Shown here: positions 1-64,000 of the stretch, piece after piece
Position numbering within the stretch: the first letter of the stretch is position 1
Layout of the letters: every line of letters starts with the position of its first letter
Translations under genes and position numbers: made by a program
Notes under the pieces: model-generated
Seen by the model: only the letters and a program-made list of their open reading frames with translations
What the model was told of the DNA's origin: nothing
Database searches by the model: none
Assembly (NCBI RefSeq): GCF_000718135.1
Contig: NZ_JOEM01000004.1
Coordinates: forward strand, 186,001 to 250,000
Direction: 5' to 3'
DNA: 64,000 nucleotides
Source: Streptomyces cyaneofuscatus
GTDB taxonomy: Bacteria; Actinomycetota; Actinomycetes; Streptomycetales; Streptomycetaceae

Positions 1-2430
1 GGTGCGCACGATGACGCCCGCGTCCTCGGGGACGATCTTCTTGAGGATCGTCTTGAGGCGGGAGCGCTCGGTGTCGGGCAGCTTGCGGCTGATCCCGGTC
101 ATCGAGCCCTCGGGCACGTAGACGAGGTAGCGGCCGGGCAGCGAGACCTGGCTGGTGAGGCGGGCGCCCTTGTGGCCGATCGGGTCCTTGGTCACCTGGA
201 CCAGGACCGACTGGCCGGACTTGAGCGCGGTCTCGATGCGTCGCGGCCCGTGGGCCATGCCGAGCGCCTCGAAGTTGACCTCACCGGCGTACAGGACGGC
301 GTTGCGGCCCTTGCCGATGTCGACGAACGCGGCCTCCATGGAGGGCAGCACGTTCTGGACCTTGCCCAGGTAGACGTTGCCGACGTAGCTGGTGGCCTGC
401 TCCTTGTTGACGTAGTGCTCGACGAGCACGTTGTCCTCGAGGACGCCGATCTGGGTGCGCTCGCCGCTCTGGCGGACGACCATCACGCGCTCGACGGCCT
501 CGCGGCGGGCGAGGAACTCCGCCTCGGTGATGATCGGGACGCGGCGGCGGCCCTGCTCGCGGCCCTCGCGGCGGCGCTGCTTCTTCGCCTCCATACGGGT
601 CGAGCCCTTGATGGACTGGACCTCGTCGAAGCCGGTGCCCGGCTCGCGCTCGGCCTCCTTCTTGCGGGGTTCGCGGACCTTGACGACCGTACGCTCCGGG
701 TCGTCGGTGCCGTTGTCGGCCTCGGCCCCGCCCTCACCGCTGCGGCGACGGCGGCGGCGACGGCGACGGCTGCTGCTCGAACCGGAGGCGGAGGAGTCGT
801 GGTCGTCCTCCTCCTCGTCATCGGCTTCCTGGACCTGGGCCGGCGCCTGGTCGTCCTCGGCGCGGGACGGGGCGGGCGCCTCGTCGGCGTGCTGCTCGGC
901 CTCGTCCGTGTCGTTGGCCTCGCCACGGCGGCGACGGCGGCCACCGCGACGGCGGCGGCGCGAGGGGCGGTCGCCGTACTCGTCGGTGTCCTCGCCCTCG
1001 TGCTCGTCCACCTCGGCCTCGGCCTCAGGGGCCTCCTCGGCGGGCGCCTCCACCGGGGCGGCGGTCTGCTCGGGCTGCTCGGCGGCCTCGCCACGGCGGC
1101 GGCGACGGCGGCGCGAGCCGCCCTGCGGCGCCGCCTCGGCGGGGGCGGAGACCTGCGCGGTCCCGGTGCTCTGCTGCTGCTCCTCGGCCTCGTCGACCTC
1201 GTCGTACGGGGAGGAGGAACCGGCCGCGGCAGCGGCGGCGGCCGTCTCGGGGGTCTGGAACATCGGCTCGGCGAAGACCGGGGCCTGGAACACGGCGACG
1301 GCGGGGCGCGTGGCGCGGCGGCCCTTGCGGGTCGGCTCCTCGGCCTTGGTGGTGAACTCGGGGCGGCCGGCGGCGGCGGTGGCCCGGCGGCGCTGGCGTC
1401 CGCGCGGGGCGGCCTCCTCCACCTCCTCCACCTCGGCGGCGAGCTCCTCGGCCACGGCGGCGGGCAGGCTCTCGGCGGCTTCCACGGCCTCCACCGGCTC
1501 TTCGGCCGCCTCGCTGACCTGGGGTGCGCCGGCGGGCGCGGTGGCCTTACGGGAGGCACGGCGGCGGCTGCGCGGCGCCGGGGTCTCCTCGGTGGGCGCG
1601 GCGACCTCGGCGGCGGCCGGGACCGGCTCCACGGCGGGCGCGGCCGCGTCCGTGGCGGTGGCGGCCTGCGGGGTGCCGGCCGGGGCGGAGGCCCGGCGGC
1701 GGGTACGGCCACGCGGGGCCTCGGCGGCGGGGGCGGCGGGCTCCACGGGCGCGGCGGCCTCGGCGGCCTGCTCGGCCACGGGCGCGGCGGGCGCGACCGG
1801 CTCGACCACGACAGCGGCCTCGGCGGCCTGCGGGGCTCCGGCAGGCGCGGTGGCCTTGCGGGAGGCGCGGCGGCGGCGCGGGGCGGGGGGCTCCGGGGCG
1901 GCCTCGGGCTCGACGGCCTCGGCCACCGGCTCCTCGTCCTCCTCCGTCTCCTCCACGAGCGGCTCGACCGGCTCGGCCGGGGTCTCGACGACCTCGACGA
2001 CCTCGGCGGCCTGCGGGGCACCGGCCGGAGCCGTCGCCTTGCGGACCGCGCGGCGGCGGGTACGCGGCGCCGGGGCCTCCTCGGCGGGCTCGGCGGCCTG
2101 GGCCGGGGCCTCGGCCACCGGAGCAGGGGTCTCGACGACCTCGGCGACCACCTCGGCGGTCTCCGGAGCGCCCGCGGGTGCGGTCGCCTTGCGCACGGCG
2201 CGACGGCGCGTACGGGCGGGGGGCGCGGTCTCGGGGGCCGTCTCCTCGGGCGCGGTGACCGGGGTCTCCACGGCGGCGGCCGGGGCGGTGTCCTCGGCGG
2301 GCGCCTGGGCCGCGCCGGGCGGTCCTGCCGGGCGGGAAGCGGCGCGGCGCCTGCGGCGCGGCGGCAGCTTGTCGCCGGGGGTGTTCTCTTCGTTGTTCCC
2401 GTTGGAAGCGGGTTCGTTCGGCTGAGGCAT
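1..2430 (-). CDS. rne: Ribonuclease E/G, N-terminal part (runs off the left edge)
   Basis: Endoribonuclease of the RNase E/G family, which processes rRNA and tRNA precursors and turns over mRNA. The frame is open from ATG at 2430 to base 1 (810 codons, no stop). About the first 600 residues are low-complexity, rich in Ala, Pro, Glu and Arg, with arginine runs and six spaced copies of a KATAPAGAPQ-like motif (nt 1352-2190). From about residue 655 the S1-type RNA-binding segment begins (GVLEDNVLVEHYVN, then YVGNVYLGKV), followed by GQSVLVQVTKDPIGHKGARL and PGRYLVYVP. The catalytic DNase-I-like domain and zinc link lie mainly outside the window. Streptomyces RNase E is known to have a catalytic core with long unstructured flanks, and this fits. 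The next genes to the left are probably rplU-rpmA-obg by usual gene order (inference). Confidence 0.95.
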   Translation of the reverse strand, partial: MPQPNEPASNGNNEENTPGDKLPPRRRRRAASRPAGPPGAAQAPAEDTAPAAAVETPVTAPEETAPETAPPARTRRRAVRKATAPAGAPETAEVVAEVVETPAPVAEAPAQAAEPAEEAPAPRTRRRAVRKATAPAGAPQAAEVVEVVETPAEPVEPLVEETEEDEEPVAEAVEPEAAPEPPAPRRRRASRKATAPAGAPQAAEAAVVVEPVAPAAPVAEQAAEAAAPVEPAAPAAEAPRGRTRRRASAPAGTPQAATATDAAAPAVEPVPAAAEVAAPTEETPAPRSRRRASRKATAPAGAPQVSEAAEEPVEAVEAAESLPAAVAEELAAEVEEVEEAAPRGRQRRRATAAAGRPEFTTKAEEPTRKGRRATRPAVAVFQAPVFAEPMFQTPETAAAAAAAGSSSPYDEVDEAEEQQQSTGTAQVSAPAEAAPQGGSRRRRRRRGEAAEQPEQTAAPVEAPAEEAPEAEAEVDEHEGEDTDEYGDRPSRRRRRGGRRRRRGEANDTDEAEQHADEAPAPSRAEDDQAPAQVQEADDEEEDDHDSSASGSSSSRRRRRRRRRSGEGGAEADNGTDDPERTVVKVREPRKKEAEREPGTGFDEVQSIKGSTRMEAKKQRRREGREQGRRRVPIITEAEFLARREAVERVMVVRQSGERTQIGVLEDNVLVEHYVNKEQATSYVGNVYLGKVQNVLPSMEAAFVDIGKGRNAVLYAGEVNFEALGMAHGPRRIETALKSGQSVLVQVTKDPIGHKGARLTSQVSLPGRYLVYVPEGSMTGISRKLPDTERSRLKTILKKIVPEDAGVIVRT

Positions 2431-2660
2431 GCGGGCGGTTCTCCCGTCGCGCTCCCGGGCGCCGCGTCTGTTTCCGGTCCGGCACGGTCCGCAGTGGTGC
2501 GATACCGCTCGTCCGGGGCGCGGGCGCCGCACGGGAGCTGATGTCTGGCTCGCCGGTTCCGTCCGCGGTGTTGCGGACGGCCTGGCGAAAGTCTTATGGG
2601 TCAGTGCGCGGCCCGACCCAGGTGGCTCCCGAGTCGGAGGGCTGCGCTACAACGACCGCC

Positions 2661-3440
2661 TTACGCGGAACCTGCACCTTCCGGCGCCGTCGCGACGGCT
2701 GCTGCGACCGCGGGATGTGCGGTCGGGGCGGCCTCGCGGTCGGGCGCGAGCGGGTCGGTCACCGTGCCGGACTCCTCGTCGAAGAGCCCCTGCGCCAGCC
2801 TCGTCACCGCGGCGGGGACGGGCGGCGCCAGGTCGGCCACAGCGCGGAGACCGGACAGGACGTCGTCGGGTCGCACGGCAGGTGTCACGTGCCGAACAAC
2901 CAGCCGCAGTATCGCACAGGGCTTGTCCCCCGGCCTATCAGCCGGTGGATCAAGGGCCTGCAGGTCGGCCACGGCGGCGCGGGCGTCGAAGGTGCGGATG
3001 CCGTTCTTCGCCTTGCGCTGGACCTCGACGGCCTCGGCGGCGTTGAACGCGTCGACGGCTCTGCGCGCCTCGTCGGGATCGACGCCGTCGAGGCGCATCT
3101 CCCAGACGGAGGCGGTCAGCCGCTCGGCGAGGCCGGAGGTGCGGGCCTCCACCGCGTCGGTGATGTCGAGACCGTCCGGCAGCGAGCTGTCGAGCAGCTC
3201 GCGCAGGAGGTCGGGGTCGCGCGCCTCGGTGAGGGCGATCTCCAGGAACTCGGCCTCGCTGCCCGTGCCGGTGGGGGCGGCATTGGCGTAGGAGACCTTG
3301 GGGTGCGGGGTGAAGCCCGCCGAGTACGCCATCGGCACCTCGGAGCGGCGCAGTGCCCGCTCGAAGGCCCGCTGGAAGTCGCGGTGACTGGTGAACCGGA
3401 GGCGGCCGCGCTTGGTGTAGCGCAAACGGATGCGCTGCAC
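2661..3440 (-). CDS. TIGR03936-family (DUF2344) radical-SAM-associated protein
   Basis: Protein of 259 residues of the DUF2344/TIGR03936 family, a partner of the B12-binding radical SAM protein encoded at 4807-6735. The family occurs beside RNase E/G genes; its biochemical role is not established. The conserved N-terminus reads RIRLRYTKRGRLRFTSHRD and then AYSAGFTPHPKVSYANA, both family hallmarks. The C-terminal 50 residues are Ala/Pro-rich and poorly conserved. The start used is GTG at 3440, which has no ribosome-binding site. An in-frame CTG at 3482, 42 bases upstream and preceded by GGAG at good spacing, would add 14 residues (see findings). The end lies 230 bp upstream of the rne start; that gap holds no gene and presumably the rne promoter. 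Confidence 0.88.
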   Translation of the reverse strand: MQRIRLRYTKRGRLRFTSHRDFQRAFERALRRSEVPMAYSAGFTPHPKVSYANAAPTGTGSEAEFLEIALTEARDPDLLRELLDSSLPDGLDITDAVEARTSGLAERLTASVWEMRLDGVDPDEARRAVDAFNAAEAVEVQRKAKNGIRTFDARAAVADLQALDPPADRPGDKPCAILRLVVRHVTPAVRPDDVLSGLRAVADLAPPVPAAVTRLAQGLFDEESGTVTDPLAPDREAAPTAHPAVAAAVATAPEGAGSA

Positions 3441-3564
3441 TGCCGGTGCGGGCGGCGGGCCTTCGGGCTGTCGCTTGCCCAGTGGTTCTTCTCCTCGGTG
3501 CGGGGCGGGCGCTGTGGAGCGCCGCCCACGAAATACGGGGTGGTCCCCGGGGTGCCGCTCCGGC

Positions 3565-4740
3565 TCACCCCTGCTTGACGAGTTTCTCGCCCAGCAGGGA
3601 GGTCTCGGACGCCTGCGCCGCGCTGGGGACAGTCGTTGTACTACCCAGAGTACGCGCAGGCACCCCCAGCGGTTCCCCGGACCGCGTCCCGCCCATTCCG
3701 CCGACCAGGGCCCGCCAGGCGTCGCGGCGGGCCTGCCGCACGGTTTCCCGGGCGGTGGCGAGGGCTCCGCGGGCCGCGCGGCCCACCTCGACGCCGGCGC
3801 GCCGGGCCGAGGCCCAGAGCCCGTCCCGGACGAAGTGGCCGACCGGGACGCCCACCGTGCGGTACGCCCAGGCCACCGGTACGCCGACCAGGTGCCGGAA
3901 GAGCCAGGCGATACCCCGGCCCACCGCCCGGGAGAGGTACCCGGCGATCCGCCAGGCGACCTCGGCGGCCTCCGCGATCTCCCGGCCGACCGGAGCGAGG
4001 ACGCGGCGGTACAGCCAGGAGGCGGGGGCGACGAGCAGCGTCATGACCAGCCAGGTGACCGCGATCCCCAGCCCGCGCCCGGTGGCCGCGAGCCCCTTCC
4101 AGACCCCGCCGAGGACCCAGGCGGTCCCCTGCCACAGCAGCCCCAGGGTCCACGCCGTGCCCTGCCACACCTTTCCGAACACCCACGCCGTGCCGTGGCC
4201 GACCGGGGTGAGGACGGCCCCGTACAGCCACACCAGCGGCACGATCACGCCGTACCGGGCCGCCGGGACGAGCGCGTACCGCCACAGGCCCATCGCAGGA
4301 GCGACGACCAGCGTGGTGAACAGCCAGGCCGCGCCCCGGCCCAGCGGGGTGAGGAGGTTCGCGTACAGCCACACCAGCGGCACCGCGACCCCGTACTTCG
4401 CCACCGGCACGACCACGTACCGCCACAGGCCGATCCAGGGCCAGATGAAGAGGGCGGTGGCCAGCCAGGTGACGGCCAGGGCCAGCGGGGTCAGGACGTT
4501 GGTGAACAGCCAGGCCAGCGGGGTCAGGACCAGGGTGTCGGCCAGCCAGGCCAGGCCCCGGCCCAGCGGGCGGAGCAGGGTCCGGTCGAAGGCGTGCCAG
4601 CCGGCGGCCAGCAGGTCCCAGACCATGCGGACGGGCAGCACCAGGACCAGCACCACGATGCGCACGGGAATCCTGATCAGCCGGGTCAGGGCGGTGTCGG
4701 GCTCGTACCGGTCCAAGGCCTGGTGCTTGCTGTCGTCCAT
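3565..4740 (-). CDS. Repetitive multi-pass membrane protein of unknown function
   Basis: Protein of 391 residues that I do not recognise as a characterised family. A short charged N-terminus (MDDSKHQALDRYEPD) is followed by roughly 250 residues of hydrophobic, Trp-rich segments with recurring motifs: GLWRY..VP..KYG, VPLVWLY, LLTPLGRG and AW. Two adjacent modules of about 47 residues are clear duplicates (nt about 4190-4440). The last 100 residues are Arg/Ala-rich and probably cytosolic. It sits between the two radical-SAM-related genes but is separated from the upstream one by a strong terminator hairpin at 4755-4789, so it is probably transcribed on its own or by read-through. ATG at 4740 starts the frame. 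Function unknown; a structural or sensory membrane role would be a guess. Confidence 0.85.
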   Translation of the reverse strand: MDDSKHQALDRYEPDTALTRLIRIPVRIVVLVLVLPVRMVWDLLAAGWHAFDRTLLRPLGRGLAWLADTLVLTPLAWLFTNVLTPLALAVTWLATALFIWPWIGLWRYVVVPVAKYGVAVPLVWLYANLLTPLGRGAAWLFTTLVVAPAMGLWRYALVPAARYGVIVPLVWLYGAVLTPVGHGTAWVFGKVWQGTAWTLGLLWQGTAWVLGGVWKGLAATGRGLGIAVTWLVMTLLVAPASWLYRRVLAPVGREIAEAAEVAWRIAGYLSRAVGRGIAWLFRHLVGVPVAWAYRTVGVPVGHFVRDGLWASARRAGVEVGRAARGALATARETVRQARRDAWRALVGGMGGTRSGEPLGVPARTLGSTTTVPSAAQASETSLLGEKLVKQG

Positions 4741-4754
4741 GCCCTCACTGACGC

Positions 4755-4789
4755 GTAGGCCCGGTCCGGGGTTGCCGGACCGGGCCTAC
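4755..4789 (-). terminator. Intrinsic terminator after the radical SAM gene
   Basis: Perfect 15-bp inverted repeat (GTAGGCCCGGTCCGG at 4755-4769 and its complement at 4775-4789) with a 5-nt loop, 18 bp past the stop of the radical SAM gene on the minus strand. It has no clear T-run, which is common for Streptomyces terminators. Confidence 0.8.
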
Positions 4790-4806
4790 GGAGTGTCAGC
4801 GACGCG

Positions 4807-6735
4807 TTACTTGTTGACCACGCTCAGCGGGAGCAGCTTCTTGCCGGTCGGGCCGATCTGGATGTCCAGGTCGAGCTGCGGGCAGACGCCGCAGTCGAAG
4901 CAGGGGGTCCAGCGGCAGTCCTCGACCTCGGTCTCGTCGAGCGCGTCCTGCCAGTCCTCCCAGAGCCAGTCCTTGTCCAGGCCGGAGTCGAGGTGGTCCC
5001 AGGGCAGGACCTCCTCGTAGGTGCGCTCGCGGGTGGTGTACCAGTCGACGTCCACCCCGAAGTCGGGCAGCGTCTTCTCGGCGCAGTTCATCCAGAGGTC
5101 GTAGCTGAAGTGCTCGCGCCAGCCGTCGAAGCGGCCGCCGGACTCGTAGACCGCGCGGATGACGGAGCCGACGCGCCGGTCGCCGCGCGAGAGCAGGCCC
5201 TCGACGATGCCGGGCTTGCCGTCGTGGTAGCGGAAGCCGATGGAGCGGCCGTACTTCTTGTCGCCGCGGATCTTGTCCCGGAGCTTCTTCAGCCGGGCGT
5301 CGGTGTCGGCGGCGCTCAGCTGCGGGGCCCACTGGAAGGGGGTGTGCGGCTTGGGCACGAAGCCGCCGATGGAGACGGTGCAGCGGATGTCGTTCTGGCC
5401 GGAGACCTCGCGGCCCTTGGCGATGACGTTGACCGCCATGTCACCGATCTGGAGGACGTCCTCGTCGGTCTCGGTGGGCAGGCCGCACATGAAGTACAGC
5501 TTCACCTGGCGCCAGCCGTTGCCGTAGGCGGTGGCCACCGTCCGGATCAGGTCCTCCTCGGAGACCATCTTGTTGATGACCTTGCGCATCCGCTCGGAGC
5601 CGCCCTCGGGGGCGAAGGTGAGACCGGAGCGGCGGCCGTTGCGGGTCAGCTCGTTGGCCAGGTCCACGTTGAACGCGTCGACGCGGGTGGAGGGCAGCGA
5701 GAGGCCCACCTTGTCGTCGGTGTAGCGGTCGGCGAGGCCCTTGGCGATGTCGCCGATCTCGCTGTGGTCCGCGGAGGAGAGGGAGAGCAGGCCGACCTCT
5801 TCGAAGCCGGTCGCCTTCAGGCCCTTGTCGACCATCTCGCCGATGCCGGTTATGCTTCGCTCCCGCACGGGGCGCGTGATCATGCCGGCCTGGCAGAAAC
5901 GGCAGCCGCGGGTGCAGCCGCGGAAGATCTCCACGGACATCCGCTCGTGCACGGTCTCCGCGAGCGGGACGAGGGGCTGCTTGGGGTAGGGCCACTCGTC
6001 GAGGTCCATGACGGTGTGCTTGGAGACGCGCCACGGCACGCCGGACCGGTTGGGCACGACGCGGCCGATGCGGCCGTCGGGGAGGTACTCGACGTCGTAG
6101 AAGCGCGGGACGTAGACGCCGCCGGTCTTCGAGAGCCGGAAGAGCACCTCGTCGCGGCCGCCGGGGCGGCCCTCGGCCTTCCAGGCCCGGATGATCTCGG
6201 TGATCTCCAGGACGGCCTGCTCGCCGTCGCCGATGACCGCGCAGTCGATGAACTCCGCGATCGGCTCCGGGTTGAACGCGGCGTGGCCGCCCGCGAGGAC
6301 GATCGGGTGGTCGACCGTGCGGTCCTTGGCCTCCAGCGGGATGCCCGCCAGGTCCAGGGCGGTGAGCATGTTGGTGTACCCGAGCTCGGTGGAGAAGCTC
6401 AGCCCGAAGACGTCGAAGGCGCCGACGGGGCGGTGGCTGTCCACGGTGAACTGCGGCACGTCGTGCTCGCGCATCAGCTCTTCGAGGTCGGGCCAGACGC
6501 TGTACGTGCGCTCGGCGAGGACGCCCTCGCGCTCGTTGAGCACCTCGTAGAGGATCATGACGCCCTGATTGGGCAGCCCGACCTCGTAGGCGTCGGGATA
6601 CATCAGGGTCCAGCGGACGTCGCAGCTGTCCCAGTCCTTGACGGTGGAGTTCAGCTCACCGCCGACGTACTGGATGGGCTTCTGCACATGCGGGAGCAGA
6701 GCTTCGAGCTGTGGGAAGACCGATGCGGCAGACAT
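4807..6735 (-). CDS. B12-binding radical SAM protein, TIGR03960 family
   Basis: Protein of 642 residues. The N-terminal half has a cobalamin-binding-like Rossmann region, including FGLSFSTELGYTNML near 110 and VLAGGHAAFNPEP near 146. The radical SAM 4Fe-4S motif is CTRGCRFCQAG with cysteines near residues 274, 278 and 281, the CxxxCxxC pattern. The C-terminus has a further cysteine cluster (CRWTPCFDCGVC), possibly a second metal site. The family is usually paired or fused with DUF2344, the product of 2661-3440, and lies near RNase E/G and ribosomal protein L21/L27 genes. This suggests an RNA or ribosome modification, but the substrate is unknown to me. ATG at 6735 begins MSAASVFPQLEALL, where family members normally start. 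Confidence 0.93.
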   Translation of the reverse strand: MSAASVFPQLEALLPHVQKPIQYVGGELNSTVKDWDSCDVRWTLMYPDAYEVGLPNQGVMILYEVLNEREGVLAERTYSVWPDLEELMREHDVPQFTVDSHRPVGAFDVFGLSFSTELGYTNMLTALDLAGIPLEAKDRTVDHPIVLAGGHAAFNPEPIAEFIDCAVIGDGEQAVLEITEIIRAWKAEGRPGGRDEVLFRLSKTGGVYVPRFYDVEYLPDGRIGRVVPNRSGVPWRVSKHTVMDLDEWPYPKQPLVPLAETVHERMSVEIFRGCTRGCRFCQAGMITRPVRERSITGIGEMVDKGLKATGFEEVGLLSLSSADHSEIGDIAKGLADRYTDDKVGLSLPSTRVDAFNVDLANELTRNGRRSGLTFAPEGGSERMRKVINKMVSEEDLIRTVATAYGNGWRQVKLYFMCGLPTETDEDVLQIGDMAVNVIAKGREVSGQNDIRCTVSIGGFVPKPHTPFQWAPQLSAADTDARLKKLRDKIRGDKKYGRSIGFRYHDGKPGIVEGLLSRGDRRVGSVIRAVYESGGRFDGWREHFSYDLWMNCAEKTLPDFGVDVDWYTTRERTYEEVLPWDHLDSGLDKDWLWEDWQDALDETEVEDCRWTPCFDCGVCPQLDLDIQIGPTGKKLLPLSVVNK

Positions 6736-6787
6736 CTCGCGAACCTTCGTGAGCCGGCTGGGGTGACCATCCAGCGTACCGCGCGGC

Positions 6788-8314
6788 TCAGTGCTTCAGA
6801 TCCGCCCGCAGTACGGGCTCCGAGGCCCGCGCCCACACCTCGGGCAGCTCGCGCTCCCGTGCGTCGGCGGTCGCCTCCTCGTGCCCGTACAGAAGTCCCC
6901 AGGTGAACGTGGTCTCGCCGGCCGCGTGCGCCTCGATCGCGAGGGTGCGCAGGGCCTCTCGGGCGACCACGCTGTCCTGGTGGTCGCCCAGGACGGACTG
7001 GACGGCCTTCACCCGCTTGGCGAACCGTTTCGCGGGCTTTCCGAGGGCCGGCCTGGCCGCGTCGCCCGCGTACCGGGCCCGCTTGGCGGCCTTGCGGGCC
7101 TCGTGCATCGCGGCATCCCGCTCGGGGCCCGGCGGGTGCTCCAGGGCGTGGTCCATGCGGCGCGCGAGCTTCTTGTAGTCCTTGAGCACCGCGCGGGGCA
7201 GTTCCTTGGCGGGGGCGCGGGAGGCGGCGGGGCGCAGGGGCGGGTCGGCGCTGAGCGCGTCCAGGGTGTCCAGGAGGGCCAGATACCGCTTCCCGTCCAG
7301 TACGTCGGTGATCCTGCGGCGCGATCCGGTGCGGCGGGCGGCCGACCAGACCTGGAGGCGCCCACGGACCGGGCCGAGGACCAGGGTGCCGGGAAGCGCC
7401 TCGGTGCGGTCGCCGAGGCGCTTGTCGAGGACCTCCTGGTCGCGGTCGACGCCCAGTTCAGCGGCGAGCCACTTGAGCTCGGCGCCGACGGGGTCGGTGA
7501 CCTCGCGGTCCAGGATCCTGCGGTAGGTCTTGAAGGCGCTGCGCAGCCTGCGGGTCGCCACGCGCATCTTGTGCACGGAGTCGGGCAGGTCGCGGCGGAC
7601 GGCGGGGTCGAGGTCGACGATGGTGCGGATCTGCTTGCGTACGTAGGTGAGGACGTGGTCCCCGGCCGTCTGCGGGTCCTCCTCCGTCCGCTTCTTCTCC
7701 CCGCGTACGGGACCGGTCTCCGCCAGCGCCCTGGCCAGCTTGGACGGCGATTCCGAGGGGCGTACCCCGGCCTTGCGGAGCCGCTTCTCGACCGCGTCCA
7801 GGAAGGCGGGGTCGCCGTCGTCGGCGAGCTCGACCTCGATCTCGGTCCAGGTGGCGGTGGTGCCGGTCCCCTCCCCCGCGAGCCGTTCGGCGCAGACGGT
7901 GTCGACGCTGACCTCGGCGAGGAGGGTGCCGTCGGGGTCGTTCAGGTGCTGGACGTCACGGGAGGAGAGCAGGCGGACGACGGGGACCGGCTCGGTATGG
8001 CGGAGGCGGGAGCGGAGCAGGGCGGCGAAGGAGGGCGGCAGGGTGTCGGCGAGGGGCTCGTGGAGCTCGTCGCGGATGCCGGTGGCGACGGGGAACTTCA
8101 GGTGCCAGCCCTCGTCGGCCCCGCCCGTCCTGCGGCGCAGGGTGAGGGAGTGGGAGGCGAGGCGGAGGTCGGCGGTGTCGTAGTAGACGGCGTCCAGCTC
8201 CGTGACGCCCCGCTTCTCGACCCGGCCGACCCCGGCCACCCGGCTCAGGTCGGGCAGCCGGGTGGCGTCGGTGGCTTCGTACTTCCGCTCGATCTCGCGC
8301 TTGGTGTCCGCCAT
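6788..8314 (-). CDS. CYTH and CHAD domain-containing protein
   Basis: Protein of 508 residues. Residues 1-200 form a CYTH (triphosphate tunnel) domain opening with the EIERK motif near residue 7, whose acidic residues bind metal in this superfamily. Residues about 215-500 form a CHAD domain rich in His, Arg and Lys (HKMRVATRRLRSAFKTYRR), a conserved histidine helical domain associated with polyphosphate granules. A short linker with RGEKKRTEEDPQ joins them. The combination is typical of actinobacterial polyphosphate-related proteins; catalytic activity is not shown. ATG at 8314 is chosen because the CYTH motif follows at once; the open frame extends further upstream without good start signals. 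It lies 29 bp downstream of rodA on the same strand, so read-through from the wall operon is possible. Confidence 0.9.
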   Translation of the reverse strand: MADTKREIERKYEATDATRLPDLSRVAGVGRVEKRGVTELDAVYYDTADLRLASHSLTLRRRTGGADEGWHLKFPVATGIRDELHEPLADTLPPSFAALLRSRLRHTEPVPVVRLLSSRDVQHLNDPDGTLLAEVSVDTVCAERLAGEGTGTTATWTEIEVELADDGDPAFLDAVEKRLRKAGVRPSESPSKLARALAETGPVRGEKKRTEEDPQTAGDHVLTYVRKQIRTIVDLDPAVRRDLPDSVHKMRVATRRLRSAFKTYRRILDREVTDPVGAELKWLAAELGVDRDQEVLDKRLGDRTEALPGTLVLGPVRGRLQVWSAARRTGSRRRITDVLDGKRYLALLDTLDALSADPPLRPAASRAPAKELPRAVLKDYKKLARRMDHALEHPPGPERDAAMHEARKAAKRARYAGDAARPALGKPAKRFAKRVKAVQSVLGDHQDSVVAREALRTLAIEAHAAGETTFTWGLLYGHEEATADARERELPEVWARASEPVLRADLKH

Positions 8315-8343
8315 ATACGGACACCTACCCCCGTGCGCCGGAT

Positions 8344-9537
8344 TCAGGCGGACATCGGGCGCTGCACCCTGATCGACTGGAGCAGCCCGATCGCGACCCA
8401 GACGGCGAACATCGAGGACCCTCCGTAGGAGACGAAGGGCAGCGGCAGACCCGCCACCGGCATGATGCCGAGCGTCATGCCGATGTTCTCGAAGGACTGG
8501 AAGGCGAACCAGGCGATGATGCCGGCGGCGACGATCGTGCCGTACAGCTCGGTCGTCTCGCGGGCGATCCGGCAGGCGCGCCACAGGACGACACCGAGCA
8601 GGACGATGATCAGTCCGGCGCCGAGGAAGCCCAGCTCCTCACCGGCGACGGTGAAGACGAAGTCGGTCTGCTGCTCGGGGACGAACTGGCCGGTGGTCTG
8701 GGTGCCTTCGAAGAGCCCGGTGCCGGTGAGGCCGCCGGAGCCGATCGCGATGCGGGCCTGGTTGGTGTTGTAACCGACGCCGGCCGGGTCGAGCGCCGGG
8801 TTGGCGAAGGCGGCGAAGCGGGCGATCTGGTAGTCGTCGAGCAGCCCGAGCTGCCAGACCGACACGGCTCCGGCGGCTCCCGCGCCGAGCAGGCCGAAGA
8901 CCCAGCGGTTGGAGGCGCCGGAGGCCAGCAGGACGCCGAGGACGATCACGGCCATCACCATCACCGAGCCGAGGTCCGGCATCAGCATGACGACGGCCAT
9001 GGGGACGGCCGCGATGCCCAGCGCCTTGGCCACGGTCCGGTGGTCGGGGTGGGGCTGGTCGCCCGCGTCGACACGGGAGGCCAGCAGCATCGCCATGCCG
9101 AGGATGATGGTGATCTTGGTGAACTCGGAGGGCTGGATCGAGAAGCCGGCCGGGAGCTTGATCCACGCGTGGGCGCCGTTGACCGTGGTGCCGAGCGGGG
9201 TGAGGACGGCGGCGACGAGCAGCACCGAGATGCCGTAGAGGATCGGGACGGCCCCGCGCAGGGTGCGGTGGCCGAGCCAGATCGTGCCGATCATCAGGGC
9301 GAGGCCGATGCCGGTGTTGAGGGCGTGCCGGAGGAGGAAGAAGTACGGGTCGCCCTGGGTGAGGTGGTCGCGGTTGCGGGTCGCCGACCAGACGAGCAGC
9401 GAGCCGAGGAAGGAGAGCGCGAGCGCGGCTCCCAGCAGCGGCCAGTCCAGCCGCCGGGTCAAAGAGTCGCGGGCGGTCAGCTTGGCCCAGGAGCCCCGCT
9501 CGGGGGCGTAACGGGATACGGAGAAGCCACCTGCCAT
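8344..9537 (-). CDS. rodA: RodA, SEDS-family peptidoglycan glycosyltransferase
   Basis: Integral membrane polymerase of lipid II glycan strands in the elongation machinery, working with the class B penicillin-binding protein encoded just upstream. It has 397 residues, ten or so hydrophobic segments, and the SEDS signatures GFSIQPSEFTKI, SFENIGMTLGIMP and GLPLPFVSYGGSS. The ATG at 9537 overlaps the TGA stop of the pbp2 gene by one base (TGATG), so the two are translationally coupled. In Streptomyces this locus serves spore-wall and lateral-wall synthesis rather than tip growth (family knowledge). Confidence 0.96.
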   Translation of the reverse strand: MAGGFSVSRYAPERGSWAKLTARDSLTRRLDWPLLGAALALSFLGSLLVWSATRNRDHLTQGDPYFFLLRHALNTGIGLALMIGTIWLGHRTLRGAVPILYGISVLLVAAVLTPLGTTVNGAHAWIKLPAGFSIQPSEFTKITIILGMAMLLASRVDAGDQPHPDHRTVAKALGIAAVPMAVVMLMPDLGSVMVMAVIVLGVLLASGASNRWVFGLLGAGAAGAVSVWQLGLLDDYQIARFAAFANPALDPAGVGYNTNQARIAIGSGGLTGTGLFEGTQTTGQFVPEQQTDFVFTVAGEELGFLGAGLIIVLLGVVLWRACRIARETTELYGTIVAAGIIAWFAFQSFENIGMTLGIMPVAGLPLPFVSYGGSSMFAVWVAIGLLQSIRVQRPMSA

Positions 9538-11756
9538 CAGGGCCGCCTCCCGGTCATCGCGGGTGATCCGGTGAGTCCCGGCTGGCCCGGCGGCTGCGGC
9601 ACCAGGTTCTCCGGGTCCGCCTCCTGGCCTTCGGGCTGGGTCGGGACGGGGTTGTACGGCTTGATCTTCGGGGCGTGGATCGATCCGTCGGGCTGGACCT
9701 TCGGCAGCGCCTTCTGGGGCTTGGGCAGCAGGGCCTTCTTCACATCCTGGTTGCCCTCGGCGTCGAGGCCGTAGAGCGCGTCGTAGATCTTGCGGACGGC
9801 GGGCCCGGAGGCGCCGGAGCCGGTGCCGCCCTGGGAGATCGTCATGACGATGGTGAAGTCGTCGGTGTAGGTGGCGAACCACGAGGTGGTCTGCTTGCCG
9901 TACACCTGCGCGGTGCCGGTCTTGGCGCGCATCGGGATCTTGTCCTGCGGCCAGCCGCCGAACCGCCAGGCCGCCGTGCCGCCGGGCTCGACCACCGAGC
10001 GCAGGCCCTTGTCGAGGTCCTTGATGGTCTGCGCGTCGACGGGCAGCTTGCCGGTGGACTTGGGCTTGATCTCCTGGACCGACTTGCCGTCGGGGCTGAT
10101 CACGGCCTTGCCGACGGTGGGGGCGTGGAGGGTTCCGCCGTTGCTGATGGCGGCGTACGCGGTGGCCATCTGGATGGGGGTGACGAGGACGTCACCCTGG
10201 CCGATGGCGTAGTTGATGCTGTCGTAGGCCTTGAGCTGGTTGCCTTCGAGGCAGCTCTCGTACGCGATCTGCTGCACGTAGGTGCCGCCCTTCTTGCCCT
10301 CCTTGCACCAGGCGTCCTTGTTCGCCTTCCAGAAGTCCTGCTTCCACTGGCGGTCCGGGATGCGGCCCTTGACCTCGTTGGGCAGGTCGATGCCGGTCTC
10401 GGAGCCGAGGCCGAAGTCGCGGGCGGTGCGGTAGAACCAGTTCTTGGCGTCCTTCTTCGGCTTTATGCCGCCGTCCTTGGCCCATTCCTCGTGGCCGAGG
10501 CGGTAGAAGACGGTGTTGCACGAATACTTGAGCGCGTCGCCGAGGGTGATGGGGCCGTGCCCCTGGGACTCGAAGTTGGCGAAGGTCTGGCTGCCGAGAC
10601 TGTAGGAGCTGCTGCAGTTGTAGCGGTCGTTGAAGGCGTGGCCGCCGCGGACGGCGGCGCTCGCGGAGACCACCTTGAAGATGGATCCGGCGGGCGCCTG
10701 GCCCTGGATGCCCCGGTTCAGCAGCGGGTAGTTGGACTTCTTGCTGGTGAGCTTGGCGTACTGCTTGCCGGAGATGCCGCCGACCCAGTCGTTGGGGTCG
10801 TAGTCGGGCTGGGAGGCCATGGAGACGATGCGGCCCGTCCTGGACTCCATGACGACGACGGCGCCGGAGTCGGCCTCGTACTTGCGGCCGGTGATCTTGT
10901 CGGTCTCCTGGCGGACGGTCTTCATCGCCTGGGCGAGCTCGTACTCGGCCACCGCCTGGACGCGGGCGTCGAGGCTGGTGACGAGGTTGGAGCCGGGGAC
11001 CGCCGGGTCCTTCTCGGCCTCGCCCATGACGCGGCCGAGGTTGTCGACCTCGTAGCGGGTGACGCCCGCCTTGCCGCGCAGCTCCTTGTCGTACGTCCGC
11101 TCAAGTCCCGACCGGCCGACCTGGTCCGAGCGCAGGTAGGGCGAGGGGCCGTCCTGCGCCTTCTGGATCTCCTCGTCGGTGACGGGCGACAGATAGCCGA
11201 GCACCTGCGCGGTCCTCGCCTTGCCTGGTGCGGCGTAGCGGCGTACGGCGGTGGGTTCGGCGGTGATGCCGGGGAAGTCCTCGGCGCGTTCGCGGATCTG
11301 GAGGGCCTGCTGGGTGGTGGCCTCGTCGGTGACCGGGATCGGCTGGTAGGGCGAGCCGTTCCAGCAGGGCTGGGGGGTCTTGGAGTCGCAGAGGCGGACC
11401 TTGTCCCGGACGTCCTGGGGCTTCATGTCCAGGACGTCGGCCAGGCGGGTGAGGACGCCGACGCCGTCGTCCTTCATCTTCAGCAGCTCGGTGCGGCTGG
11501 CGGAGACGACGAGGCGGGTCTCGTTGTCGGCGAGCGGGACGCCGCGCGCGTCGAGGATCGAGCCGCGCACGGCGGGCTGGACGACCTGCTGGACGCCGTT
11601 GCCAGCCGCTTCGGCGGTGTACTCGTCGCCGTTGCGGATCTGCAGGTACCAGAGGCGGCCGCCGAGGGTGAGGAGCAGCGAGAAGACGAGGACCTGGATG
11701 ACGATGAGCCGGATCTGGACCCGCTGGGTCCGCCCGGTCTCGGGAATGTTGCTCAC
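9537..11756 (-). CDS. mrdA: Penicillin-binding protein 2 (class B transpeptidase)
   Basis: Transpeptidase cross-linking peptidoglycan, partner of RodA. It has 739 residues: a short cytosolic N-terminus, one membrane helix at about 14-34 (RLIVIQVLVFSLLLTLGG), a dimerisation domain, then the transpeptidase domain. The active-site motifs are intact: SIFK (Ser about 358, Lys 361), SCN (about 412-414) and KTG (about 612-614). An insertion around residues 436-510 contains several cysteines and lysines. The C-terminus is Pro/Gly-rich. It is the fourth gene of the mreB-mreC-mreD-pbp2-rodA cluster, 34 bp after mreD. Confidence 0.96.
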   Translation of the reverse strand: MSNIPETGRTQRVQIRLIVIQVLVFSLLLTLGGRLWYLQIRNGDEYTAEAAGNGVQQVVQPAVRGSILDARGVPLADNETRLVVSASRTELLKMKDDGVGVLTRLADVLDMKPQDVRDKVRLCDSKTPQPCWNGSPYQPIPVTDEATTQQALQIRERAEDFPGITAEPTAVRRYAAPGKARTAQVLGYLSPVTDEEIQKAQDGPSPYLRSDQVGRSGLERTYDKELRGKAGVTRYEVDNLGRVMGEAEKDPAVPGSNLVTSLDARVQAVAEYELAQAMKTVRQETDKITGRKYEADSGAVVVMESRTGRIVSMASQPDYDPNDWVGGISGKQYAKLTSKKSNYPLLNRGIQGQAPAGSIFKVVSASAAVRGGHAFNDRYNCSSSYSLGSQTFANFESQGHGPITLGDALKYSCNTVFYRLGHEEWAKDGGIKPKKDAKNWFYRTARDFGLGSETGIDLPNEVKGRIPDRQWKQDFWKANKDAWCKEGKKGGTYVQQIAYESCLEGNQLKAYDSINYAIGQGDVLVTPIQMATAYAAISNGGTLHAPTVGKAVISPDGKSVQEIKPKSTGKLPVDAQTIKDLDKGLRSVVEPGGTAAWRFGGWPQDKIPMRAKTGTAQVYGKQTTSWFATYTDDFTIVMTISQGGTGSGASGPAVRKIYDALYGLDAEGNQDVKKALLPKPQKALPKVQPDGSIHAPKIKPYNPVPTQPEGQEADPENLVPQPPGQPGLTGSPAMTGRRP

Positions 11757-11790
11757 TGGGTGCCCCCGGTGTCCTTGACCATGGACGGCT

Positions 11791-12456
11791 TCACAGTCGC
11801 TTGACCCCCTTGATGCGGCCCGCGCGGGCGGCCCGGTTGCGGGCGGCCTTCGCGCGCAGGCCGCCGCGCTGGTTGCCGATGCGCAGCCCGGTGCCGGAGG
11901 CGAGCCAGCCCGCGGCGACGTCGTTGCTGCCGCCGGACGCCTCGGAGAGCGGGTCGTTCTCGGTACGTCTGGCCAGGGCCATGATCAGCGGTACGACGAA
12001 GGGGGCCAGCAGCAGGTCGTAGAGCGCGGCGGTGAACAGCAGGCTGCCCAGGCCCACATGGCGGGCGGCCGTGTCACCGACGAGGGCGCCGACGCCCGCG
12101 TAGAGCAGGGTCGAGCCGAGTGCGGCGGCGACCACCACGGCCATCGGGGCGAAGGCCGACTTGAGCTGCCCGTTCTCCGGCCGGGCGAGGCCCGCGAGGT
12201 AGCCGATGACGCAGAGCACCAGGGCGTAGCGCCCGGCGGCGTGGTCGGCGGGGGGTGCGAGGTCCGCGAGGAGGCCGGCGCCGAAGCCGATGAACGCGCC
12301 GCTGACGGGCCCGTACACGAAGGCGAGTCCGAGCACGGTGAGCAGCAGCAGGTCGGGGACGGCGCCGGGGAGCTGGAGGCGGGCCAGGACGGTCACCTGG
12401 ACGACGAGGGCGACGACGACCAGGGCGGTGGAGAGCAGAGTCCGGTTGAGGCGCAT
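11791..12456 (-). CDS. mreD: Rod shape-determining protein MreD
   Basis: Membrane protein of 221 residues with about five hydrophobic segments in the first 165 residues (TALVVVALVVQVTVLARL, LLLTVLGLAFVYG, GAFIGFGAGLLADLAPP, a family hallmark) and a basic Arg/Ala/Gly cytosolic tail. It links MreC to the elongation complex. It starts 11 bp after the mreC stop, as in a polycistronic operon. Confidence 0.93.
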   Translation of the reverse strand: MRLNRTLLSTALVVVALVVQVTVLARLQLPGAVPDLLLLTVLGLAFVYGPVSGAFIGFGAGLLADLAPPADHAAGRYALVLCVIGYLAGLARPENGQLKSAFAPMAVVVAAALGSTLLYAGVGALVGDTAARHVGLGSLLFTAALYDLLLAPFVVPLIMALARRTENDPLSEASGGSNDVAAGWLASGTGLRIGNQRGGLRAKAARNRAARAGRIKGVKRL

Positions 12457-12467
12457 GGGGGTCAGCT

Positions 12468-13538
12468 CTACTCCTGGTCGTTTGCCGCGTTGTCGGGTTG
12501 CTGGCCGCCCGGTTGCTGGGCGTTGCCCTGCTGGTTGCCTGCCGCGTCGCCGGCTGCCGCGCCGTCGCCCGCGTTCTCGTTGATGTTGCCGACGACCTTG
12601 CCCGAGCCGTCGACGAGGTCGCCGTTGGGCTGGACGGTGACGGTGACCGTGGGGGTGGGCTTGGGCTTCGCCTTGACGGGCGCCTTGGGCAGGACCGTGT
12701 CGCGCGGGTCCTGGCGGGGGGCCTGGACGACGACGCCGACGATGTCGAGCTTGGTGAACCCGACGTACGGCTTCACGTAGACGGTCCGGGTCAGCGCGCC
12801 GCCCGAGGGGTCGACGCGGACGACCTCGCCGACGGGGACGCCGGGCACGAAGGGCTTGTCCTTGCTGGAGCCGAAGGTGACGAGCCGGTCGCCCGCCTTC
12901 ACCTTGGCCTTGCCGTTGAGGAACTGGACCGAGAGCGGGCGGGAGCCCTGGCCGGTGGCGAAGCCGAGCTCGTCGGTCTTCTCCATCCGGGTGCCGACGG
13001 TGAAGTCCGGGTCGTTGGCGAGCAGGACCGTCGCGGTGCTCGGGCCGACGGTGGTGACCCGCCCGACCAGCCCCTCACCGTTGAGTACGGTCATGTCGCG
13101 GCGGATGCCGTCGTTGGCCCCGGCGTCGATGGTGATCGTCCAGGAGAAGCCCTGGGCCGCTCCTATGGCGATGACCTCGGCGCCCTTGATGCCGTACTGA
13201 CCGGCGCCCGCGTTCTTCAGCATGGCGTCGAGCTGGCGGACGCGGCTGTTGGTGCGGTCGTCGCTGCCGAGCTTCGCCTTCAGCGCGGCGTTCTCCTGCT
13301 CCAGGGCTGAGATCCGGTCGTGGCGCTTGCCGGAGTCCCGTACCGCCCCTATGGCGTTGCCCACCGGGTCGACCGCCGTCGCGACGCCGTTCTCGATCGG
13401 CCCGAAGACGGTGGCCGCGGCCTGCCGTGCGCCGTCGACCGGTGACTCCTCGCCGCCTCGGATATCCACCGTGATCAGGGCGAATGCGATGGCGATCAGC
13501 AGCACCAGGAGCAGCCGGCTCTCTCGTGTGTCCCTCAC
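12468..13538 (-). CDS. mreC: Rod shape-determining protein MreC
   Basis: Bitopic membrane protein of 356 residues organising elongation enzymes outside the membrane. One N-terminal helix (LLLVLLIAIAFALITVDIRGG) is followed by a coiled-coil segment (RISALEQENAALKAKLG) and beta domains to about residue 285. The C-terminus is low complexity (Pro/Lys, then Asn/Gln/Gly). GTG at 13538 gives VRDTRESRLLL, the usual beginning. A GTG at 13610 would add 24 atypical residues and is not preferred. It is separated from mreB by 171 bp containing an AT-richer patch (13621-13660) that could hold a secondary promoter. Confidence 0.93.
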   Translation of the reverse strand: MRDTRESRLLLVLLIAIAFALITVDIRGGEESPVDGARQAAATVFGPIENGVATAVDPVGNAIGAVRDSGKRHDRISALEQENAALKAKLGSDDRTNSRVRQLDAMLKNAGAGQYGIKGAEVIAIGAAQGFSWTITIDAGANDGIRRDMTVLNGEGLVGRVTTVGPSTATVLLANDPDFTVGTRMEKTDELGFATGQGSRPLSVQFLNGKAKVKAGDRLVTFGSSKDKPFVPGVPVGEVVRVDPSGGALTRTVYVKPYVGFTKLDIVGVVVQAPRQDPRDTVLPKAPVKAKPKPTPTVTVTVQPNGDLVDGSGKVVGNINENAGDGAAAGDAAGNQQGNAQQPGGQQPDNAANDQE

Positions 13539-13709
13539 GTGCGGCGGCCGTGCCTTCCTCGTCGGAATGTTCGTGCCTGTGTGTGTACGTGGCTGTCCGT
13601 GCGTCAGCACCTGCGTACTTCAGTACGTGTACAGCAACGATCTATATCAACGATCCGGCGGGCGGAGCCGCAGCGTCGGCGCGCCGGATCGGGTGATGTT
13701 CCGGCTGTC

Positions 13710-14729
13710 CTACCGGCGGGGCTGGGCGTCCAGCACCTGCTGGAGCGCCTCGAACTCCTCGACGCACTTGCCGGAGCCGAGCGCCACGGAGTCCAGCGGG
13801 TCCTCGGCGATGTGGATCGGCATGCCCGTCTCGTGGCGCAGCCGCTCGTCCAGACCGCGCAGCAGCGCGCCGCCGCCGGTGAGGACGATGCCGCGGTCCA
13901 TGATGTCGCCGGAGAGCTCGGGCGGGCACTTGTCGAGCGTCGTCTTCACGGCGTCGACGATCGCGTTGACCGGCTCCTCGATGGCCTTGCGGACCTCGGC
14001 GGCCGAGATGACGACCGTCTTGGGCAGCCCGGAGACCAGGTCCCGGCCACGGATCTCGGTGTGCTCGTCCTTTTCCAGGTCGAACGCGGAACCGATCGTG
14101 ATCTTGATCTGTTCGGCGGTCCGCTCACCGAGGAGGAGCGAGTACTCCTTCTTGATGTGCTGGATGATCGCGTTGTCCAGCTCGTCACCGGCGGTCCGGA
14201 TCGACTGGGCAGTGACGATTCCGCCGAGCGAGATCACCGCGACCTCGGTGGTGCCGCCACCGATGTCGACGACCATGTTGCCCGTGGCCTCGTGGACCGG
14301 CAGGCCGGAGCCGATGGCCGCGGCCATGGGCTCCTCGATGATGTGCACCTGGCGCGCGCCGGCCTGCGTCGACGCCTCGATGACGGCGCGGCGCTCGACC
14401 CCGGTGATACCGGAGGGCACGCAGACGACGACCCGGGGGCGGGCCAGGTAGCGACGCTTGTGGATCTTGAGGATGAAGTAGCGGAGCATCCGCTCCGTGA
14501 TCTCGAAGTCGGCGATGACGCCGTCCTTCAGGGGCCGCACGGCAACGATGTTGCCCGGCGTGCGCCCGATCATCTTCTTGGCCTCGGAGCCGACCGCCAG
14601 GATTCCGCCGGTGTTGGTGTTGATGGCCACGACGGACGGCTCGTTCAGGACGATGCCGCGCCCCCTGACGTACACCAGCGTGTTGGCAGTCCCGAGGTCG
14701 ATAGCCATGTCACGGCCGATGAACGACAT
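13710..14729 (-). CDS. mreB: Rod shape-determining protein MreB (actin homologue)
   Basis: Bacterial actin of 339 residues that polymerises under the membrane and directs wall synthesis; in Streptomyces it acts mainly during sporulation. The ATP-binding motifs are intact: [11 protein letters not shown] near the start, [16 protein letters not shown] in the middle, and [15 protein letters not shown] near the end. The start is ATG at 14729, preceded by AAGGGGAA at good spacing. An in-frame ATG seven codons earlier (14750) lacks such a site. First gene of the mre cluster. Confidence 0.96.
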
Positions 14730-14961
14730 TGAGTTCCCCTTGTTCCCCATGAGGATGCGTCGGGCCTTCCCAGGTAGCGAAGATGGCTTGTTCTGGTAGG
14801 CGAGGTTGGCGCTGCGGGCGTGGAAGCTTCCATCGTAGTGCCGTATGCACGGACACAGCGCGAGGGTCCTTCGCCGGTGTAGGCGGAACGGCTGCCCGTT
14901 CTACCCATGGTGACGTTACGTCGGAGGGATGCGTTCCCGCGATCCCAAACCCTATGCCGAA

Positions 14962-14987
14962 GGGCGACCGAATTACTTCGGTCGCCC
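14962..14987 (-). terminator. Terminator after ndk
   Basis: Perfect 11-bp stem (GGGCGACCGAA, loop TTAC, complement) about 31 bp past the ndk stop. It divides ndk from the mreB promoter region. The rest of the 14730-15017 gap holds no gene that I can support. Confidence 0.8.
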
Positions 14988-15017
14988 CAGGCAAGCAGCG
15001 CTGTTTGGCCGATCGGG

Positions 15018-15431
15018 TCAGGAAAGTCCCGGAAAGAAAAGCTTCAGTTCTCGCTCTGCGGACTCCTGCGAGTCCGAGGCGTGGATGAGGTTCTCCCGGG
15101 TGATCGTGCCGAAGTCACCACGGATCGACCCGGGCGCGGCGGCGATCGGGTCGGTGGGGCCGGCGAGGGCACGGATGCCCTCGATCACCCGCTCACCTTC
15201 GGCCACCAGGGCGACGACCGGGCCGGAGGCCATGAACTCCATGAGCGGCTCGTAGAACGGGCGGCCCTTGTGCTCCCCGTAGTGCTGCTCCAGCGTGTCG
15301 TGGTCCAGGGTGCGCAGCTCCAGCGCGGTGATCCGCCACTCCGCCTTGCGCTCGATCCGGCCGACGATCTCGCCGATCAGGCCGCGACGGACCGCGTCGG
15401 GCTTGAGCAGGACGAGGGTGCGCTGAGTCAT
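15018..15431 (-). CDS. ndk: Nucleoside diphosphate kinase
   Basis: Transfers the terminal phosphate of NTPs to NDPs through a phosphohistidine. It has 137 residues, the standard length. The active-site motif NLIHASDS places the phosphorylated histidine at about residue 117, and the nucleotide-binding features KPDAVRRGLIG and GPTDP are present. ATG at 15431 is preceded by AAGGAG. It is a single-gene unit bounded by its own terminator. Confidence 0.97.
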   Translation of the reverse strand: MTQRTLVLLKPDAVRRGLIGEIVGRIERKAEWRITALELRTLDHDTLEQHYGEHKGRPFYEPLMEFMASGPVVALVAEGERVIEGIRALAGPTDPIAAAPGSIRGDFGTITRENLIHASDSQESAERELKLFFPGLS

Positions 15432-15573
15432 GTGCGGCTCCTTGCAGACACTACGGGTGCGGTGAGGCGAGATTACAGGGATACGGGGAGGGGTCTGCGC
15501 CCGGGTTCACTCAGGGTCACCTTCGGGCCCGGTGCCTGGGTTCACCTTCGGACCCCGGGCACCCGACGTCAGG

Positions 15574-15954
15574 TCAGGCCGTGGCCCCGCCGGCCTCCTG
15601 CTGGGCCTGCTGCTCCCGCTGGTCCTGCTGGTCCGCCCAGCGGGCCTTGGCCTCGTCGATCTTGCGGCCGTAGTGGATGGAGGCCCACCACAGTCCGCCG
15701 AAGACCAGGCCGAGGATGAACATCATCGGGACCACGAAGCCGCTGAGGACCAGCGCGACCTGGAGCGCCCAGCCGAGCTGGACGCCGCCGGGCCGGCCGA
15801 GCATCCCGCAGAGCAGCAGGGACAGCACCATGCCGGCGCCGCAGACCGTCCAGACCGTGGCCTGGGAGACGTCGTCCAGCTTCATCGCGACGAGTCCGGC
15901 GAAGCCGATCACGAAGAACTCACCGAGCAGCGTCGAGGCGCAGAGCGTACGCAT
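15574..15954 (-). CDS. DUF4233 domain-containing membrane protein
   Basis: Protein of 126 residues with about four hydrophobic segments (EFFVIGFAGLVAMKL, TVWTVCGAGMVLSLLLCGML, LGWALQVALVLSGFVVPMMFILGLVFGGLWWA) and a Gln-rich cytosolic tail. The DUF4233 family is found directly after folC in actinobacteria; its function is unknown. It begins 7 bp after the folC stop, so it is co-transcribed. Confidence 0.88.
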   Translation of the reverse strand: MRTLCASTLLGEFFVIGFAGLVAMKLDDVSQATVWTVCGAGMVLSLLLCGMLGRPGGVQLGWALQVALVLSGFVVPMMFILGLVFGGLWWASIHYGRKIDEAKARWADQQDQREQQAQQEAGGATA

Positions 15955-15961
15955 CCGGGAC

Positions 15962-17485
15962 TCAGCCCCTTCCCAGGAGCAGCCGGGCCTCGCCGACCGT
16001 GATCACCGACCCGGTCACCAGGACCCCGGCGCCCGCGTACTCGTCGTCCTCCTCGGCCAGCGTGATCGCCGCCTCCAGCGCGTCGTCGAGTCGCGGTTCG
16101 ACCTGGACCCGGTCGTCGCCGAAGACCTCGACGGCGATGGCGGCCAGCTCGTCCGCGTCCATCGCGCGGTCGGTGGAGTTCTGCGTGACGACGACCTCGG
16201 CGAAGATCGGCTCGAAGGCCTCCAGGAGCCCGCGCACGTCCTTGTCACCGCTGGTGCCGACCACGCCGATGAGCCGGGAGAAGCTGAACGCCTCGGAGAT
16301 CCCGTCCGCCGCGGCCCGGGCTCCCGCCGGGTTGTGGGCGGCGTCCAGGACGACGGTCGGGCTGGAGCGCACGACCTCCAGCCGGCCGGGCGAGATCACC
16401 GCGGCGAACGCCTTGCGGATCGCGTCGATGTCGAGCGAGCGGGCCTGCTCGGCGCCGATGCCGAAGAACGCCTCGACGGCGGAGAGCGCCACCGCTGCGT
16501 TGTGCGCCTGGTGGGCCCCGTACAGCGGGAGGAAGATGTCCTCGTACTCACCGCCGAGCCCGCGCAGGGTGAGCAGCTGCCCGCCGACGGCGACCTCGCG
16601 GGAGGTGACGCCGAACTCCATGCCCTCGCGGGCCACGGTGGCGTCCACCTCGACGGCCTTCTTCAGCATCACCTGCGCCGCGTCCACCGGCTGCTGGGCC
16701 AGGATGACCGTGGCGCCCTGCTTGATGACACCGGACTTCTCCCCGGCGATCTCGGCGGGCGTGGTGCCGAGGCGGTCGGTGTGGTCCAGCGAGATCGGGG
16801 TGACGACGGCGACGGTGGAGTCGATGACGTTGGTGGCGTCCCAGGTGCCGCCCATGCCGACCTCGACGACCGCCACATCGACGGGCGCGTCGGCGAAGGC
16901 CGCGTACGCCATGCCGGTGAGCACCTCGAAGAAGGAGAGCCGGTAGGGCTGCTGGGCGTCGACCATCTCGACGTACGGCTTGATGTCCTCGTACGTCTCG
17001 ATGAACCGCTCGGGCTCGATCGGGGAGCCGTCCAGGCTGATCCGCTCGGTGATCGACTGGACGTGCGGCGAGGTGTAGCGGCCGGTGCGCAGCTCGAACG
17101 CGTTGAGCAGGGCCTCGATCATGCGGGCCGTGGAGGTCTTGCCGTTGGTCCCCGTAATGTGGATCGAGGGGTAGGCGCGCTGCGGCTCGCCGAGCACGTC
17201 CATCAGGGCGGCGATGCGCGTGACGGAGGGCTCCAGCTTGGTCTCGCCCCAGCGTCCGGCGAGCTCCTGCTCCACCGCGCGGAGCGCCTGGTCGGTCTCG
17301 GGGTCGGTGGGTCGGGCGGGGACCGCTTCGCCCTGGGGGGAACCCGCGTAGGTGCGCAGGGTGCGGCTCCCGGCTTCGATCACCGCCAGGTCGGGGTCGC
17401 GCTGGGTCTCTTCGCCGACGATCTCCTCGAAGGTGTCGTCGGGCTGGGACGCGTCGTGCCGGTCTGAAGGGCGGGGCTCACTCAC
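15962..17485 (-). CDS. folC: Bifunctional folylpolyglutamate synthase / dihydrofolate synthase
   Basis: Adds glutamate to dihydropteroate and extends folate polyglutamate tails, using ATP. It has 507 residues from GTG at 17485, which gives VSEPRPSDRHDASQPDD. The ATP-binding P-loop HITGTNGKTSTARM lies near residue 155, followed by HVQSITERISLDG and VVEVGMGGTWDATN, all Mur-ligase/FolC features. An acidic extension of about 90 residues precedes the catalytic core, as in other Streptomyces FolC. The start is uncertain: neither GTG 17485 nor ATG 17515 has a clear ribosome-binding site. Upstream valS is closed by a terminator (17570-17609). Confidence 0.93.
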   Translation of the reverse strand: MSEPRPSDRHDASQPDDTFEEIVGEETQRDPDLAVIEAGSRTLRTYAGSPQGEAVPARPTDPETDQALRAVEQELAGRWGETKLEPSVTRIAALMDVLGEPQRAYPSIHITGTNGKTSTARMIEALLNAFELRTGRYTSPHVQSITERISLDGSPIEPERFIETYEDIKPYVEMVDAQQPYRLSFFEVLTGMAYAAFADAPVDVAVVEVGMGGTWDATNVIDSTVAVVTPISLDHTDRLGTTPAEIAGEKSGVIKQGATVILAQQPVDAAQVMLKKAVEVDATVAREGMEFGVTSREVAVGGQLLTLRGLGGEYEDIFLPLYGAHQAHNAAVALSAVEAFFGIGAEQARSLDIDAIRKAFAAVISPGRLEVVRSSPTVVLDAAHNPAGARAAADGISEAFSFSRLIGVVGTSGDKDVRGLLEAFEPIFAEVVVTQNSTDRAMDADELAAIAVEVFGDDRVQVEPRLDDALEAAITLAEEDDEYAGAGVLVTGSVITVGEARLLLGRG

Positions 17486-17569
17486 GGGGCCCAGTCTACG
17501 GATGGGCGCCGACATCGCGCGCAGCGCCCGGGCGGAGTGCGCAGCGGCGGGGATCGCAGTGCGTACGGC

Positions 17570-17609
17570 GAAGCCCCCGCCTCCCGGTCGGTCGGGGTGC
17601 GGGGGCTTC
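17570..17609 (-). terminator. Terminator after valS
   Basis: Perfect 11-bp inverted repeat GAAGCCCCCGC / GCGGGGGCTTC with an 18-nt loop, immediately after the valS stop on the minus strand. Confidence 0.75.
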
Positions 17610-17622
17610 ACCGGTCAGCACA

Positions 17623-20244
17623 TCAGCTCGCGGGAAGGGCCGCCAGCTGGGCGGAGATCCGCTCGATGTCGGCCTCGGCCTTGGAGAGCCGGTCGCGGAT
17701 CTTGTCGACCACGTTGTCCGGGGCCTTGGCGAGGAACGCCTCGTTGCCGAGCTTCCCGGTGGCCTGCGCCTTCTCCTTCTGCGCCGCCTCCAGGTCCTTG
17801 GTGAGCCGCTTGCGCTCGGCCCCCACGTCGATCGTGCCGGAGAGGTCCAGGGCCACAGTGGCCCCGGCGACCGGGAGCGAGGCGGTGGCGTGGAAGCCGT
17901 CGCCCGCGGGCTGGAGCCGCAGCAGCTGGCGGATGGCCGCCTCGTGCGGGGCGAGCGCCGTGCCGGTCAGGGTCAGCTCGGCCGGGACCTTCTGGCCGGG
18001 CTGGAGGCCCTGGTCGTTGCGGAAGCGGCGGACCTCGGTGACGACCTGCTGGACGAGCTCGATCTCCTTCTCGGCCGCGTCGTCGCGGAAGCCGGAGTCG
18101 CCCGGCCACTCGGCGATGACGATCGACTCGCGCCCGGTGAGCGCGGTCCAGAGCGCCTCCGTGACGAACGGGACGATCGGGTGCAGCAGCCGCAGCATCA
18201 CGTCCAGGACCTCGCCGAGGACCCGGCCCGAGACCTCGGCCGGTCGGCCGCCCGCGAAGAACGTGGTCTTGGAGAGCTCGACATACCAGTCGAAGACCTC
18301 GTCCCACGCGAAGTGGCGCAGCGCCTCACTGATCTTGGCGAACTGGAAGTCGTCGTAGAACGCGTCGACGTCGGCGACCGTCTTGTTGAGCCGGGACAGG
18401 ATCCAGCGGTCGGTGACCGACATCTCCTCGACCGGGGGCAGGTCGCCCTCGATCGTGGCGCCGTTCATCAGGGCGAAGCGGGTGGCGTTCCAGATCTTGT
18501 TGGAGAACTTCGCCGAACCCTGGACCCAGTCCTCACCGATGGGCACGTCGGTGCCGGGGTTGGCACCGCGCGCGAGGGTGAAGCGCAGGGCGTCGGAGCC
18601 GTACTTGTCCATCCAGTCCAGCGGGTTGACCACGTTGCCGAAGGACTTCGACATCTTCTTGCCGTGCTCGTCGCGGACCATGCCGTGCAGGACGATGGTC
18701 CCGAACGGCGGGACGCCGTCGTTGACGTACAGGCCGAACATCATCATCCGGGCGACCCAGAAGAAGAGGATGTCGTAGCCGGTGACCAGGACGGAGTTCG
18801 GGTAGAACTTCGCGAGGCTGTCGGTCCGTTCGGGCCAGCCGAGGGTGGAGAAGGGCCACAGGCCCGAGGAGAACCAGGTGTCCAGGACGTCGCTGTCCTG
18901 GGTCCAGCCCTCGCCGCTGGGCGCCTCGTCGTCCGGTCCGACGCAGACGACCTCGCCGTTCGGGCCGTACCAGACGGGGATGCGGTGGCCCCACCAGAGC
19001 TGGCGCGAGATGCACCAGTCGTGGAGGTTGTCGACCCAGTCGAAGTACCGCTTCTCCATCTCCTGCGGGTGGATCTTGACCTTGCCGTCGCGGACCGCGT
19101 CACCGGCGGCCTCGGCGAGCGGGGCGACCTTGACCCACCACTGGAGGGAGAGGCGCGGCTCGATGGTGGTCTTGCAGCGCGAGCAGTGCCCGACGGCGTG
19201 GACGTACGGCCGCTTCTCGGCGACGATCCGGCCGTCGGCGCGCAGGGCGGCGACGATCGCGGAGCGGGCCTCCAGGCGGTCCAGCCCCTCGAAGGGGCCG
19301 GGGACGGTGATGACCGCGCGCTCGTCGAGGACGGTGATGAACGGCAGGTCGTGACGGTTGCCGATCTCGAAGTCGTTCGGGTCGTGCGCGGGGGTCACCT
19401 TGACCGCGCCGGTGCCGAACTCCGGGTCGACGTGGTGGTCGGCGACGACGGGGATCGTCCGGTCGGTCAGCGGCAGCTTGATCTGCTTGCCGATCAGGTG
19501 CTGGTAGCGCGCGTCGTCGGGGTGGACGGCGACGGCGGTGTCACCGAGCATCGTCTCGGCGCGGGTGGTGGCGACGACGATGGTCTCGTCACCCTCCCCG
19601 TACGTCATGGAGACGAGCTCGCCGTCGTCCTCCTGGTACTCGACCTCGATGTCGGAGATCGCGGTGAGACAGCGCGGGCACCAGTTGATGATGCGCTCGG
19701 CGCGGTAGATCAGCCCGTCGTCGTACATCTGCTTGAAGACGGTCTGGACGGCCTTGGAGAGGCCCTCGTCCATGGTGAAGCGCTCACGGGACCAGGCGAC
19801 GCCCTCGCCGAGGCGGCGCATCTGGCCGGAGATCTGGCCGCCGGACTCGTTCTTCCACTGCCAGACGCGCTCGACGAAGGCCTCACGGCCCAGGTCGTGG
19901 CGGGACTTGCCCTCCTTGCCGAGCTCGCGCTCGACGACGTTCTGGGTGGCGATGCCGGCGTGGTCCATACCCGGCTGGTAGAGCGCCTCGAACCCCTGCA
20001 TCCGCTTCCGGCGGACGAGGGCGTCGATCAGGGTGTGCTCGAAGGCGTGCCCCAGGTGGAGGGAGCCGGTGACGTTCGGCGGCGGGATGACGATGCTGTA
20101 GGGCGGCTTGTCGCTGTGCTCGTCGGCTTCGAAGTAACCACGCTCTACCCAGCGCTCGTACAGCTTCCCCTCTACATCGGCCGGCGCGTACGAGGTCGGC
20201 AGTTCGGGGTTGCTGGCTGGCTGCTGCGATGAGTTCTCGGTCAC
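17623..20244 (-). CDS. valS: Valyl-tRNA synthetase
   Basis: Class I aminoacyl-tRNA synthetase charging tRNA-Val. It has 873 residues from GTG at 20244 ([19 protein letters not shown]). The HIGH-type signature is [15 protein letters not shown] and the KMSKS loop is [13 protein letters not shown]; the inserted editing domain and the C-terminal coiled-coil arm ([23 protein letters not shown]) are present. No ribosome-binding site precedes the GTG, but a -10-like TAAACT ends 7 bases upstream, so the mRNA is probably leaderless. An in-frame start 11 codons earlier (20277) would lie upstream of that -10 element and is unlikely. I see no T-box leader. Confidence 0.96.
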
Positions 20245-20280
20245 GGGGGACAGTTTAGGGCCGTCACAGGTCTGCACTGA
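20244..20280 (-). promoter_or_regulatory. Probable valS promoter giving a leaderless mRNA
   Basis: On the minus strand TAAACT (TANNNT consensus, 20252-20257) lies 7 bases before the GTG, with a weak TTCAGT about 18 bp further upstream. This spacing would put transcription initiation at the start codon. No Shine-Dalgarno sequence is present. It is inferred from spacing alone. Confidence 0.5.
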
Positions 20281-20381
20281 AACGGATTGGTTCAGTAACG
20301 GTGTCCGGGCCGATGGCCCATGTCAGGGCGGCTTCCGTCAGGATGTCCGCAACGCATAAAAGTTTCGGAGGGGACACCGCA

Positions 20382-21401
20382 ATGAGCTACAACCAGCCGG
20401 GCCCGTACGGTGGGCAGCCGCCGCAGGGCCAGCCCGGACCGTACGGACAGCAGCCCGGGCCGTACGGCGGCCCGCCGCCGCAGGGCCCCCCGCAGGGCCA
20501 GCCCGGCTACGGATACCCCCAGCAGGCCCCCCAGGGCGTCCCGCCGCAGCAGCCGGGGCCGTACGGCGCGCCCCCGCAGGGCCAGCCCGGTTACGGCTAC
20601 CCGCAGCCCCAGCAGCCCGGCCCGTACGGGCAGCAGCCGCCCACTCCGCCGTACGGCGGTCAGCCGGTGTACGGGGGGCAGCCGCCGTACCCGCCGCAGC
20701 AGCCGAAGAAGAAGACCGGGCTGATCGTGGGGGCGTCCGTGCTGGCGCTGGCGGTCATCGGCGCCGGGGTCTGGTTCTTCACCTCGAGCGGCGCGAGCAA
20801 CAGTGATGTGGCCGACTCCACCAAGGGCTACAAGCTGACGCCCGCCGCCTCCGTGGACGACTACGCGAAGGACCCGGCCAAGCCGGACCGGTCCGGTCCG
20901 CTGACGGGGAAGTCGAAGGCCGATGCCGAGGCCGCGGGCGTCAAGGACCCGCAGCAGGCCGGCGCCGAGTACCAGAGCGGTTCGAAGGAGAACCCGCTCA
21001 CGCAGAAGCTGCTCCTGCTCCAGGGCTACTGGGGCGAGGTCGAGGACCCGGCCAAGGTCATCAACAACTCCTTCAGTGACGCCGAGAAGAAGATGAGCGA
21101 GAGCAGCAACGGCGCCAAGGTCTCGCTCATCGGCAGCCCCAAGGACGTCAAGCCGGCCGGATTCGACGGCGCTCTGATGCGGTGCCAGGACCTCAAGACG
21201 ATCAACGACAAGGCCGACGGAACCCTCGCGAAGGGGCCGAAGGAGGTCATCACCCCGGTCTGCATCTGGGCCGACTACAGCACCGTCGGCATGGTCGTCG
21301 CCGTGGACGTCGGCGGTGCCCTGACCGGCAAGGGCATCGCCCAGGACGATGTGGCCGCCCTCGCCGCCAAGCTCTACAACACCTCGCGCACCAAGATCTG
21401 A
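20382..21401 (+). CDS. Pro/Gly-rich N-terminus, single-TM secreted-domain protein
   Basis: Protein of 339 residues, unrecognised beyond a common actinobacterial design. Residues 1-110 are an imperfect repeat of GPYGQQP-, QPGYGYPQ- and PQGQ-type segments (disordered, cytosolic). KKKTGLIVGASVLALAVIGAGVWFF is a membrane helix at about 114-138, and about 200 extracytoplasmic residues follow. The distal part has two cysteines (MRCQDL and VCIWADY) that could form a disulphide. ATG at 20382 follows GGAGGGG at ideal spacing. It is monocistronic and convergent with clpX across a shared terminator. Function unknown. Confidence 0.85.
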   Translation: MSYNQPGPYGGQPPQGQPGPYGQQPGPYGGPPPQGPPQGQPGYGYPQQAPQGVPPQQPGPYGAPPQGQPGYGYPQPQQPGPYGQQPPTPPYGGQPVYGGQPPYPPQQPKKKTGLIVGASVLALAVIGAGVWFFTSSGASNSDVADSTKGYKLTPAASVDDYAKDPAKPDRSGPLTGKSKADAEAAGVKDPQQAGAEYQSGSKENPLTQKLLLLQGYWGEVEDPAKVINNSFSDAEKKMSESSNGAKVSLIGSPKDVKPAGFDGALMRCQDLKTINDKADGTLAKGPKEVITPVCIWADYSTVGMVVAVDVGGALTGKGIAQDDVAALAAKLYNTSRTKI

Positions 21402-21419
21402 CGCGCCTGGTCTGCCTCA

Positions 21420-21468
21420 ACGCCGAAGGGGCGCCCGCCGGTTGACCGGTCGGGCGCCCCTTCGGCGT
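21420..21468. terminator. Bidirectional terminator between the Pro/Gly-rich gene and clpX
   Basis: Perfect 18-bp stem (21420-21437 with 21451-21468) around a loop that can itself fold (CCGG TTGA CCGG). It lies between convergent genes and can serve both strands. Confidence 0.88.
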
Positions 21469-21494
21469 ACGTGACTGTGCTGACTGTCCTGTCG

Positions 21495-22793
<1,299 letters not shown>

Positions 22794-22886
22794 GAGGTTG
22801 CTTCCCCTTCGCCTGGGAGACCGCCTGGTTCAGCGACTCCTGGTGCCTCTATCCGACGGTACCTTGCCTGGGCCCCCGTTCGGGCC

Positions 22887-22940
22887 CCCCTTGGCACGGT
22901 TCACACGGCCGAGACCGTGCAAACGGAATGTGCCAAGGGG
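22887..22940 (-). repeat. Nested inverted repeats between clpP2 and clpX
   Basis: CCCCTTGGCAC (22887-22897) and its exact complement at 22930-22940 enclose a second, mutually exclusive stem, CACGGT (22896-22901) with ACCGTG (22914-22919). Only one of the two can fold fully, because the CAC is shared. This could be a terminator, an attenuator or an mRNA processing structure upstream of clpX. Confidence 0.6.
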
Positions 22941-22951
22941 AAAGACCGACG

Positions 22952-23620
22952 TCAGACCGATGCGCCCGCGGTCGTCTTACGGGTGGACACGATCTGGTCG
23001 ACGAGCCCGTACGCCAGGGCGTCCTCGGCCGTGAGGATCTTGTCACGCTCGATGTCCTCGCTGATCTTCTCCAGCGGGGTCGTCGAGTGGCGGGCCAGCA
23101 TCTGCTCCAGCTGCGTACGCATCCGGAGGATCTCGTTGGCCGCGATCTCCAGGTCGGAGAGCTGCTCGCGGCCCGTCTGCGAGGACGGCTGGTGGATCAG
23201 GACGCGGGCGTGCGGGAGCGCCATGCGCTTGCCCGGGGTGCCTGCGGCGAGCAGGACGGCGGCGGCGGAGGCGGCCTGGCCCATGCAGACCGTCTGGATG
23301 TCCGGCTTCACGAACTGCATCGTGTCGTAGATCGCGGTGAGCGCGGTGAACGAGCCGCCGGGGCTGTTGATGTAGATCGAGATGTCGCGGTCCGGGTCCA
23401 TCGACTCCAGGCACAGGAGCTGCGCCATGACGTCGTTGGCCGAGGCGTCGTCGATCTGGACGCCGAGGAAGATCACGCGCTCCTCGAAGAGCTTCGCGTA
23501 CGGGTCGTACTCACGCACACCCTGCGAGGTGCGCTCCACGAAGCGCGGGACGACGTAGCGGTTGTCCACCTGCGGGCCGGTGTAGAGGCCGCTCGCGGAG
23601 GCGCCGGGGAAGTTGTTCAT
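22952..23620 (-). CDS. clpP2: ATP-dependent Clp protease proteolytic subunit ClpP2
   Basis: Serine peptidase subunit of the heteromeric ClpP1P2 barrel. It has 222 residues from ATG at 23620. The catalytic serine lies in MGQAASAAA (about 118) and the histidine in VLIHQPS (about 143); the [20 protein letters not shown] core is intact. GGTGA lies 9 bases before this ATG. An in-frame ATG at 23635 (five codons longer) is the alternative. The N-terminal 35 residues are longer than in ClpP1. The gene is 94 bp downstream of the clpP1 stop and probably shares its transcript. Confidence 0.95.
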
Positions 23621-23714
23621 GTGGGTGTTCACCATCCTGGTGGCGTTCTGTGGGCTGGGGGTCTCGGCGTACGAGAGGTGTGCGGGAGGTGCTGCCGGTC
23701 CGGTGGGAACCGGA

Positions 23715-24332
23715 TCAGGCACCCGTGCCGCCGCCGCCCGGGATGCCCGACGCGACCGTGATGATCTCGTCGATGAGGCCGTAGTCCTTGGCCTCCTCCG
23801 CCGTGTACCAGCGGTCGCGGTCGCCGTCGCGGATGATCGTCTCGACGGTCTGGCCGGAGTGGCGGGCCGTGATCTCGGCCATGCGCGTCTTGGTGCGGAG
23901 CAGGTACTGGGCCTGGATCTTGATGTCCGAGGCCGTTCCGCCGATGCCGGCCGAACCCTGGTGCATGAGGATGTCGGTGTTGGGGAGCGCGAAGCGCTTG
24001 CCCGCGGCACCGCCGGTGAGCAGGAACTGGCCCATCGAGGCCGCCATGCCCATCCCGATGGTGACCACGTCGTTCGGGATGTACTGCATGGTGTCGTAGA
24101 CCGCCATGCCGGCCGTCACCGAACCACCGGGGCTGTTGATGTAGAGGTAGATGTCCTTGTCCGGGTCGGCGGCAAGGAGCAGGAGCTGTGCGGTGATCTT
24201 GTTGGCGATGTCATCGTCGACCTGCTGACCGAGGAAGATGATGCGCTCGCCGAGCAGTCGGCTGTAGACCTGGTCACCGAGGCCTCCACCGAGGGACGGC
24301 TCTCCGGCGGCGTAGGGCATCAGATTCGTCAC
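23715..24332 (-). CDS. clpP1: ATP-dependent Clp protease proteolytic subunit ClpP1
   Basis: Peptidase subunit of 205 residues. The catalytic serine is in GMAASMG (about 99), the histidine in ILMHQGS (about 124), and the [21 protein letters not shown] strand-helix is intact. GTG at 24332 ([12 protein letters not shown]) is preceded by AGGTGG five bases upstream; an internal ATG four codons later is possible. A ClgR-type operator lies about 135 bp upstream (24467-24480). ClgR is the known activator of clpP1P2 in Streptomyces. Confidence 0.96.
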
Positions 24333-24422
24333 GTATCCACCTGCTCGTCTCTGACGGCTCCGGCCGTCTCAGCGTCTTCGTACCGGGCGGGTGAGGGACT
24401 CCCCCACCCTTCCTCTTCATGG

Positions 24423-24480
24423 ACCCTAACGCGCAGGTGGGACAACGCCATCCCGGTTCCGCAACTGTTCGCTGGGAGCG
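24423..24480 (-). promoter_or_regulatory. ClgR-type operator and clpP1 promoter region
   Basis: GTTCGC-TGGGA-GCG at 24467-24480 matches the reported ClgR motif GTTCGC-N5-GCG exactly (read on the plus strand). Downstream on the minus strand a -10-like TAGGGT occupies 24423-24428, with no good -35 at the proper distance, as expected for an activator-dependent promoter. The assignment rests on motif and position. Confidence 0.7.
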
Positions 24481-24541
24481 CAAGGTCCGCAGGGGGCACA
24501 GGGGTTCCGGGCCCGCACGGCGGTACGGACGGGGGATACGG

Positions 24542-24582
24542 CGACGGGCCCCGGACGCGTGTGGTGCGTCCGGGGCCCGTCG
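24542..24582 (-). terminator. Terminator after tig
   Basis: Perfect 17-bp stem (24542-24558 with 24566-24582) and a 7-nt loop, 40 bp past the tig stop. It also insulates the clpP1 promoter from tig transcription. Confidence 0.85.
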
Positions 24583-24622
24583 TTGCCGATCGGCGTGGGA
24601 CCGGCGGGGATCAGGGCGAGGC

Positions 24623-26017
24623 TCAGGCCTCGTTCTTCTCCTCGGCCTTGTCGGCCGCCTTGTCCTCGGTGGCGGCCTCGGCGGCCGTCTCCGTGTTCTC
24701 GTCCTCGTCGTCCTCGAGGTCGACGACCTCACCGTTGGTGTCGACGACCTTGGCGGCCTCGACGACGACGGCGAGCGCCTTGCCGCGGGCGACCTCGCCG
24801 ACGAGCATCGGCACCTGGCCACCCTCGACGACGGCCTGGGCGAACTGGTCGGGGCTCATGCCGGAGGAGGCAGCACGCCGCATGAGGTGCTCGGTGAGCT
24901 CCTCCTGGTTGACGTTCAGCTTCTCCTTGTTGACGAGCTCGTCCAGGATGAACTGGGTCTTGATGCCCTTGATGGCCTGCTCGGAGGTCTCGTTCTCGAA
25001 CTCCTCCAGGGTCTTGCCCTGGATCTCGAGGTACTTCTCGAGGTCGAGACCCATCTGACCGAGCTGGTGGTGCTCCAGGTTGTGCTTGCGGGTCTGGACC
25101 TCGTCCGCGAGCAGCTTCTCCGGGATCGGGACCTCGGCGAGCTTCAGCAGCTCCTCCAGGACCCGCTCCTGGGCCTGGGTGGCCTGGTCGTACTGCTTGG
25201 TGGTCTCCAGGCGCTTGCGGCTGTCGGCCTTCAGCTCCTCCAGCGTGTCGAACTCGCTGGCCATCTGGGCGAAGTCGTCGTCCAGCTCGGGGAGCTCACG
25301 GGCGGCGACGGCGGTGACCTTGACGGTGACCTCCGCGGCCTTGCCCTCGGCGGAGCCGCCCTTCAGCTCGGAGGTGAAGGTGGCCTCGCCACCGGCCTCC
25401 AGGCCGGTCACGGCCTCGTCGATGCCGTCGAGGAGCTCGCCGGAACCGATGGTGTACGAGACACCCGCGGCCACGCCGTCCTCCAGGACCTCACCGTCGA
25501 CCTTGGCCTCCAGGTCGATCGTGACGACGTCGCCGTCGGCGGCGGCGCGCTCGACCGGGTTGGTGGAGGCGAAGCGCTCGCGCAGCTGCTCCACGGCCTT
25601 CTGGACCTCTTCGTCGGTGACCTCGAGGGCGTCGACGGTGACCTCGATGCCGGAGTAGTCCGGGATCTCGATCTCGGGGCGTACGTCAACCTCGGCGGTG
25701 AAGGCCAGCAGTTCGCCGTCCTTCAGCTCGGTGATGTCGACCTCGGGCTGGCCGAGGACGTTCAGCTCACCCTCGTTGACCGCCTCGGTGTAGAACTTCG
25801 GGAGGGCGTCGTTGACGGCCTCCTCCAGCACAGCACCGCGGCCGAACCGCTGGTCGATGACCCGGGCGGGGATCTTGCCCTTGCGGAAGCCCTTCACCGT
25901 GACCTGCTGGTTGATCTTCTTGTACGCCGCGTCGAGGCTGTCCTTGAGCTCCTCGAAGGGCACCTCGATGCTGAGCCGAACCCGAGTCGGGTTCAGGGTC
26001 TCCACGGCGCTCTTCAC
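24623..26017 (-). CDS. tig: Trigger factor, ribosome-associated chaperone
   Basis: Peptidyl-prolyl isomerase/chaperone at the ribosome exit. It has 464 residues. The N-terminal ribosome-binding domain carries a [19 protein letters not shown] signature (the GFRxGKxP motif), the FKBP-like domain lies at about 150-245, and a helical C-terminal chaperone domain follows. The last 45 residues are strongly acidic and Ala-rich ([19 protein letters not shown]), an extension common in actinobacteria. ATG at 26017 begins [19 protein letters not shown], the normal start. Confidence 0.97.
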
Positions 26018-26168
26018 GGTTCGGTCTCCTTGGTGGCTGACTTCTTGGGGTTCTGCTGGGCCGCCTGATTGGTGGCTTCGCGGACCGAGCCCGGTACATC
26101 AGACACACGGGCACGCAATTTGCATAGTAACGGCAAGGGGGAGGACTCCCACAATGCGATCTTGCTGG

Positions 26169-26245
26169 TGGTCGGGGTGGCCGGATTCGAACCGACGACC
26201 TTCCGCTCCCAAAGCGGACGCGCTACCAAGCTGCGCCACACCCCG
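26169..26245 (-). tRNA. tRNA-Pro (anticodon TGG)
   Basis: Full cloverleaf on the minus strand. The 7-bp acceptor stem CGGGGTG/CACCCCG is perfect, the anticodon loop reads TTTGGGA with anticodon TGG, and the T-arm contains GGTTCGAATCC. The discriminator A and an encoded CCA (26169-26171) follow, giving 77 nt. It is the only tRNA on this strand, with tig downstream. Confidence 0.95.
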
Positions 26246-26430
26246 TCGGTGCGACACGTAGGGTACATGCACCGGAGCCGTGCGTCGGTCGCTTTACCGG
26301 GTGGCCGGGTTCACGAGGCGGCCGGGGAGCGGTGGTCCGGCGGCCGGCGTCAACGGGTGTGCGGAGAGCGCCGCCGACCCGCTACGATGCTTTCCGTGCC
26401 GCGGTCCGCTGGACCTGCGGTGCACCACTC

Positions 26431-26504
26431 GCGGGCGTAGCTCAATGGTAGAGCCCTAGTCTTCCAAACTAGCTACGCGGGTTCGATTCCCGTCGCCCGC
26501 TCCA
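26431..26504 (+). tRNA. tRNA-Gly (anticodon TCC)
   Basis: Cloverleaf on the plus strand: acceptor GCGGGCG/CGCCCGC, anticodon stem CTAGT/ACTAG with loop CTTCCAA (anticodon TCC), T-arm GGGTTCGATTCCC, discriminator T and encoded CCA. Total 74 nt. A terminator follows at once. Confidence 0.95.
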
Positions 26505-26510
26505 CGCCTG

Positions 26511-26542
26511 GGCCCGGTCCGACATCTTCGTCGGACCGGGCC
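26511..26542. terminator. Terminator after tRNA-Gly
   Basis: Perfect 13-bp stem (26511-26523 with 26530-26542), loop ATCTTC, followed by CTCTTG. It may also end the minus-strand small membrane gene (stop at 26583). Confidence 0.8.
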
Positions 26543-26582
26543 TCTTGCGTACCAGGCTTCTGCGTACGGGAGCCGGACCGGC

Positions 26583-26777
26583 TCAGAAGCTGATCTGGTT
26601 GATCGTGTCCGCTATCGAGTTCATGAACCTGTTGATCGACGGGGCCATGCCGGTCGACGCCAGGAAGAACCCGAACAGCACGGCGACGAGCGCGGGGCCG
26701 GGCTTGATGGAGCCCCCACGGATCAGCACCACCAGGATGACCGCGAACAGCAGCACCATAGACAGTGAAATAGCCAC
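26583..26777 (-). CDS. Small two-helix membrane protein
   Basis: Protein of 64 residues (MAISLSMVLLFAVILVVLIRGGSIKPG...). There are two hydrophobic segments, about 4-20 and 28-43, joined by a short basic Gly/Lys loop, then a polar C-terminus with NRFMNSIADTINQISF. The pattern of a small, predominantly membrane protein with canonical Streptomyces codon use supports coding. The family is known to me only as a conserved hypothetical streptomycete protein. Function unknown. Confidence 0.75.
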   Translation of the reverse strand: MAISLSMVLLFAVILVVLIRGGSIKPGPALVAVLFGFFLASTGMAPSINRFMNSIADTINQISF

Positions 26778-27222
26778 GTCTGATCACACCCTCGGTCGGT
26801 CCGCCTTGCCGGCCCGGAAACGTGCTCCACTGCGCGCCCCGTCGCGTCCATCGTGCCACCAACTCCCGGGTGTCTGCTGCCGGGTGACGGATCGCACTGA
26901 CCGGATCCCGCCATCCTGCCCAGCTCACGGGGGCTCCACGCCGGGCAGCCGCACCTCCGCCGCGAAATCCGTGCGGCCGCATATTCACCGACTCAGGCCG
27001 CGGTGACCGTTTCCCTATCCTCACAGGTCGTTCACAGGTAATTCGAGCCGTCGGTTGCGATGTAATTCACTCGCTCAACACGCCGCCGATATGCCCTGTT
27101 TAAGGGGGATCAAGCGTGTCATAGCGGGCAGTGTTCGACTGTTTCACCTGCGAATAGGCGGGAACACGCGATATCTCATCGTGGTTTTACGCGTGGCAAT
27201 CGACGGGTCTAAGGTGCCTTAG
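26778..27222. other. 445-bp intergenic region between divergent genes
   Basis: I see no gene here. It is less GC-rich than its surroundings toward the right (27040-27222). Two copies of TCACAGGT, at 27021-27028 and 27032-27039, are 11 bp apart and resemble the direct-repeat spacing of PhoP-type sites. Just before the acyltransferase ATG, TAAGGT (27210-27215) could be a -10 element for a near-leaderless transcript or part of a weak ribosome-binding site. Confidence 0.5.
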
Positions 27223-28368
27223 ATGTTCCAAGCTCCGAGCGTATTCACAAGGGCCCCGCTCCCCCCGGCGACCCGGGAGCCGGAGCCCAGACGCGAGCAG
27301 ACGCCCACCCCCACGAACGCCGCCCCGGCCCGCACCGAAGCCCCGGCAAAGGCGGCCAAGCGGCGCGATCCCTACTTCGACAACGTGAAGTATCTGGCCA
27401 TCGTCCTGGTCGCGGTGGCGCACGCCTGGGAACCGGTGATGGACGGCAGCCGGGCCACCCGGGCGCTCTACATGATCGTGTACACGTTCCACATGCCGGC
27501 CTTCATCCTCATCTCCGGCTATTTCTCCCGTACGTTCGACATGTCGTCCCCCAAGGTGAAGCGCCTGATCACCGGGGTCGCCGTGCCGTATGTGCTGTTC
27601 GAGACGGCCTATTCGCTCTTCAAGCGGTACGTGGACGACTCACCCGACACCTCGATCACCCTGGTCGATCCGCTGTTCCTGACGTGGTTCCTGATCGCCC
27701 TGTTCATCTGGCGGGTCACCACACCGATCTGGCTCACCCTGCGCCATCCGCTGCCGGTGGCGCTCGCCATCGCGATGCTGGCCTCGGTCTCCCCCGACAT
27801 CGGCGACGACCTGGATCTCCAGCGGGTCTTCCAGTTCCTGCCGTTCTTCGTCCTCGGCCTGCTGATGAAGCCCGAGCACTTCCAGCTGATCCGGCGCCGC
27901 GAGGTGCGGCTGCTCGCCCTGCCGCTGTTCGCGGGCGCGCTGCTGTTCGCGTACTGGATCGCCCCGCGCATGCAGCTCGGCTGGCTCTACCGCGCCAACA
28001 GCGCCCAGGAGATGGACGCCCCGTGGTGGTCGGGCGCGGTGATGTCGCTGGCCCTGTTCGGCTGCGCCCTGGCGCTGACCATCAGCTTCCTGGCCTGGGT
28101 GCCGCGCCGGAACATGTGGTTCACGGCGCTGGGCGCCGGGACGATCTGCGGCTATCTGCTCCACGGCTTCCTGATCAAGGGCGCTGTGTACACGGGCCTG
28201 TTCGACCGGCACACCTGGCTCTCCGGCCCCGTCGGCCTGGTGCTCGTCTCGGTCGTGGCGGCGGGTGCGGTGACGCTCATGTGCTCGCGGCCGGTGGCCC
28301 GGGCCCTGAAGTTCGCCACCGAGCCGGACTTGAAGTGGGCGTTCCGGAAGGACCCCGCGAAGCGCTGA
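27223..28368 (+). CDS. Acyltransferase-3 family membrane protein
   Basis: Protein of 381 residues. A Pro/Ala-rich cytosolic N-terminus of about 45 residues precedes ten or so membrane segments. The acyltransferase-3 signature appears as FDNVKYLAIVLVAVAHAWEP (catalytic-type His in the first helix) and YTFHMPAFILISGYFSRTF (second conserved His region), which is closest to fucose 4-O-acetylase-like members. Such enzymes move acetyl or acyl groups onto extracellular glycans or lipids; the substrate here is unknown. It is a single gene, convergent with the HD-domain gene across the terminator at 28389-28424. Confidence 0.88.
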   Translation: MFQAPSVFTRAPLPPATREPEPRREQTPTPTNAAPARTEAPAKAAKRRDPYFDNVKYLAIVLVAVAHAWEPVMDGSRATRALYMIVYTFHMPAFILISGYFSRTFDMSSPKVKRLITGVAVPYVLFETAYSLFKRYVDDSPDTSITLVDPLFLTWFLIALFIWRVTTPIWLTLRHPLPVALAIAMLASVSPDIGDDLDLQRVFQFLPFFVLGLLMKPEHFQLIRRREVRLLALPLFAGALLFAYWIAPRMQLGWLYRANSAQEMDAPWWSGAVMSLALFGCALALTISFLAWVPRRNMWFTALGAGTICGYLLHGFLIKGAVYTGLFDRHTWLSGPVGLVLVSVVAAGAVTLMCSRPVARALKFATEPDLKWAFRKDPAKR

Positions 28369-28388
28369 AGCCGCTCTTTCCCTCCCAC

Positions 28389-28424
28389 CTGATCCACCCC
28401 TGGCGCCGGCCGCGGGTGGATCAG
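28389..28424. terminator. Bidirectional terminator (acyltransferase / HD gene)
   Basis: Perfect 11-bp stem CTGATCCACCC (28389-28399) with its complement at 28414-28424, between two convergent genes. Confidence 0.8.
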
Positions 28425-28429
28425 TGCGT

Positions 28430-28936
28430 TTACGGGTTACGCGCTTCCGGGTTGGCCGAATCCTTTCGGTCCGAGGGTGGCTTCCCGCCGGTCAGCCCCA
28501 ACAGCCCCCGCACCTGCGCATACTTCGCCGTCAGCCGGGTACGGGTCGGCTCCTCCAGGACCGCGAGGCGAACCGGATCCGCGTTGTGGGCCAGATCCGC
28601 CTCCTTGACGAGCAGGGCGCCCGGGGTGGCGAGGATCCGGGCCGTGTACGCGGACAGCTCCTCGCCCGGCCGCTTGGTGACGGCCAGAACCATGTCCTTG
28701 ACCTCCTGCGGCAGCGCGGCCTCCGCCAGCCACCGCGCCGAGAGCGCGCCGTCCTCTATCGCGTCGTGCAGCCAGGCCGCGGCGATCTGCCGGTCGCTGC
28801 CGCCGCGCACCCGCACCCCCTCGGCCACCGCCGCCAGGTGTTCCGTGTAGGGGCGGCCCGCCTTGTCGGTCTGCGTCGCATGGGCCTCGCGGGCGAGAGC
28901 CTCGACCTGGGCCAGGTTCAGATGGTTGCCGGACAT
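28430..28936 (-). CDS. HD-domain phosphohydrolase, RSH-hydrolase-like
   Basis: Protein of 168 residues resembling the hydrolase (HD) half of RelA/SpoT-type enzymes or Mesh1-like proteins. Features seen: LAREAHATQTDKAGRPYTEHL, then AAAWLHDAIEDG (the HD motif with ED), then VKEADLAHNADP (a likely third metal or active-site Asp/Asn). No synthetase or TGS domain. The last 20 residues are polar. A (p)ppGpp or related nucleotide hydrolase is plausible but unproven. ATG at 28936 lacks a clear ribosome-binding site; TAGAGT lies six bases upstream, so a leaderless transcript is possible. Confidence 0.85.
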   Translation of the reverse strand: MSGNHLNLAQVEALAREAHATQTDKAGRPYTEHLAAVAEGVRVRGGSDRQIAAAWLHDAIEDGALSARWLAEAALPQEVKDMVLAVTKRPGEELSAYTARILATPGALLVKEADLAHNADPVRLAVLEEPTRTRLTAKYAQVRGLLGLTGGKPPSDRKDSANPEARNP

Positions 28937-29086
28937 GGCCCGACTCTACGGCGGCGCGTCAACTCCCCCTCCGGTCTGCGGCGTTGACGGGAACGGCCAC
29001 CATTCCCCAAACAGACAAAAGCTAACAATACGAAGGCCTCATAGTTGCAGAGTCAATCGTTCGGTAAACTAATTACTGATGGTTTA

Positions 29087-29119
29087 TTGACGCTCCCTTG
29101 ACACCCTCTTGACCTACTC
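29087..29119 (+). repeat. Three 11-bp direct repeats ahead of the antiporter
   Basis: TTGACGCTCCC, TTGACACCCTC and TTGACCTACTC follow each other exactly at 29087, 29098 and 29109. The perfectly phased 11-bp period suggests a tandem protein-binding site on one DNA face. The preceding 70 bp are AT-rich, with a -10-like TAAACT at 29065-29070. Confidence 0.6.
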
Positions 29120-30368
29120 CCGAAGGAACAGGCTCATCGGACACGCAGACACCCTCCTCGCCATGGGCGGCGCCTTCCTGGCCGCTGCCGTCCTCGCCCG
29201 CCTCGGCGGCCGCATCGGGCTGCCTACGATCCCCCTGTTCATCCTGGCCGGCATCCTTCTCGGCCCTCACACCCCCGGTTACACGCTTCTCTCCAACCCG
29301 CACGACCTGGAGATGCTCTCCGCGCTGGGACTCGTCCTCCTGCTCTTCTACCTGGGGCTCGAGTTCCACATGGACGACCTCAGGACGGGCGGCCGGAAGA
29401 TGGCCATCGCGGGCGGGACCTATCTGGTCCTGAACGTGGGCGCCGGTCTCGGCTTCGGTTTCGCGCTGGGCTGGGGCACGTCCGAGGCGCTGGTACTCGC
29501 CGGTGTGCTCGGCATATCCTCGTCCGCCATCGTCACCAAGATCCTGGTGGACCTGGGGCGGATCGGTAACCCGGAGACCCGGCCGATCCTCGGCATCATC
29601 GTCGTCGAGGACGTCTTCCTCGCCCTCTACCTCGCCGCTCTCCAGCCCATCCTGTCCGGTGCGGACAGCCTCTCGGCGATGCTCGTCGACGCCGGCAAGG
29701 CCTTCGGCTTCCTGCTGCTGCTCGCCCTGGCGGCCCGGTTCGGGACGAAGCTCATCGGCAAGCTGATGAACACCAGGGACGACGAGCTCCTCGTCATCTC
29801 CTTCCTCGGTGTCGCGGTCTTCGTCGCCGGTGTCTCCGAGATGTTCGGCGTCGCCGACGCGATCGGTGCCTTCATGGTCGGTCTCATGCTCGGCTCGACC
29901 ACCTCCGGCGAGCGCATCCTCAAGCTGGTCCACCCGCTGCGCGACGCGTTCGGCGCGATCTTCTTCTTCGCCTTCGGTCTCTCCATCGACCCCGGCGTCC
30001 TCCCGAGCGTCTTCTGGCCGGTGCTGGCGGCCGTCGTCCTGACGCTCGCGATGAACGTGGCGGCGGGTCTCGCCGCCGCCCGGATCTACGACTTCGGCTC
30101 GCAGGGCACGGCCAACATCGCCACCACGCTGGTGGCCCGCGGCGAGTTCGCGCTCATCCTCGCGACGATGGCGGCCGCCGCCGGACTCGACAGCCGGCTC
30201 TCGCCGTTCATCGCCGGCTACGTGCTCCTGCTCGCCGTTCTCGCCCCGCTGGCGGCCGGACGCTCGCACTGGCTGGCCCGGATCCTGCCCGGCGGACGCG
30301 GTGGCGGCAAGGACGGTGGCGGGAAGGACGGCGACAAGGATCAGGAGCAGATCCCGGTGTCGGTCTGA
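29109..30368 (+). CDS. CPA2-family cation:proton antiporter (KefB type)
   Basis: Protein of about 400-419 residues with some twelve hydrophobic segments. The family signatures are IPLFILAGILLGPHTPGYTLL, LLLFYLGLEFHMDDL, VVEDVFLALYLAALQP and FFFAFGLSIDPGVL. No cytosolic TrkA-N domain; the C-terminus is a short Gly/Lys/Asp-rich tail. It exchanges K+ or Na+ for protons. The start is doubtful: the frame opens with TTG at 29109 without a ribosome-binding site, while GAAGGA at 29122-29127 sits in good register only with an ATC codon (29136), giving IGHADTLLAMGG; the first ATG is 29163. The hydrophobic core begins at about LLAMGG, so the true N-terminus is close by. Confidence 0.88.
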   Translation: MTYSRRNRLIGHADTLLAMGGAFLAAAVLARLGGRIGLPTIPLFILAGILLGPHTPGYTLLSNPHDLEMLSALGLVLLLFYLGLEFHMDDLRTGGRKMAIAGGTYLVLNVGAGLGFGFALGWGTSEALVLAGVLGISSSAIVTKILVDLGRIGNPETRPILGIIVVEDVFLALYLAALQPILSGADSLSAMLVDAGKAFGFLLLLALAARFGTKLIGKLMNTRDDELLVISFLGVAVFVAGVSEMFGVADAIGAFMVGLMLGSTTSGERILKLVHPLRDAFGAIFFFAFGLSIDPGVLPSVFWPVLAAVVLTLAMNVAAGLAAARIYDFGSQGTANIATTLVARGEFALILATMAAAAGLDSRLSPFIAGYVLLLAVLAPLAAGRSHWLARILPGGRGGGKDGGGKDGDKDQEQIPVSV

Positions 30369-30376
30369 ACGGAGGC

Positions 30377-30450
30377 GGAGAGGTGTCCTCGTGCCGCACC
30401 CGTGAGTGACGATCACCACATGATCACTCGCGGGTGATGGGCACCTCTCC
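30377..30450. terminator. Nested hairpin terminator between antiporter and phosphatase genes
   Basis: Outer arms GGAGAGGTG (30377-30385) and CACCTCTCC (30442-30450) enclose an inner stem, CACCCGTGAGT with ACTCGCGGGTG, and a terminal GATCA CCACA TGATC. The only flaws are one mismatch and a 3-nt bulge. It ends both convergent genes. Confidence 0.8.
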
Positions 30451-30453
30451 GTT

Positions 30454-30537
30454 GACGAGGCCCTCTCGGTGCCGACGAGGGAGGCCCTTTCGGTGCCGAC
30501 GAGGCTCTCTCAGTGGCGACGAGGCCCTCTCAGTGCC
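30454..30537. repeat. Four tandem repeats spanning the phosphatase stop codon
   Basis: Units of 20, 24, 20 and 20 bp with consensus GACGAGGCCCTCTCRGTGCC at 30454, 30474, 30498 and 30518. The last unit contains the TGA of the minus-strand phosphatase gene, so the gene's 3' end appears to have been duplicated outward. Confidence 0.85.
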
Positions 30538-31675
30538 TGCGCGAGAGCAGCAGGAGCGCCCGGTCGTCGTTGACGTCCTTGGCGCAGGCCTCGATCAGAT
30601 GCCAGGCCGCGCCCTCGAAGCCGGCGGGGACATAACGGTCGGCCTCGCCGGTCAGCCGGTCGATCCCCTCGGCGATGTCCCGGTCGGACGCCTCCACCAG
30701 TCCGTCCGTGAAGAGCATCAGCACATCGCCCGGGGCGAGCGAGCCCTTGACCGCGTCGAACTCGGCCCCGTCGTAGACGCCGAGCAGCGGCCCCTCCCCC
30801 GACTTCTCCTCCCACTGGCCGCTGCCCGCGTGCAGCTGGAGCGCGGGCGGATGGCCGGCCGAGAAGATCTCGTAGTCGCCGGAGTCCAGGTCCAGCACCA
30901 GGTGGATCGAGGTCGCGAACCCCTCGTCCCAGTCCTGCCGCAGCAGATAGCCGTTGGCGGCGGCGAGGAAGCCGTGCGGCGGCAGCGAGCCGAGCAGGCC
31001 GCCGAAGGCGCCGGAGAGCAGCAGGGCCCGGGAGCCCGCGTCCATGCCCTTGCCGGAGACGTCGGTGAGGACGACCTCCAGGGTCCGGCCGCCGTGGGTG
31101 CGGGCCGCGACGACGAAGTCCCCGGAGAAGGACTGGCCGCCGGCCGGGCGCAGGGCCATCTCGCGGTGCCAGCCCTGGGGCAGCCGGGGCAGGGCGCTCT
31201 GGACCCGGATGCGTTCGCGCAGGTCGAAGAGCATGGTGCCGCCGCGCCGCCACGGCACTCCGACCCGGGCCCGGAACTGGGCGAGGACCAGCCCGAAGAA
31301 CCCGCAGGCGGCGACCACGAGGACGGTGCCCGGGGTGACCCGAGCTGGGCCGTCCAGGTACGGGCCGAGGGTGAGCGCCTCCACGATCAGGGCGCCGGCG
31401 GCCGTGGCGTACAGGCCGAGCAGGCTGGCGGGGCGCAGCAGGAGGCCGCCCGCGACGATGGGGAGGGCGAGGGCGGCCGGGTCGATCCAGACCGGGCTGG
31501 CGATGGTGGCGAAGGTGATGGCGGGAATCGTCAGCAGCAGACCGGCCATCGCGATCCAGTCGGAGCCGTCGCCCCGGAAGTAGTCCACCCCGGATCTGCG
31601 CAGCCCGATGCGGGCCCGGTGCGCCGATCTGCGCCACCGGGCCCAGAAGTCGTCCACTCCTCCGCGACGGGCCAT
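30530..31675 (-). CDS. SpoIIE/RsbU-type PP2C serine phosphatase, membrane-anchored
   Basis: Protein of 381 residues from ATG at 31675 (MARRGGVDDF), preceded by AGGG; a GTG six codons earlier is an alternative. Residues about 40-135 form about four membrane helices (WIAMAGLLLTIPAITFATIA, GTVLVVAACGFFGLVLAQF). The C-terminal PP2C domain has SGDFVVAARTHGG, VVLTDVSGKGMDAGSRALLLSG, IFSAGHPPALQL and LFTDGLVEASD, which carry the metal-binding aspartates. Such phosphatases reactivate anti-anti-sigma proteins in stress or development pathways; the partner is not encoded nearby. No sensor domain other than the membrane part is seen. Confidence 0.93.
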   Translation of the reverse strand: MARRGGVDDFWARWRRSAHRARIGLRRSGVDYFRGDGSDWIAMAGLLLTIPAITFATIASPVWIDPAALALPIVAGGLLLRPASLLGLYATAAGALIVEALTLGPYLDGPARVTPGTVLVVAACGFFGLVLAQFRARVGVPWRRGGTMLFDLRERIRVQSALPRLPQGWHREMALRPAGGQSFSGDFVVAARTHGGRTLEVVLTDVSGKGMDAGSRALLLSGAFGGLLGSLPPHGFLAAANGYLLRQDWDEGFATSIHLVLDLDSGDYEIFSAGHPPALQLHAGSGQWEEKSGEGPLLGVYDGAEFDAVKGSLAPGDVLMLFTDGLVEASDRDIAEGIDRLTGEADRYVPAGFEGAAWHLIEACAKDVNDDRALLLLSRRH

Positions 31676-31780
31676 TGCCGGGACCCTATCCACCCGGACG
31701 CCTCCGGTGCAGGGGGACCCCGGTGCCGATGCGCGCGAAATCGGGTCGTCCGCTTCCGCTCACCCTGGTAGGGATGGCCT

Positions 31781-33016
31781 ATGACTTCAGAACTCCGTGT
31801 GCTGCGACCTGCCGAATGGGACCCCTGGTTCGCCTGTCTGGAGCGTGCGTTCGGGGGTGTGCTGAGCGCCCCGGAGTCGCGTGCGCTCTGGCAGGACCTG
31901 ACCGAGCACGACCGGTCCATCGGCCTGTGGGACGGGGAGGTGTGCGTCGGTACGGCGGGGGCCTACAGCTTCCGGCTGACCGTGCCCGGCGGGGCGGCGG
32001 TGGACACGGCGGGGGTGACGGCGGTGAGCGTCTCGGGGACGCACCGGCGGCGCGGGCTGCTGCGGACGATGATGCGGCGCCAGTTGGACGACGTACGGTC
32101 CTGGGGCGAGCCGCTCGCCGTGCTGACGGCCTCGGAACCGGCCATCTACGGGCGCTTCGGGTACGGGGCCGCGACCCGGGCCCTGAGCGTGAACGTCGAC
32201 ACCTCCCGCGTACAGCTCGATCTGCCTCCGGGCACGGAGGACGTACGGGTGCGGTACACGGATCCCGTGGCGGCCCTGCCCGCGTGCGAGGAGGTGTACG
32301 GGCGGCTCGCCGCGGAGCGTCCGGGTACGCCGGTGCGGCAGCCGAAGTGGGAGCAGGCCGCGGTGATCGACACGGAGAAGGACCGGGCGGGCGCCTCGCC
32401 GTTGCAGTGCGTGCTGGCCGAGCGGGACGGCGAGGTGACCGGGTACGCCACGTTCCGGGTGCGGCCGGACTGGGACCGGGCGGGGCCGAAGGGGACGGTG
32501 GCGCTGCGGGACCTGGGGGCGCTGGATCCGGCGTCGTACGCGGCGCTGTGGCGGTTCCTGTTCGGCATCGACCTGACGTCGTCCGTGGAGGCGGGACCCC
32601 GTCCGATGGACGAGCCGCTGATGCATCTGGTCTCGGACGTGCGGCGGTGCGAGGCACGGGTGCAGGACGCGCTGTACCTACGGCTGGTGGAGGTGGGGGC
32701 GGCGCTGGAGGCGCGTGCGTACCGGACGCCGGTGGATGTGGTGCTGGAGGTCGAGGACGACTTCTGCCCGTGGAACGCGGGGCGCTGGCACCTGGTGGCG
32801 GACGCCAAGGGCGGTGCCTCGTGCCGGCGTGCGCCGGATCGCGCGCCGGATCTGGAGCTGTCGGTACGGGAGCTGGGCGCCGCCTACCTCGGCGGGGTGT
32901 CGTTCACCTCGCTCGCGGCGGCGGGGCGGGTGCGGGAGGTGCGGCCGGGAGCGGTGGAGGAGGTCTCCTCGGCGTTCTCGTGGCACGTGGAGCCGTGGCT
33001 GCCGCACGGGTTCTGA
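31781..33016 (+). CDS. Eis-like GNAT-family N-acetyltransferase
   Basis: Protein of 411 residues with the Eis architecture: an N-terminal GNAT domain whose acetyl-CoA motif is VSVSGTHRRRGLLRTMM (about 82-98), a second GNAT-like region (residues about 160-290), and a C-terminal SCP2-like domain. The protein ends in phenylalanine (WLPHGF); in Eis the C-terminal carboxylate of a Phe takes part in catalysis. AVLTASEPAIYGRFGYG is a family hallmark. Eis proteins acetylate amines, including aminoglycosides and lysines; the substrate here is unknown. ATG at 31781 follows AGGGATGG. Confidence 0.9.
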   Translation: MTSELRVLRPAEWDPWFACLERAFGGVLSAPESRALWQDLTEHDRSIGLWDGEVCVGTAGAYSFRLTVPGGAAVDTAGVTAVSVSGTHRRRGLLRTMMRRQLDDVRSWGEPLAVLTASEPAIYGRFGYGAATRALSVNVDTSRVQLDLPPGTEDVRVRYTDPVAALPACEEVYGRLAAERPGTPVRQPKWEQAAVIDTEKDRAGASPLQCVLAERDGEVTGYATFRVRPDWDRAGPKGTVALRDLGALDPASYAALWRFLFGIDLTSSVEAGPRPMDEPLMHLVSDVRRCEARVQDALYLRLVEVGAALEARAYRTPVDVVLEVEDDFCPWNAGRWHLVADAKGGASCRRAPDRAPDLELSVRELGAAYLGGVSFTSLAAAGRVREVRPGAVEEVSSAFSWHVEPWLPHGF

Positions 33017-33035
33017 GCCGGGACGGGTACGCGGG

Positions 33036-33863
33036 TCAGGCCTCGGACGAAGCGCCCGGGTCCTGGCAGCGCGGGCACCAGAAGAGGTTGCGGGCGGCGA
33101 GGTCCGCCGTCCGGATCTCGCTCTCGCAGATGTGGCAGGGCAGGTTGGCCCGGCGGTAGACGTAGACCTCGCCGCCGTGGTCGTCCTTGCGGGGCGGGCG
33201 GCCCATCGCCTCGGGGAGGTGCTCGGGGCGGACGGTGTCGATCCGGTTGTGCCGCACGCCCTCGTGCATCAGCTCCACCAGGTCCGCCCAGATCGCGTCC
33301 CACTCGGCGCGGGTGAGGTCCTTGCCCGCGCGGTACGGGTCGATGCCGTGGCGGAACAGGACCTCGGCCCGGTAGACGTTGCCGACGCCCGCGATGACCT
33401 GCTGGTCCATCAGGAGCGCGGCGACCGTGGTCCGGCTGCGGGAGATCCGCTGCCAGGCGCGCTCCCCGCCCTCGTCGCCACGGAGCGGGTCCGGGCCCAG
33501 GCGCTCGTGTATCGCGCGCTTCTCGGGCTCGGTGATCAGGGCGCAGGTGGTGGGGCCGCGCAGATCGGCGTGGTGGGCCGCGTTGACCAGGCGGAGGCGG
33601 ACGGTGTCGGTGGGCGGCGGGGGCGGGGCGGTGCCGAAGCCGAGCTTGCCGAAGAGGCCGAGGTGGATGTGGACCCAGCCGGTCTCGCCGAAGCCCAGGA
33701 AGAGGTGCTTGCCGTGGGCGTCGGTGGTGGTGAGGGTGTGCCCGTCGAGGAGGGCAGCGCTGTCGGAGAACTTGCCCTGCGGGCTGCTCACCCGGACCGG
33801 TCCGCCCACGAACCGCTCGGCGTGGTCCTGGGCGAGGCGGTGGATCGTGTGTCCCTCGGGCAC
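33036..33863 (-). CDS. nei: Fpg/Nei-family DNA glycosylase
   Basis: Bifunctional DNA glycosylase/AP lyase removing oxidised bases. It has 275 residues from GTG at 33863, giving (M)PEGHTIHRLAQDHAERF. The Pro2 nucleophile and Glu3 of the PEG motif are present only with this start, which has AGGAG nine bases upstream. The H2TH region contains GVGNVYRAEVLFRHGIDP. The C-terminal zinc finger is CHIC-16-CPRC. The N-terminal PEGHTIHR points to a Nei-type (endonuclease VIII-like) enzyme. It lies 92 bp downstream of rpiB on the same strand. Confidence 0.93.
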   Translation of the reverse strand: MPEGHTIHRLAQDHAERFVGGPVRVSSPQGKFSDSAALLDGHTLTTTDAHGKHLFLGFGETGWVHIHLGLFGKLGFGTAPPPPPTDTVRLRLVNAAHHADLRGPTTCALITEPEKRAIHERLGPDPLRGDEGGERAWQRISRSRTTVAALLMDQQVIAGVGNVYRAEVLFRHGIDPYRAGKDLTRAEWDAIWADLVELMHEGVRHNRIDTVRPEHLPEAMGRPPRKDDHGGEVYVYRRANLPCHICESEIRTADLAARNLFWCPRCQDPGASSEA

Positions 33864-33955
33864 GGCGGGCTGCTCCTGTGGTTCCTCTGGAAGCGCGGGC
33901 GGTGACATGGCCGTGCCGCCGGGTCCGGGACCCGGCGGCACAGGTGGCGTAAGGG

Positions 33956-34444
<489 letters not shown>

Positions 34445-34705
34445 GGTGCGAAGTGTGGCACGAACTTCGCCGGGTAGCCGTCAGCGGGGTCGCACACCCT
34501 CATTCGATGATTCGCAGGTTCGAGCCCGATTCTGTGTGGCGAACACCACTCGGGCAACGATCAGGCAAACGATCCGAAAGAGGGGGTTCCCCTTCCGCCT
34601 TGTATCGGGCTTGAATGCGTGGCCTTGTCTTCGCCCACCCCACGGGCACGATCCGACGGCGGAGCAGGGCACACCCTCATGCTCGAAAAGGTAAGGAATC
34701 CCCCC
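34445..34705. other. Divergent control region of rpiB and the first permease
   Basis: No gene. It contains an AT-richer centre (34540-34600). GGTTCGAGCCC at 34520 looks like part of a tRNA T-arm, but no cloverleaf can be built around it. No riboswitch is recognised. Confidence 0.4.
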
Positions 34706-36145
34706 ATGACGTCGCAGACGACGCTGGCGAAGCCGGGCCAGGAGCCCGGTGAGCCGGACCGGCCGGACTCGTCGGGCGGGCTTCAGGCAGGCCTGAAGAA
34801 CCGCCACCTCTCGATGATCGCGATCGGCGGCGTGATCGGCGCCGGGCTCTTCGTGGGATCGAGTGCGGGCATCGCGGCCGCCGGTCCGGCGATCCTGATC
34901 TCGTACGCGATGGTCGGCCTGATGGTCGTCCTCGTGATGCGGATGCTCGGTGAGATGGCCGCCGCCCGCCCGAGCTCCGGCTCCTTCTCCGCCTACGCCG
35001 ACCAGGCGCTGGGCCGGTGGGCCGGTTTCTCCATCGGCTGGCTCTACTGGTTCTTCTGGGTCGTGGTGCTCGCCGTCGAGGCCACGGCCGGCGCCAAGAT
35101 CCTGGAGAGCTGGATCCCGGGCGTCCCGCAGTGGGCCTGGGCGCTGATCGTGATGGTCGTGCTGACCGCCACCAACCTGGTGTCCGTGGGCAGTTACGGT
35201 GAGTTCGAGTTCTGGTTCGCCGGGATCAAGGTCGTGGCGATCGCCGCGTTCGTGGTCGTCGGCTTCCTCGCGGTCTTCGGGTTCCTGCCCGGTTCGGACA
35301 ACCCGGGGTCGGGTCTCGCGCATCTGACGGACAGCGGCGGGTTCTTCCCCGAGGGACCCGGAGCGATCCTGACCGGTGTGCTGATGGTCGTCTTCTCGTT
35401 CATGGGCAGTGAGATCGTGACGCTGGCCGCCGGCGAGTCCTCGGACCCGCAGCGGGCCGTCTCGAAGGCCACCAACAGCGTGATCTGGCGTATCGCCGTC
35501 TTCTACCTCGGCTCGATCTTCGTCGTGCTGACGCTGCTGCCATGGAACGACCCGTCGATCCAGGAGAAGGGCAGCTATGTCGCCGCCCTCGACTCGATCG
35601 GGATCCCGCAGGCCGGCAACGTCATGGACTTCATCGTGCTGACGGCCGTGCTGTCGTGTCTCAACTCCGGCCTGTACACGGCCTCCCGGATGGCGTTCTC
35701 GCTCGGCGAGCGGGGCGACGCGCCGAAGTCCTTCGCCCAGGTCAACAAGCGCGGCGTGCCGCAGGCGGCGATCCTGTCCTCGGTCGTCTTCGGCTTCGTG
35801 GCGGTGTTCTTCAACTACCAGTGGCCCGACACGGTGTTCGCGTTCCTGCTGAACTCCTCCGGCGCGGTCGCGCTCTTCGTCTGGCTGGTCATCTGCTTCA
35901 CCCAGCTGCGGATGCGCGGGATCATCCTGCGCGAGACCCCGGGCAAGCTGGTCGTACGGATGTGGCTCTTCCCGTACCTCACCTGGGCGACGATCGCGGC
36001 GATCTCCTTCGTCCTGGTCTACATGCTGACCGACGACACCGCCCGCGAGCAGGTCGTGCTGTCGCTGCTGGTCGCGGCGCTGGTGGTGGGCATCTCGCTG
36101 GTCCGGGAGGCGCGCAGCCGCAAGGCGGTCACCCCTGCCGAGTGA
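34706..36145 (+). CDS. Amino-acid permease 1 (APC superfamily, GabP/AAT type)
   Basis: Protein of 479 residues from ATG at 34706, preceded by AAGGA; the open frame continues upstream without signals. It has twelve membrane segments. The signature GGVIGAGLFVGSSAGIAAAGPA at the first helix is the substrate-backbone site of APC transporters, and GEMAAARPSSGSFS and EFEFWFAGIKV are typical of the AAT/GabP subfamily. It is a proton-coupled importer of an amino acid or GABA; specificity cannot be read from sequence. It is one of three paralogues in this window (also 38448-39899 and 40021-41493). An inverted repeat (36160-36184) follows the stop. Confidence 0.92.
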   Translation: MTSQTTLAKPGQEPGEPDRPDSSGGLQAGLKNRHLSMIAIGGVIGAGLFVGSSAGIAAAGPAILISYAMVGLMVVLVMRMLGEMAAARPSSGSFSAYADQALGRWAGFSIGWLYWFFWVVVLAVEATAGAKILESWIPGVPQWAWALIVMVVLTATNLVSVGSYGEFEFWFAGIKVVAIAAFVVVGFLAVFGFLPGSDNPGSGLAHLTDSGGFFPEGPGAILTGVLMVVFSFMGSEIVTLAAGESSDPQRAVSKATNSVIWRIAVFYLGSIFVVLTLLPWNDPSIQEKGSYVAALDSIGIPQAGNVMDFIVLTAVLSCLNSGLYTASRMAFSLGERGDAPKSFAQVNKRGVPQAAILSSVVFGFVAVFFNYQWPDTVFAFLLNSSGAVALFVWLVICFTQLRMRGIILRETPGKLVVRMWLFPYLTWATIAAISFVLVYMLTDDTAREQVVLSLLVAALVVGISLVREARSRKAVTPAE

Positions 36146-36159
36146 CCCGTACGTGAGTG

Positions 36160-36184
36160 ATACGTGACGGGAGATGTCACGTAT
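36160..36184 (+). terminator. Perfect inverted repeat after permease 1
   Basis: ATACGTGAC, a 7-nt loop, then GTCACGTAT. It could be the permease terminator or an operator for the next gene. It lies 3 bp before the larger hairpin at 36188-36238. Confidence 0.55.
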
Positions 36185-36187
36185 ACC

Positions 36188-36238
36188 AGGGAGGCTCTTC
36201 TTCGTACCGCGTCAGCGCGAGCGAAGGAGAGCCTCCCT
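36188..36238 (+). promoter_or_regulatory. Hairpin sequestering the oxidoreductase ribosome-binding site
   Basis: AGGGAGGCTCTTCTTCG (36188-36204) pairs with CGAAGGAGAGCCTCCCT (36222-36238) over 17 bp with one mismatch and a 17-nt loop. The right arm contains the GAAGGAG ribosome-binding site and ends one base before the ATG at 36240. As mRNA this would block initiation unless opened. Confidence 0.7.
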
Positions 36239-36239
36239 C

Positions 36240-37535
36240 ATGGTTTCCGCACCACCCGCACCACCCACCTTCCAGACCGGCTTCCCCATCCGGCCCGACC
36301 GGCTGGTGGAGGCCGCCACGCCCGAGGATGTACGGGAGGCCGTGGCGTACGCCGGCGGGCGCGGGCTGCACGTCGCCGCGCACGCCTCCGGCCACGGCCT
36401 CCCCGGCCCCGTCGAGGGCGGGGTCCTCATCGCCACCCGCGCCCTGGACTCCGTCACCGTCGACCCGGTCCGCCGTACCGCCCGGATCGGCGCGGGCGCG
36501 AGCTGGGGCCGGGTGATCGAGGCGGCGGCCCCGCACGGGCTCGCCCCGCTCAACGGCTCCTCCCCCTCCGTGGGCGCCGTCTCCTACACGCTGGGCGGTG
36601 GGCTCGGAATCCTGGCCCGGGAGTTCGGGTACGCCGCCGACCACGTGCGCTCGCTGGACGTGGTGACCGCCGACGGCACCGCACGCCGGGTCACGCCGGA
36701 GCGCGAGCCGGAGCTCTTCTGGGGGCTGCGCGGGGGTGGGCACCGGCTGGGGGTGGTGACCGGCATGGAGATCGCTCTGGTGGCGGTGGAGCGGCTCTAC
36801 GGCGGCTCGATCGTCTTCGACGGGGCGTGGGCGGCCGAGGTGGTGCGCGGCTATCTGGCGTGGACGCGGACCGTGCCGGAGACCCTGACCTCGTCGCTGG
36901 CCGCGCTCGTCTACCCCGCCCTGCCGCAGTTGCCGGAGGAGCTGCGCGGGCGGTACGTGATCTCCGTGCGGGTGGCGTTCACGGGGAGCGCGGAGGAGGG
37001 CGAGCGGCTGGTGGCGCCGTTGCGGGCGATCGGGAGGTCCGCGCCGATCCTCTCGGACTTGCTGCGGGAGATGCCGTACACCGAGAGCCACACCATCCAC
37101 AGCGACCCGCCGTTCCCGCACGCCTACTACGGGGACAGTGCGGTGCTCGGCGAGCCGGACGCGGAGCGGACCGTACAGGCGTTTGAACTGGCCGGGCCCC
37201 GGGCGCCGATGATGACCGTGGTGCAGCTCAACCACCTGGGCGGGGCACTGGCTGCGCGGCCGGAGGTGGAGAACGCCGTGCCGTACCGCGATGCCGGGTT
37301 CCTGCTGCGGCTGCTGTCGCCGCTGGACGGTACGGAGGTGGGCGCGGTGCGTGCGCTGTACGGGGAGGTGGGGCGGGTGCTGGAGCCGGCCGTCCTGGGG
37401 CGGTCGCTGAACTTCTCCTTCGGCGGCGGGGACCGTACCGCCGGTTTCCATGAGGCGGAGACGGCGAAGAGGCTCGCCGGTCTGGTCTCCCAGTACGATC
37501 CGGCGGGCCTCTTCGGTGGCCCGTACGGGGCCTGA
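36240..37535 (+). CDS. FAD-binding oxidoreductase (BBE/PCMH type)
   Basis: Protein of 431 residues. The FAD-binding PCMH domain covers about 20-190 with HVAAHASGHGLPG (region of the histidine that binds FAD covalently in berberine-bridge-type enzymes), SVGAVSYTLGGGLGILAREFG and GLRGGGHRLGVVTGM. A substrate domain and a short C-terminal BBE-like motif (LNFSFGGGDRTAGF) follow. The oxidised substrate is unknown: sugars, alkaloids and polyketides are all known in the family. ATG at 36240 has GAAGGAG upstream, buried in a strong hairpin. It stands alone between a permease and bioY. Confidence 0.88.
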   Translation: MVSAPPAPPTFQTGFPIRPDRLVEAATPEDVREAVAYAGGRGLHVAAHASGHGLPGPVEGGVLIATRALDSVTVDPVRRTARIGAGASWGRVIEAAAPHGLAPLNGSSPSVGAVSYTLGGGLGILAREFGYAADHVRSLDVVTADGTARRVTPEREPELFWGLRGGGHRLGVVTGMEIALVAVERLYGGSIVFDGAWAAEVVRGYLAWTRTVPETLTSSLAALVYPALPQLPEELRGRYVISVRVAFTGSAEEGERLVAPLRAIGRSAPILSDLLREMPYTESHTIHSDPPFPHAYYGDSAVLGEPDAERTVQAFELAGPRAPMMTVVQLNHLGGALAARPEVENAVPYRDAGFLLRLLSPLDGTEVGAVRALYGEVGRVLEPAVLGRSLNFSFGGGDRTAGFHEAETAKRLAGLVSQYDPAGLFGGPYGA

Positions 37536-37553
37536 GTCTTCGGGCGAACGGGA

Positions 37554-38147
37554 TCAGCCTCGGCGGCCCAGCAGCTTCCAGGAGGCGGGTAGCGCGCCCA
37601 TCGCCAGGGCCGCCTTGAGCGCGTCGCCGATCAGGAACGGGACGAGGCCGGCCGCGACGGCGGCGCTCAGGGACATGCCGGTGGCGAGCGCCAGGTAGGG
37701 CACGCCGACGGCGTAGATGATCGCGGAGCCGATCACCATCGTGCCCGCCGTGCGGAGCACCGAGCGGTCACCGCCGCGGCGGGCGAGGGCGCCGACGACG
37801 GTGGCGGCGAGCAGCATCCCGAGGATGTAGCCGAGGGACGGCATCGCGTAGCCCGAGGTGCCCTCCGCGAACCACGGCATCCCGGCCATGCCGACGACCG
37901 CGTACAGCGCCAGGGCGAGGAAGCCGCGGCGGGCGCCGAGCGCGGTGCCGATGAGGAGCGCGGCGAAGGTCTGGCCGGTGACGGGGACCGGGGAGCCGGG
38001 GACGGGGACGGAGATCTGCGCCGCGATGCCGGTGAGGGCGGCGCCGCCCAGCACGAGGGCCGCGTCGACGGCGTAGCGGTGCCGGGCTGCGGGCAGCAGG
38101 TCGGCGAGGACCGCTCCGGAACGGACGGGGGCGGCAGCAGTGCTCAT
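37554..38147 (-). CDS. bioY: Biotin transporter substrate-binding subunit BioY
   Basis: S component of an ECF-type vitamin transporter; 197 residues and about six membrane helices. Family motifs are AAQISVPVPGSPVPVTGQTFAALLIG near the first loop, then GMAGMPWFAEGTSGYAMPSLGYILGML. No ECF ATPases or T component are next to it, so it would work alone or with a shared energising module. It is divergent from the second permease over 300 bp. No BioQ or BirA site is recognised with confidence. Confidence 0.95.
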   Translation of the reverse strand: MSTAAAPVRSGAVLADLLPAARHRYAVDAALVLGGAALTGIAAQISVPVPGSPVPVTGQTFAALLIGTALGARRGFLALALYAVVGMAGMPWFAEGTSGYAMPSLGYILGMLLAATVVGALARRGGDRSVLRTAGTMVIGSAIIYAVGVPYLALATGMSLSAAVAAGLVPFLIGDALKAALAMGALPASWKLLGRRG

Positions 38148-38193
38148 CGGGTCTCCGCGGGTGAGGGCAGGCGGGCTGGGACGGCTCCGCCAG

Positions 38194-38221
38194 GCAGGTG
38201 GGGTGGGGCAGGTGGGGTGGG
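38194..38221. repeat. Perfect 14-bp tandem repeat with G-quadruplex pattern
   Basis: Two exact copies of GCAGGTGGGGTGGG. The G-rich strand reads GGGG-T-GGGG-CAGGT-GGGG-T-GGG, which satisfies the usual four-tract quadruplex rule. It lies 47 bp upstream of the bioY start, on the strand that is template for bioY. Confidence 0.75.
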
Positions 38222-38401
38222 ACTGCTGCCGACGTTAGCCCAGCAGTGAACGACCGATCACCATCAGCCGCCCACAAAGCGGTGGTTGACGGGTTGGTGG
38301 GATTCGCACAAAGGTCCCCGCGCAATCGCCGCTGGGCGTGATGCTCGTCACTGAGGTGGGGCGGTGGGTGGTCCGTTTTGGCGGGAGGGGCATCGCGGGC
38401 C

Positions 38402-38415
38402 CAGACTGTAGGTTC
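38402..38415 (+). promoter_or_regulatory. Shared promoter motif upstream of permease 2
   Basis: CAGACTGTAGGTTC lies 46 bp before the ATG; TAGGTT fits a -10 element. The same motif with one change (CAGACTGTGGGTTC, 39972-39985) lies 49 bp before permease 3, implying a common duplicated promoter. Confidence 0.5.
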
Positions 38416-38447
38416 CCCATAAATGATCCGAGAGTGACCCGCACACC

Positions 38448-39899
38448 ATGCACGAGGCTCCCCCCACCCCGTCCGGGGCTTCCACGACCCCTGCTGAGCC
38501 CCTGGAGCACGGGCTGAAACAGCGTCACCTCACGATGCTCGGGCTCGGCGGGGTGATCGGGGCCGGGCTGTTCGTCGGGTCGGGCGCGGGCATCGCGGTG
38601 GCGGGGCCCGCCATCGTCGTCTCGTACCTGATCGCGGGCGCGCTCGCGATGCTGGTCATGCGGATGCTCGGCGAGATGTCCGCCGCGATGCCCGCCTCCG
38701 GCTCCTTCTCCGTGCACGCGGAGCGGGCGCTCGGGCGGTGGGCCGGGTTCAGCGTCGGCTGGCTGTACTGGTTCCTGCTCGTCGTGGTCCTCGCCGTGGA
38801 GGCGACGGCCGCCGCGCAGATCGCCCACGGGTGGGTGCCGGCGGTCGAACCGTGGGCGTGGGTGCTGCTGTTCATGATCGTGTTCACCGCGGCCAACCTG
38901 GCGGCGGTGAAGAACTTCGGCGAGTTCGAGTTCTGGTTCGCCTCCTTGAAGGTCGGCGCGATCGTGGTCTTTCTGGTGCTCGGCGGCCTGGCGGTCTTCG
39001 GCCTGCTCCCGGACACCGACCCGGTCGGGATGACCAACCTGACCGGCCAGGGGGGCTTCCTGCCGAACGGCTGGGGCGGGGTCGTCTCCGGCGTCCTGAC
39101 CGTGGTCTTCGCCTTCGGCGGCCTGGAGGTCGTCACCATCGCCGCCGCCGAGACGGACGACCCGGCGCGCGCGGTCGGGCGCGCGGTGCGCAGCGCGGTG
39201 GTGCGCATCCTCTTCTTCTACGTCGGGTCGATGCTGGTCATCGTGACCGTGCTGCCGTGGACCGCCCAGCAGGCCGGGCTGAGCCCGTACGTGAAGGTGC
39301 TGGACTCGATCGGGGTGCCGTCGGCCGGGCAGATCATGAACATCGTGGTGTTCGTGGCGCTGCTCTCGGCGCTCAACGCCAATCTGTACGGCTCCTCGCG
39401 GATGGTGTTCTCGCTGGCCGAGCGCGGGGAGGCGCCGCGCGGGCTGCTGAAGGTGTCCCGCAGGCCTGGTACGGAGGGCGGGGTGCCCCGGCGGGCGGTG
39501 CTGGCCTCGGTGGCGTTCGGCTTCGTCTCCGTCCTGCTCAATCTGCTCTGGCCGGACACCGTGTTCCTCTACATGCTCAACTCCGTCGGCGCGGTGCTCC
39601 TGTTCGTCTGGGCGCTGATCGCCGCCTCCCAACTGCGGCTGCGCGCCCGGCTGGAGCGGGAGGCGCCGGGTGCGCTCGCGCTGCGGATGTGGTGGTTCCC
39701 GTATCTGACCTGGCTGACGCTGGCGGGGCTGCTGGGGGTGCTGGTGCTGATGCTGACGGATGCCGACGCGCGGCCGCAGGTGCTGTGGTCGGCGGGGGCG
39801 ACGGCGCTGGTGCTGCTGGTGGCGGTGGGGCGTCAGTGGCGGGAGCAGCGGGGACGCACGGGGTCGGAACGCAAGGGGTCGGCCCTTACCGGCCGGTAG
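38448..39899 (+). CDS. Amino-acid permease 2 (APC superfamily)
   Basis: Protein of 483 residues and twelve membrane segments. The first helix has GLGGVIGAGLFVGSGAGIAVAGPA; GEMSAAMPASGSFSVHAERALGRWAGF and KNFGEFEFWFASLKV mark the AAT/GabP subfamily. It is highly similar by eye to permease 3, sharing motifs through the whole length, and less so to permease 1. ATG at 38448 begins MHEAPPTPSG. A proton-coupled amino-acid importer; substrate unknown. Confidence 0.92.
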   Translation: MHEAPPTPSGASTTPAEPLEHGLKQRHLTMLGLGGVIGAGLFVGSGAGIAVAGPAIVVSYLIAGALAMLVMRMLGEMSAAMPASGSFSVHAERALGRWAGFSVGWLYWFLLVVVLAVEATAAAQIAHGWVPAVEPWAWVLLFMIVFTAANLAAVKNFGEFEFWFASLKVGAIVVFLVLGGLAVFGLLPDTDPVGMTNLTGQGGFLPNGWGGVVSGVLTVVFAFGGLEVVTIAAAETDDPARAVGRAVRSAVVRILFFYVGSMLVIVTVLPWTAQQAGLSPYVKVLDSIGVPSAGQIMNIVVFVALLSALNANLYGSSRMVFSLAERGEAPRGLLKVSRRPGTEGGVPRRAVLASVAFGFVSVLLNLLWPDTVFLYMLNSVGAVLLFVWALIAASQLRLRARLEREAPGALALRMWWFPYLTWLTLAGLLGVLVLMLTDADARPQVLWSAGATALVLLVAVGRQWREQRGRTGSERKGSALTGR

Positions 39900-39971
39900 G
39901 CGCGTGTGCACCTTGTGTGAGCCTCGTGCCCGTATAGCGGACACCCGTTCCGTGTGAGCGGTGCGGATGCT

Positions 39972-39985
39972 CAGACTGTGGGTTC
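39972..39985 (+). promoter_or_regulatory. Shared promoter motif upstream of permease 3
   Basis: CAGACTGTGGGTTC, a near copy of the motif at 38402-38415 and at nearly the same distance from the start codon. This permease therefore probably has its own promoter although permease 2 ends only 121 bp upstream. Confidence 0.5.
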
Positions 39986-40020
39986 GTTCCCCTGTCTCCG
40001 CTAGCGAACAGAGCTTGTCC

Positions 40021-41493
40021 ATGTCTCGGACCTCCGCGTCTCCCCCCACCGCTGACTCCGCGGCCCCCACCGGGGCCTCGGCGGACTCCGCGGCCCCCAC
40101 CGGGGCCTCGGCGGACTCCGCGCTCACCCACGGTCTCAAGCAGCGGCACCTCTCGATGATCGCCCTCGGCGGGGTCATCGGCGCTGGGCTCTTCGTGGGC
40201 TCCGGGGCCGGGATCGCCGCCGCCGGCCCCTCGATCGTCGTCGCGTACGCGCTCTCCGGGCTGCTCGTCATGATGGTGATGCGCATGCTCGGCGAGATGT
40301 CGGCCGCCAACCCGGCCTCCGGCTCCTTCTCCGTGCACGCCGAACGGGCGATCGGCCCCTGGGCCGGGTTCACCGCGGGCTGGTCCTTCTGGTTCCTGCT
40401 CTGCGTCGCCGTCGGCCTGGAGGGCATCGGCGCCGCCCAGATCGTCAGCGGCTGGCTGCCCGGGACGCCCGAGTGGGCCTGGGTCGCCCTGTTCATGGTG
40501 GTCTTCCTGGGGACGAACCTGGCGGCCGTGAAGAACTTCGGCGAGTTCGAGTTCTGGTTCGCCGCGCTCAAGGTCATCGCGATCACCCTGTTCCTGGTGC
40601 TCGGCCTGCTGGCGATCTTCGGCGTCCTCCCGGACACGGACGCGCCCGGTCTGACCAACCTCACCGGCGACGGCGGCTTCCTGCCCAAGGGCATGGACGG
40701 CTTCATCATCGGGCTCCTCGCCTCCGTCTTCGCGTACGGCGGTCTGGAGACCGTCACCATCGCCGCCGCCGAGTCGGAGAACCCGGTGCAGGGCGTCGCG
40801 AAGGCGGTCCGTACGGCGATGTGGCGCATCGCTGTCTTCTACATCGGCTCGATGGCCGTCATCGTCACCCTGGTCCCCTGGGACAACCCGAAGGTCGCCG
40901 AGGTCGGCCCCTTCTACGCGATGCTCGACCACCTCGGCATCGGCGGCGCCGCGCAGATCATGAACGTGGTCATCCTCATCGCCCTGCTCTCCGCGATGAA
41001 CGCCAACATCTACGGCGCCTCGCGGATGGCCCGGTCCCTGGTCGCCCGGGGCCAGGGACCGGCCGTACTCGGCAGGATCTCCTCCGGGGTGCCGCGCAAC
41101 GCGGTGCTGTTCTCCTCGGTGTTCGGCTTCCTGTGCGTGCTGCTCAGCTACTGGCGGCCGGACGACGTCTTCCCCTGGCTGCTGAACATGATCGGCGCGG
41201 TGATCCTGGTCGTCTGGATCTTCATCGCCGTCTCCCAGCTGATCCTGCGCCGCCGCACCGAGCGCGAGTCGCCCGAGAAGCTGGTCGTACGGATGTGGCT
41301 CTTCCCGGTCCTCACGATCGTCGCCCTGGCGGGCATGGCGGGCATCTTCCTGCTGATGCTGCGCCAGCCGGACACCCGCGACCAGCTGTTGGCCACGGGG
41401 GCGCTGACGGCGGTGCTGATCGGCATCGGTGTCGTACGTCAGCGGCGGCTCCGCAGCAGTGACGCCGCCGAGATCCCGGCGCAGCGGAAGTAG
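40021..41493 (+). CDS. Amino-acid permease 3 (APC superfamily)
   Basis: Protein of 490 residues from ATG at 40021 (MSRTSASPPT). The N-terminal cytosolic tail contains a tandem DSAAPTGASA repeat (two exact copies plus DSA) encoded by 30-bp units at 40054 and 40084. The APC core begins at GLKQRHLSMIALGGVIGAGLF; it has twelve helices and AAT/GabP motifs (GEMSAANPASGSFSVHAERAIG, KNFGEFEFWFAALKV). Closest in the window to permease 2, consistent with tandem duplication. Confidence 0.92.
   Translation: MSRTSASPPTADSAAPTGASADSAAPTGASADSALTHGLKQRHLSMIALGGVIGAGLFVGSGAGIAAAGPSIVVAYALSGLLVMMVMRMLGEMSAANPASGSFSVHAERAIGPWAGFTAGWSFWFLLCVAVGLEGIGAAQIVSGWLPGTPEWAWVALFMVVFLGTNLAAVKNFGEFEFWFAALKVIAITLFLVLGLLAIFGVLPDTDAPGLTNLTGDGGFLPKGMDGFIIGLLASVFAYGGLETVTIAAAESENPVQGVAKAVRTAMWRIAVFYIGSMAVIVTLVPWDNPKVAEVGPFYAMLDHLGIGGAAQIMNVVILIALLSAMNANIYGASRMARSLVARGQGPAVLGRISSGVPRNAVLFSSVFGFLCVLLSYWRPDDVFPWLLNMIGAVILVVWIFIAVSQLILRRRTERESPEKLVVRMWLFPVLTIVALAGMAGIFLLMLRQPDTRDQLLATGALTAVLIGIGVVRQRRLRSSDAAEIPAQRK
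40054..40123 (+). repeat. 30-bp tandem repeats inside permease 3
   Basis: Two identical 30-bp units (40054-40083, 40084-40113) and the first 10 bp of a third encode repeated DSAAPTGASA in the disordered tail. The period is in frame, so copy number can vary without breaking the gene. Confidence 0.9.
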
Positions 41494-41538
41494 CCGCTAG
41501 CCGCCCGCTGCTGTGATCCGGGGGGCGGGGGATGCCTA

Positions 41539-41563
41539 AGGCGGGGCGGCTCCTCTGCCCCGC
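41539..41563. terminator. Terminator between permease 3 and the membrane-protein gene
   Basis: GGCGGGGC, a 9-nt loop, then GCCCCGCC, lying between convergent genes. Confidence 0.7.
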
Positions 41564-41581
41564 CCTCCCTGGCCTTCCCGG

Positions 41582-43462
41582 TCACAGCAGAAGCAGCACC
41601 GCCGCGCCCCACAGCACCGAGAGGGCCACCAGCGGCGGCCCGGCCGGCATGCCCTGCCGTGACGCCGGCGCCTCCTCGGCCGGGCGCAGCTCCGGGTCGA
41701 GGTGCAGGGCCCGCACCTCGTCGGCAGCGCGCACGGCATACGGCTCACGGCCCAGGCGGCGCTCCAGCCACGCCCAGCCGGTGGGGGCCAGGTCGACGTT
41801 GTCGTGGCCCTTGCCCGTGCCGATACGGATGCCGTCCTCGTGGTGGCGTACGGCGGTGATCGCGTCCCACTCGGCCCGCCGGACGCGCCACGCCCCGGTC
41901 ACCCACAGCCCGTCGCGGTCGGCGGTGATCCGCCAGGTGAGCGTCGTCGCCACGGTCGAGATCAGCCACGACAGGGCCACGGGCAGCCACAGCCAGGACC
42001 ACGACGGTCCGTCGTCGAGCATGGCCCAGATGCCGCCGCCCTGCACCACCAGCAGGCAGAGGCCCACGGCGCGCGAGAAGCCGTGCGCCTTCCACACCCG
42101 CAGGCCCGGGCCGGGCGTCATGGCGGCGGCGATCTCCTCGACGGACCGCCTCTCGTTCTTCCGCCTACGGCTCTTCGCTCCGCGCGTCAGCAGCCTGGGG
42201 ACGGCCGGCTTCACGGCGGTGACGCTGCACTCGACCAATACCTCCGGCTCGTCCGCGTCGAGGCGCGCGGCGAGGGCGACCTCGGCGCCGGCGTAGGGGG
42301 CGCCGTACAGGACCGCCTCCCGCAGCGGCGGGGGCGGGTCGTCGCCGCTGAGGATCTGCCTGACCTTGGTGAGGTCGACGGCGTCCGCTTCCCCCTCGTC
42401 GCCCTCCTTCTGCTCCTCCTCGTCCTCCTCCTCGAAGGCGTGCAGCGAGTGGAAGTGCAGGATGGGCCGGAGGGCCTCCCGGTCGTCTGCCGCGAACACC
42501 CAGGTACGGGCGTCCTCATGTCCCTCACGCACCAGCACTTTCAGCACCGGCAGCGTTCGGGGCCGCAGCCGCGCCGAACGCGTCCGCCCGTCCACGCCGT
42601 TCGCGAAGAACCCCAGCGCCGCGGCCGCGCCGCCCAGCACCAGCGTCTCCCAGCCGAAGGCGTCGTACGGCTCCGCGACCAGCGCCGCCCAGTCGCCGTC
42701 CACCACGATGTCGACCCGGCTGCCCTCGGGGAAGTCCTCGGGGAAGGCCGTCTCGAAGCGATGGGTCCGCTCGTCGGCCTCCACCTTCAGGATGTCGATG
42801 CCGTCGTCATCCTGCTCCTGGGCCACGACGAGGCCGGACAGGTGCGTGGCGCCCGCGGCCCGCTCCTCGTACGCGTCGGCGACCTGCTGGGCCTGCCAGG
42901 AGCCGAACCCGGCGGCGGCGAGCATCAGGGCGGCCAGGGCGAAGGAGAACCGGCCCCGGCGGAACGTCAGCGCGGCGGCGGGCAACGGCTGCGCGACCGG
43001 CCCGGCCGCCTCCAGGGCCAGCGCCCGCTGCCGCCCGGCGAGGGTGAGCCGGTGGATGATCCCGGCGGTGGTGAACGCGGCGGCCACGGGGTAGGCCAGT
43101 GCGTACGGTTCGCCGAACGACTCGGTGAAGCCGCCGTCCTCGGCGAACCCCACCAGCCCGGCCGCCAGCCCCACGAGGGCCAGCCGGGGCTGCCGCCACA
43201 CCCAGTACGGGGTCACCACCAGCACGACCATCATCCCGAGCCCCGACCAGTCGGTGCCGCACGGCTCGGCGGACGTACAGGGGGCAAGGGGAGCCTCCCC
43301 CATGTACCAGAACATCGAGACGACCAGCGCCAGCACCGCCCAGAGCGGGTGCGCCCACCGGGCGGGCACGGCGGCGAGCCAGCGCTCGGCGTCGGGGGTC
43401 CGCCAGTCGGCGGTGCCGGGGGGTATGTGTTCGGCGGGCAGCGGCACGGGAAGACTGTTCAC
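41582..43462 (-). CDS. Unknown large membrane protein next to the IS end
   Basis: Protein of 626 residues, unrecognised. Two hydrophobic pairs occur in the first 150 residues (HPLWAVLALVVSMFWYM, MMVVLVVTPYWVW), another at about 170-190, and one near 270; a soluble domain follows with an acidic stretch FEEEDEEEQKEGDEGEAD. Membrane helices return near 475-520 (WLWLPVALSWLISTVATTLTW), followed by a PH-like segment (GLWVTGAWRVRRAEWDAITAVR) and a final C-terminal helix. The architecture suggests a membrane-bound sensor or scaffold. GTG at 43462 overlaps the TGA of a three-codon ORF (ATG at 43470) as GTGA. The AGGAG ahead of that ATG belongs to the end of the neighbouring IS element. The promoter is presumably within or beyond the IS. 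Confidence 0.82.
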   Translation of the reverse strand: MNSLPVPLPAEHIPPGTADWRTPDAERWLAAVPARWAHPLWAVLALVVSMFWYMGEAPLAPCTSAEPCGTDWSGLGMMVVLVVTPYWVWRQPRLALVGLAAGLVGFAEDGGFTESFGEPYALAYPVAAAFTTAGIIHRLTLAGRQRALALEAAGPVAQPLPAAALTFRRGRFSFALAALMLAAAGFGSWQAQQVADAYEERAAGATHLSGLVVAQEQDDDGIDILKVEADERTHRFETAFPEDFPEGSRVDIVVDGDWAALVAEPYDAFGWETLVLGGAAAALGFFANGVDGRTRSARLRPRTLPVLKVLVREGHEDARTWVFAADDREALRPILHFHSLHAFEEEDEEEQKEGDEGEADAVDLTKVRQILSGDDPPPPLREAVLYGAPYAGAEVALAARLDADEPEVLVECSVTAVKPAVPRLLTRGAKSRRRKNERRSVEEIAAAMTPGPGLRVWKAHGFSRAVGLCLLVVQGGGIWAMLDDGPSWSWLWLPVALSWLISTVATTLTWRITADRDGLWVTGAWRVRRAEWDAITAVRHHEDGIRIGTGKGHDNVDLAPTGWAWLERRLGREPYAVRAADEVRALHLDPELRPAEEAPASRQGMPAGPPLVALSVLWGAAVLLLL

Positions 43463-43477
43463 CAGCGCATTGTGACT

Positions 43478-43500
43478 CCTCCCCCGATGAATCCGGGAGT
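43478..43500 (-). other. IS end hairpin next to tnpB (right end, omega-RNA 3' part)
   Basis: Imperfect palindrome starting 7 bp beyond the tnpB stop. In IS200/IS605 elements the tnpB 3' region and this end produce the omega (re)RNA that guides TnpB. On the minus strand it ends in GGGGGAGGAGTCAC, and whatever follows would act as guide sequence, here the start of the membrane-protein gene. Confidence 0.6.
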
Positions 43501-43506
43501 TTCTCG

Positions 43507-44721
43507 TTACGCCGGGTTGGCGCCGCGACGGACCAGCCCGGCCCGTAGAACGTTGAGTGCTCCGACTGTGTCAGCGTGCGCGGTGTGGCCGCACGACTGG
43601 CAGTGGAACTTCTCCTGTGTGGGCCGGTTCTCCGCTGAGACGTGCCCACATTCGGGGCAGGTACGGGAGGTGTTGCGGGGGTCCACGGCGATCACTTCCC
43701 GTCCGGCGCTCTCAGCCTTGGCATGCAGGATCGTCAGGAACACCCCCCATCCGGCGTCAGAAATACTGCGGTTGAGCCCAGCCTTCGCGGCGGACCCGTT
43801 GGGCAGGAAGCTGCCCGCGTTCTCGAGGTCGGGCTTGGGTGCGGGGGCCTTGACCATGTTGCGGATCTTGAGGTCTTCGTGCGCGATGAAGTCATGCATG
43901 CGGACCAGGCCGAGCGCGGCCTTGTGCGCGTGGTCGAGCCGCTGGCGCCGGACCTTGCCGTGCAGCGCAGCGACCTTCTCCACGGCGCGCCGGTGGTTGC
44001 CGGTCCGGTCCTTGGCCTTGCGGCGCGGAAACCGGGACAGGGCTTGCTGCGCAGCTTTGATCTTCGCGGCCGCGCGGCGACCGTAGCGCGGGTTGGTAAT
44101 GAACTCGCCGTTGGAATCGGCAAGGAAGCCGACGATGCCCAGATCGATCCCGACCACGCTGCCGGTCGGCGGCAGCGGCTCGGGCCGGGCCTGCTCGGCG
44201 GTCAGTACGACGAACCACTTACGGCCCTCGCGCTTGACGCTGACGGTTTTGATCCTGCCAGCCACCGACCGGTGCTGGTTGACCTTGACGTGCCCGACGC
44301 CCTGGAGGCGGATGCGAGTGACGGGATCGTGCGGGGTGGAGTCCCAGCGGCAGCCGTCGCCGTCCTTGGGAAACTCCACCGTGCCAAACCAGTTCACCCC
44401 GCGAAAGCGCGGATAGCCTGGTGTGTCACCGGACTTGACTCGGCGGAAGAACGCTTGCATCGCCTTGTCCAGACGGCGCAACGTCGCCTGCTGTGAGGAG
44501 AACGACCAGCGGCCCTGACGCTCCGGGTCGAACGCCCGGATGTCCTTGAGCTGCGCCGACTGCACGCCGTACTTGACCGAGGTCTTCGAGACGTGCCGGT
44601 AAGCGTCACGCCGCTCCTGCAAAGCCCCGTTGTAGAGGGAGCAGTGATCCCGCAACATCTCGCCGAGTGCCTGCTCCTGGCGAGCGGTGGGCCGCATGAG
44701 GAACTTGTACGCCCGGATCAT
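43507..44721 (-). CDS. tnpB: TnpB, RNA-guided RuvC endonuclease of the IS200/IS605 family
   Basis: Protein of 404 residues, full length for TnpB. The N-terminal helix-turn-helix and WED-like region opens MIRAYKFLMRPTARQEQAL. The RuvC aspartate lies in VVGIDLGIVG (Asp about 193), the glutamate in HEDLKIRNM (about 282), and the third acidic residue in AHADTVGALNVL (about 384). The zinc finger is CPEC-15-CQSC. All three catalytic residues are present, although the usual ADxNAAxNI reads ADTVGALNV. A very strong ribosome-binding site (AAGGAGGTGG) precedes the ATG at 44721. TnpB is now known as a nuclease guided by RNA from the element end and not needed for transposition itself. Confidence 0.94.
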   Translation of the reverse strand: MIRAYKFLMRPTARQEQALGEMLRDHCSLYNGALQERRDAYRHVSKTSVKYGVQSAQLKDIRAFDPERQGRWSFSSQQATLRRLDKAMQAFFRRVKSGDTPGYPRFRGVNWFGTVEFPKDGDGCRWDSTPHDPVTRIRLQGVGHVKVNQHRSVAGRIKTVSVKREGRKWFVVLTAEQARPEPLPPTGSVVGIDLGIVGFLADSNGEFITNPRYGRRAAAKIKAAQQALSRFPRRKAKDRTGNHRRAVEKVAALHGKVRRQRLDHAHKAALGLVRMHDFIAHEDLKIRNMVKAPAPKPDLENAGSFLPNGSAAKAGLNRSISDAGWGVFLTILHAKAESAGREVIAVDPRNTSRTCPECGHVSAENRPTQEKFHCQSCGHTAHADTVGALNVLRAGLVRRGANPA

Positions 44722-44757
44722 TCAGCCCACCTCCTTCGGTCGAGTTCCCTCGATCCT

Positions 44758-44774
44758 AATACAGTTGGTGTATT
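44758..44774. repeat. Small inverted repeat between tnpA and tnpB
   Basis: AATACA-GTTGG-TGTATT, overlapping the expected start codon of tnpA (ATT at 44772-44774). A possible binding site or promoter part in the shared control region. Confidence 0.5.
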
Positions 44775-45200
44775 TCACCGCGCTGGGAACCAAACTCCGA
44801 TATTCGCACCGGTCGTCACGTCACCAATAGCCTGCACGCCCATATGGTGTTCGTCACCAAATACCGCAAGGGTGTCTTTGATGACGCCATGCTCCAGCGC
44901 TGCGAAGAGATCATGCGCGAGGTCTGCGCCAGCTTCGAGACGGAGCTACAGGAGTTCAACGGCGAGGCCGACCACGGCCACCTTCTCGTGCACTACCCGC
45001 CCAAGATCGCCCTGTCGAAGCTGATCAACTCGCTCAAAGGAGTCAGCTCCCGCTACCTGCGCGCCGAGTACACCGACCGAATCAACCGCATCGGCGCGGG
45101 CTCCGTCTTCTGGTCCCGCTCCTACTTCGCCGGCTCATGTGGCGGAGCACCGCTCAGCATCATCCGCCACTACATCGAGGGCCGGCAACGCCCTGCTTGA
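44772..45200 (+). CDS. tnpA: TnpA, Y1 (HUH) transposase of the IS200 family, possibly decayed
   Basis: Reading from ATT at 44772 gives 142 residues, the normal IS200 TnpA length. SPRWEPNSDIRTGRHV precedes VFVTKYRKGVF, and the Y1 tyrosine is in IIRHYIEGR (about 134). An in-frame TAA at 44757-44759 rules out any upstream start, so initiation must be at the rare ATT or at ATG 44844, which would lose the first 24 residues. The metal-binding HUH motif reads HGH (about 68-70), with Gly where a hydrophobic residue is expected. Both points suggest a weakened or inactive transposase. If so, TnpB remains while mobility is lost. Confidence 0.8.
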   Translation: MSPRWEPNSDIRTGRHVTNSLHAHMVFVTKYRKGVFDDAMLQRCEEIMREVCASFETELQEFNGEADHGHLLVHYPPKIALSKLINSLKGVSSRYLRAEYTDRINRIGAGSVFWSRSYFAGSCGGAPLSIIRHYIEGRQRPA

Positions 45201-45262
45201 TCGTCCACACGAAAGCGCGGAGACCTCCGGCGCTTCGCCCCTCGGTGTCGAGAATGCGCTTC

Positions 45263-45285
45263 CCTCCCCAGCTGAACCCGGGGAT
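45263..45285. other. IS end hairpin next to tnpA (left end)
   Basis: Imperfect palindrome with CCCC/GGGG stem, 62 bp beyond the tnpA stop, closely matching the hairpin at 43478-43500 in sequence and orientation. Confidence 0.65.
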
Positions 45286-45512
45286 ACCCACGCAAGATTA
45301 GGGATGGCCACGGGCGATGCCGGGCCCGGGGTTCGGGGGCCGGGACCGAGGTTCGCGGTTCCGGTACGTGCTGGCGGCTTCCCGGCGCGCTCACGGGCTC
45401 TCGGCACGGCCCGGGAACACGTGGGCCACCGGACACGGCAGGGACGGCCGCCGTACGCCGGGAGGTCATCCGCCCTCGCTTCCGTGGTGGCTCCGCCACC
45501 CGAGGAGCTGTC

Positions 45513-46577
45513 ATGTCCCGTGCACCGAGGCGCCGTTCGGTCCTCCTGGCCACCGCGGCCGCCGTCACCGTCCCGGCTGTCGCGTCGGCACCCGCGTCGG
45601 CTTCTCCGGGCCGCCGCCCCTCCGGTCCCCTGGTGATCGGCCATCGCGGGGCGGCGGGCTGGCGCCCCGAGCACACCGCCGACGCGTACACCTACGCCGT
45701 ACGGGCCGGGGCCGACTGGATCGAGCCGGATCTCGTACCGACGAAGGACCATGTCCTGGTCGTGCGGCACGAGAACGAGATCGGCGGGACCACGGATGTG
45801 GCCGGGCGCCCGGAGTTCGCGGACCGCCGGACCACGAAGACGGTGGACGGCAGGGCGGTGACCGGCTGGTTCACCGAGGATTTCACGCTGCGCGAGCTGA
45901 GGACGCTGCGCACGGTGGAGCGGCTGCCGCTGGTCCGCAACCGGAACACGGTCTTCGACGGGCGGGGGCGGGTGATGACCTTCCAGGAGGTGATCGACCT
46001 GGCCCGGCTGCTGTCGAAGGAGTCGGGCCGCCGGATCGCCGTCTTCCCGGAGACCAAGCACCCGACGTACTTCCGCTCGGTCGGGCTGCCGCTGGAGGAG
46101 GAGCTGATCCGGGTGGTCCGCCGCAACCGGCTGACCGCCCGGGAGTGCGTCGTCCAGTCCTTCGAACCGTCCAGCCTGCACCGGATCGCCGCCGCCCGCC
46201 TCGGCCTCCCCCTCTGGCAGGCGCTGGGGACGAGCGGCTCCCCTTATGGTCACGCGGTCACCTATAAGGACATGATGAGCCCGGCCGGGTTGCGCGAGAT
46301 CGCCTCGTACGCGCAGTGGATCGGCCCCGACAAGTCCTCCCTCGTCCCGCCGCACACGCTCCTCGCGGACGCGCATGCGGCGGGCCTGAAGGTCGGCGCG
46401 TACACCTTCCGCGCCGAGAACCAGTACCTCCCGGCCGCGCACCGCCGGGGTACCGCGCCGAACGACTTCGGCGACGCGTTCGCCGAGTACGCCTTCCACT
46501 ACGCGCAGGGCGTGGACGCCGTGGTGACGGACTTCCCGGACCTCGCGGTACGGGCGCGGGAGGAGCTGCGGCGGTAG
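45513..46577 (+). CDS. Secreted glycerophosphodiester phosphodiesterase
   Basis: Protein of 354 residues. The N-terminus RAPRRRSVLLATAAAVTVPAVASAPASA is a signal peptide with a twin-arginine-like RRRSVLL, probably cleaved after ASA. The GDPD TIM-barrel motifs are VIGHRGAAGWRPEHT (catalytic His-Arg and acidic metal ligand), DWIEPDLVPTKDHVLVVRHE, and near the C-terminus AVVTDFPDLAV. It hydrolyses glycerophosphodiesters to glycerol-3-phosphate outside the cell, for phosphate or carbon scavenging. It starts some 220 bp past the IS end; GAGG lies upstream of the ATG. Confidence 0.92.
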   Translation: MSRAPRRRSVLLATAAAVTVPAVASAPASASPGRRPSGPLVIGHRGAAGWRPEHTADAYTYAVRAGADWIEPDLVPTKDHVLVVRHENEIGGTTDVAGRPEFADRRTTKTVDGRAVTGWFTEDFTLRELRTLRTVERLPLVRNRNTVFDGRGRVMTFQEVIDLARLLSKESGRRIAVFPETKHPTYFRSVGLPLEEELIRVVRRNRLTARECVVQSFEPSSLHRIAAARLGLPLWQALGTSGSPYGHAVTYKDMMSPAGLREIASYAQWIGPDKSSLVPPHTLLADAHAAGLKVGAYTFRAENQYLPAAHRRGTAPNDFGDAFAEYAFHYAQGVDAVVTDFPDLAVRAREELRR

Positions 46578-46592
46578 CACCGCAGCCGGTTC

Positions 46593-47270
46593 TCAGCGCG
46601 TGGTGCGCTTGCTCGCCGTCTTCTTGGCGGTCTTCTTGGCCGCCGCCGTCGTCTTCTTGGCGGGGGTGGGCAGCGCCGTCTTCTTCGCCGGGGTGCGCTT
46701 GGCGGCCGCGCGCTTCGGTGACGCGGCCTCGGCCGCCGCCTCCTCGGTGTCGGCGCCGGCGTTCGACAGGGTGCCGGAGCTGCTCTCCAGGTGGGCGCGG
46801 ACGAACCACTGGAACTGCTCCAGGCCGCGCAGGTGCTCGATGAGCAGGTCCTCGGTGACGGGGTCGATCTCGCCGGCCTTCTCGACCGCCTCGCGGTGGT
46901 CCTCGATGATCCCCGTGTAGACCAGGTCCAGGGCGCCGAGGTGGGCGATGGCGTCGGCGCGGCCGACGCTGTAGTCGTCCCAGGTGCGCTCCTTGACCAG
47001 AACGCCCGGGGTGCCCTGCGGCTCGCCGCCGAGGGCCGAGATGCGCTCGGCGGCCGCGTCGGCCATCTCCCGTACGGCGGCGGTCTGCGGGTCGAGCATC
47101 TCGTGGACGGCGACGAAGTGCGGCCCGACCACGTTCCAGTGGATGTGCTTGAGCGTCAGGGCGAGGTCGTTGAGCGCGTGCAGGCGCAGCGTCAGGAGGT
47201 CGATGACCTGGCGGCCCTCGTCGACGCCGAGGCCGGGGACGGTGTAGCGGGGGGTGCGTGCGGGGGACAT
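46593..47270 (-). CDS. dps: Dps-family DNA-binding ferritin-like protein
   Basis: Protein of 225 residues. The Dps four-helix core (about 20-165) includes LKHIHWNVVGPHFVAVHEMLD, which carries the ferroxidase histidines and aspartate/glutamate. The C-terminal tail of about 60 residues is Lys/Ala/Thr-rich with repeated PAKK, KKT and AAKK, like histone H1, and probably binds DNA. Dps oxidises and stores iron and condenses the nucleoid; several Streptomyces Dps are development- or stress-controlled. It is convergent with the phosphodiesterase gene. Confidence 0.93.
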   Translation of the reverse strand: MSPARTPRYTVPGLGVDEGRQVIDLLTLRLHALNDLALTLKHIHWNVVGPHFVAVHEMLDPQTAAVREMADAAAERISALGGEPQGTPGVLVKERTWDDYSVGRADAIAHLGALDLVYTGIIEDHREAVEKAGEIDPVTEDLLIEHLRGLEQFQWFVRAHLESSSGTLSNAGADTEEAAAEAASPKRAAAKRTPAKKTALPTPAKKTTAAAKKTAKKTASKRTTR

Positions 47271-47321
47271 GGGGCTCCTGTTCCTGGTGATGTGCCGGTG
47301 GGTGAGTGGGGGGATGGCGGT

Positions 47322-49556
47322 CTAGCCGGCGTCGGCGGTGCCGCCTTCGGTCGGGGTGGCGCCGGGGCGCTCGCCGCCGGGCCGGACGGGGCCCGCCGCC
47401 GCGCGGATGCTCGCCAGGGCGGCGTCGGCCACCGCGCGCGGGGTGATGCCGAACTCCTCGTACAGCCGCTCGTAAGGAGCCGAGGCGCCGAAGTGCTCCA
47501 GGCTGACCATGCGGCCCGCGTCGCCGACGATGTCCCGCCAGCCCTGGGCGACGGCCGCCTCGACGCTGACCCTGGCCCTTACCTCGGGCGGCAGGACCTC
47601 GTCCTGGTACGCGTACGGCTGGTCGGCGAACCACTCGCGGCAGGGCAGCGAGACCACCCGCGCGTCGTGGCCCTCGGCGGCCAGCAACTCGCGGGCCTCC
47701 AGGGCGATGTGGACCTCGGACCCGGTGCCGATGAGGATGACGTCGGGCGTCTCCTTGCGGCTGTCGGCGAGGACGTAGCCGCCCCGGGCCGCTCCGGAGG
47801 CGGGGGCGTAGGCGTCTTCGCCCTCGCCCCGCTCCAGGACGGGCAACGGCTGCCGGGTGAGGGCGAGGCCGGCGGGGCGGTCGTGGTGCTCCAGGACGGT
47901 GCGCCAGCAGACGGAGGTCTCGTTGGCGTCGGCGGGCCGTACGACGTCGAGGCCGGGGATCGCGCGGAGAGCGGCGAGCTGTTCGACCGGCTGGTGGGTG
48001 GGGCCGTCCTCGCCGAGGCCGATGGAGTCGTGGGTCCAGACGTAGGTGACCGGCAGCTTCATCAGGGCGGCGAGGCGGACGGCCGGGCGCATGTAGTCGC
48101 TGAAGATCAGGAACGTACCGCCGTAGGGGCGGGTGAGGCTCTGGAGCGCGATGCCGTTGAGGACGGCACCCATGGCGTGCTCGCGGATGCCGAAGTGGAG
48201 CGTGCGGCCGTAGGGGTTTCCGGGGAATTCACCGGTCTGCTTCCCCTCGGGCACGAAGGACGGCTCGCCCTCCATGGTGGTGTTGTTGCTGCCCGCGAGG
48301 TCGGCCGAGCCGCCCCACAGCTCGGGGAGCACGGGTGCCAGCGCGGTCAGGACGTCGCCGGAGGCCTTGCGGGTGGCGATGCCCTTGGGGTCGGCGTCGA
48401 AGACGGGCAGGCTGTCGGTCCAGCCGTCGGGGAACTTCTGCTCCAGCAGCCGGTCCAGGAGCGCGGCGCGCTCGGGGTGGGCGGTGCGCCACTCCTGGTA
48501 GCGGGGCTCCCAGGCGCGGTGGGCCTCGGCGCCCCGTTCCCGTACCGCACGGGCGTGTTCCAGTACGTCGTCCTCGACGGTGAAGTCGGCGTCCGGGTCG
48601 AAGCCGAGCAGCTTCTTGGTGGCGGCGACCTCGTCGTCGCCGAGGGCGGAACCATGGGCCTTGCCGGTGTTCTGCTTGGTGGGCGCGGGCCAGCCGATGA
48701 TCGTCCGCAGCAGGATCAGGGACGGGCGGCCGGTCTCGCTCTTCGCGGCCTCGACGGCGGCGAGCAGGGCGTCGACGTCCTCCACGTAGTCGCCGGTGCG
48801 GGTGAAGTCGACCGTCTGGACGTGCCAGCCGTACGCGGCGTAGCGGGCGGTCACGTCCTCGCTGAAGGCGATGTCGGTGTCGTCCTCGATGGAGATGTGG
48901 TTGGAGTCGTAGAAGACGACGAGGTTGCCGAGCTCCTGGTGTCCGGCCAGCGAACTGGCCTCGGACGTGACGCCTTCCATCAGGTCGCCGTCGGAGGCGA
49001 CGACGTACACGTGGTGGTCGAAGGGGCTGGTGCCGGCCGGCGCGTCGGGGTCGAGGAGGCCGCGCTCGCGGCGGGCGGCCATGGCCATGCCGACGGCGGA
49101 GGCGAGCCCCTGGCCGAGCGGCCCGGTGGTGATCTCGACGCCCCGGGTGTGGCGGTACTCGGGGTGGCCGGGGGTGCTGGAGCCCCAGGTTCGCAGCGCC
49201 TTCAGGTCGTCCAGCTCCATGCCGTAACCGCTCAGGTACAGCTGGATGTAGAGGGTGAGGCTGGAGTGGCCGCAGGAGAGCACGAAGCGGTCGCGGCCGA
49301 GCCACTGGTCGTCGGCCGGGTCGTGGCGCATGACCTGCTGGAAGAGCAGGTACGCGAGGGGCGCCAGGCTCATCGCGGTGCCGGGGTGGCCGTGGCCCGC
49401 CTTCTGCACGGCGTCGGCGGCGAGCAGCCGGACGGTGTCGACGGCGCGGACGTCGAGCGGGCCCCAGCCCGCCGCGTCCGCGACCGGCAGGGCCAGCTTC
49501 GGGTCGCGGCCGCTGTCCGGGCGCTCCGGCGCTTCGGGGGCGTTGGGGGGTGCCAT
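47322..49556 (-). CDS. tkt: Transketolase
   Basis: TPP-dependent two-carbon transfer in the pentose phosphate pathway. It has 744 residues from ATG at 49556, with AGGAGG five bases before it. Hallmarks are VQKAGHGHPGTAMS, VYVVASDGDLMEGVTSEASSLAGH (TPP/metal motif), DSIGLGEDGPTHQPVEQLAALRAIP and FGASAPYERLYEEFGITP. It is about 45 residues longer than most transketolases because of an N-terminal extension (MAPPNAPEAPERPDSGRDPK) and a C-terminal tail. It is probably a second copy next to sodF, not the pentose-operon tkt (inference from context). Confidence 0.94.
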   Translation of the reverse strand: MAPPNAPEAPERPDSGRDPKLALPVADAAGWGPLDVRAVDTVRLLAADAVQKAGHGHPGTAMSLAPLAYLLFQQVMRHDPADDQWLGRDRFVLSCGHSSLTLYIQLYLSGYGMELDDLKALRTWGSSTPGHPEYRHTRGVEITTGPLGQGLASAVGMAMAARRERGLLDPDAPAGTSPFDHHVYVVASDGDLMEGVTSEASSLAGHQELGNLVVFYDSNHISIEDDTDIAFSEDVTARYAAYGWHVQTVDFTRTGDYVEDVDALLAAVEAAKSETGRPSLILLRTIIGWPAPTKQNTGKAHGSALGDDEVAATKKLLGFDPDADFTVEDDVLEHARAVRERGAEAHRAWEPRYQEWRTAHPERAALLDRLLEQKFPDGWTDSLPVFDADPKGIATRKASGDVLTALAPVLPELWGGSADLAGSNNTTMEGEPSFVPEGKQTGEFPGNPYGRTLHFGIREHAMGAVLNGIALQSLTRPYGGTFLIFSDYMRPAVRLAALMKLPVTYVWTHDSIGLGEDGPTHQPVEQLAALRAIPGLDVVRPADANETSVCWRTVLEHHDRPAGLALTRQPLPVLERGEGEDAYAPASGAARGGYVLADSRKETPDVILIGTGSEVHIALEARELLAAEGHDARVVSLPCREWFADQPYAYQDEVLPPEVRARVSVEAAVAQGWRDIVGDAGRMVSLEHFGASAPYERLYEEFGITPRAVADAALASIRAAAGPVRPGGERPGATPTEGGTADAG

Positions 49557-49674
49557 CAAGTCCTCCTGGTCGGTGGGGCGGGCGGCGAGCGGCGCACCTG
49601 CGGTCCCCGACCCCGAGCCGCCCGGCTGCTTGGCCGGGTCCCCCCGGAAACGGCGTCCAAACATGGGCACTCGC

Positions 49675-50142
49675 ATGCGAAAGGTGGGGGCAGGCAAGAA
49701 GACAGAACGCCTTTATAACAAGAAAAGGGAGGGTAATAGGACACCCGACGAGAACGAGAGGCCCGCCACGTCGAAGAAACCGCCCCGGCACGGCGAGGGG
49801 CCGAGCAGGTTCAAGGGCGAGGGGCAGCACGGCTGGGCCCCCGACGTCGACGAGACGTCGCAGCAGCCCAACCCCAGCGCGCACCGCCCCTTCAACCCGG
49901 ACACGTACGCCCCCGAGCCGGACAGGCCACGCAGGAAGCCGTCCGAGGAGGAGAAGCGCGCCTCCCTGGAAGGCACCACGACGGAGAGCTCGACGAGCCG
50001 CGGGGAGGACCGCGGCAAGGACTCCGACATGCAGGACACCGGCCGGCGCGGCAAGTCCCGGCGCCCCAGCGGCGAGAAGGACGCGTCCGCCCATACGGGC
50101 GTCGACCCCCAGGAGCGGAAGGGCGGCGACCCCAGCCACTGA
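49675..50142 (+). CDS. Small, highly charged hydrophilic protein, start uncertain
   Basis: Protein of up to 155 residues, unrecognised. It is very polar and Pro-, Glu-, Lys- and Arg-rich (GEGPSRFKGEGQHGWAPDVDE, NPSAHRPFNPDTYAPEP, SEEEKRASLEGTTTESSTSRGEDRGKD), likely disordered. The first 24 codons from ATG 49675 (LYNKKREGNR region) use AT-rich codons foreign to this genome, so that stretch may be promoter DNA. Normal codon use begins near 49747, but no ATG, GTG or TTG occurs there; ACG at 49768, with GAGAGG upstream, is the only plausible downstream start. The gene is divergent from tkt and 145 bp upstream of sodF. A stress-related role is a guess. Confidence 0.6.
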   Translation: MRKVGAGKKTERLYNKKREGNRTPDENERPATSKKPPRHGEGPSRFKGEGQHGWAPDVDETSQQPNPSAHRPFNPDTYAPEPDRPRRKPSEEEKRASLEGTTTESSTSRGEDRGKDSDMQDTGRRGKSRRPSGEKDASAHTGVDPQERKGGDPSH

Positions 50143-50228
50143 GTCAGAGGCGCGCGGGCCCTCTGCGCCCCAGGTCCTAGGCCGAAGGGCTGATCACTTC
50201 CGGAACCTTCCTGCTGTTAGCCTGCTCC

Positions 50229-50243
50229 TGCATATCTGTTGCA
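50229..50243 (+). promoter_or_regulatory. Putative Nur operator of sodF
   Basis: TGCAT-ATCTG-TTGCA, 44 bp upstream of the sodF ATG, is an inverted repeat with one mismatch. Streptomyces sodF is repressed by the nickel regulator Nur; the half-sites resemble its TGCAA/TTGCA type as I remember it. Binding is not shown. Confidence 0.5.
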
Positions 50244-50286
50244 ATAACAACTGGACGGCATTCCCAGCAGTCGGAGGGCTCGCATC

Positions 50287-50928
50287 ATGGCCACGTACAC
50301 GCTCCCGGAACTCCCGTACGACTACGCGGCGCTCGAACCGGTCATCAATCCGCAGATCATCGAGCTGCACCACGACAAGCACCACGCCGCCTACGTCAAG
50401 GGTGCGAACGACACCCTGGAGCAGCTGGAAGAAGCCCGCGACAAGGAGGCCTGGGGCGCGATCAACGGCCTCCAGAAGAACCTCGCGTTCCACCTCTCCG
50501 GCCACATCCTGCACTCGATCTACTGGCACAACATGACCGGCGACGGCGGCGGCGAGCCCCTCGCGGCGGACGGCGTGGGCGACCTCGCCGACGCGATCAC
50601 GGAGTCCTTCGGCACGTTCGCGGGCTTCAAGTCCCAGCTGACGAAGGCCTCGGCCACCACCCAGGGCTCCGGCTGGGGCGTGCTCGCTTACGAGCCCCTC
50701 AGCGGCAAGCTCATCGTCGAGCAGGTCTACGACCACCAGGGCAACGTGGGCCAGGGCTCGGTCCCGATCCTGGTCTTCGACGCCTGGGAGCACGCCTTCT
50801 ACCTTCAGTACAAGAACCAGAAGGTGGACTTCATCGAGGCGATGTGGCGGGTCGTCAACTGGCAGGACGTGGCGAAGCGTTACGCGGCCGCCAAGGAGCG
50901 CACGGACGTACTGCTGCTCGCGCCCTGA
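50287..50928 (+). CDS. sodF: Iron superoxide dismutase
   Basis: Dismutates superoxide in the cytosol. It has 213 residues. The metal ligands are His in IELHHDKHH (about 28), His in [10 protein letters not shown] (about 76), and Asp and His in DAWEHAFY; the [11 protein letters not shown] and fold signatures are complete. ATG at 50287 follows a GGAGG-type site (TCGGAGGGCTCGCATC). In Streptomyces, FeSOD is made when nickel is scarce and NiSOD (sodN) is off, under Nur; a Nur-like palindrome lies upstream and the 3' UTR resembles the s-SodF RNA. Confidence 0.96.
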
Positions 50929-50948
50929 CTCCGCTCCGGCGGTTGATG

Positions 50949-51039
50949 CGTCCTGCCTCGTGATCGTCTTCTCAACCTTCACTTCGGCAGGCGGATGAAC
51001 GGAAAGCCCTCGCGAGGACGTGACTCGCGGGGGCTTTCC
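50949..51039 (+). ncRNA. Probable s-SodF small RNA (sodF 3' UTR)
   Basis: The sodF 3' UTR in Streptomyces coelicolor yields a stable RNA of about 90 nt (s-SodF) that pairs with the sodN leader and represses it. Here the corresponding stretch contains CTTCTCAACCTTCAC (50968-50982), complementary to a GTGAAGGTTGAGAAG ribosome-binding region, and ends in a perfect hairpin. The 5' end is estimated from the reported length. sodN is not in the window, so pairing cannot be tested here. Confidence 0.6.
51001..51039 (+). terminator. Terminator of sodF / s-SodF
   Basis: Stem GGAAAGCCC-T-CGCGAG with CTCGCG-G-GGGCTTTCC, 15 or 16 paired bases with one T-G position, loop GACGTGA. Confidence 0.88.
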
Positions 51040-51074
51040 CATGCTCCGACCGCCCTCACCTGCATTATTAGGTA

Positions 51075-51092
51075 TTTAGCTCATACGCTAAA
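51075..51092 (+). promoter_or_regulatory. Operator-like palindrome ahead of the ArsR gene
   Basis: TTTAGC-TCATAC-GCTAAA, a perfect 6+6 inverted repeat ending 8 bp before the ATG. It overlaps the promoter region and is well placed for autorepression by the ArsR-type protein that follows. Confidence 0.6.
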
Positions 51093-51100
51093 CAGGAGTC

Positions 51101-51445
51101 ATGGAATCACCCTCCGATGCCTCCGATGACGAGGCGAGCGCCTTCCGCGCGCTCGCCGACCCCACCCGCCGCCAGATCCTGGAGGATCTGCGCGGGGGCG
51201 AGCTGGCCGCCGGGGAGATCGCGAGCCGGTTCTCGATCAGCGCCCCGTCCATCTCGCGCCACCTGGGCGTGCTCAAGGGAGCCGGGCTCGTCACCGAGCG
51301 CCGGGACGCCAACCGCATCCTCTACTCGCTGGCCGAGGAGCGCCTCGCCATGTGCGTGGGGCGCTTCCTGAGCGCCGTGTGCCCCGAGCAGATCGTGCTC
51401 CGCCACACGAAGTGGCGCCCCGCCCCGGAAGGCGATGCCTCATGA
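51101..51445 (+). CDS. ArsR/SdpR-family winged-helix repressor
   Basis: Protein of 114 residues. The winged HTH is AFRALADPTRRQILEDLRGGELAAGEIASRFSISAPSISRHLGVLKGAGLVTERRDANRILYSL. It has a single cysteine pair candidate (MCVGRFLSAVCPEQ) but no classic CVC metal site, so it is probably of the SdpR-like, metal-independent group. AGGAG precedes the ATG. The TGA overlaps the ATG of the next gene (ATGA), so the two are co-translated. It probably represses its own operon through the palindrome at 51075-51092. Confidence 0.9.
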   Translation: MESPSDASDDEASAFRALADPTRRQILEDLRGGELAAGEIASRFSISAPSISRHLGVLKGAGLVTERRDANRILYSLAEERLAMCVGRFLSAVCPEQIVLRHTKWRPAPEGDAS

Positions 51446-52206
51446 TCCGGCCCCGGCTCTCCAGCACCATCGAACGCCGCCTCCTGGTGAACTACCGGGT
51501 GGACCCGTCCGTCGCGGCGGCCCTGCTGCCCGCGCCGCTGCGGCCCCAACTGGTGCGCGGCCAGGCGGTGGCGGGGATCTGCCTGCTCCGGATCGGCGGC
51601 GTCCGCCCGGGCTGGGCCCCAGCGGCGACCGGGGTGACCAGCGAGAACGCGGCACACCGGATCTCCGTCGAGTGGGACGGCCCGGACGGCGTCGAGTGCG
51701 GCGTGTACATCCCGCGCCGCGACACCGCCTCCCGTCTCAACGCCTTCGCGGGCGGCCGGATCTACCCGGGTGAGCACGGCCGGGCGGACTTCACGGTGCG
51801 GGAGGAGGCCGACGCCGTACGGGTGGCCTTCGCGACCCGGGACGGTGAGGTGGAGGTCGACGCGACGGTGGAGCCGGCCGGGGAGCTGCGCGGGAGCGGG
51901 CTGTTCACGGACCTGGCGGAGGCGTCGGAGTTCTTCCGCCTCGGCAGCCGGGGCCTCTCCCCCAACGCCGGGGGCACCCACCTGGACGTCCTCGAACTGT
52001 CCACGGACGCCTATAAGGTGACGGCGGGCCGGCCCCGTACCGTACGCTCCTCGTTCTTCGAGGACCCGGACCGCTTCCCGCCGGGCAGTGCGGTGCTGGA
52101 CAGCGCGCTGGTGATGCGGGGCGTGGCGGCCGACTGGTCGCAGGGGGCGCCGTTCCGGGTGGGGGCGCGCGACGCTTCGCCGCCCGGGTCACCGGGGTGC
52201 GGCTGA
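51442..52206 (+). CDS. DUF2071 (YqjF-like) protein
   Basis: Protein of 254 residues of the DUF2071 acetoacetate-decarboxylase-like beta fold family. Seen: NYRVDPSVAAALLPAPLRPQLV near the start, then GICLLRIGGVRPGW, VYIPRRDTASRLNAFAGGRIYPGEH, and a C-terminal DSALVMRGVAADW. Function unknown in the family. Its coupling to the ArsR gene (4-base overlap) suggests that this regulator controls it. The last 25 residues are low complexity. Confidence 0.85.
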   Translation: MIRPRLSSTIERRLLVNYRVDPSVAAALLPAPLRPQLVRGQAVAGICLLRIGGVRPGWAPAATGVTSENAAHRISVEWDGPDGVECGVYIPRRDTASRLNAFAGGRIYPGEHGRADFTVREEADAVRVAFATRDGEVEVDATVEPAGELRGSGLFTDLAEASEFFRLGSRGLSPNAGGTHLDVLELSTDAYKVTAGRPRTVRSSFFEDPDRFPPGSAVLDSALVMRGVAADWSQGAPFRVGARDASPPGSPGCG

Positions 52207-52208
52207 AG

Positions 52209-53129
52209 TCACCGGGGTGGGGCTGAGGGGACGGCCTCGGGGAGGTGCCCGCCTGAGCGCTGCCCGTCGGGCCGGTCCGAGCCCTGGCCGTCGGCGAGCA
52301 GGCGCAGTGCGTCGGCGGAGGGTTGGTCGTTGGCAGTGTAGATCTCCAGCCGGTGGTCGGGGATGTCGGGCTGGAGCCAGACCTGGTAGTCGACGCTGAC
52401 CCTGCCGACGGTCGGGTGGCGCATCCGCATGGTGCCCACGGTGCAGTCGGCGACATCGCCGGTGGCCCACAGCCTGGCGAAGTCGTCGCTGCGCATGACG
52501 AGTGCACCGATGAGCTCGGCCAGCCGGCGATCGGTGGGGTACCGCCCCGCGGTGAACCGCAGGTAGGCCACATGGATCCGGGCGAGTTCGTCCCAGTTCT
52601 CGTGCAGGGCACGGGTGTGGGAGTCGAGGAAGAACATCCGCGGGACGGACGGCCGTCGCGCCGGGTCCTGCGGCGCGTCGAAGTCGACGTGTTCGGCGGT
52701 GAGGGCGTGCCCGGTGCGGTTCCACGCCAGCACATCTCCCCGGCGGCCGAGGACGACGGCCGGGGTGTTGCGGCCCAGGGACTCCAGAAGCGCGAGCACC
52801 CGGGGATGCAGCCGCTGGCGCTGGTGGCGGACCATGCGCGGTTCCGCCCGCCGGAGCGCCAGGTTGTGCAGGTGGGCGCTCTCCGCGGGGTCGAGGGTGA
52901 GGATGCGGGCGAGTGCGTCGAGGACCTGCCGGGAGGCGGCCCCGGCCTGGCCCTGCTCCAGCCGGGTGTAGTAGCCGACGCTCACCCCGGCGAGCTGGGC
53001 CAGCTCCTCCCGCCGGAGCCCGGGGACGCGGCGGGAGGTGCCGTAGGTGCGCAGTCCGATGTCCTCCGGTGTGACCCGGGCGCGGCGGGACTTGAGGAAC
53101 GTCCCGAGGCTCTCCAGTTCCATGGCCAT
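52209..53129 (-). CDS. XRE-family regulator with MmyB-like ligand domain
   Basis: Protein of 306 residues. The N-terminal HTH is RVPGLRREELAQLAGVSVGYYTRLEQGQAGAASRQVLDALARIL, preceded by a helix common to this group. The C-terminal MmyB-like ligand-binding domain includes GDVLAWNRTGHALTAEHVDF and DDFARLWATGDVAD. Members bind fatty acids or other hydrophobic ligands and repress neighbouring transporter or oxidoreductase genes. It is divergent from an MFS exporter gene with an inverted repeat (53162-53186) between them, so it probably controls that exporter. Confidence 0.92.
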   Translation of the reverse strand: MAMELESLGTFLKSRRARVTPEDIGLRTYGTSRRVPGLRREELAQLAGVSVGYYTRLEQGQAGAASRQVLDALARILTLDPAESAHLHNLALRRAEPRMVRHQRQRLHPRVLALLESLGRNTPAVVLGRRGDVLAWNRTGHALTAEHVDFDAPQDPARRPSVPRMFFLDSHTRALHENWDELARIHVAYLRFTAGRYPTDRRLAELIGALVMRSDDFARLWATGDVADCTVGTMRMRHPTVGRVSVDYQVWLQPDIPDHRLEIYTANDQPSADALRLLADGQGSDRPDGQRSGGHLPEAVPSAPPR

Positions 53130-53161
53130 GGCTGCGAGTGTAGGAGGGCACGGCGGGGTCC

Positions 53162-53186
53162 TGGGTATCCCTGCGAGGTGTACCCA
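53162..53186. promoter_or_regulatory. Operator candidate in the XRE-MFS divergent region
   Basis: TGGGTA (53162-53167) and TACCCA (53181-53186), a perfect 6-bp inverted repeat with a 13-nt spacer, centred in the 80-bp gap between the two genes. Confidence 0.5.
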
Positions 53187-53209
53187 CGGCGTGGGGATGG
53201 CTGCGCGTC

Positions 53210-54805
53210 ATGGCGAATCCCAAGCTCGTGTCCATGAAGCGAACTACTGACATCCACCAGCCCGGTCCGCGGGCATGGCTCGGCCTGGCGGTGATCCTCG
53301 GCCCGGTTCTGCTGGTCGCGATGGACGGCTCGGTGCTGTTCCTGGCCATGCCGAAGGTCACCGAAGCCCTCGCGCCGACCGCCGACCAGGCGTTGTGGGC
53401 GCTGGACATCTACGGATTCGTCGTGGGCTCCCTGCTCATCACCTTCGGCGGCATCGGTGACCGGTACGGCCGGCTGAAGCTGCTGATGAGCGGGGTGGCC
53501 CTGTTCGGTCTCGCCTCGCTGGGAGCGGCGTTCGCGTCGAGCCCCGACACGCTCATCGCCTTCCGGGCGCTCATGGGCCTGGCGGGGGCGACGCTGCTGC
53601 CCTCGGCGCTCGCGGTGCTCGGCGAACTGTTCGCGGACCCAAGGCAGCGGGCCCAGGCGATCGGCATCTTCGCCGCCGCCTTCGCCGCCGGGTTCGCGAT
53701 CGGGCCGGCGGTCGGCGGGCAGTTGTTGAGCCACTTCTGGTGGGGTTCGGTCTTCCTGGTCAACCTCCCGGTCCTCGTGCTGTTCCTCGTCCTGGCCCCG
53801 TTCCTGCTCCGCGAGGTGGCGACCTCGCGCACGGGCCGCATAGACGTCCTGAGCACCGTGCAGTCCGTGGCCGGCCTCCTGCTGACCATCTACGCCGTCA
53901 AGCACCTGGCCGCGGAGGGCTGGTCGACGGCCGTCGCGGCCGTGGGGGTGGCCGGCCTGGCGGTGCTGGTGTGGTTCGTCCGGCGGCAGCTCACGCTGGA
54001 GCATCCGCTGATCGACTTCAGGCTGTTCCGGGACCGGGTGTTCACCGTCGCGATCATCACCGGGCTGCTGCCGCTCGCCGCGTGGTCGGCGACCGCCTAC
54101 CTCTCGGGGGTCTACCTCCAGTCCGTACTGGGGATCCCCATCCTGCGCGCCGCGCTGCTCGCCCTCCCCGGGGCCCTGCTGCTCACCGTCACGTGCATCG
54201 TGACGCCGATGCTGGTCGCGCGCATCGGCAAGCGGACGGCGCTCGTCACGTGCCACCTCCTCGTGGCCGCCGGTCTGCTCCTGCTGCTGCCCGTCGCGTC
54301 CTCCGGCGGGGTGGGCTGGTACATCGCGTCCACGGTGCTCGCCGGGGTCGGGTACGGCATCTCGTTCAGCCTCGTCGCCGAGACGGCCGTCGCCGCGGTT
54401 CCGGCCGAACGGGCCGGGTCGGCGGCCGCGATCGCCGAGACCAGCAACGAGCTCGGCAACGCTCTGGGCATCGCGCTGCTCGGCTCGCTGTCCGTCCTCG
54501 TCTTCCGCCTCCAGGGCCCTGACCTCGCCGGTACGTTCGGCGAGACGGTCGCCCTCCCCGGCCTCGCGCAGGCGGTGGTCGACCAGGCGCAGGACGCCTT
54601 CGTCACCGGCCTCCGGGTGGTCGCCGTCACCGCCGCCCTCCTCCACATCGTCCTCGGCCTGCTCACCCTGCGCCGGGTTCCGAAGTCTCCGAAGTCCCTG
54701 GAGGACGAGGGGGGTGCCGGCCGGGGCGGCGAGGGCGACCGCCCGGAGGCCGCCGGGGCGGAGGCCTCCGGGTCGGGCGGCGAGAGGGAGGCCGCCATGC
54801 CCTGA
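53210..54805 (+). CDS. MFS drug:proton antiporter (DHA2, 14-TM type)
   Basis: Protein of 531 residues and about fourteen membrane segments. The DHA2 signatures are LDIYGFVVGSLLITFGGIGDRYGRLKLLMSG (motif A region) and RALMGLAGATLLPSALAVLGELF, with a later motif C-like stretch GPAVGGQLL. The C-terminus is a charged Gly/Glu-rich tail. This is the quinolone/methyl-viologen (SmvA/QacA-like) exporter group; substrate unknown. ATG at 53210 follows GGGGATGG; ATG 53234 is an alternative. The divergent XRE regulator probably controls it. Confidence 0.93.
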   Translation: MANPKLVSMKRTTDIHQPGPRAWLGLAVILGPVLLVAMDGSVLFLAMPKVTEALAPTADQALWALDIYGFVVGSLLITFGGIGDRYGRLKLLMSGVALFGLASLGAAFASSPDTLIAFRALMGLAGATLLPSALAVLGELFADPRQRAQAIGIFAAAFAAGFAIGPAVGGQLLSHFWWGSVFLVNLPVLVLFLVLAPFLLREVATSRTGRIDVLSTVQSVAGLLLTIYAVKHLAAEGWSTAVAAVGVAGLAVLVWFVRRQLTLEHPLIDFRLFRDRVFTVAIITGLLPLAAWSATAYLSGVYLQSVLGIPILRAALLALPGALLLTVTCIVTPMLVARIGKRTALVTCHLLVAAGLLLLLPVASSGGVGWYIASTVLAGVGYGISFSLVAETAVAAVPAERAGSAAAIAETSNELGNALGIALLGSLSVLVFRLQGPDLAGTFGETVALPGLAQAVVDQAQDAFVTGLRVVAVTAALLHIVLGLLTLRRVPKSPKSLEDEGGAGRGGEGDRPEAAGAEASGSGGEREAAMP

Positions 54806-54890
54806 GCCGAAAAATGCCCGGCACGGATGCGGCCGGACTGCCACGATGACCTTCGTCCACCCGCCCCCGCCCCGAGCCTGGAGGCGCTCC

Positions 54891-55547
54891 ATGAGCCCCG
54901 GCCCCGCCCTCGTCCCGGCCGACCCCAGCGTCCTGCACCCGATGCCCGGGCAGCCGCGCGTGGTGCAGTTGAAGCCGCTGGTCACCTCGGAGCTGATCGA
55001 GGTGGGGGCGTACTCGTACTACGACGACCCCGAGTACGCCACGGAGTTCGAGACCCGGAACGTGCTCTACCACTACGGCCCGGAACGCCTGGTCATCGGC
55101 AAGTTCTGCGCGCTGGGGACGGGGGTACGGTTCATCATGAACGGCGCCAACCACCGTATGGACGGCCCGTCCACGTTCCCGTTCCCGACGCTCGGCGGCT
55201 CTTGGGCCGACCACTTCGACCTGCTGACGGGCCTGCCCAACCGAGGCGACACGGTGATCGGCAACGACGTGTGGATCGGCTACGAGGCGGTCATCATGCC
55301 GGGCGTCCGCATCGGGCATGGCGCGATCATCAGCTCGCGGTCCGTGGTCGTCTCGGACGTCCCGGACTACGGCATCGTCGGCGGCAACCCGGCCGGCCTG
55401 ATCCGCACCCGGTACGAGGAGGCGGACATCGCGCGCCTGTTGGCGGTGGCGTGGTGGGACTGGCCGACGGAGCACCTGACACGCCATATCCGTACGGTGA
55501 TGTCGGGCACGGTGGCGGAGCTGGAGGCGGCGGCTCCCCGGGACTGA
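54891..55547 (+). CDS. Hexapeptide acetyltransferase, Vat/CatB type
   Basis: Protein of 218 residues from ATG at 54891, with GGAGG six bases upstream. The left-handed beta-helix repeats begin GPERLVIGKFCALGTGVRFIMNGANHRMDG; the catalytic-type His is in NGANHRMDG. It continues with GDTVIGNDVWIGYEAVIMPGVRIGHGAIISSRSVV and IVGGNPAGLIR. This matches the xenobiotic acetyltransferase (streptogramin/chloramphenicol) family; the real substrate is unknown. It stands 85 bp after the MFS exporter on the same strand, so the two may form a resistance-like pair. Confidence 0.88.
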   Translation: MSPGPALVPADPSVLHPMPGQPRVVQLKPLVTSELIEVGAYSYYDDPEYATEFETRNVLYHYGPERLVIGKFCALGTGVRFIMNGANHRMDGPSTFPFPTLGGSWADHFDLLTGLPNRGDTVIGNDVWIGYEAVIMPGVRIGHGAIISSRSVVVSDVPDYGIVGGNPAGLIRTRYEEADIARLLAVAWWDWPTEHLTRHIRTVMSGTVAELEAAAPRD

Positions 55548-55560
55548 GACGCGAAGCGCC

Positions 55561-55593
55561 CGCCCCCGGCCTCCGCGAAGGAGTCCGGGGGCG
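55561..55593 (+). terminator. Terminator after the acetyltransferase
   Basis: CGCCCCCGG with CCGGGGGCG, plus an inner CTCC/GGAG extension and a small loop. Confidence 0.8.
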
Positions 55594-55614
55594 CTAGGGG
55601 TCGACCTACCGCAG

Positions 55615-56100
55615 TTGCTTCCCTGCTTGCCGGGCGAGATCTTCAGGATCGCGGCCACGGCGTCCGTGATCTCCTGCTCACGCACTTCACGCACCCATAC
55701 GCTGTGGAGCTGGCCGGCCCCCTCTCACTTCGTCACCGAGCCGATCGAGCTTCCCGACGGCCGCAAGGTCCGCGTCAGCGCCTACCCCGACGGCAGTATC
55801 CGGTTCCGGGTGGACGGGCTGCCGTACGTCCTCACCGAGGCGTACCTCAGCGGTATCCCCGAGAAGGACAACGTCTGCCCCCACCTCTTCCAGACCCGGG
55901 TGGACAAGGCGTTCGATGTGCGGGTGACCGCCGTCGGTCATCGGTTGTTCGGGGCCCGGGTCGACAGCCCCGATCTCGACTGGCGGCGTCGCCAGAACCT
56001 CATGCGGTGCGGGCCGATGGAGGTGCCCGAAGCGGTGCGGGTCTCCGTCATCGCCTACCTCACCCACTTCCGTCTGGTGTACGGGGCGTTCGACTTCGCC
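55615..56100 (+). pseudogene. ATP-grasp RiPP-maturase fragment, N-terminally scrambled
   Basis: The open frame runs on to 56331 but is a composite. From about 55732 it shows LPDGRKVRVSAYPDGSIRF and VDGLPYVLTEAYLSG, a segment I cannot place. From about 55876 it reads CPHLFQTRVDKAFDVRV, then GARVDSPDLDWRRRQ, and MEVPEAVRVSVIAYLTHF up to YGAFDFA at 56100. This is the central part of ATP-grasp ribosomal peptide maturases (TgmB/MvdD-like). The N-terminal half is missing and the sequence after 56100 is unrelated in this frame; the expected continuation lies on the other strand (56149-56325). Confidence 0.7.
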
Positions 56101-56152
56101 CCTCGGCCAGTACGTCGGCGAGGGCGGCGCGCAGTTGAGCGGATGTGCTCAC
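56101..56152 (-). pseudogene. Methyltransferase N-terminal fragment in inverted segment
   Basis: GTG at 56152 overlaps the stop of the ATP-grasp fragment as GTGA and encodes VSTSAQLRAALADVLAEG. This resembles the start of the protein methyltransferase that follows the ATP-grasp gene in such clusters. The match ends at the breakpoint near 56101. Confidence 0.55.
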
Positions 56153-56325
56153 GGTTCCGAGCCTTTCTCCAGCTGATCGGCGAGAGCATGGGCGACCGCG
56201 TCGGTGATGCCGGGCGGCTGCCATGCCCACTGCCCGTTGGGGTTGCACTCAAGGAAGTACCAGGCCCCGTCACGGGTTACGGCCAGGAACCGCGACCGGA
56301 CGGTTCCTGCCCGGGTACACCAGCT
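56149..56325 (-). pseudogene. ATP-grasp RiPP-maturase C-terminal fragment, inverted
   Basis: On the minus strand, FLAVTRDGAWYFLECNPNGQ, then WAWQPPGITDAVAHALADQ and a stop at 56149-56151. The FLECNPNGQW motif is the metal- and ATP-binding end of the maturases and should directly follow the FGAFDFA-type motif. Flipping 56101-56280 joins FDFA (at 56100) to VTRDGAWYFLEC in frame, restoring the order. Confidence 0.7.
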
Positions 56326-56642
56326 TCATGATCGCCCGCCCGCACGACCGGCCACCCCGTCCGCCCCTGGCCCTGTTGCCCGGCGAGGAACGGCCCAGCC
56401 TGATCGACCCTGCGGTGATCGGGACGTGGACAGGTGGTTGGGTGGCCCAGCTCGCGGCGCCGGCGGCGGAACGTATGGGGTCGGGGCCTGAACAGATCCT
56501 CTGGGACGTCTCGACCGGCTCCCAGGCGCGGACGGCGCCCGGGCCGGGTGGCGGGTGGACGGTCGTGCAGCGTGGTCCCGTACGGCTGTGGGACCGGGTC
56601 GAGACCGCGATCCCGTGGCTTCGTGCTGCCCCGATGCCGTAA
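56290..56642 (+). pseudogene. Methyltransferase C-terminal fragment
   Basis: Open frame encoding GTATGRFLPGYTSFMIARPH, LLPGEERPSLIDPAVIGTW, ERMGSGPEQILWDVSTGSQA and GGWTVVQRGPVRLWDRVETA. I recognise this as the C-terminal region of the SAM methyltransferase of ATP-grasp RiPP clusters. The catalytic Rossmann core is absent, so only the ends of the gene survive. It is assigned from remembered family features. Confidence 0.55.
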
Positions 56643-56660
56643 GGAAGATAACCCGAGACC

Positions 56661-57068
56661 GTGTTGCAGTGCACCGCCGTGGCACCCGTTCCGTACGCCG
56701 AGGCGCTCCTCGCGCTCGCCACCCTGGAGGGAGGGCCCGAGCACCCGCCCGATGTACTCGCCCCGGACGAGTTCCTGCTCTGCGAACTGGGCGAGCACGA
56801 CGAGTCGGTGGAGCACGCCGCGTACCTCTGGGCAGCCCGGACCCCGGACGTGGACCAGGACCTGTGGCTGCTCTATGCCGGCACCGGCGCCCACCGCCTC
56901 TACCGGCTCGACATCCTGCCCCTGTGCCCCGCCCGCCTCCGCGGCCTGGCCACCCACACGGTCACCTCATGCGCGTACTTCGACCACCACCCCGGCCCGC
57001 ACTCCTTCTTCGTGACCGACCCCCTCGGGGACCTGATCACGTCGCCCAACGGCATCGACGAGCCCTGA
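56661..57068 (+). CDS. Hypothetical protein, 135 residues
   Basis: Unrecognised. From GTG at 56661, an acidic, soluble protein: DEFLLCELGEHDESVEHAAYLWAA and RTPDVDQDLWLLYAGTGAH, ending FFVTDPLGDLITSPNGIDEP. Codon bias is normal, so it is probably a real gene. It could be a further part of the decayed neighbouring cassette or an independent gene. It is convergent with the decarboxylase gene; the stops lie back to back (57068/57069) with no room for a terminator. AAGGAAG upstream is a weak ribosome-binding site. Confidence 0.65.
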   Translation: MLQCTAVAPVPYAEALLALATLEGGPEHPPDVLAPDEFLLCELGEHDESVEHAAYLWAARTPDVDQDLWLLYAGTGAHRLYRLDILPLCPARLRGLATHTVTSCAYFDHHPGPHSFFVTDPLGDLITSPNGIDEP

Positions 57069-58610
57069 TCAGGGCGTGCGCCGCTGGAACACCGACCCCA
57101 CGAACTCCGTCAGCAGCCGTTCCTTCAGCCGGACCGGCAGGGTGTCCAGCAGGAAGAGGACCGGAGCCATCCGCTCCGGAAGCCCGCCCGGCTCACCCGA
57201 CCCGTCCGGCCCCTCCCCCAGGCCCGCGAAGGCCAGGATGCCCGCCACGTCCTCCGGGGTGAGGGTGTCGGGGTCCAGGGTCGCCGCCAGGTCCGTGAGG
57301 GCTGGGTCGGCGGTGGTCGGGGGCAGGGATCGGGCCGAGGTCAGGGCTTCCGGGAGGTCGGTGAGGAGGGCGTCCACGCGGTCGACCGTGGCGGGGGTCA
57401 GGGTGAGGTGGAGGTTGGGCGGGAGGCCGTCGAAGGAGAGCTGGGGCTGGAGGTACCAGCCGCGTACGCGCATCTCGTCGGCCAGGTGCAGGAGGAGGCT
57501 CAGGTCGGGCGTGCCGGAGGGCCGGTCGGGTGTGGCGGAGGTGAGGACCGTGAACGCGACCAGGCCCGCCTCCGGTTCGCCGAGGATGTGGAGGTCCGGG
57601 GTGGCCCGGAGGCCCTCGAGGAGGTGGTCGGAGGCTTCCGCCACCCTTGCGGCCAAGGTCGTGTAGCCGTCCTCGCCTATGTGCTGGAGCACCGCCCACG
57701 CCTGGGCCAGCAGGCCCGCCGACTTGGTGCCCTGGACCGTCGGGTTGACCACCGGGTAGCCCGGCCAGCCCGCGTGGGCGAAGTACTGGTGGCGGCGGAG
57801 TTCGGCGTCCCGGTAGAGGACCACGGAGGCGCCCTTGTCCGCGTAGCCGTACTTGTGCAGGTCGACCGAGAGGGACGTCACGCCGGGGAGGGAGAGGTCG
57901 AAGGGTTCCACCGTGCGGCCCGCCTTGCGAAGGTACGGGAGCAGCCAGCCGCCGATGCACGCGTCCACATGGCACAGCACCTCGTGCTCCGCCGCCGCCT
58001 CCGCGATCCTCGCCACCGGGTCGATGACCCCGTGCGCGTACGAGGGGGCCGAGGCGACCACCAGGGCGGTACGGGGAGTGATCGCGGCGGCCATCGCGGT
58101 GGGGTTGGCCTTGTACGTCACCGGGTCCACCGGGACCACCACCGGTTCCAGGCCCAGGTAGGCGGCCGCCTTGTGGAACGCGGCGTGCGCGGTGGACGGG
58201 AGCACCAGTTGGGGGTCGGTCACGCCACGGGTCGAACGGGCGTGGTCCCTCGCCGTCTTGACCGCCAGCAGGATCGATTCGGTGCCGCCGCTGGTGAAGG
58301 TGCCCTGCGTCTGCGGTGACCCGCCGAGGAGCGCCGCCGCCGCTCCCACCAGGTCGTTCTCCAAGCGCGCCACGCTCGGGAAGACCGTGGGGTCGAGGCC
58401 GTTGACGGTGGCGTACGCGGCGTAGGCCTCGGTGGCCAGCTCGTCCAGGCCCTCGCGCCCGGGGTCGTAGACGTAGGCGAAGGTCCGGCCGCCCCGCGTG
58501 GGGGCGTCGGCGGTGCGCAGCGCCTTGAGTTCGGTGAGGATCTCTGCCGCCGGGCGGCCTGCGGGGAGCGCGGGGGTCTCTTGGGCGCTTGCTGCGGGGT
58601 CAGGCTGCAC
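57069..58610 (-). CDS. PLP-dependent decarboxylase (group II type)
   Basis: Protein of 513 residues, fold type I. The lysine that binds PLP lies in SLSVDLHKYGYADKGASVVLYRD. Other family features are GTFTSGGTESILLAVKTARDHAR, VDACIGGWLLPYLR and NPTVQGTKSAG. The pattern is between glutamate decarboxylase and sphingosine-1-phosphate lyase-like enzymes. GTG at 58610 overlaps the end of the upstream symporter gene by 11 bp, so the two are co-translated. The pair may import and break down a compound, but the substrate is unknown. Confidence 0.9.
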   Translation of the reverse strand: MQPDPAASAQETPALPAGRPAAEILTELKALRTADAPTRGGRTFAYVYDPGREGLDELATEAYAAYATVNGLDPTVFPSVARLENDLVGAAAALLGGSPQTQGTFTSGGTESILLAVKTARDHARSTRGVTDPQLVLPSTAHAAFHKAAAYLGLEPVVVPVDPVTYKANPTAMAAAITPRTALVVASAPSYAHGVIDPVARIAEAAAEHEVLCHVDACIGGWLLPYLRKAGRTVEPFDLSLPGVTSLSVDLHKYGYADKGASVVLYRDAELRRHQYFAHAGWPGYPVVNPTVQGTKSAGLLAQAWAVLQHIGEDGYTTLAARVAEASDHLLEGLRATPDLHILGEPEAGLVAFTVLTSATPDRPSGTPDLSLLLHLADEMRVRGWYLQPQLSFDGLPPNLHLTLTPATVDRVDALLTDLPEALTSARSLPPTTADPALTDLAATLDPDTLTPEDVAGILAFAGLGEGPDGSGEPGGLPERMAPVLFLLDTLPVRLKERLLTEFVGSVFQRRTP

Positions 58611-60012
58611 AGGTGGCGTCCTCCGGGGCGTCGACGGGGTCCTCGCGGTAGTGGTGGAGCAGCCACAGGCTCGCGGCGGCGAGGAGTGCGGGCAGCAGGC
58701 TCATACCCGCCGTGATGCCGGTCAGCGCGGCGGCCGGCTGGGCGACCTCGTGGTCGGCGTCCGAGGAGCGGAAACCGGTCACCGTGAGGACGAGCGCGAA
58801 GACGCCCGCCCCCAGCGCGAACGCCAGCGTCTCGGCCGCCGTCCACAGGCCGGTGAACGTGGCCGCGCGCCGCTTGCCCGTACGGGCGGTGTCGGCGGCC
58901 AGCGTGTCCGCGAGCAGGGTGAGCGGGAGGAGTTGGAGGCCCGCGTAGGCGATGCCGATGACCGCGACGGCGGCGTATCCGAAGGCGTTGCCGACCTGGC
59001 CGGTGAAGGCGAGGGCCGCCGCCCCGGCGACGTACAGCACGGTGGCGCAGCCCTGCGCGTACTTCGCGCCGCGCAGCCGGGCCAGCCTCGTCCACACCGG
59101 CATGACCAGGACCAACGGGCCGATCAGGCAGGCGAAGAGCGGGGTGACGGCGCCCGGTGAGCCGAGGGTGTACGTGGCGAAGTACTGGACCCCCGCCAGC
59201 ATCACGCCCACCGCCAGCGCCTGGAGGAACCACATGCCGGCCAGGAAGAGGAACGGCCGGTTCGTGCGGGCCACGGCCAGTTGGGCGCGGAGGGAGGGTT
59301 CGGCGGTGGAGCGGGCCACTGCGGGGGCCCACCGGGTGGTGAACCAGGCGCCGAACATGCCCACCGCGAGCAGGACGGCGACGGCTATGCCCATGAGGCG
59401 GTAGCTCGCGGGGGTGCCGCCGTCCGCATGGGCGATCGCCGGGGCCAGCGCGCCGGAGAGCAGGATCGCGGCGCCGAGGAAGCCCACCCGCCAGCTCAGC
59501 ACCCGGCGGCGCTCGGCCGGGTCGTCGGTGATCTCGGCGGGCATCGTGACGTACGGGACCTGGAAGACCGCGTAGGCGGTCGCGGCGAGCAGGAAGAGGG
59601 CGGCGACGTACGCGGCGGCGGCCATGCCGCGCAGCGGGGGCGCGGCGAAAATCAGCGCGAAGAGCGGCGGCAGGGTGCAGGCGCCGATGAGGAGGAACGG
59701 CCGGCGCGGGCCGCCGCGCAGCCGGCTGCGGTCGGAGAGCGCGCCGACGAGCGGGTTGATCAGGACATCCCAGGCCTTGGGCAGGAAGACCGCCGCCCCG
59801 GCGAGGGCCGGGGAGACGGCGAGCACGTTGGTCAGGTAGTACAGCAGGATCAGGCCGGGGACGGTGGCGAAGGTCCCGGTGCAGAGCGAGCCGAGGCCGT
59901 ACCCGATCCGCACCCGGCGCGGGAGGAGGAGCGGGCCCGGAATCCCGGGACTCCCCGGGCCCTGCTCCGTACCGCTGTCGTGGCGGCTCTCGGTCGGCAT
60001 GGGGCAGATCAT
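58600..60012 (-). CDS. GPH-type MFS symporter
   Basis: Protein of about 466-470 residues and twelve membrane segments. GLGSLCTGTFATVPGLILLYYLTNVL and AVFLPKAWDVLINPLVGALSDRSR are characteristic of the glycoside-pentoside-hexuronide:cation symporters (MelB-like), including the conserved Asp/Asn near WDVLINPLVGALSD. YVTMPAEITDDPAERRRVLSWR is the usual cytosolic-loop motif. The start is at ATG 60012 or 60000; neither has a ribosome-binding site. It overlaps the decarboxylase gene by 11 bp. Confidence 0.9.
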   Translation of the reverse strand: MICPMPTESRHDSGTEQGPGSPGIPGPLLLPRRVRIGYGLGSLCTGTFATVPGLILLYYLTNVLAVSPALAGAAVFLPKAWDVLINPLVGALSDRSRLRGGPRRPFLLIGACTLPPLFALIFAAPPLRGMAAAAYVAALFLLAATAYAVFQVPYVTMPAEITDDPAERRRVLSWRVGFLGAAILLSGALAPAIAHADGGTPASYRLMGIAVAVLLAVGMFGAWFTTRWAPAVARSTAEPSLRAQLAVARTNRPFLFLAGMWFLQALAVGVMLAGVQYFATYTLGSPGAVTPLFACLIGPLVLVMPVWTRLARLRGAKYAQGCATVLYVAGAAALAFTGQVGNAFGYAAVAVIGIAYAGLQLLPLTLLADTLAADTARTGKRRAATFTGLWTAAETLAFALGAGVFALVLTVTGFRSSDADHEVAQPAAALTGITAGMSLLPALLAAASLWLLHHYREDPVDAPEDATCAA

Positions 60013-60083
60013 GAACGAGAGTTCGAGCGAAGGGCAAGGGGTGGGGCCGGAGCCCTCTCAGCTCACCGCGTGCCCTCGTCGGC

Positions 60084-60461
60084 TCATTGCGTGCCCTCGT
60101 CCGCCACGCAGAACTCGTTGCCCTGCGGGTCCTGCAGGACGTTCCAGACCAGGCCGTGCATGGAGTGCTCGCCGATCACCGTCGCCCCCAGCCCCACCAG
60201 GCGCTCCACGTCCGCCGGGCGGTCGGGCGACGCGAAGTCGACGTGCACCCGGTTCTTGACGGACTTGGGCTCGGGCACCCGCTGGAAGCCGAGGAACAGC
60301 GGCGTGGCGGGGACGATGACGAACTCGCCGTAGTCCCGCGTGCCCTCCACTCCCAGCGCCGTGGCCCACCAGGCGGCGAGCGTCTGCGGGTCGGGACAGT
60401 CGATCGTGATCATCTCCGGTGAGATTCGCACGGTCCTCACCGTACGATCCGCCACTGACAA
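60084..60461 (-). CDS. VOC-family (glyoxalase-like) protein
   Basis: Protein of 125 residues with the paired beta-alpha-beta fold: ITIDCPDPQTLAAWWATALG at the first half, VHVDFASPDRPADVERLVGLGAT, then VLQDPQGNEFCVAD. The conserved metal-binding His (VHVDF) and Glu (GNEFCV) are present. Family members include glyoxalases, dioxygenases and antibiotic-binding proteins; no specific substrate is evident. It is preceded on its strand by the DsbA-family gene and a strong palindrome. Confidence 0.88.
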   Translation of the reverse strand: MSVADRTVRTVRISPEMITIDCPDPQTLAAWWATALGVEGTRDYGEFVIVPATPLFLGFQRVPEPKSVKNRVHVDFASPDRPADVERLVGLGATVIGEHSMHGLVWNVLQDPQGNEFCVADEGTQ

Positions 60462-60462
60462 C

Positions 60463-60492
60463 GGGCCGGGAGCACGCGCGTGCTCCCGGCCC
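60463..60492. terminator. Perfect 30-bp palindrome downstream of the DsbA gene
   Basis: GGGCCGGGAGCACGC followed directly by its reverse complement: 15+15 bases without a spacer, allowing for a small terminal loop. It lies between the DsbA and VOC genes and probably acts as a terminator. Confidence 0.75.
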
Positions 60493-60499
60493 GACCAGG

Positions 60500-60547
60500 C
60501 GGAAGGCCCAGTCAGCGGAAAGCCCGGTCAGCGGAAGGCCCGGTCAG
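60500..60547. repeat. Three tandem 16-bp repeats covering the DsbA gene stop
   Basis: CGGAAGGCCCAGTCAG, CGGAAAGCCCGGTCAG and CGGAAGGCCCGGTCAG at 60500, 60516 and 60532. The last copy contains the TGA (60544-60546) of the minus-strand gene; the others repeat that stop downstream. Confidence 0.88.
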
Positions 60548-61191
60548 TCGAAGATCGGGCCCTGCGTGCGGGTCCGCTTGATCTCGTAGAAGCCCGGGAT
60601 GGAGGCGACCAGCAGCGTGCCGTCCCAGAGCTTCGCCGCGTCCTCGCCCTTGGGGGCGGGGGTGACGACGGGGCCGAAGAAGGCGACCTGCTCACCGTCG
60701 GCGCCGGGCACGGCGATGACCGGGGTGCCGACCTCCTGGCCGACCTTGTCGATGCCCTCCTGGTGGGAGGCGCGCAGCTCGGTGTCGTACGTGTCCTTGT
60801 CGGCGTACTCCAGCAGGTCCTCGGGCAGGCCGACGTCCTTCAGGGCACCGGCGATGGCCTCGCGGGTGGGGCCCTCGCCGTTGTTGTGGAAGCGGGTGCC
60901 GAGGGCGGTGTACAGGGGGCCGACGACCTCGTCGCCGTGGAGCTGCTGGGCGGCGATGACGACCCGGACCGGGCCCCACGCCTTCACCAGCTTGTCGCGG
61001 TACTCCTCGGGTACGTCGTCCAGCTTGTCCTCGTTCAGGACGGCGAGGCTCATCACGTGCCAGCGGACCTCGATGTCGCGGACCTTCTCGACCTCCAGGA
61101 TCCAGCGGGAGGTCATCCAGGCCCACGGGCAGAGCGGGTCGAACCAGAAGTCGGCCGGGGTCTTGCCGTTCGCGGGGGTGTTCTGGGACAT
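60544..61191 (-). CDS. DsbA-family, Rv2466c-like (mycothiol-dependent) thioredoxin-fold protein
   Basis: Protein of 215 residues. FWFDPLCPWAWMTSRWILEV followed by VMSLAVLNEDKL matches the family of mycothiol-dependent reductases typified by mycobacterial Rv2466c. The active-site motif here is CPWA: only the first cysteine remains, whereas Rv2466c has CPWC. GTPVIAVPG holds the cis-proline. A single-cysteine (mycothiol-disulphide) mechanism is inferred. AGGAGAG precedes the ATG at 61191. It is divergent from pepN. Confidence 0.9.
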   Translation of the reverse strand: MSQNTPANGKTPADFWFDPLCPWAWMTSRWILEVEKVRDIEVRWHVMSLAVLNEDKLDDVPEEYRDKLVKAWGPVRVVIAAQQLHGDEVVGPLYTALGTRFHNNGEGPTREAIAGALKDVGLPEDLLEYADKDTYDTELRASHQEGIDKVGQEVGTPVIAVPGADGEQVAFFGPVVTPAPKGEDAAKLWDGTLLVASIPGFYEIKRTRTQGPIFD

Positions 61192-61334
61192 CTCTCTCCT
61201 CGGATAAGGCCTGTTGCTCCTGTGGGCGGCAACGCCACCGGAGGGCCTCCCATTCCCGTACCGGCCACTACGGCCTGACCGGATACCGGCCGCCGGGGAC
61301 GCGTGCAAGGATCAATGGGTTCGAACACGACACA

Positions 61335-61346
61335 TGACGCGCGTCA
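61335..61346 (+). promoter_or_regulatory. Palindrome just upstream of the pepN ribosome-binding site
   Basis: TGACGCGCGTCA, a perfect 12-bp palindrome four bases before GGAG and 13 before the GTG. It could be a repressor site near the transcription start or a small hairpin in the leader. Confidence 0.45.
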
Positions 61347-61359
61347 CGAAGGAGTGCCC

Positions 61360-63972
61360 GTGCCCGGTGAAAACCTGTCCCGCGACGAGGCCCAGAAGAG
61401 GGCCGAGCTGCTGACCGTCGACGGTTACGAGGTCGAGCTCGACCTGCGTTCCGCCGTCGACGGGCCCGAGGGGGCCGACGGGGGCGACGGCGGGGGCGAG
61501 GGTGACTCCGGTCCGCGTACGTTCCGCTCGCTCACCACGATCCGGTTCCGCTCCGCCCGGGCCGGCGCCTCGACCTTCGCCGACCTGGTGGCGCCGGGTG
61601 TGGACGCCGTGACGCTGAACGGGAAGGCCCTCGACCCCTCCGCTGTCTTCGACGGGGTCCGGGTGGCCCTGGACGGGCTCCTGGAGGGCGAGAACGTCCT
61701 CGTGGTCGACGCCCGCTGCGCGTACAGCAGGACCGGCGAGGGCATGCACCGCTTCGTCGACCCGGAGGACGGCGAGGTCTACCTCTACACGCAGTACGAG
61801 CCGGCCGACGCCCGCCGGGTCTTCGCCAACTTCGAACAGCCGGACCTGAAGGCCCCCTACCGCTTCCAGGTGACCGCCCCCGACGGCTGGCGGGTCTGGT
61901 CCAACGGGGCCGAGGAGTCGCACGAGGGCGGGGTGTGGCGGTTCGCGGAGACCAAGCCGATCTCCACGTACATCACGGCCGTCGTCGCCGGTCCGTACCA
62001 CTACGTGACCGACCACTACAGCCGTACGTTCGAGGACGGCACCACCCTGGAGATCCCGCTCGGCGCGATGTGCCGCAAGGGGCTCGCCAAGCACTTCGAC
62101 GCGGACGACGTCTTCCTGGTGACCAAGCAGGGCCTGGACTTCTTCCACGACAACTTCGACTACCCGTACCCCTTCGGGAAGTACGACCAGGCCTTCGTGC
62201 CGGAGTACAACCTCGGGGCGATGGAGAACCCGGGCATGGTCACCTTCCGCGAGGAGTACATCTTCCGCGGCAAGGTCACCTCGGCGGCCTACGAGCGGCG
62301 CGCCAACGTCATCCTGCACGAGATGGCGCACATGTGGTTCGGCGACCTCGTCACCATGAAGTGGTGGGACGACCTGTGGCTGAAGGAGTCCTTCGCGGAC
62401 TTCATGGGCTCCTTCTCGATGGTGGAGGCGACCCGCTTCACCAACGGCTGGATCACCTTCGCCAACAACCGCAAGGCGTGGGCCTACCGCGCCGACCAGC
62501 TGCCCTCCACGCACCCCATCACGGCCGACATCCGTGACCTGGAGGACGCCAAGCTGAACTTCGACGGCATCACGTACGCCAAGGGCGCCTCCGTACTGAA
62601 GCAGCTCGTGGCATACGTGGGACGCGACGCCTTCCTTGAGGGCGCGCGGCGCTACTTCAAGAGTCACGCGTACGGCAACACGCGTCTCGGTGACCTTCTT
62701 TCGGTGCTTGCGGAGACCTCAGGCCGTGACATGACCGCCTGGTCGCGCTCGTGGCTCCAGACCGCCGGCGTCAACGTGCTGACGCCCGTCGCGTCGTACG
62801 ACGAGGCCGGGAAGCTGACGGAAATCGTCGTCGTACAGGAGGCCGCCGCCTCCCATCCGGAACTGCGCCCGCACCGGGTCGCCGTCGGCCTCTACCGGCG
62901 TACGCCGGAGGGTGAGCTGACGCGGTACGCCCGGGCCGAGGTGGACGTGGCCGGGGAGCGCACGGTGGTCAAGGAGCTGGCAGGTTCCGAGCGGCCCGAC
63001 CTGATCCTGGTCAACGACGACGACCTCACGTACTGCAAGGTCCGCTTCGACGAGGGGTCGCTCGCCACCCTCCGCGACCACCTGGGCTCCATCACCGACC
63101 CGCTGGCCCGCGCCCTGTGCTGGTCGGCGCTGTGGAACCTCACCCGGGACGCCCTGCTGCCCGCCCGCGACTTCGTCGCGCTGGTGCTGGCGCACGCCGG
63201 GCGGGAGAGCGACATCGGCGTCCTCCAGATGCTGCACGCCTGGGCGCAGTCGGCGCTGGTGAACTACGCCGCCCCCGCCTGGCGCGAGGAGGGCGGCCGG
63301 GCGCTGGCCGAAGGCGCGCTGCGCGAGCTGCGGGGAGCCGAGCCGGGCAGCCAGCACCAGCTGACGTGGGCCCGGTTCTTCGCGGCCGTCGCGGGCTCCG
63401 AGCCGGACTTCCAGCTGCTGGGCGGGCTGCTGGACGGCACGGCCCGCATCGACGGGCTGGAGGTCGACCAGGAGCTGCGCTGGGCCTTCCTCTCGCCGCT
63501 CGCCTCGCACGGGGTGGCGAACGAGGCGGCGATCGACGCCGAACTGGCCCGCGACGACACGGCGTCCGGCAAGCGCCACCACGTACGGTGCCTGGCCTCG
63601 CGCCCCTCGGAGGCGGTCAAGGCGCAGGCGTGGGCGGCGGTCGTGGAGTCGGACAAGCTGTCCAACGCCCTGGTCGAGGCGACGATCGCGGGCTTCGAGC
63701 AGCCCTCGCAGCGGGAGCTGCTGGCCCCGTACGCGAGCCGCTACTTCGAGGTGATCGAGCGGGTGTGGGCGGAGCGGTCCATCCAGATCGGCATGCACGT
63801 GGTGAAGGGGCTCTTCCCGGCTCTCCAGGACAGCCCGGAGACCCTCGCGGCGACCGACGCCTGGCTGACCGGGCACGCGGAGGCCGCGCCGGCACTGCGT
63901 CGGCTGGTCCTTGAGGCCCGGGACGACCTGGCGCGGGTGCTGCGCGGCCAGGAGTGCGACGCGCAGGCGTAG
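61360..63972 (+). CDS. pepN: Aminopeptidase N (M1 zinc metallopeptidase)
   Basis: Protein of 870 residues from GTG at 61360 (VPGENLSRDEAQKRAELL), with AAGGAG upstream; the frame is open further but without signals. The substrate-recognition motif is GAMENPGMVTFRE and the zinc site is HEMAHMWFGDLVTMKWWDDL followed by WLKESFADF (HExxH-18-E). The C-terminal helical domain is complete. A cytosolic enzyme that removes N-terminal residues from peptides, finishing degradation of Clp and proteasome products. The stop is at 63970-63972; the last 28 bases of the window hold nothing identifiable. Confidence 0.96.
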   Translation: MPGENLSRDEAQKRAELLTVDGYEVELDLRSAVDGPEGADGGDGGGEGDSGPRTFRSLTTIRFRSARAGASTFADLVAPGVDAVTLNGKALDPSAVFDGVRVALDGLLEGENVLVVDARCAYSRTGEGMHRFVDPEDGEVYLYTQYEPADARRVFANFEQPDLKAPYRFQVTAPDGWRVWSNGAEESHEGGVWRFAETKPISTYITAVVAGPYHYVTDHYSRTFEDGTTLEIPLGAMCRKGLAKHFDADDVFLVTKQGLDFFHDNFDYPYPFGKYDQAFVPEYNLGAMENPGMVTFREEYIFRGKVTSAAYERRANVILHEMAHMWFGDLVTMKWWDDLWLKESFADFMGSFSMVEATRFTNGWITFANNRKAWAYRADQLPSTHPITADIRDLEDAKLNFDGITYAKGASVLKQLVAYVGRDAFLEGARRYFKSHAYGNTRLGDLLSVLAETSGRDMTAWSRSWLQTAGVNVLTPVASYDEAGKLTEIVVVQEAAASHPELRPHRVAVGLYRRTPEGELTRYARAEVDVAGERTVVKELAGSERPDLILVNDDDLTYCKVRFDEGSLATLRDHLGSITDPLARALCWSALWNLTRDALLPARDFVALVLAHAGRESDIGVLQMLHAWAQSALVNYAAPAWREEGGRALAEGALRELRGAEPGSQHQLTWARFFAAVAGSEPDFQLLGGLLDGTARIDGLEVDQELRWAFLSPLASHGVANEAAIDAELARDDTASGKRHHVRCLASRPSEAVKAQAWAAVVESDKLSNALVEATIAGFEQPSQRELLAPYASRYFEVIERVWAERSIQIGMHVVKGLFPALQDSPETLAATDAWLTGHAEAAPALRRLVLEARDDLARVLRGQECDAQA

Positions 63973-64000
63973 ACGGACAGGGTGTCCCAGGGGGCGCGTG

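Follow-up and report, generated by a model that had tools for sequence, protein, structure and literature searches.

The locus at 55609-56613 of the window, the window being the whole 64,000-nucleotide stretch of Streptomyces cyaneofuscatus DNA that was analysed, is very probably a dead RiPP (graspetide) cassette, scrambled by deletions and by two short in-place inversions. Graspetide production from the present locus is impossible. The initial annotation had proposed a cassette decayed by deletion and one small inversion. Comparison with relatives supports both kinds of lesion, but that account was incomplete: there are two inversions and several deletions, and an unrelated gene, here called AB′, was also caught in the scramble. 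The pieces, in window coordinates, are as follows.

54891..55547, plus strand: Vat-like hexapeptide acetyltransferase gene, left flank (NCBIfam NF000311, 243.6 bits against a cut-off of 300)
55609..55652, minus strand: piece B, part of the 3′ half of AB′, lacking the last ∼17 codons (86–100% DNA identity to other Streptomyces)
55653..55872, no strand: micro-inversion 1, across the AB′/maturase deletion junction (220 bp, edges ±1 bp)
55653..55719, minus strand: maturase piece ending ...HSVWVREVREQEITDAVA, which should directly precede 55873 (95% to G618, 90% to G385)
55720..55723, no strand: deletion junction D1, AB′ 5′ end to maturase interior (AB′ homology ends at 55724, maturase homology at 55719)
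55724..55871, plus strand: piece A, the 5′ half of AB′ without its first ∼7 codons (94.6% to S. microflavus L096, 81–93% to others)
55873..56100, plus strand: ATP-grasp maturase piece, profile 194-274 (TIGR04187, E 4.5e-24; 92% DNA identity to G618)
56101..56280, minus strand: micro-inversion 2, with the maturase C-terminus and stop, the GTGA overlap and the first ∼18 methyltransferase codons (TIGR04187 275-312; 95% to G618, reversed)
56281..56613, plus strand: methyltransferase C-terminal piece (TIGR04188 224-346; 92% DNA identity to G651, 87% to G618)
56614..57068, plus strand: cassette-side flank, a short stretch and a 135-aa gene (86% to G618, 84% to G385, 80% to G651)

The initial annotation had read the middle of a maturase on the plus strand up to 56100 and its continuation on the minus strand from 56280 to 56149, and both halves indeed belong to one family. 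The plus-strand piece matches TIGR04187 (ATP-grasp ribosomal peptide maturase) with 85.2 bits; the minus-strand piece matches the same model over its adjoining last positions, 275-312 of 312 (E 1.1e-12, 47.8 bits), such that neighbouring positions of one model are found on opposite strands. The proposed maturase start at 55732 did not hold: in the reading from 55714 the TIGR04187 match starts at residue 53, the maturase begins at 55873, and the earlier stretch (55732-55871) is a different gene, AB′. Both maturase pieces have weaker matches to TIGR04184 and TIGR04185, and neither attains the curated TIGR04187 cut-off (350 bits, full length). They are the sole TIGR04187 matches at E ≤ 0.001 across the host genome (7.9 Mb, 126 contigs). 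In a sample of the genus 86 of 101 genomes were matched, 70 of them above the cut-off; the host genome has the relic alone. The maturase relic is a pseudogene of the TIGR04187 family and no working member. Pfam gave no match for either maturase piece or for the methyltransferase piece.

The methyltransferase is likewise in two parts. Its C-terminus, which had been placed on the plus strand near 56290, is found there as a match of 56289-56639 to TIGR04188 (graspetide-system methyltransferase; profile 224-346 of 363, E 3.7e-29, 102 bits), short of the full-length cut-off of 380 bits. In G618, whose methyltransferase is intact, the PCMT domain lies within the stretch that the window lacks. The N-terminus was said to follow the maturase stop through a GTGA overlap; the overlap is read directly, the minus-strand stop at 56149-56151 overlapping a GTG start, and by eye the ∼17 residues after that start agree with the start of the G618 methyltransferase. 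No relic piece passes its family cut-off, and the locus is a member of this cassette kind as a pseudogene only. The host has two further TIGR04188-like methyltransferases, at C26:95383-96405 and C4:291181-291870 (315 and 253 bits, both below cut-off), possibly of the imiditide/pamtide kind.

Micro-inversion 2 is confirmed by alignment to G618, which has the cassette at this place in the ancestral arrangement. The plus-strand maturase piece aligns to L143 7956-8185, while 56101-56283 aligns on the opposite strand to L143 8365-8183 and abuts it. The same opposite-strand abutting alignment is seen in G651, G385 and S. sindenensis, the reversed match in the last beginning at 56114. Among foreign loci with both maturase pieces within 2 kb, the two are in the ancestral orientation in 61 of 61 (39 distinct sequences), a count that leaves out L197, the locus of the host genome itself and the sole exception. 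The claimed inversion of 56101-56280 is thereby upheld, and the relatives do not carry the two strands as separate intact genes. The edges share 3 bp (GCC/GGC), giving a 180-bp segment with 3-bp ambiguity; within those 3 bp this is a conservative micro-inversion: the segment was turned where it stood, and its edges neither gained nor lost bases.

Micro-inversion 1, not in the initial annotation, breaks two genes at once. On the maturase side, G618 has 55654-55719 on the opposite strand (95%), directly adjoining 55873; the 55653-55719 and 55873 pieces are in the ancestral strand order in 41 of 41 foreign loci (22 distinct sequences). On the other side is AB′, a small gene conserved in Streptomyces (87 aa in S. 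microflavus, L096 7989-8252) with no NCBIfam or Pfam match. In S. microflavus, piece B is 100% identical and comes 1 nt after piece A, and in all 20 foreign loci having both pieces (14 distinct sequences) their relative strand is opposite to that in the window; the loci behind this count and the 61 and 41 above overlap. Inversion of 55653-55872 accounts for the breaks in maturase and AB′ together and leaves the number of bases unchanged. Inverted microhomology at its edges amounts to 2 bp at most. Base 55872 is C, where 18 AB′ loci (some from the same genome) have G in 15 and A in 3, so that this flip carries either one substitution or a 1-bp imperfect junction; that odd base apart, it too is a conservative micro-inversion with nothing gained or lost.

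No AB′ is seen in G618, G651, G325 and S. sindenensis, and G385 has only a 33% match elsewhere; conversely, neither the maturase nor the methyltransferase is matched at any of 13 AB′ loci. AB′ would ancestrally have been a neighbour of the cassette; no genome seen has both together. A second AB′-like gene lies near C4:131.5k, its protein 63% identical to S. microflavus AB′.

Several deletions accompany the flips. D1 removed the start of AB′ and the N-terminus of the maturase; judging by G618, it would also have taken a regulator, an ATPase-like gene and the precursor. D2, at 56280/56281, cost the methyltransferase 643-645 bp (versus G618, G651 and G385), and D3, near 56613, cost it the last ∼39 codons, which went together with intergenic DNA, 183 bp versus G618. 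The remaining plus-strand piece 56281-56613 is thus short of ∼645 bp on its 5′ side and those codons on its 3′ side. Some 45 bp with the last AB′ codons are lost near 55604-55613 (versus S. microflavus).

The flanks are shared with relatives. The Vat-like gene is found there in all seven genomes compared. The 135-aa gene (56661-57068) also lies 3′ of the methyltransferase in G385, G618 and G651; it has no family match, and similar stretches occur elsewhere in other genomes. Farther left in the window, a pair of XRE-like regulator and MFS transporter (52164-54838) has no same-place match in G618, S. microflavus, S. sindenensis or G325, and 34790-41447 holds three paralogous stretches of ∼1.2 kb that cross-match in relatives.

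In the seven genomes, which are those examined and not a systematic sample, the maturase and methyltransferase are intact at this place in two (G385 and G651) and broken or absent in five, each in its own way. S. sindenensis JCM 4164 has a maturase with one stop and G618 one with two frameshifts; such single-base lesions in draft genomes could be sequencing errors. G325 gives no maturase match and has a truncated and frameshifted methyltransferase. In S. microflavus JCM 4496 neither gene is matched, and the cassette may never have been present there. S. flaveus L097 was left out of the seven, as no further flank aligned; a 79% Vat-like gene there adjoins AB′, with no maturase or methyltransferase match. 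These varied broken and empty states suggest that the cassette is dispensable in the group.

The intact cassette and precursor that were to be sought in related strains are thus present, the enzymes in G385 and G651 and precursors in G618 and G651. The latter two match TIGR04186 (that of G618 also PF14408), and their genes directly precede that of the maturase, within the region that the window has lost; the G618 and G651 methyltransferases match TIGR04188, that of G618 with a PCMT domain. No precursor (TIGR04186/PF14408) was found in the host genome, the same search being matchless in control genomes also.

Apparent breakage of such cassettes is seen outside the seven as well. By eye, the S. 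arboris protein P0129 joins the ORF upstream of the precursor in G618 to the methyltransferase end, apparently by another deletion. S. niveus NRRL 2466 has a further broken cassette (L092 8075-8557) with the maturase running into the methyltransferase end, apparently also through a deletion. An apparently full-length ATP-grasp maturase of 321 aa (P0005) is recorded under the name S. cyaneofuscatus; so either some strains under this name have the scramble and others lack it, or the name takes in more than one species.

No further in-place flip was seen in the aligned part of this contig. Alignment of the whole of C4 (408,229 bp, the window being C4:186001-250000) to 478,000 bp of G618 gave 61 colinear plus blocks (307,709 bases) and seven in-place reversed matches at E ≤ 1e-5, in a scan insensitive to short or strongly diverged flips. 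Five of the seven are palindromes inside plus-strand blocks and were dropped from the count; the remaining two are flips 1 and 2, together spanning 628 bp. Where the window was compared with parts of G385 and of G651 (E ≤ 1e-8), the palindrome 21420-21468 was the only in-place reversed match besides the flips. Outside the window, C4:89104-135462 is a 46-kb stretch of which just 2 kb is at the same place in G618, probably an island.

The genome is a draft of 126 contigs, and an assembly artefact has this in its favour. The scramble reads through in an open chimeric ORF of 234-238 aa (55615 or 55627 to 56331) that spans D1, D2 and the flip junctions. That an assembly error produced it is very unlikely, a chance we would put at close to nil, because the ORF recurs in a separate S. 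cyaneofuscatus record (234 aa, 230/234 identical, thus four substitutions) with all five junctions in common. The cluster of this ORF has 10 sequences on 2 contigs, and 6 contigs, of up to 7,838,151 bp, carry the methyltransferase end (104 aa, D3 junction included); the matching records are taken as independent assemblies.

The chimeric ORF might itself be the point, the scramble having created a new gene that is expressed and useful. Its openness, its near-identity in the second record and its cluster of 10 agree with this, but strains of one species are expected to be near-identical anyway, long chance ORFs are frequent here on every strand, part of the ORF reads other genes in antisense or out of frame, and the maturase piece alone within it gives a family match. 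We regard a new gene as quite improbable.

The differences from relatives were counted by codon position (1/2/3). For the methyltransferase piece they are 5/2/19 versus G651 and 10/4/27 versus G618; versus G618 the maturase pieces give 8/4/14 and the flanking decarboxylase 28/11/66. This suggests recent decay, though with little weight, since the G618 maturase is itself frameshifted.

The lesions are established by comparison; their order we infer from geometry rather than from an intermediate state. Next to the Vat-like gene the ancestor would have had the trio seen in relatives: a GRASP_targ precursor, a maturase of the TIGR04187 family and a PIMT-like methyltransferase of the TIGR04188 family. 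A deletion would first have joined the maturase interior to the 5′ part of AB′, and the 220-bp segment over the D1 junction would then have been reversed; flip 1 contains D1 and so came after or with it. The ∼645-bp deletion would have taken the methyltransferase middle. The 180-bp segment between the maturase interior and the D2 junction ends at that junction, so that its reversal would have come after D2 or together with it, and a further deletion would have removed the methyltransferase end. An intermediate with the deletions and without the flips was looked for in three overlapping draws of 392, 394 and 392 genomes, with two candidates scored per genome and matches listed at E ≤ 1e-30 or 1e-60, and none was found: the host genome alone gave a listed match across the junctions in the two draws containing it, and the third draw gave none.

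The rejoining would have been illegitimate and of microhomology scale, by Ku/LigD end joining of short fragments or by replication template switching, two mechanisms that we infer as candidates and that the flanks alone cannot tell apart. The host genome has one Ku gene and two genes of the LigD-polymerase type. End joining operates at induced breaks in S. ambofaciens, where some scars hold captured DNA, according to the available part of that report (PMC5869714). Clean primate micro-inversions with edges down to 3 nt are attributed, in the available part of their report, to microhomology-mediated break-induced replication (PMC8755829).

Could a single catastrophic event, whether serial template switching or local shattering and religation, have made the deletions and both flips? 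All lesions lie inside ∼1 kb, and the 308-kb G618 alignment shows no in-place flips other than these two, which fall within 628 bp. Yet both flips abut their neighbours to 1-3 bp, for which a hopping copy would need to land by coincidence on matching positions, and flip 1 holds an already formed deletion junction. One event is therefore unlikely, and stepwise decay by deletions and two in-place inversions is preferred. Another idea, that the segments are a programmed or phase-variable switch invertible by a recombinase, draws on two short reversed segments lying side by side. Invertible promoters driven by a recombinase, like phase-variable inversions within genes, depend on inverted repeats at either side as well as on the enzyme, and they switch to and fro. 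Here the edges lack inverted repeats (60-bp flanks against 2000 control pairs), on which ground recombination at flanking repeats, whether homologous or by a recombinase, was rejected. The best inverted-repeat score of flip 1 is below the mean of the controls; flip 2 has a 9-bp pair 18 and 34 bp from its edges, and 4.85% of controls score at least as high. With flip 2 returned to its earlier orientation, a 6-bp stem closing a 4-base loop could form at its right edge, but we give this no weight. The separate S. cyaneofuscatus record moreover has the same orientation, and neither orientation restores a whole gene, because most of both enzyme genes is deleted. A switch is accordingly extremely improbable.

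The relic is real, apparently recent and of a known cassette kind; its unusual part is the mutational signature. In the literature as partly covered (bacteria, E. coli and Streptomyces pseudogenes; PMC8755829, PMC2483231, PMC7977185) no natural bacterial micro-inversions of this kind were found described, and the bacterial papers found on micro-inversion, in their available parts, only mention or cite animal cases. The S. cyaneofuscatus counterpart of the chimeric ORF is annotated as a hypothetical protein. Since gene callers render such loci as hypothetical proteins, bacterial micro-inversions can escape counting. It is possible, if doubtful, that short conservative inversions with near-zero flanking homology are a regular and overlooked mode of decay in Streptomyces, with microhomology-scale repair both deleting and reversing 100-300-bp pieces once selection is lost. 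If so, clusters of flips would point to sites of repeated action by a single repair process, either Ku/LigD end joining or template switching. With orthologues at this place for comparison, the two flips are legible almost to the base and offer a worked example, and the approach (reversed matches within colinear blocks, palindromes removed) could be used to obtain a micro-inversion rate and to link it to a repair pathway.

Recombinase-driven invertible elements resemble the present case in that short segments are inverted in place within genes, but the flips of the window are without inverted repeats at their edges. The cassette itself is like those of the graspimiditides (group 13; fuscimiditide, amycolimiditide and albusimiditide), as described in the available part of PMC13001092: the trio in relatives comprises a GRASP_targ/Actino_peptide precursor, a TIGR04187-type maturase and a TIGR04188 PIMT-like methyltransferase. 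In those systems, by the same source, the maturase links Thr to Asp through omega-esters, and an aspartimide is formed by the PIMT homologue. In contrast to them, the window is without a detected precursor, both enzymes are fragmentary and two segments are reversed. Streptomyces break-repair scars (PMC5869714) provide a precedent in the genus for end-joining scars that include captured DNA and require Ku and LigC/LigD; unlike for the window, the word inversion is absent from their main text in its available part. Similar in form are the human-chimpanzee micro-inversions (PMC8755829, in its available part), which are clean and in place with tiny edge repeats, down to 3 nt there and 3 and ≤2 bp here; those are 17-33 bp long, whereas the two described here are of 180 and 220 bp, bacterial, and both in one relic together with deletions.
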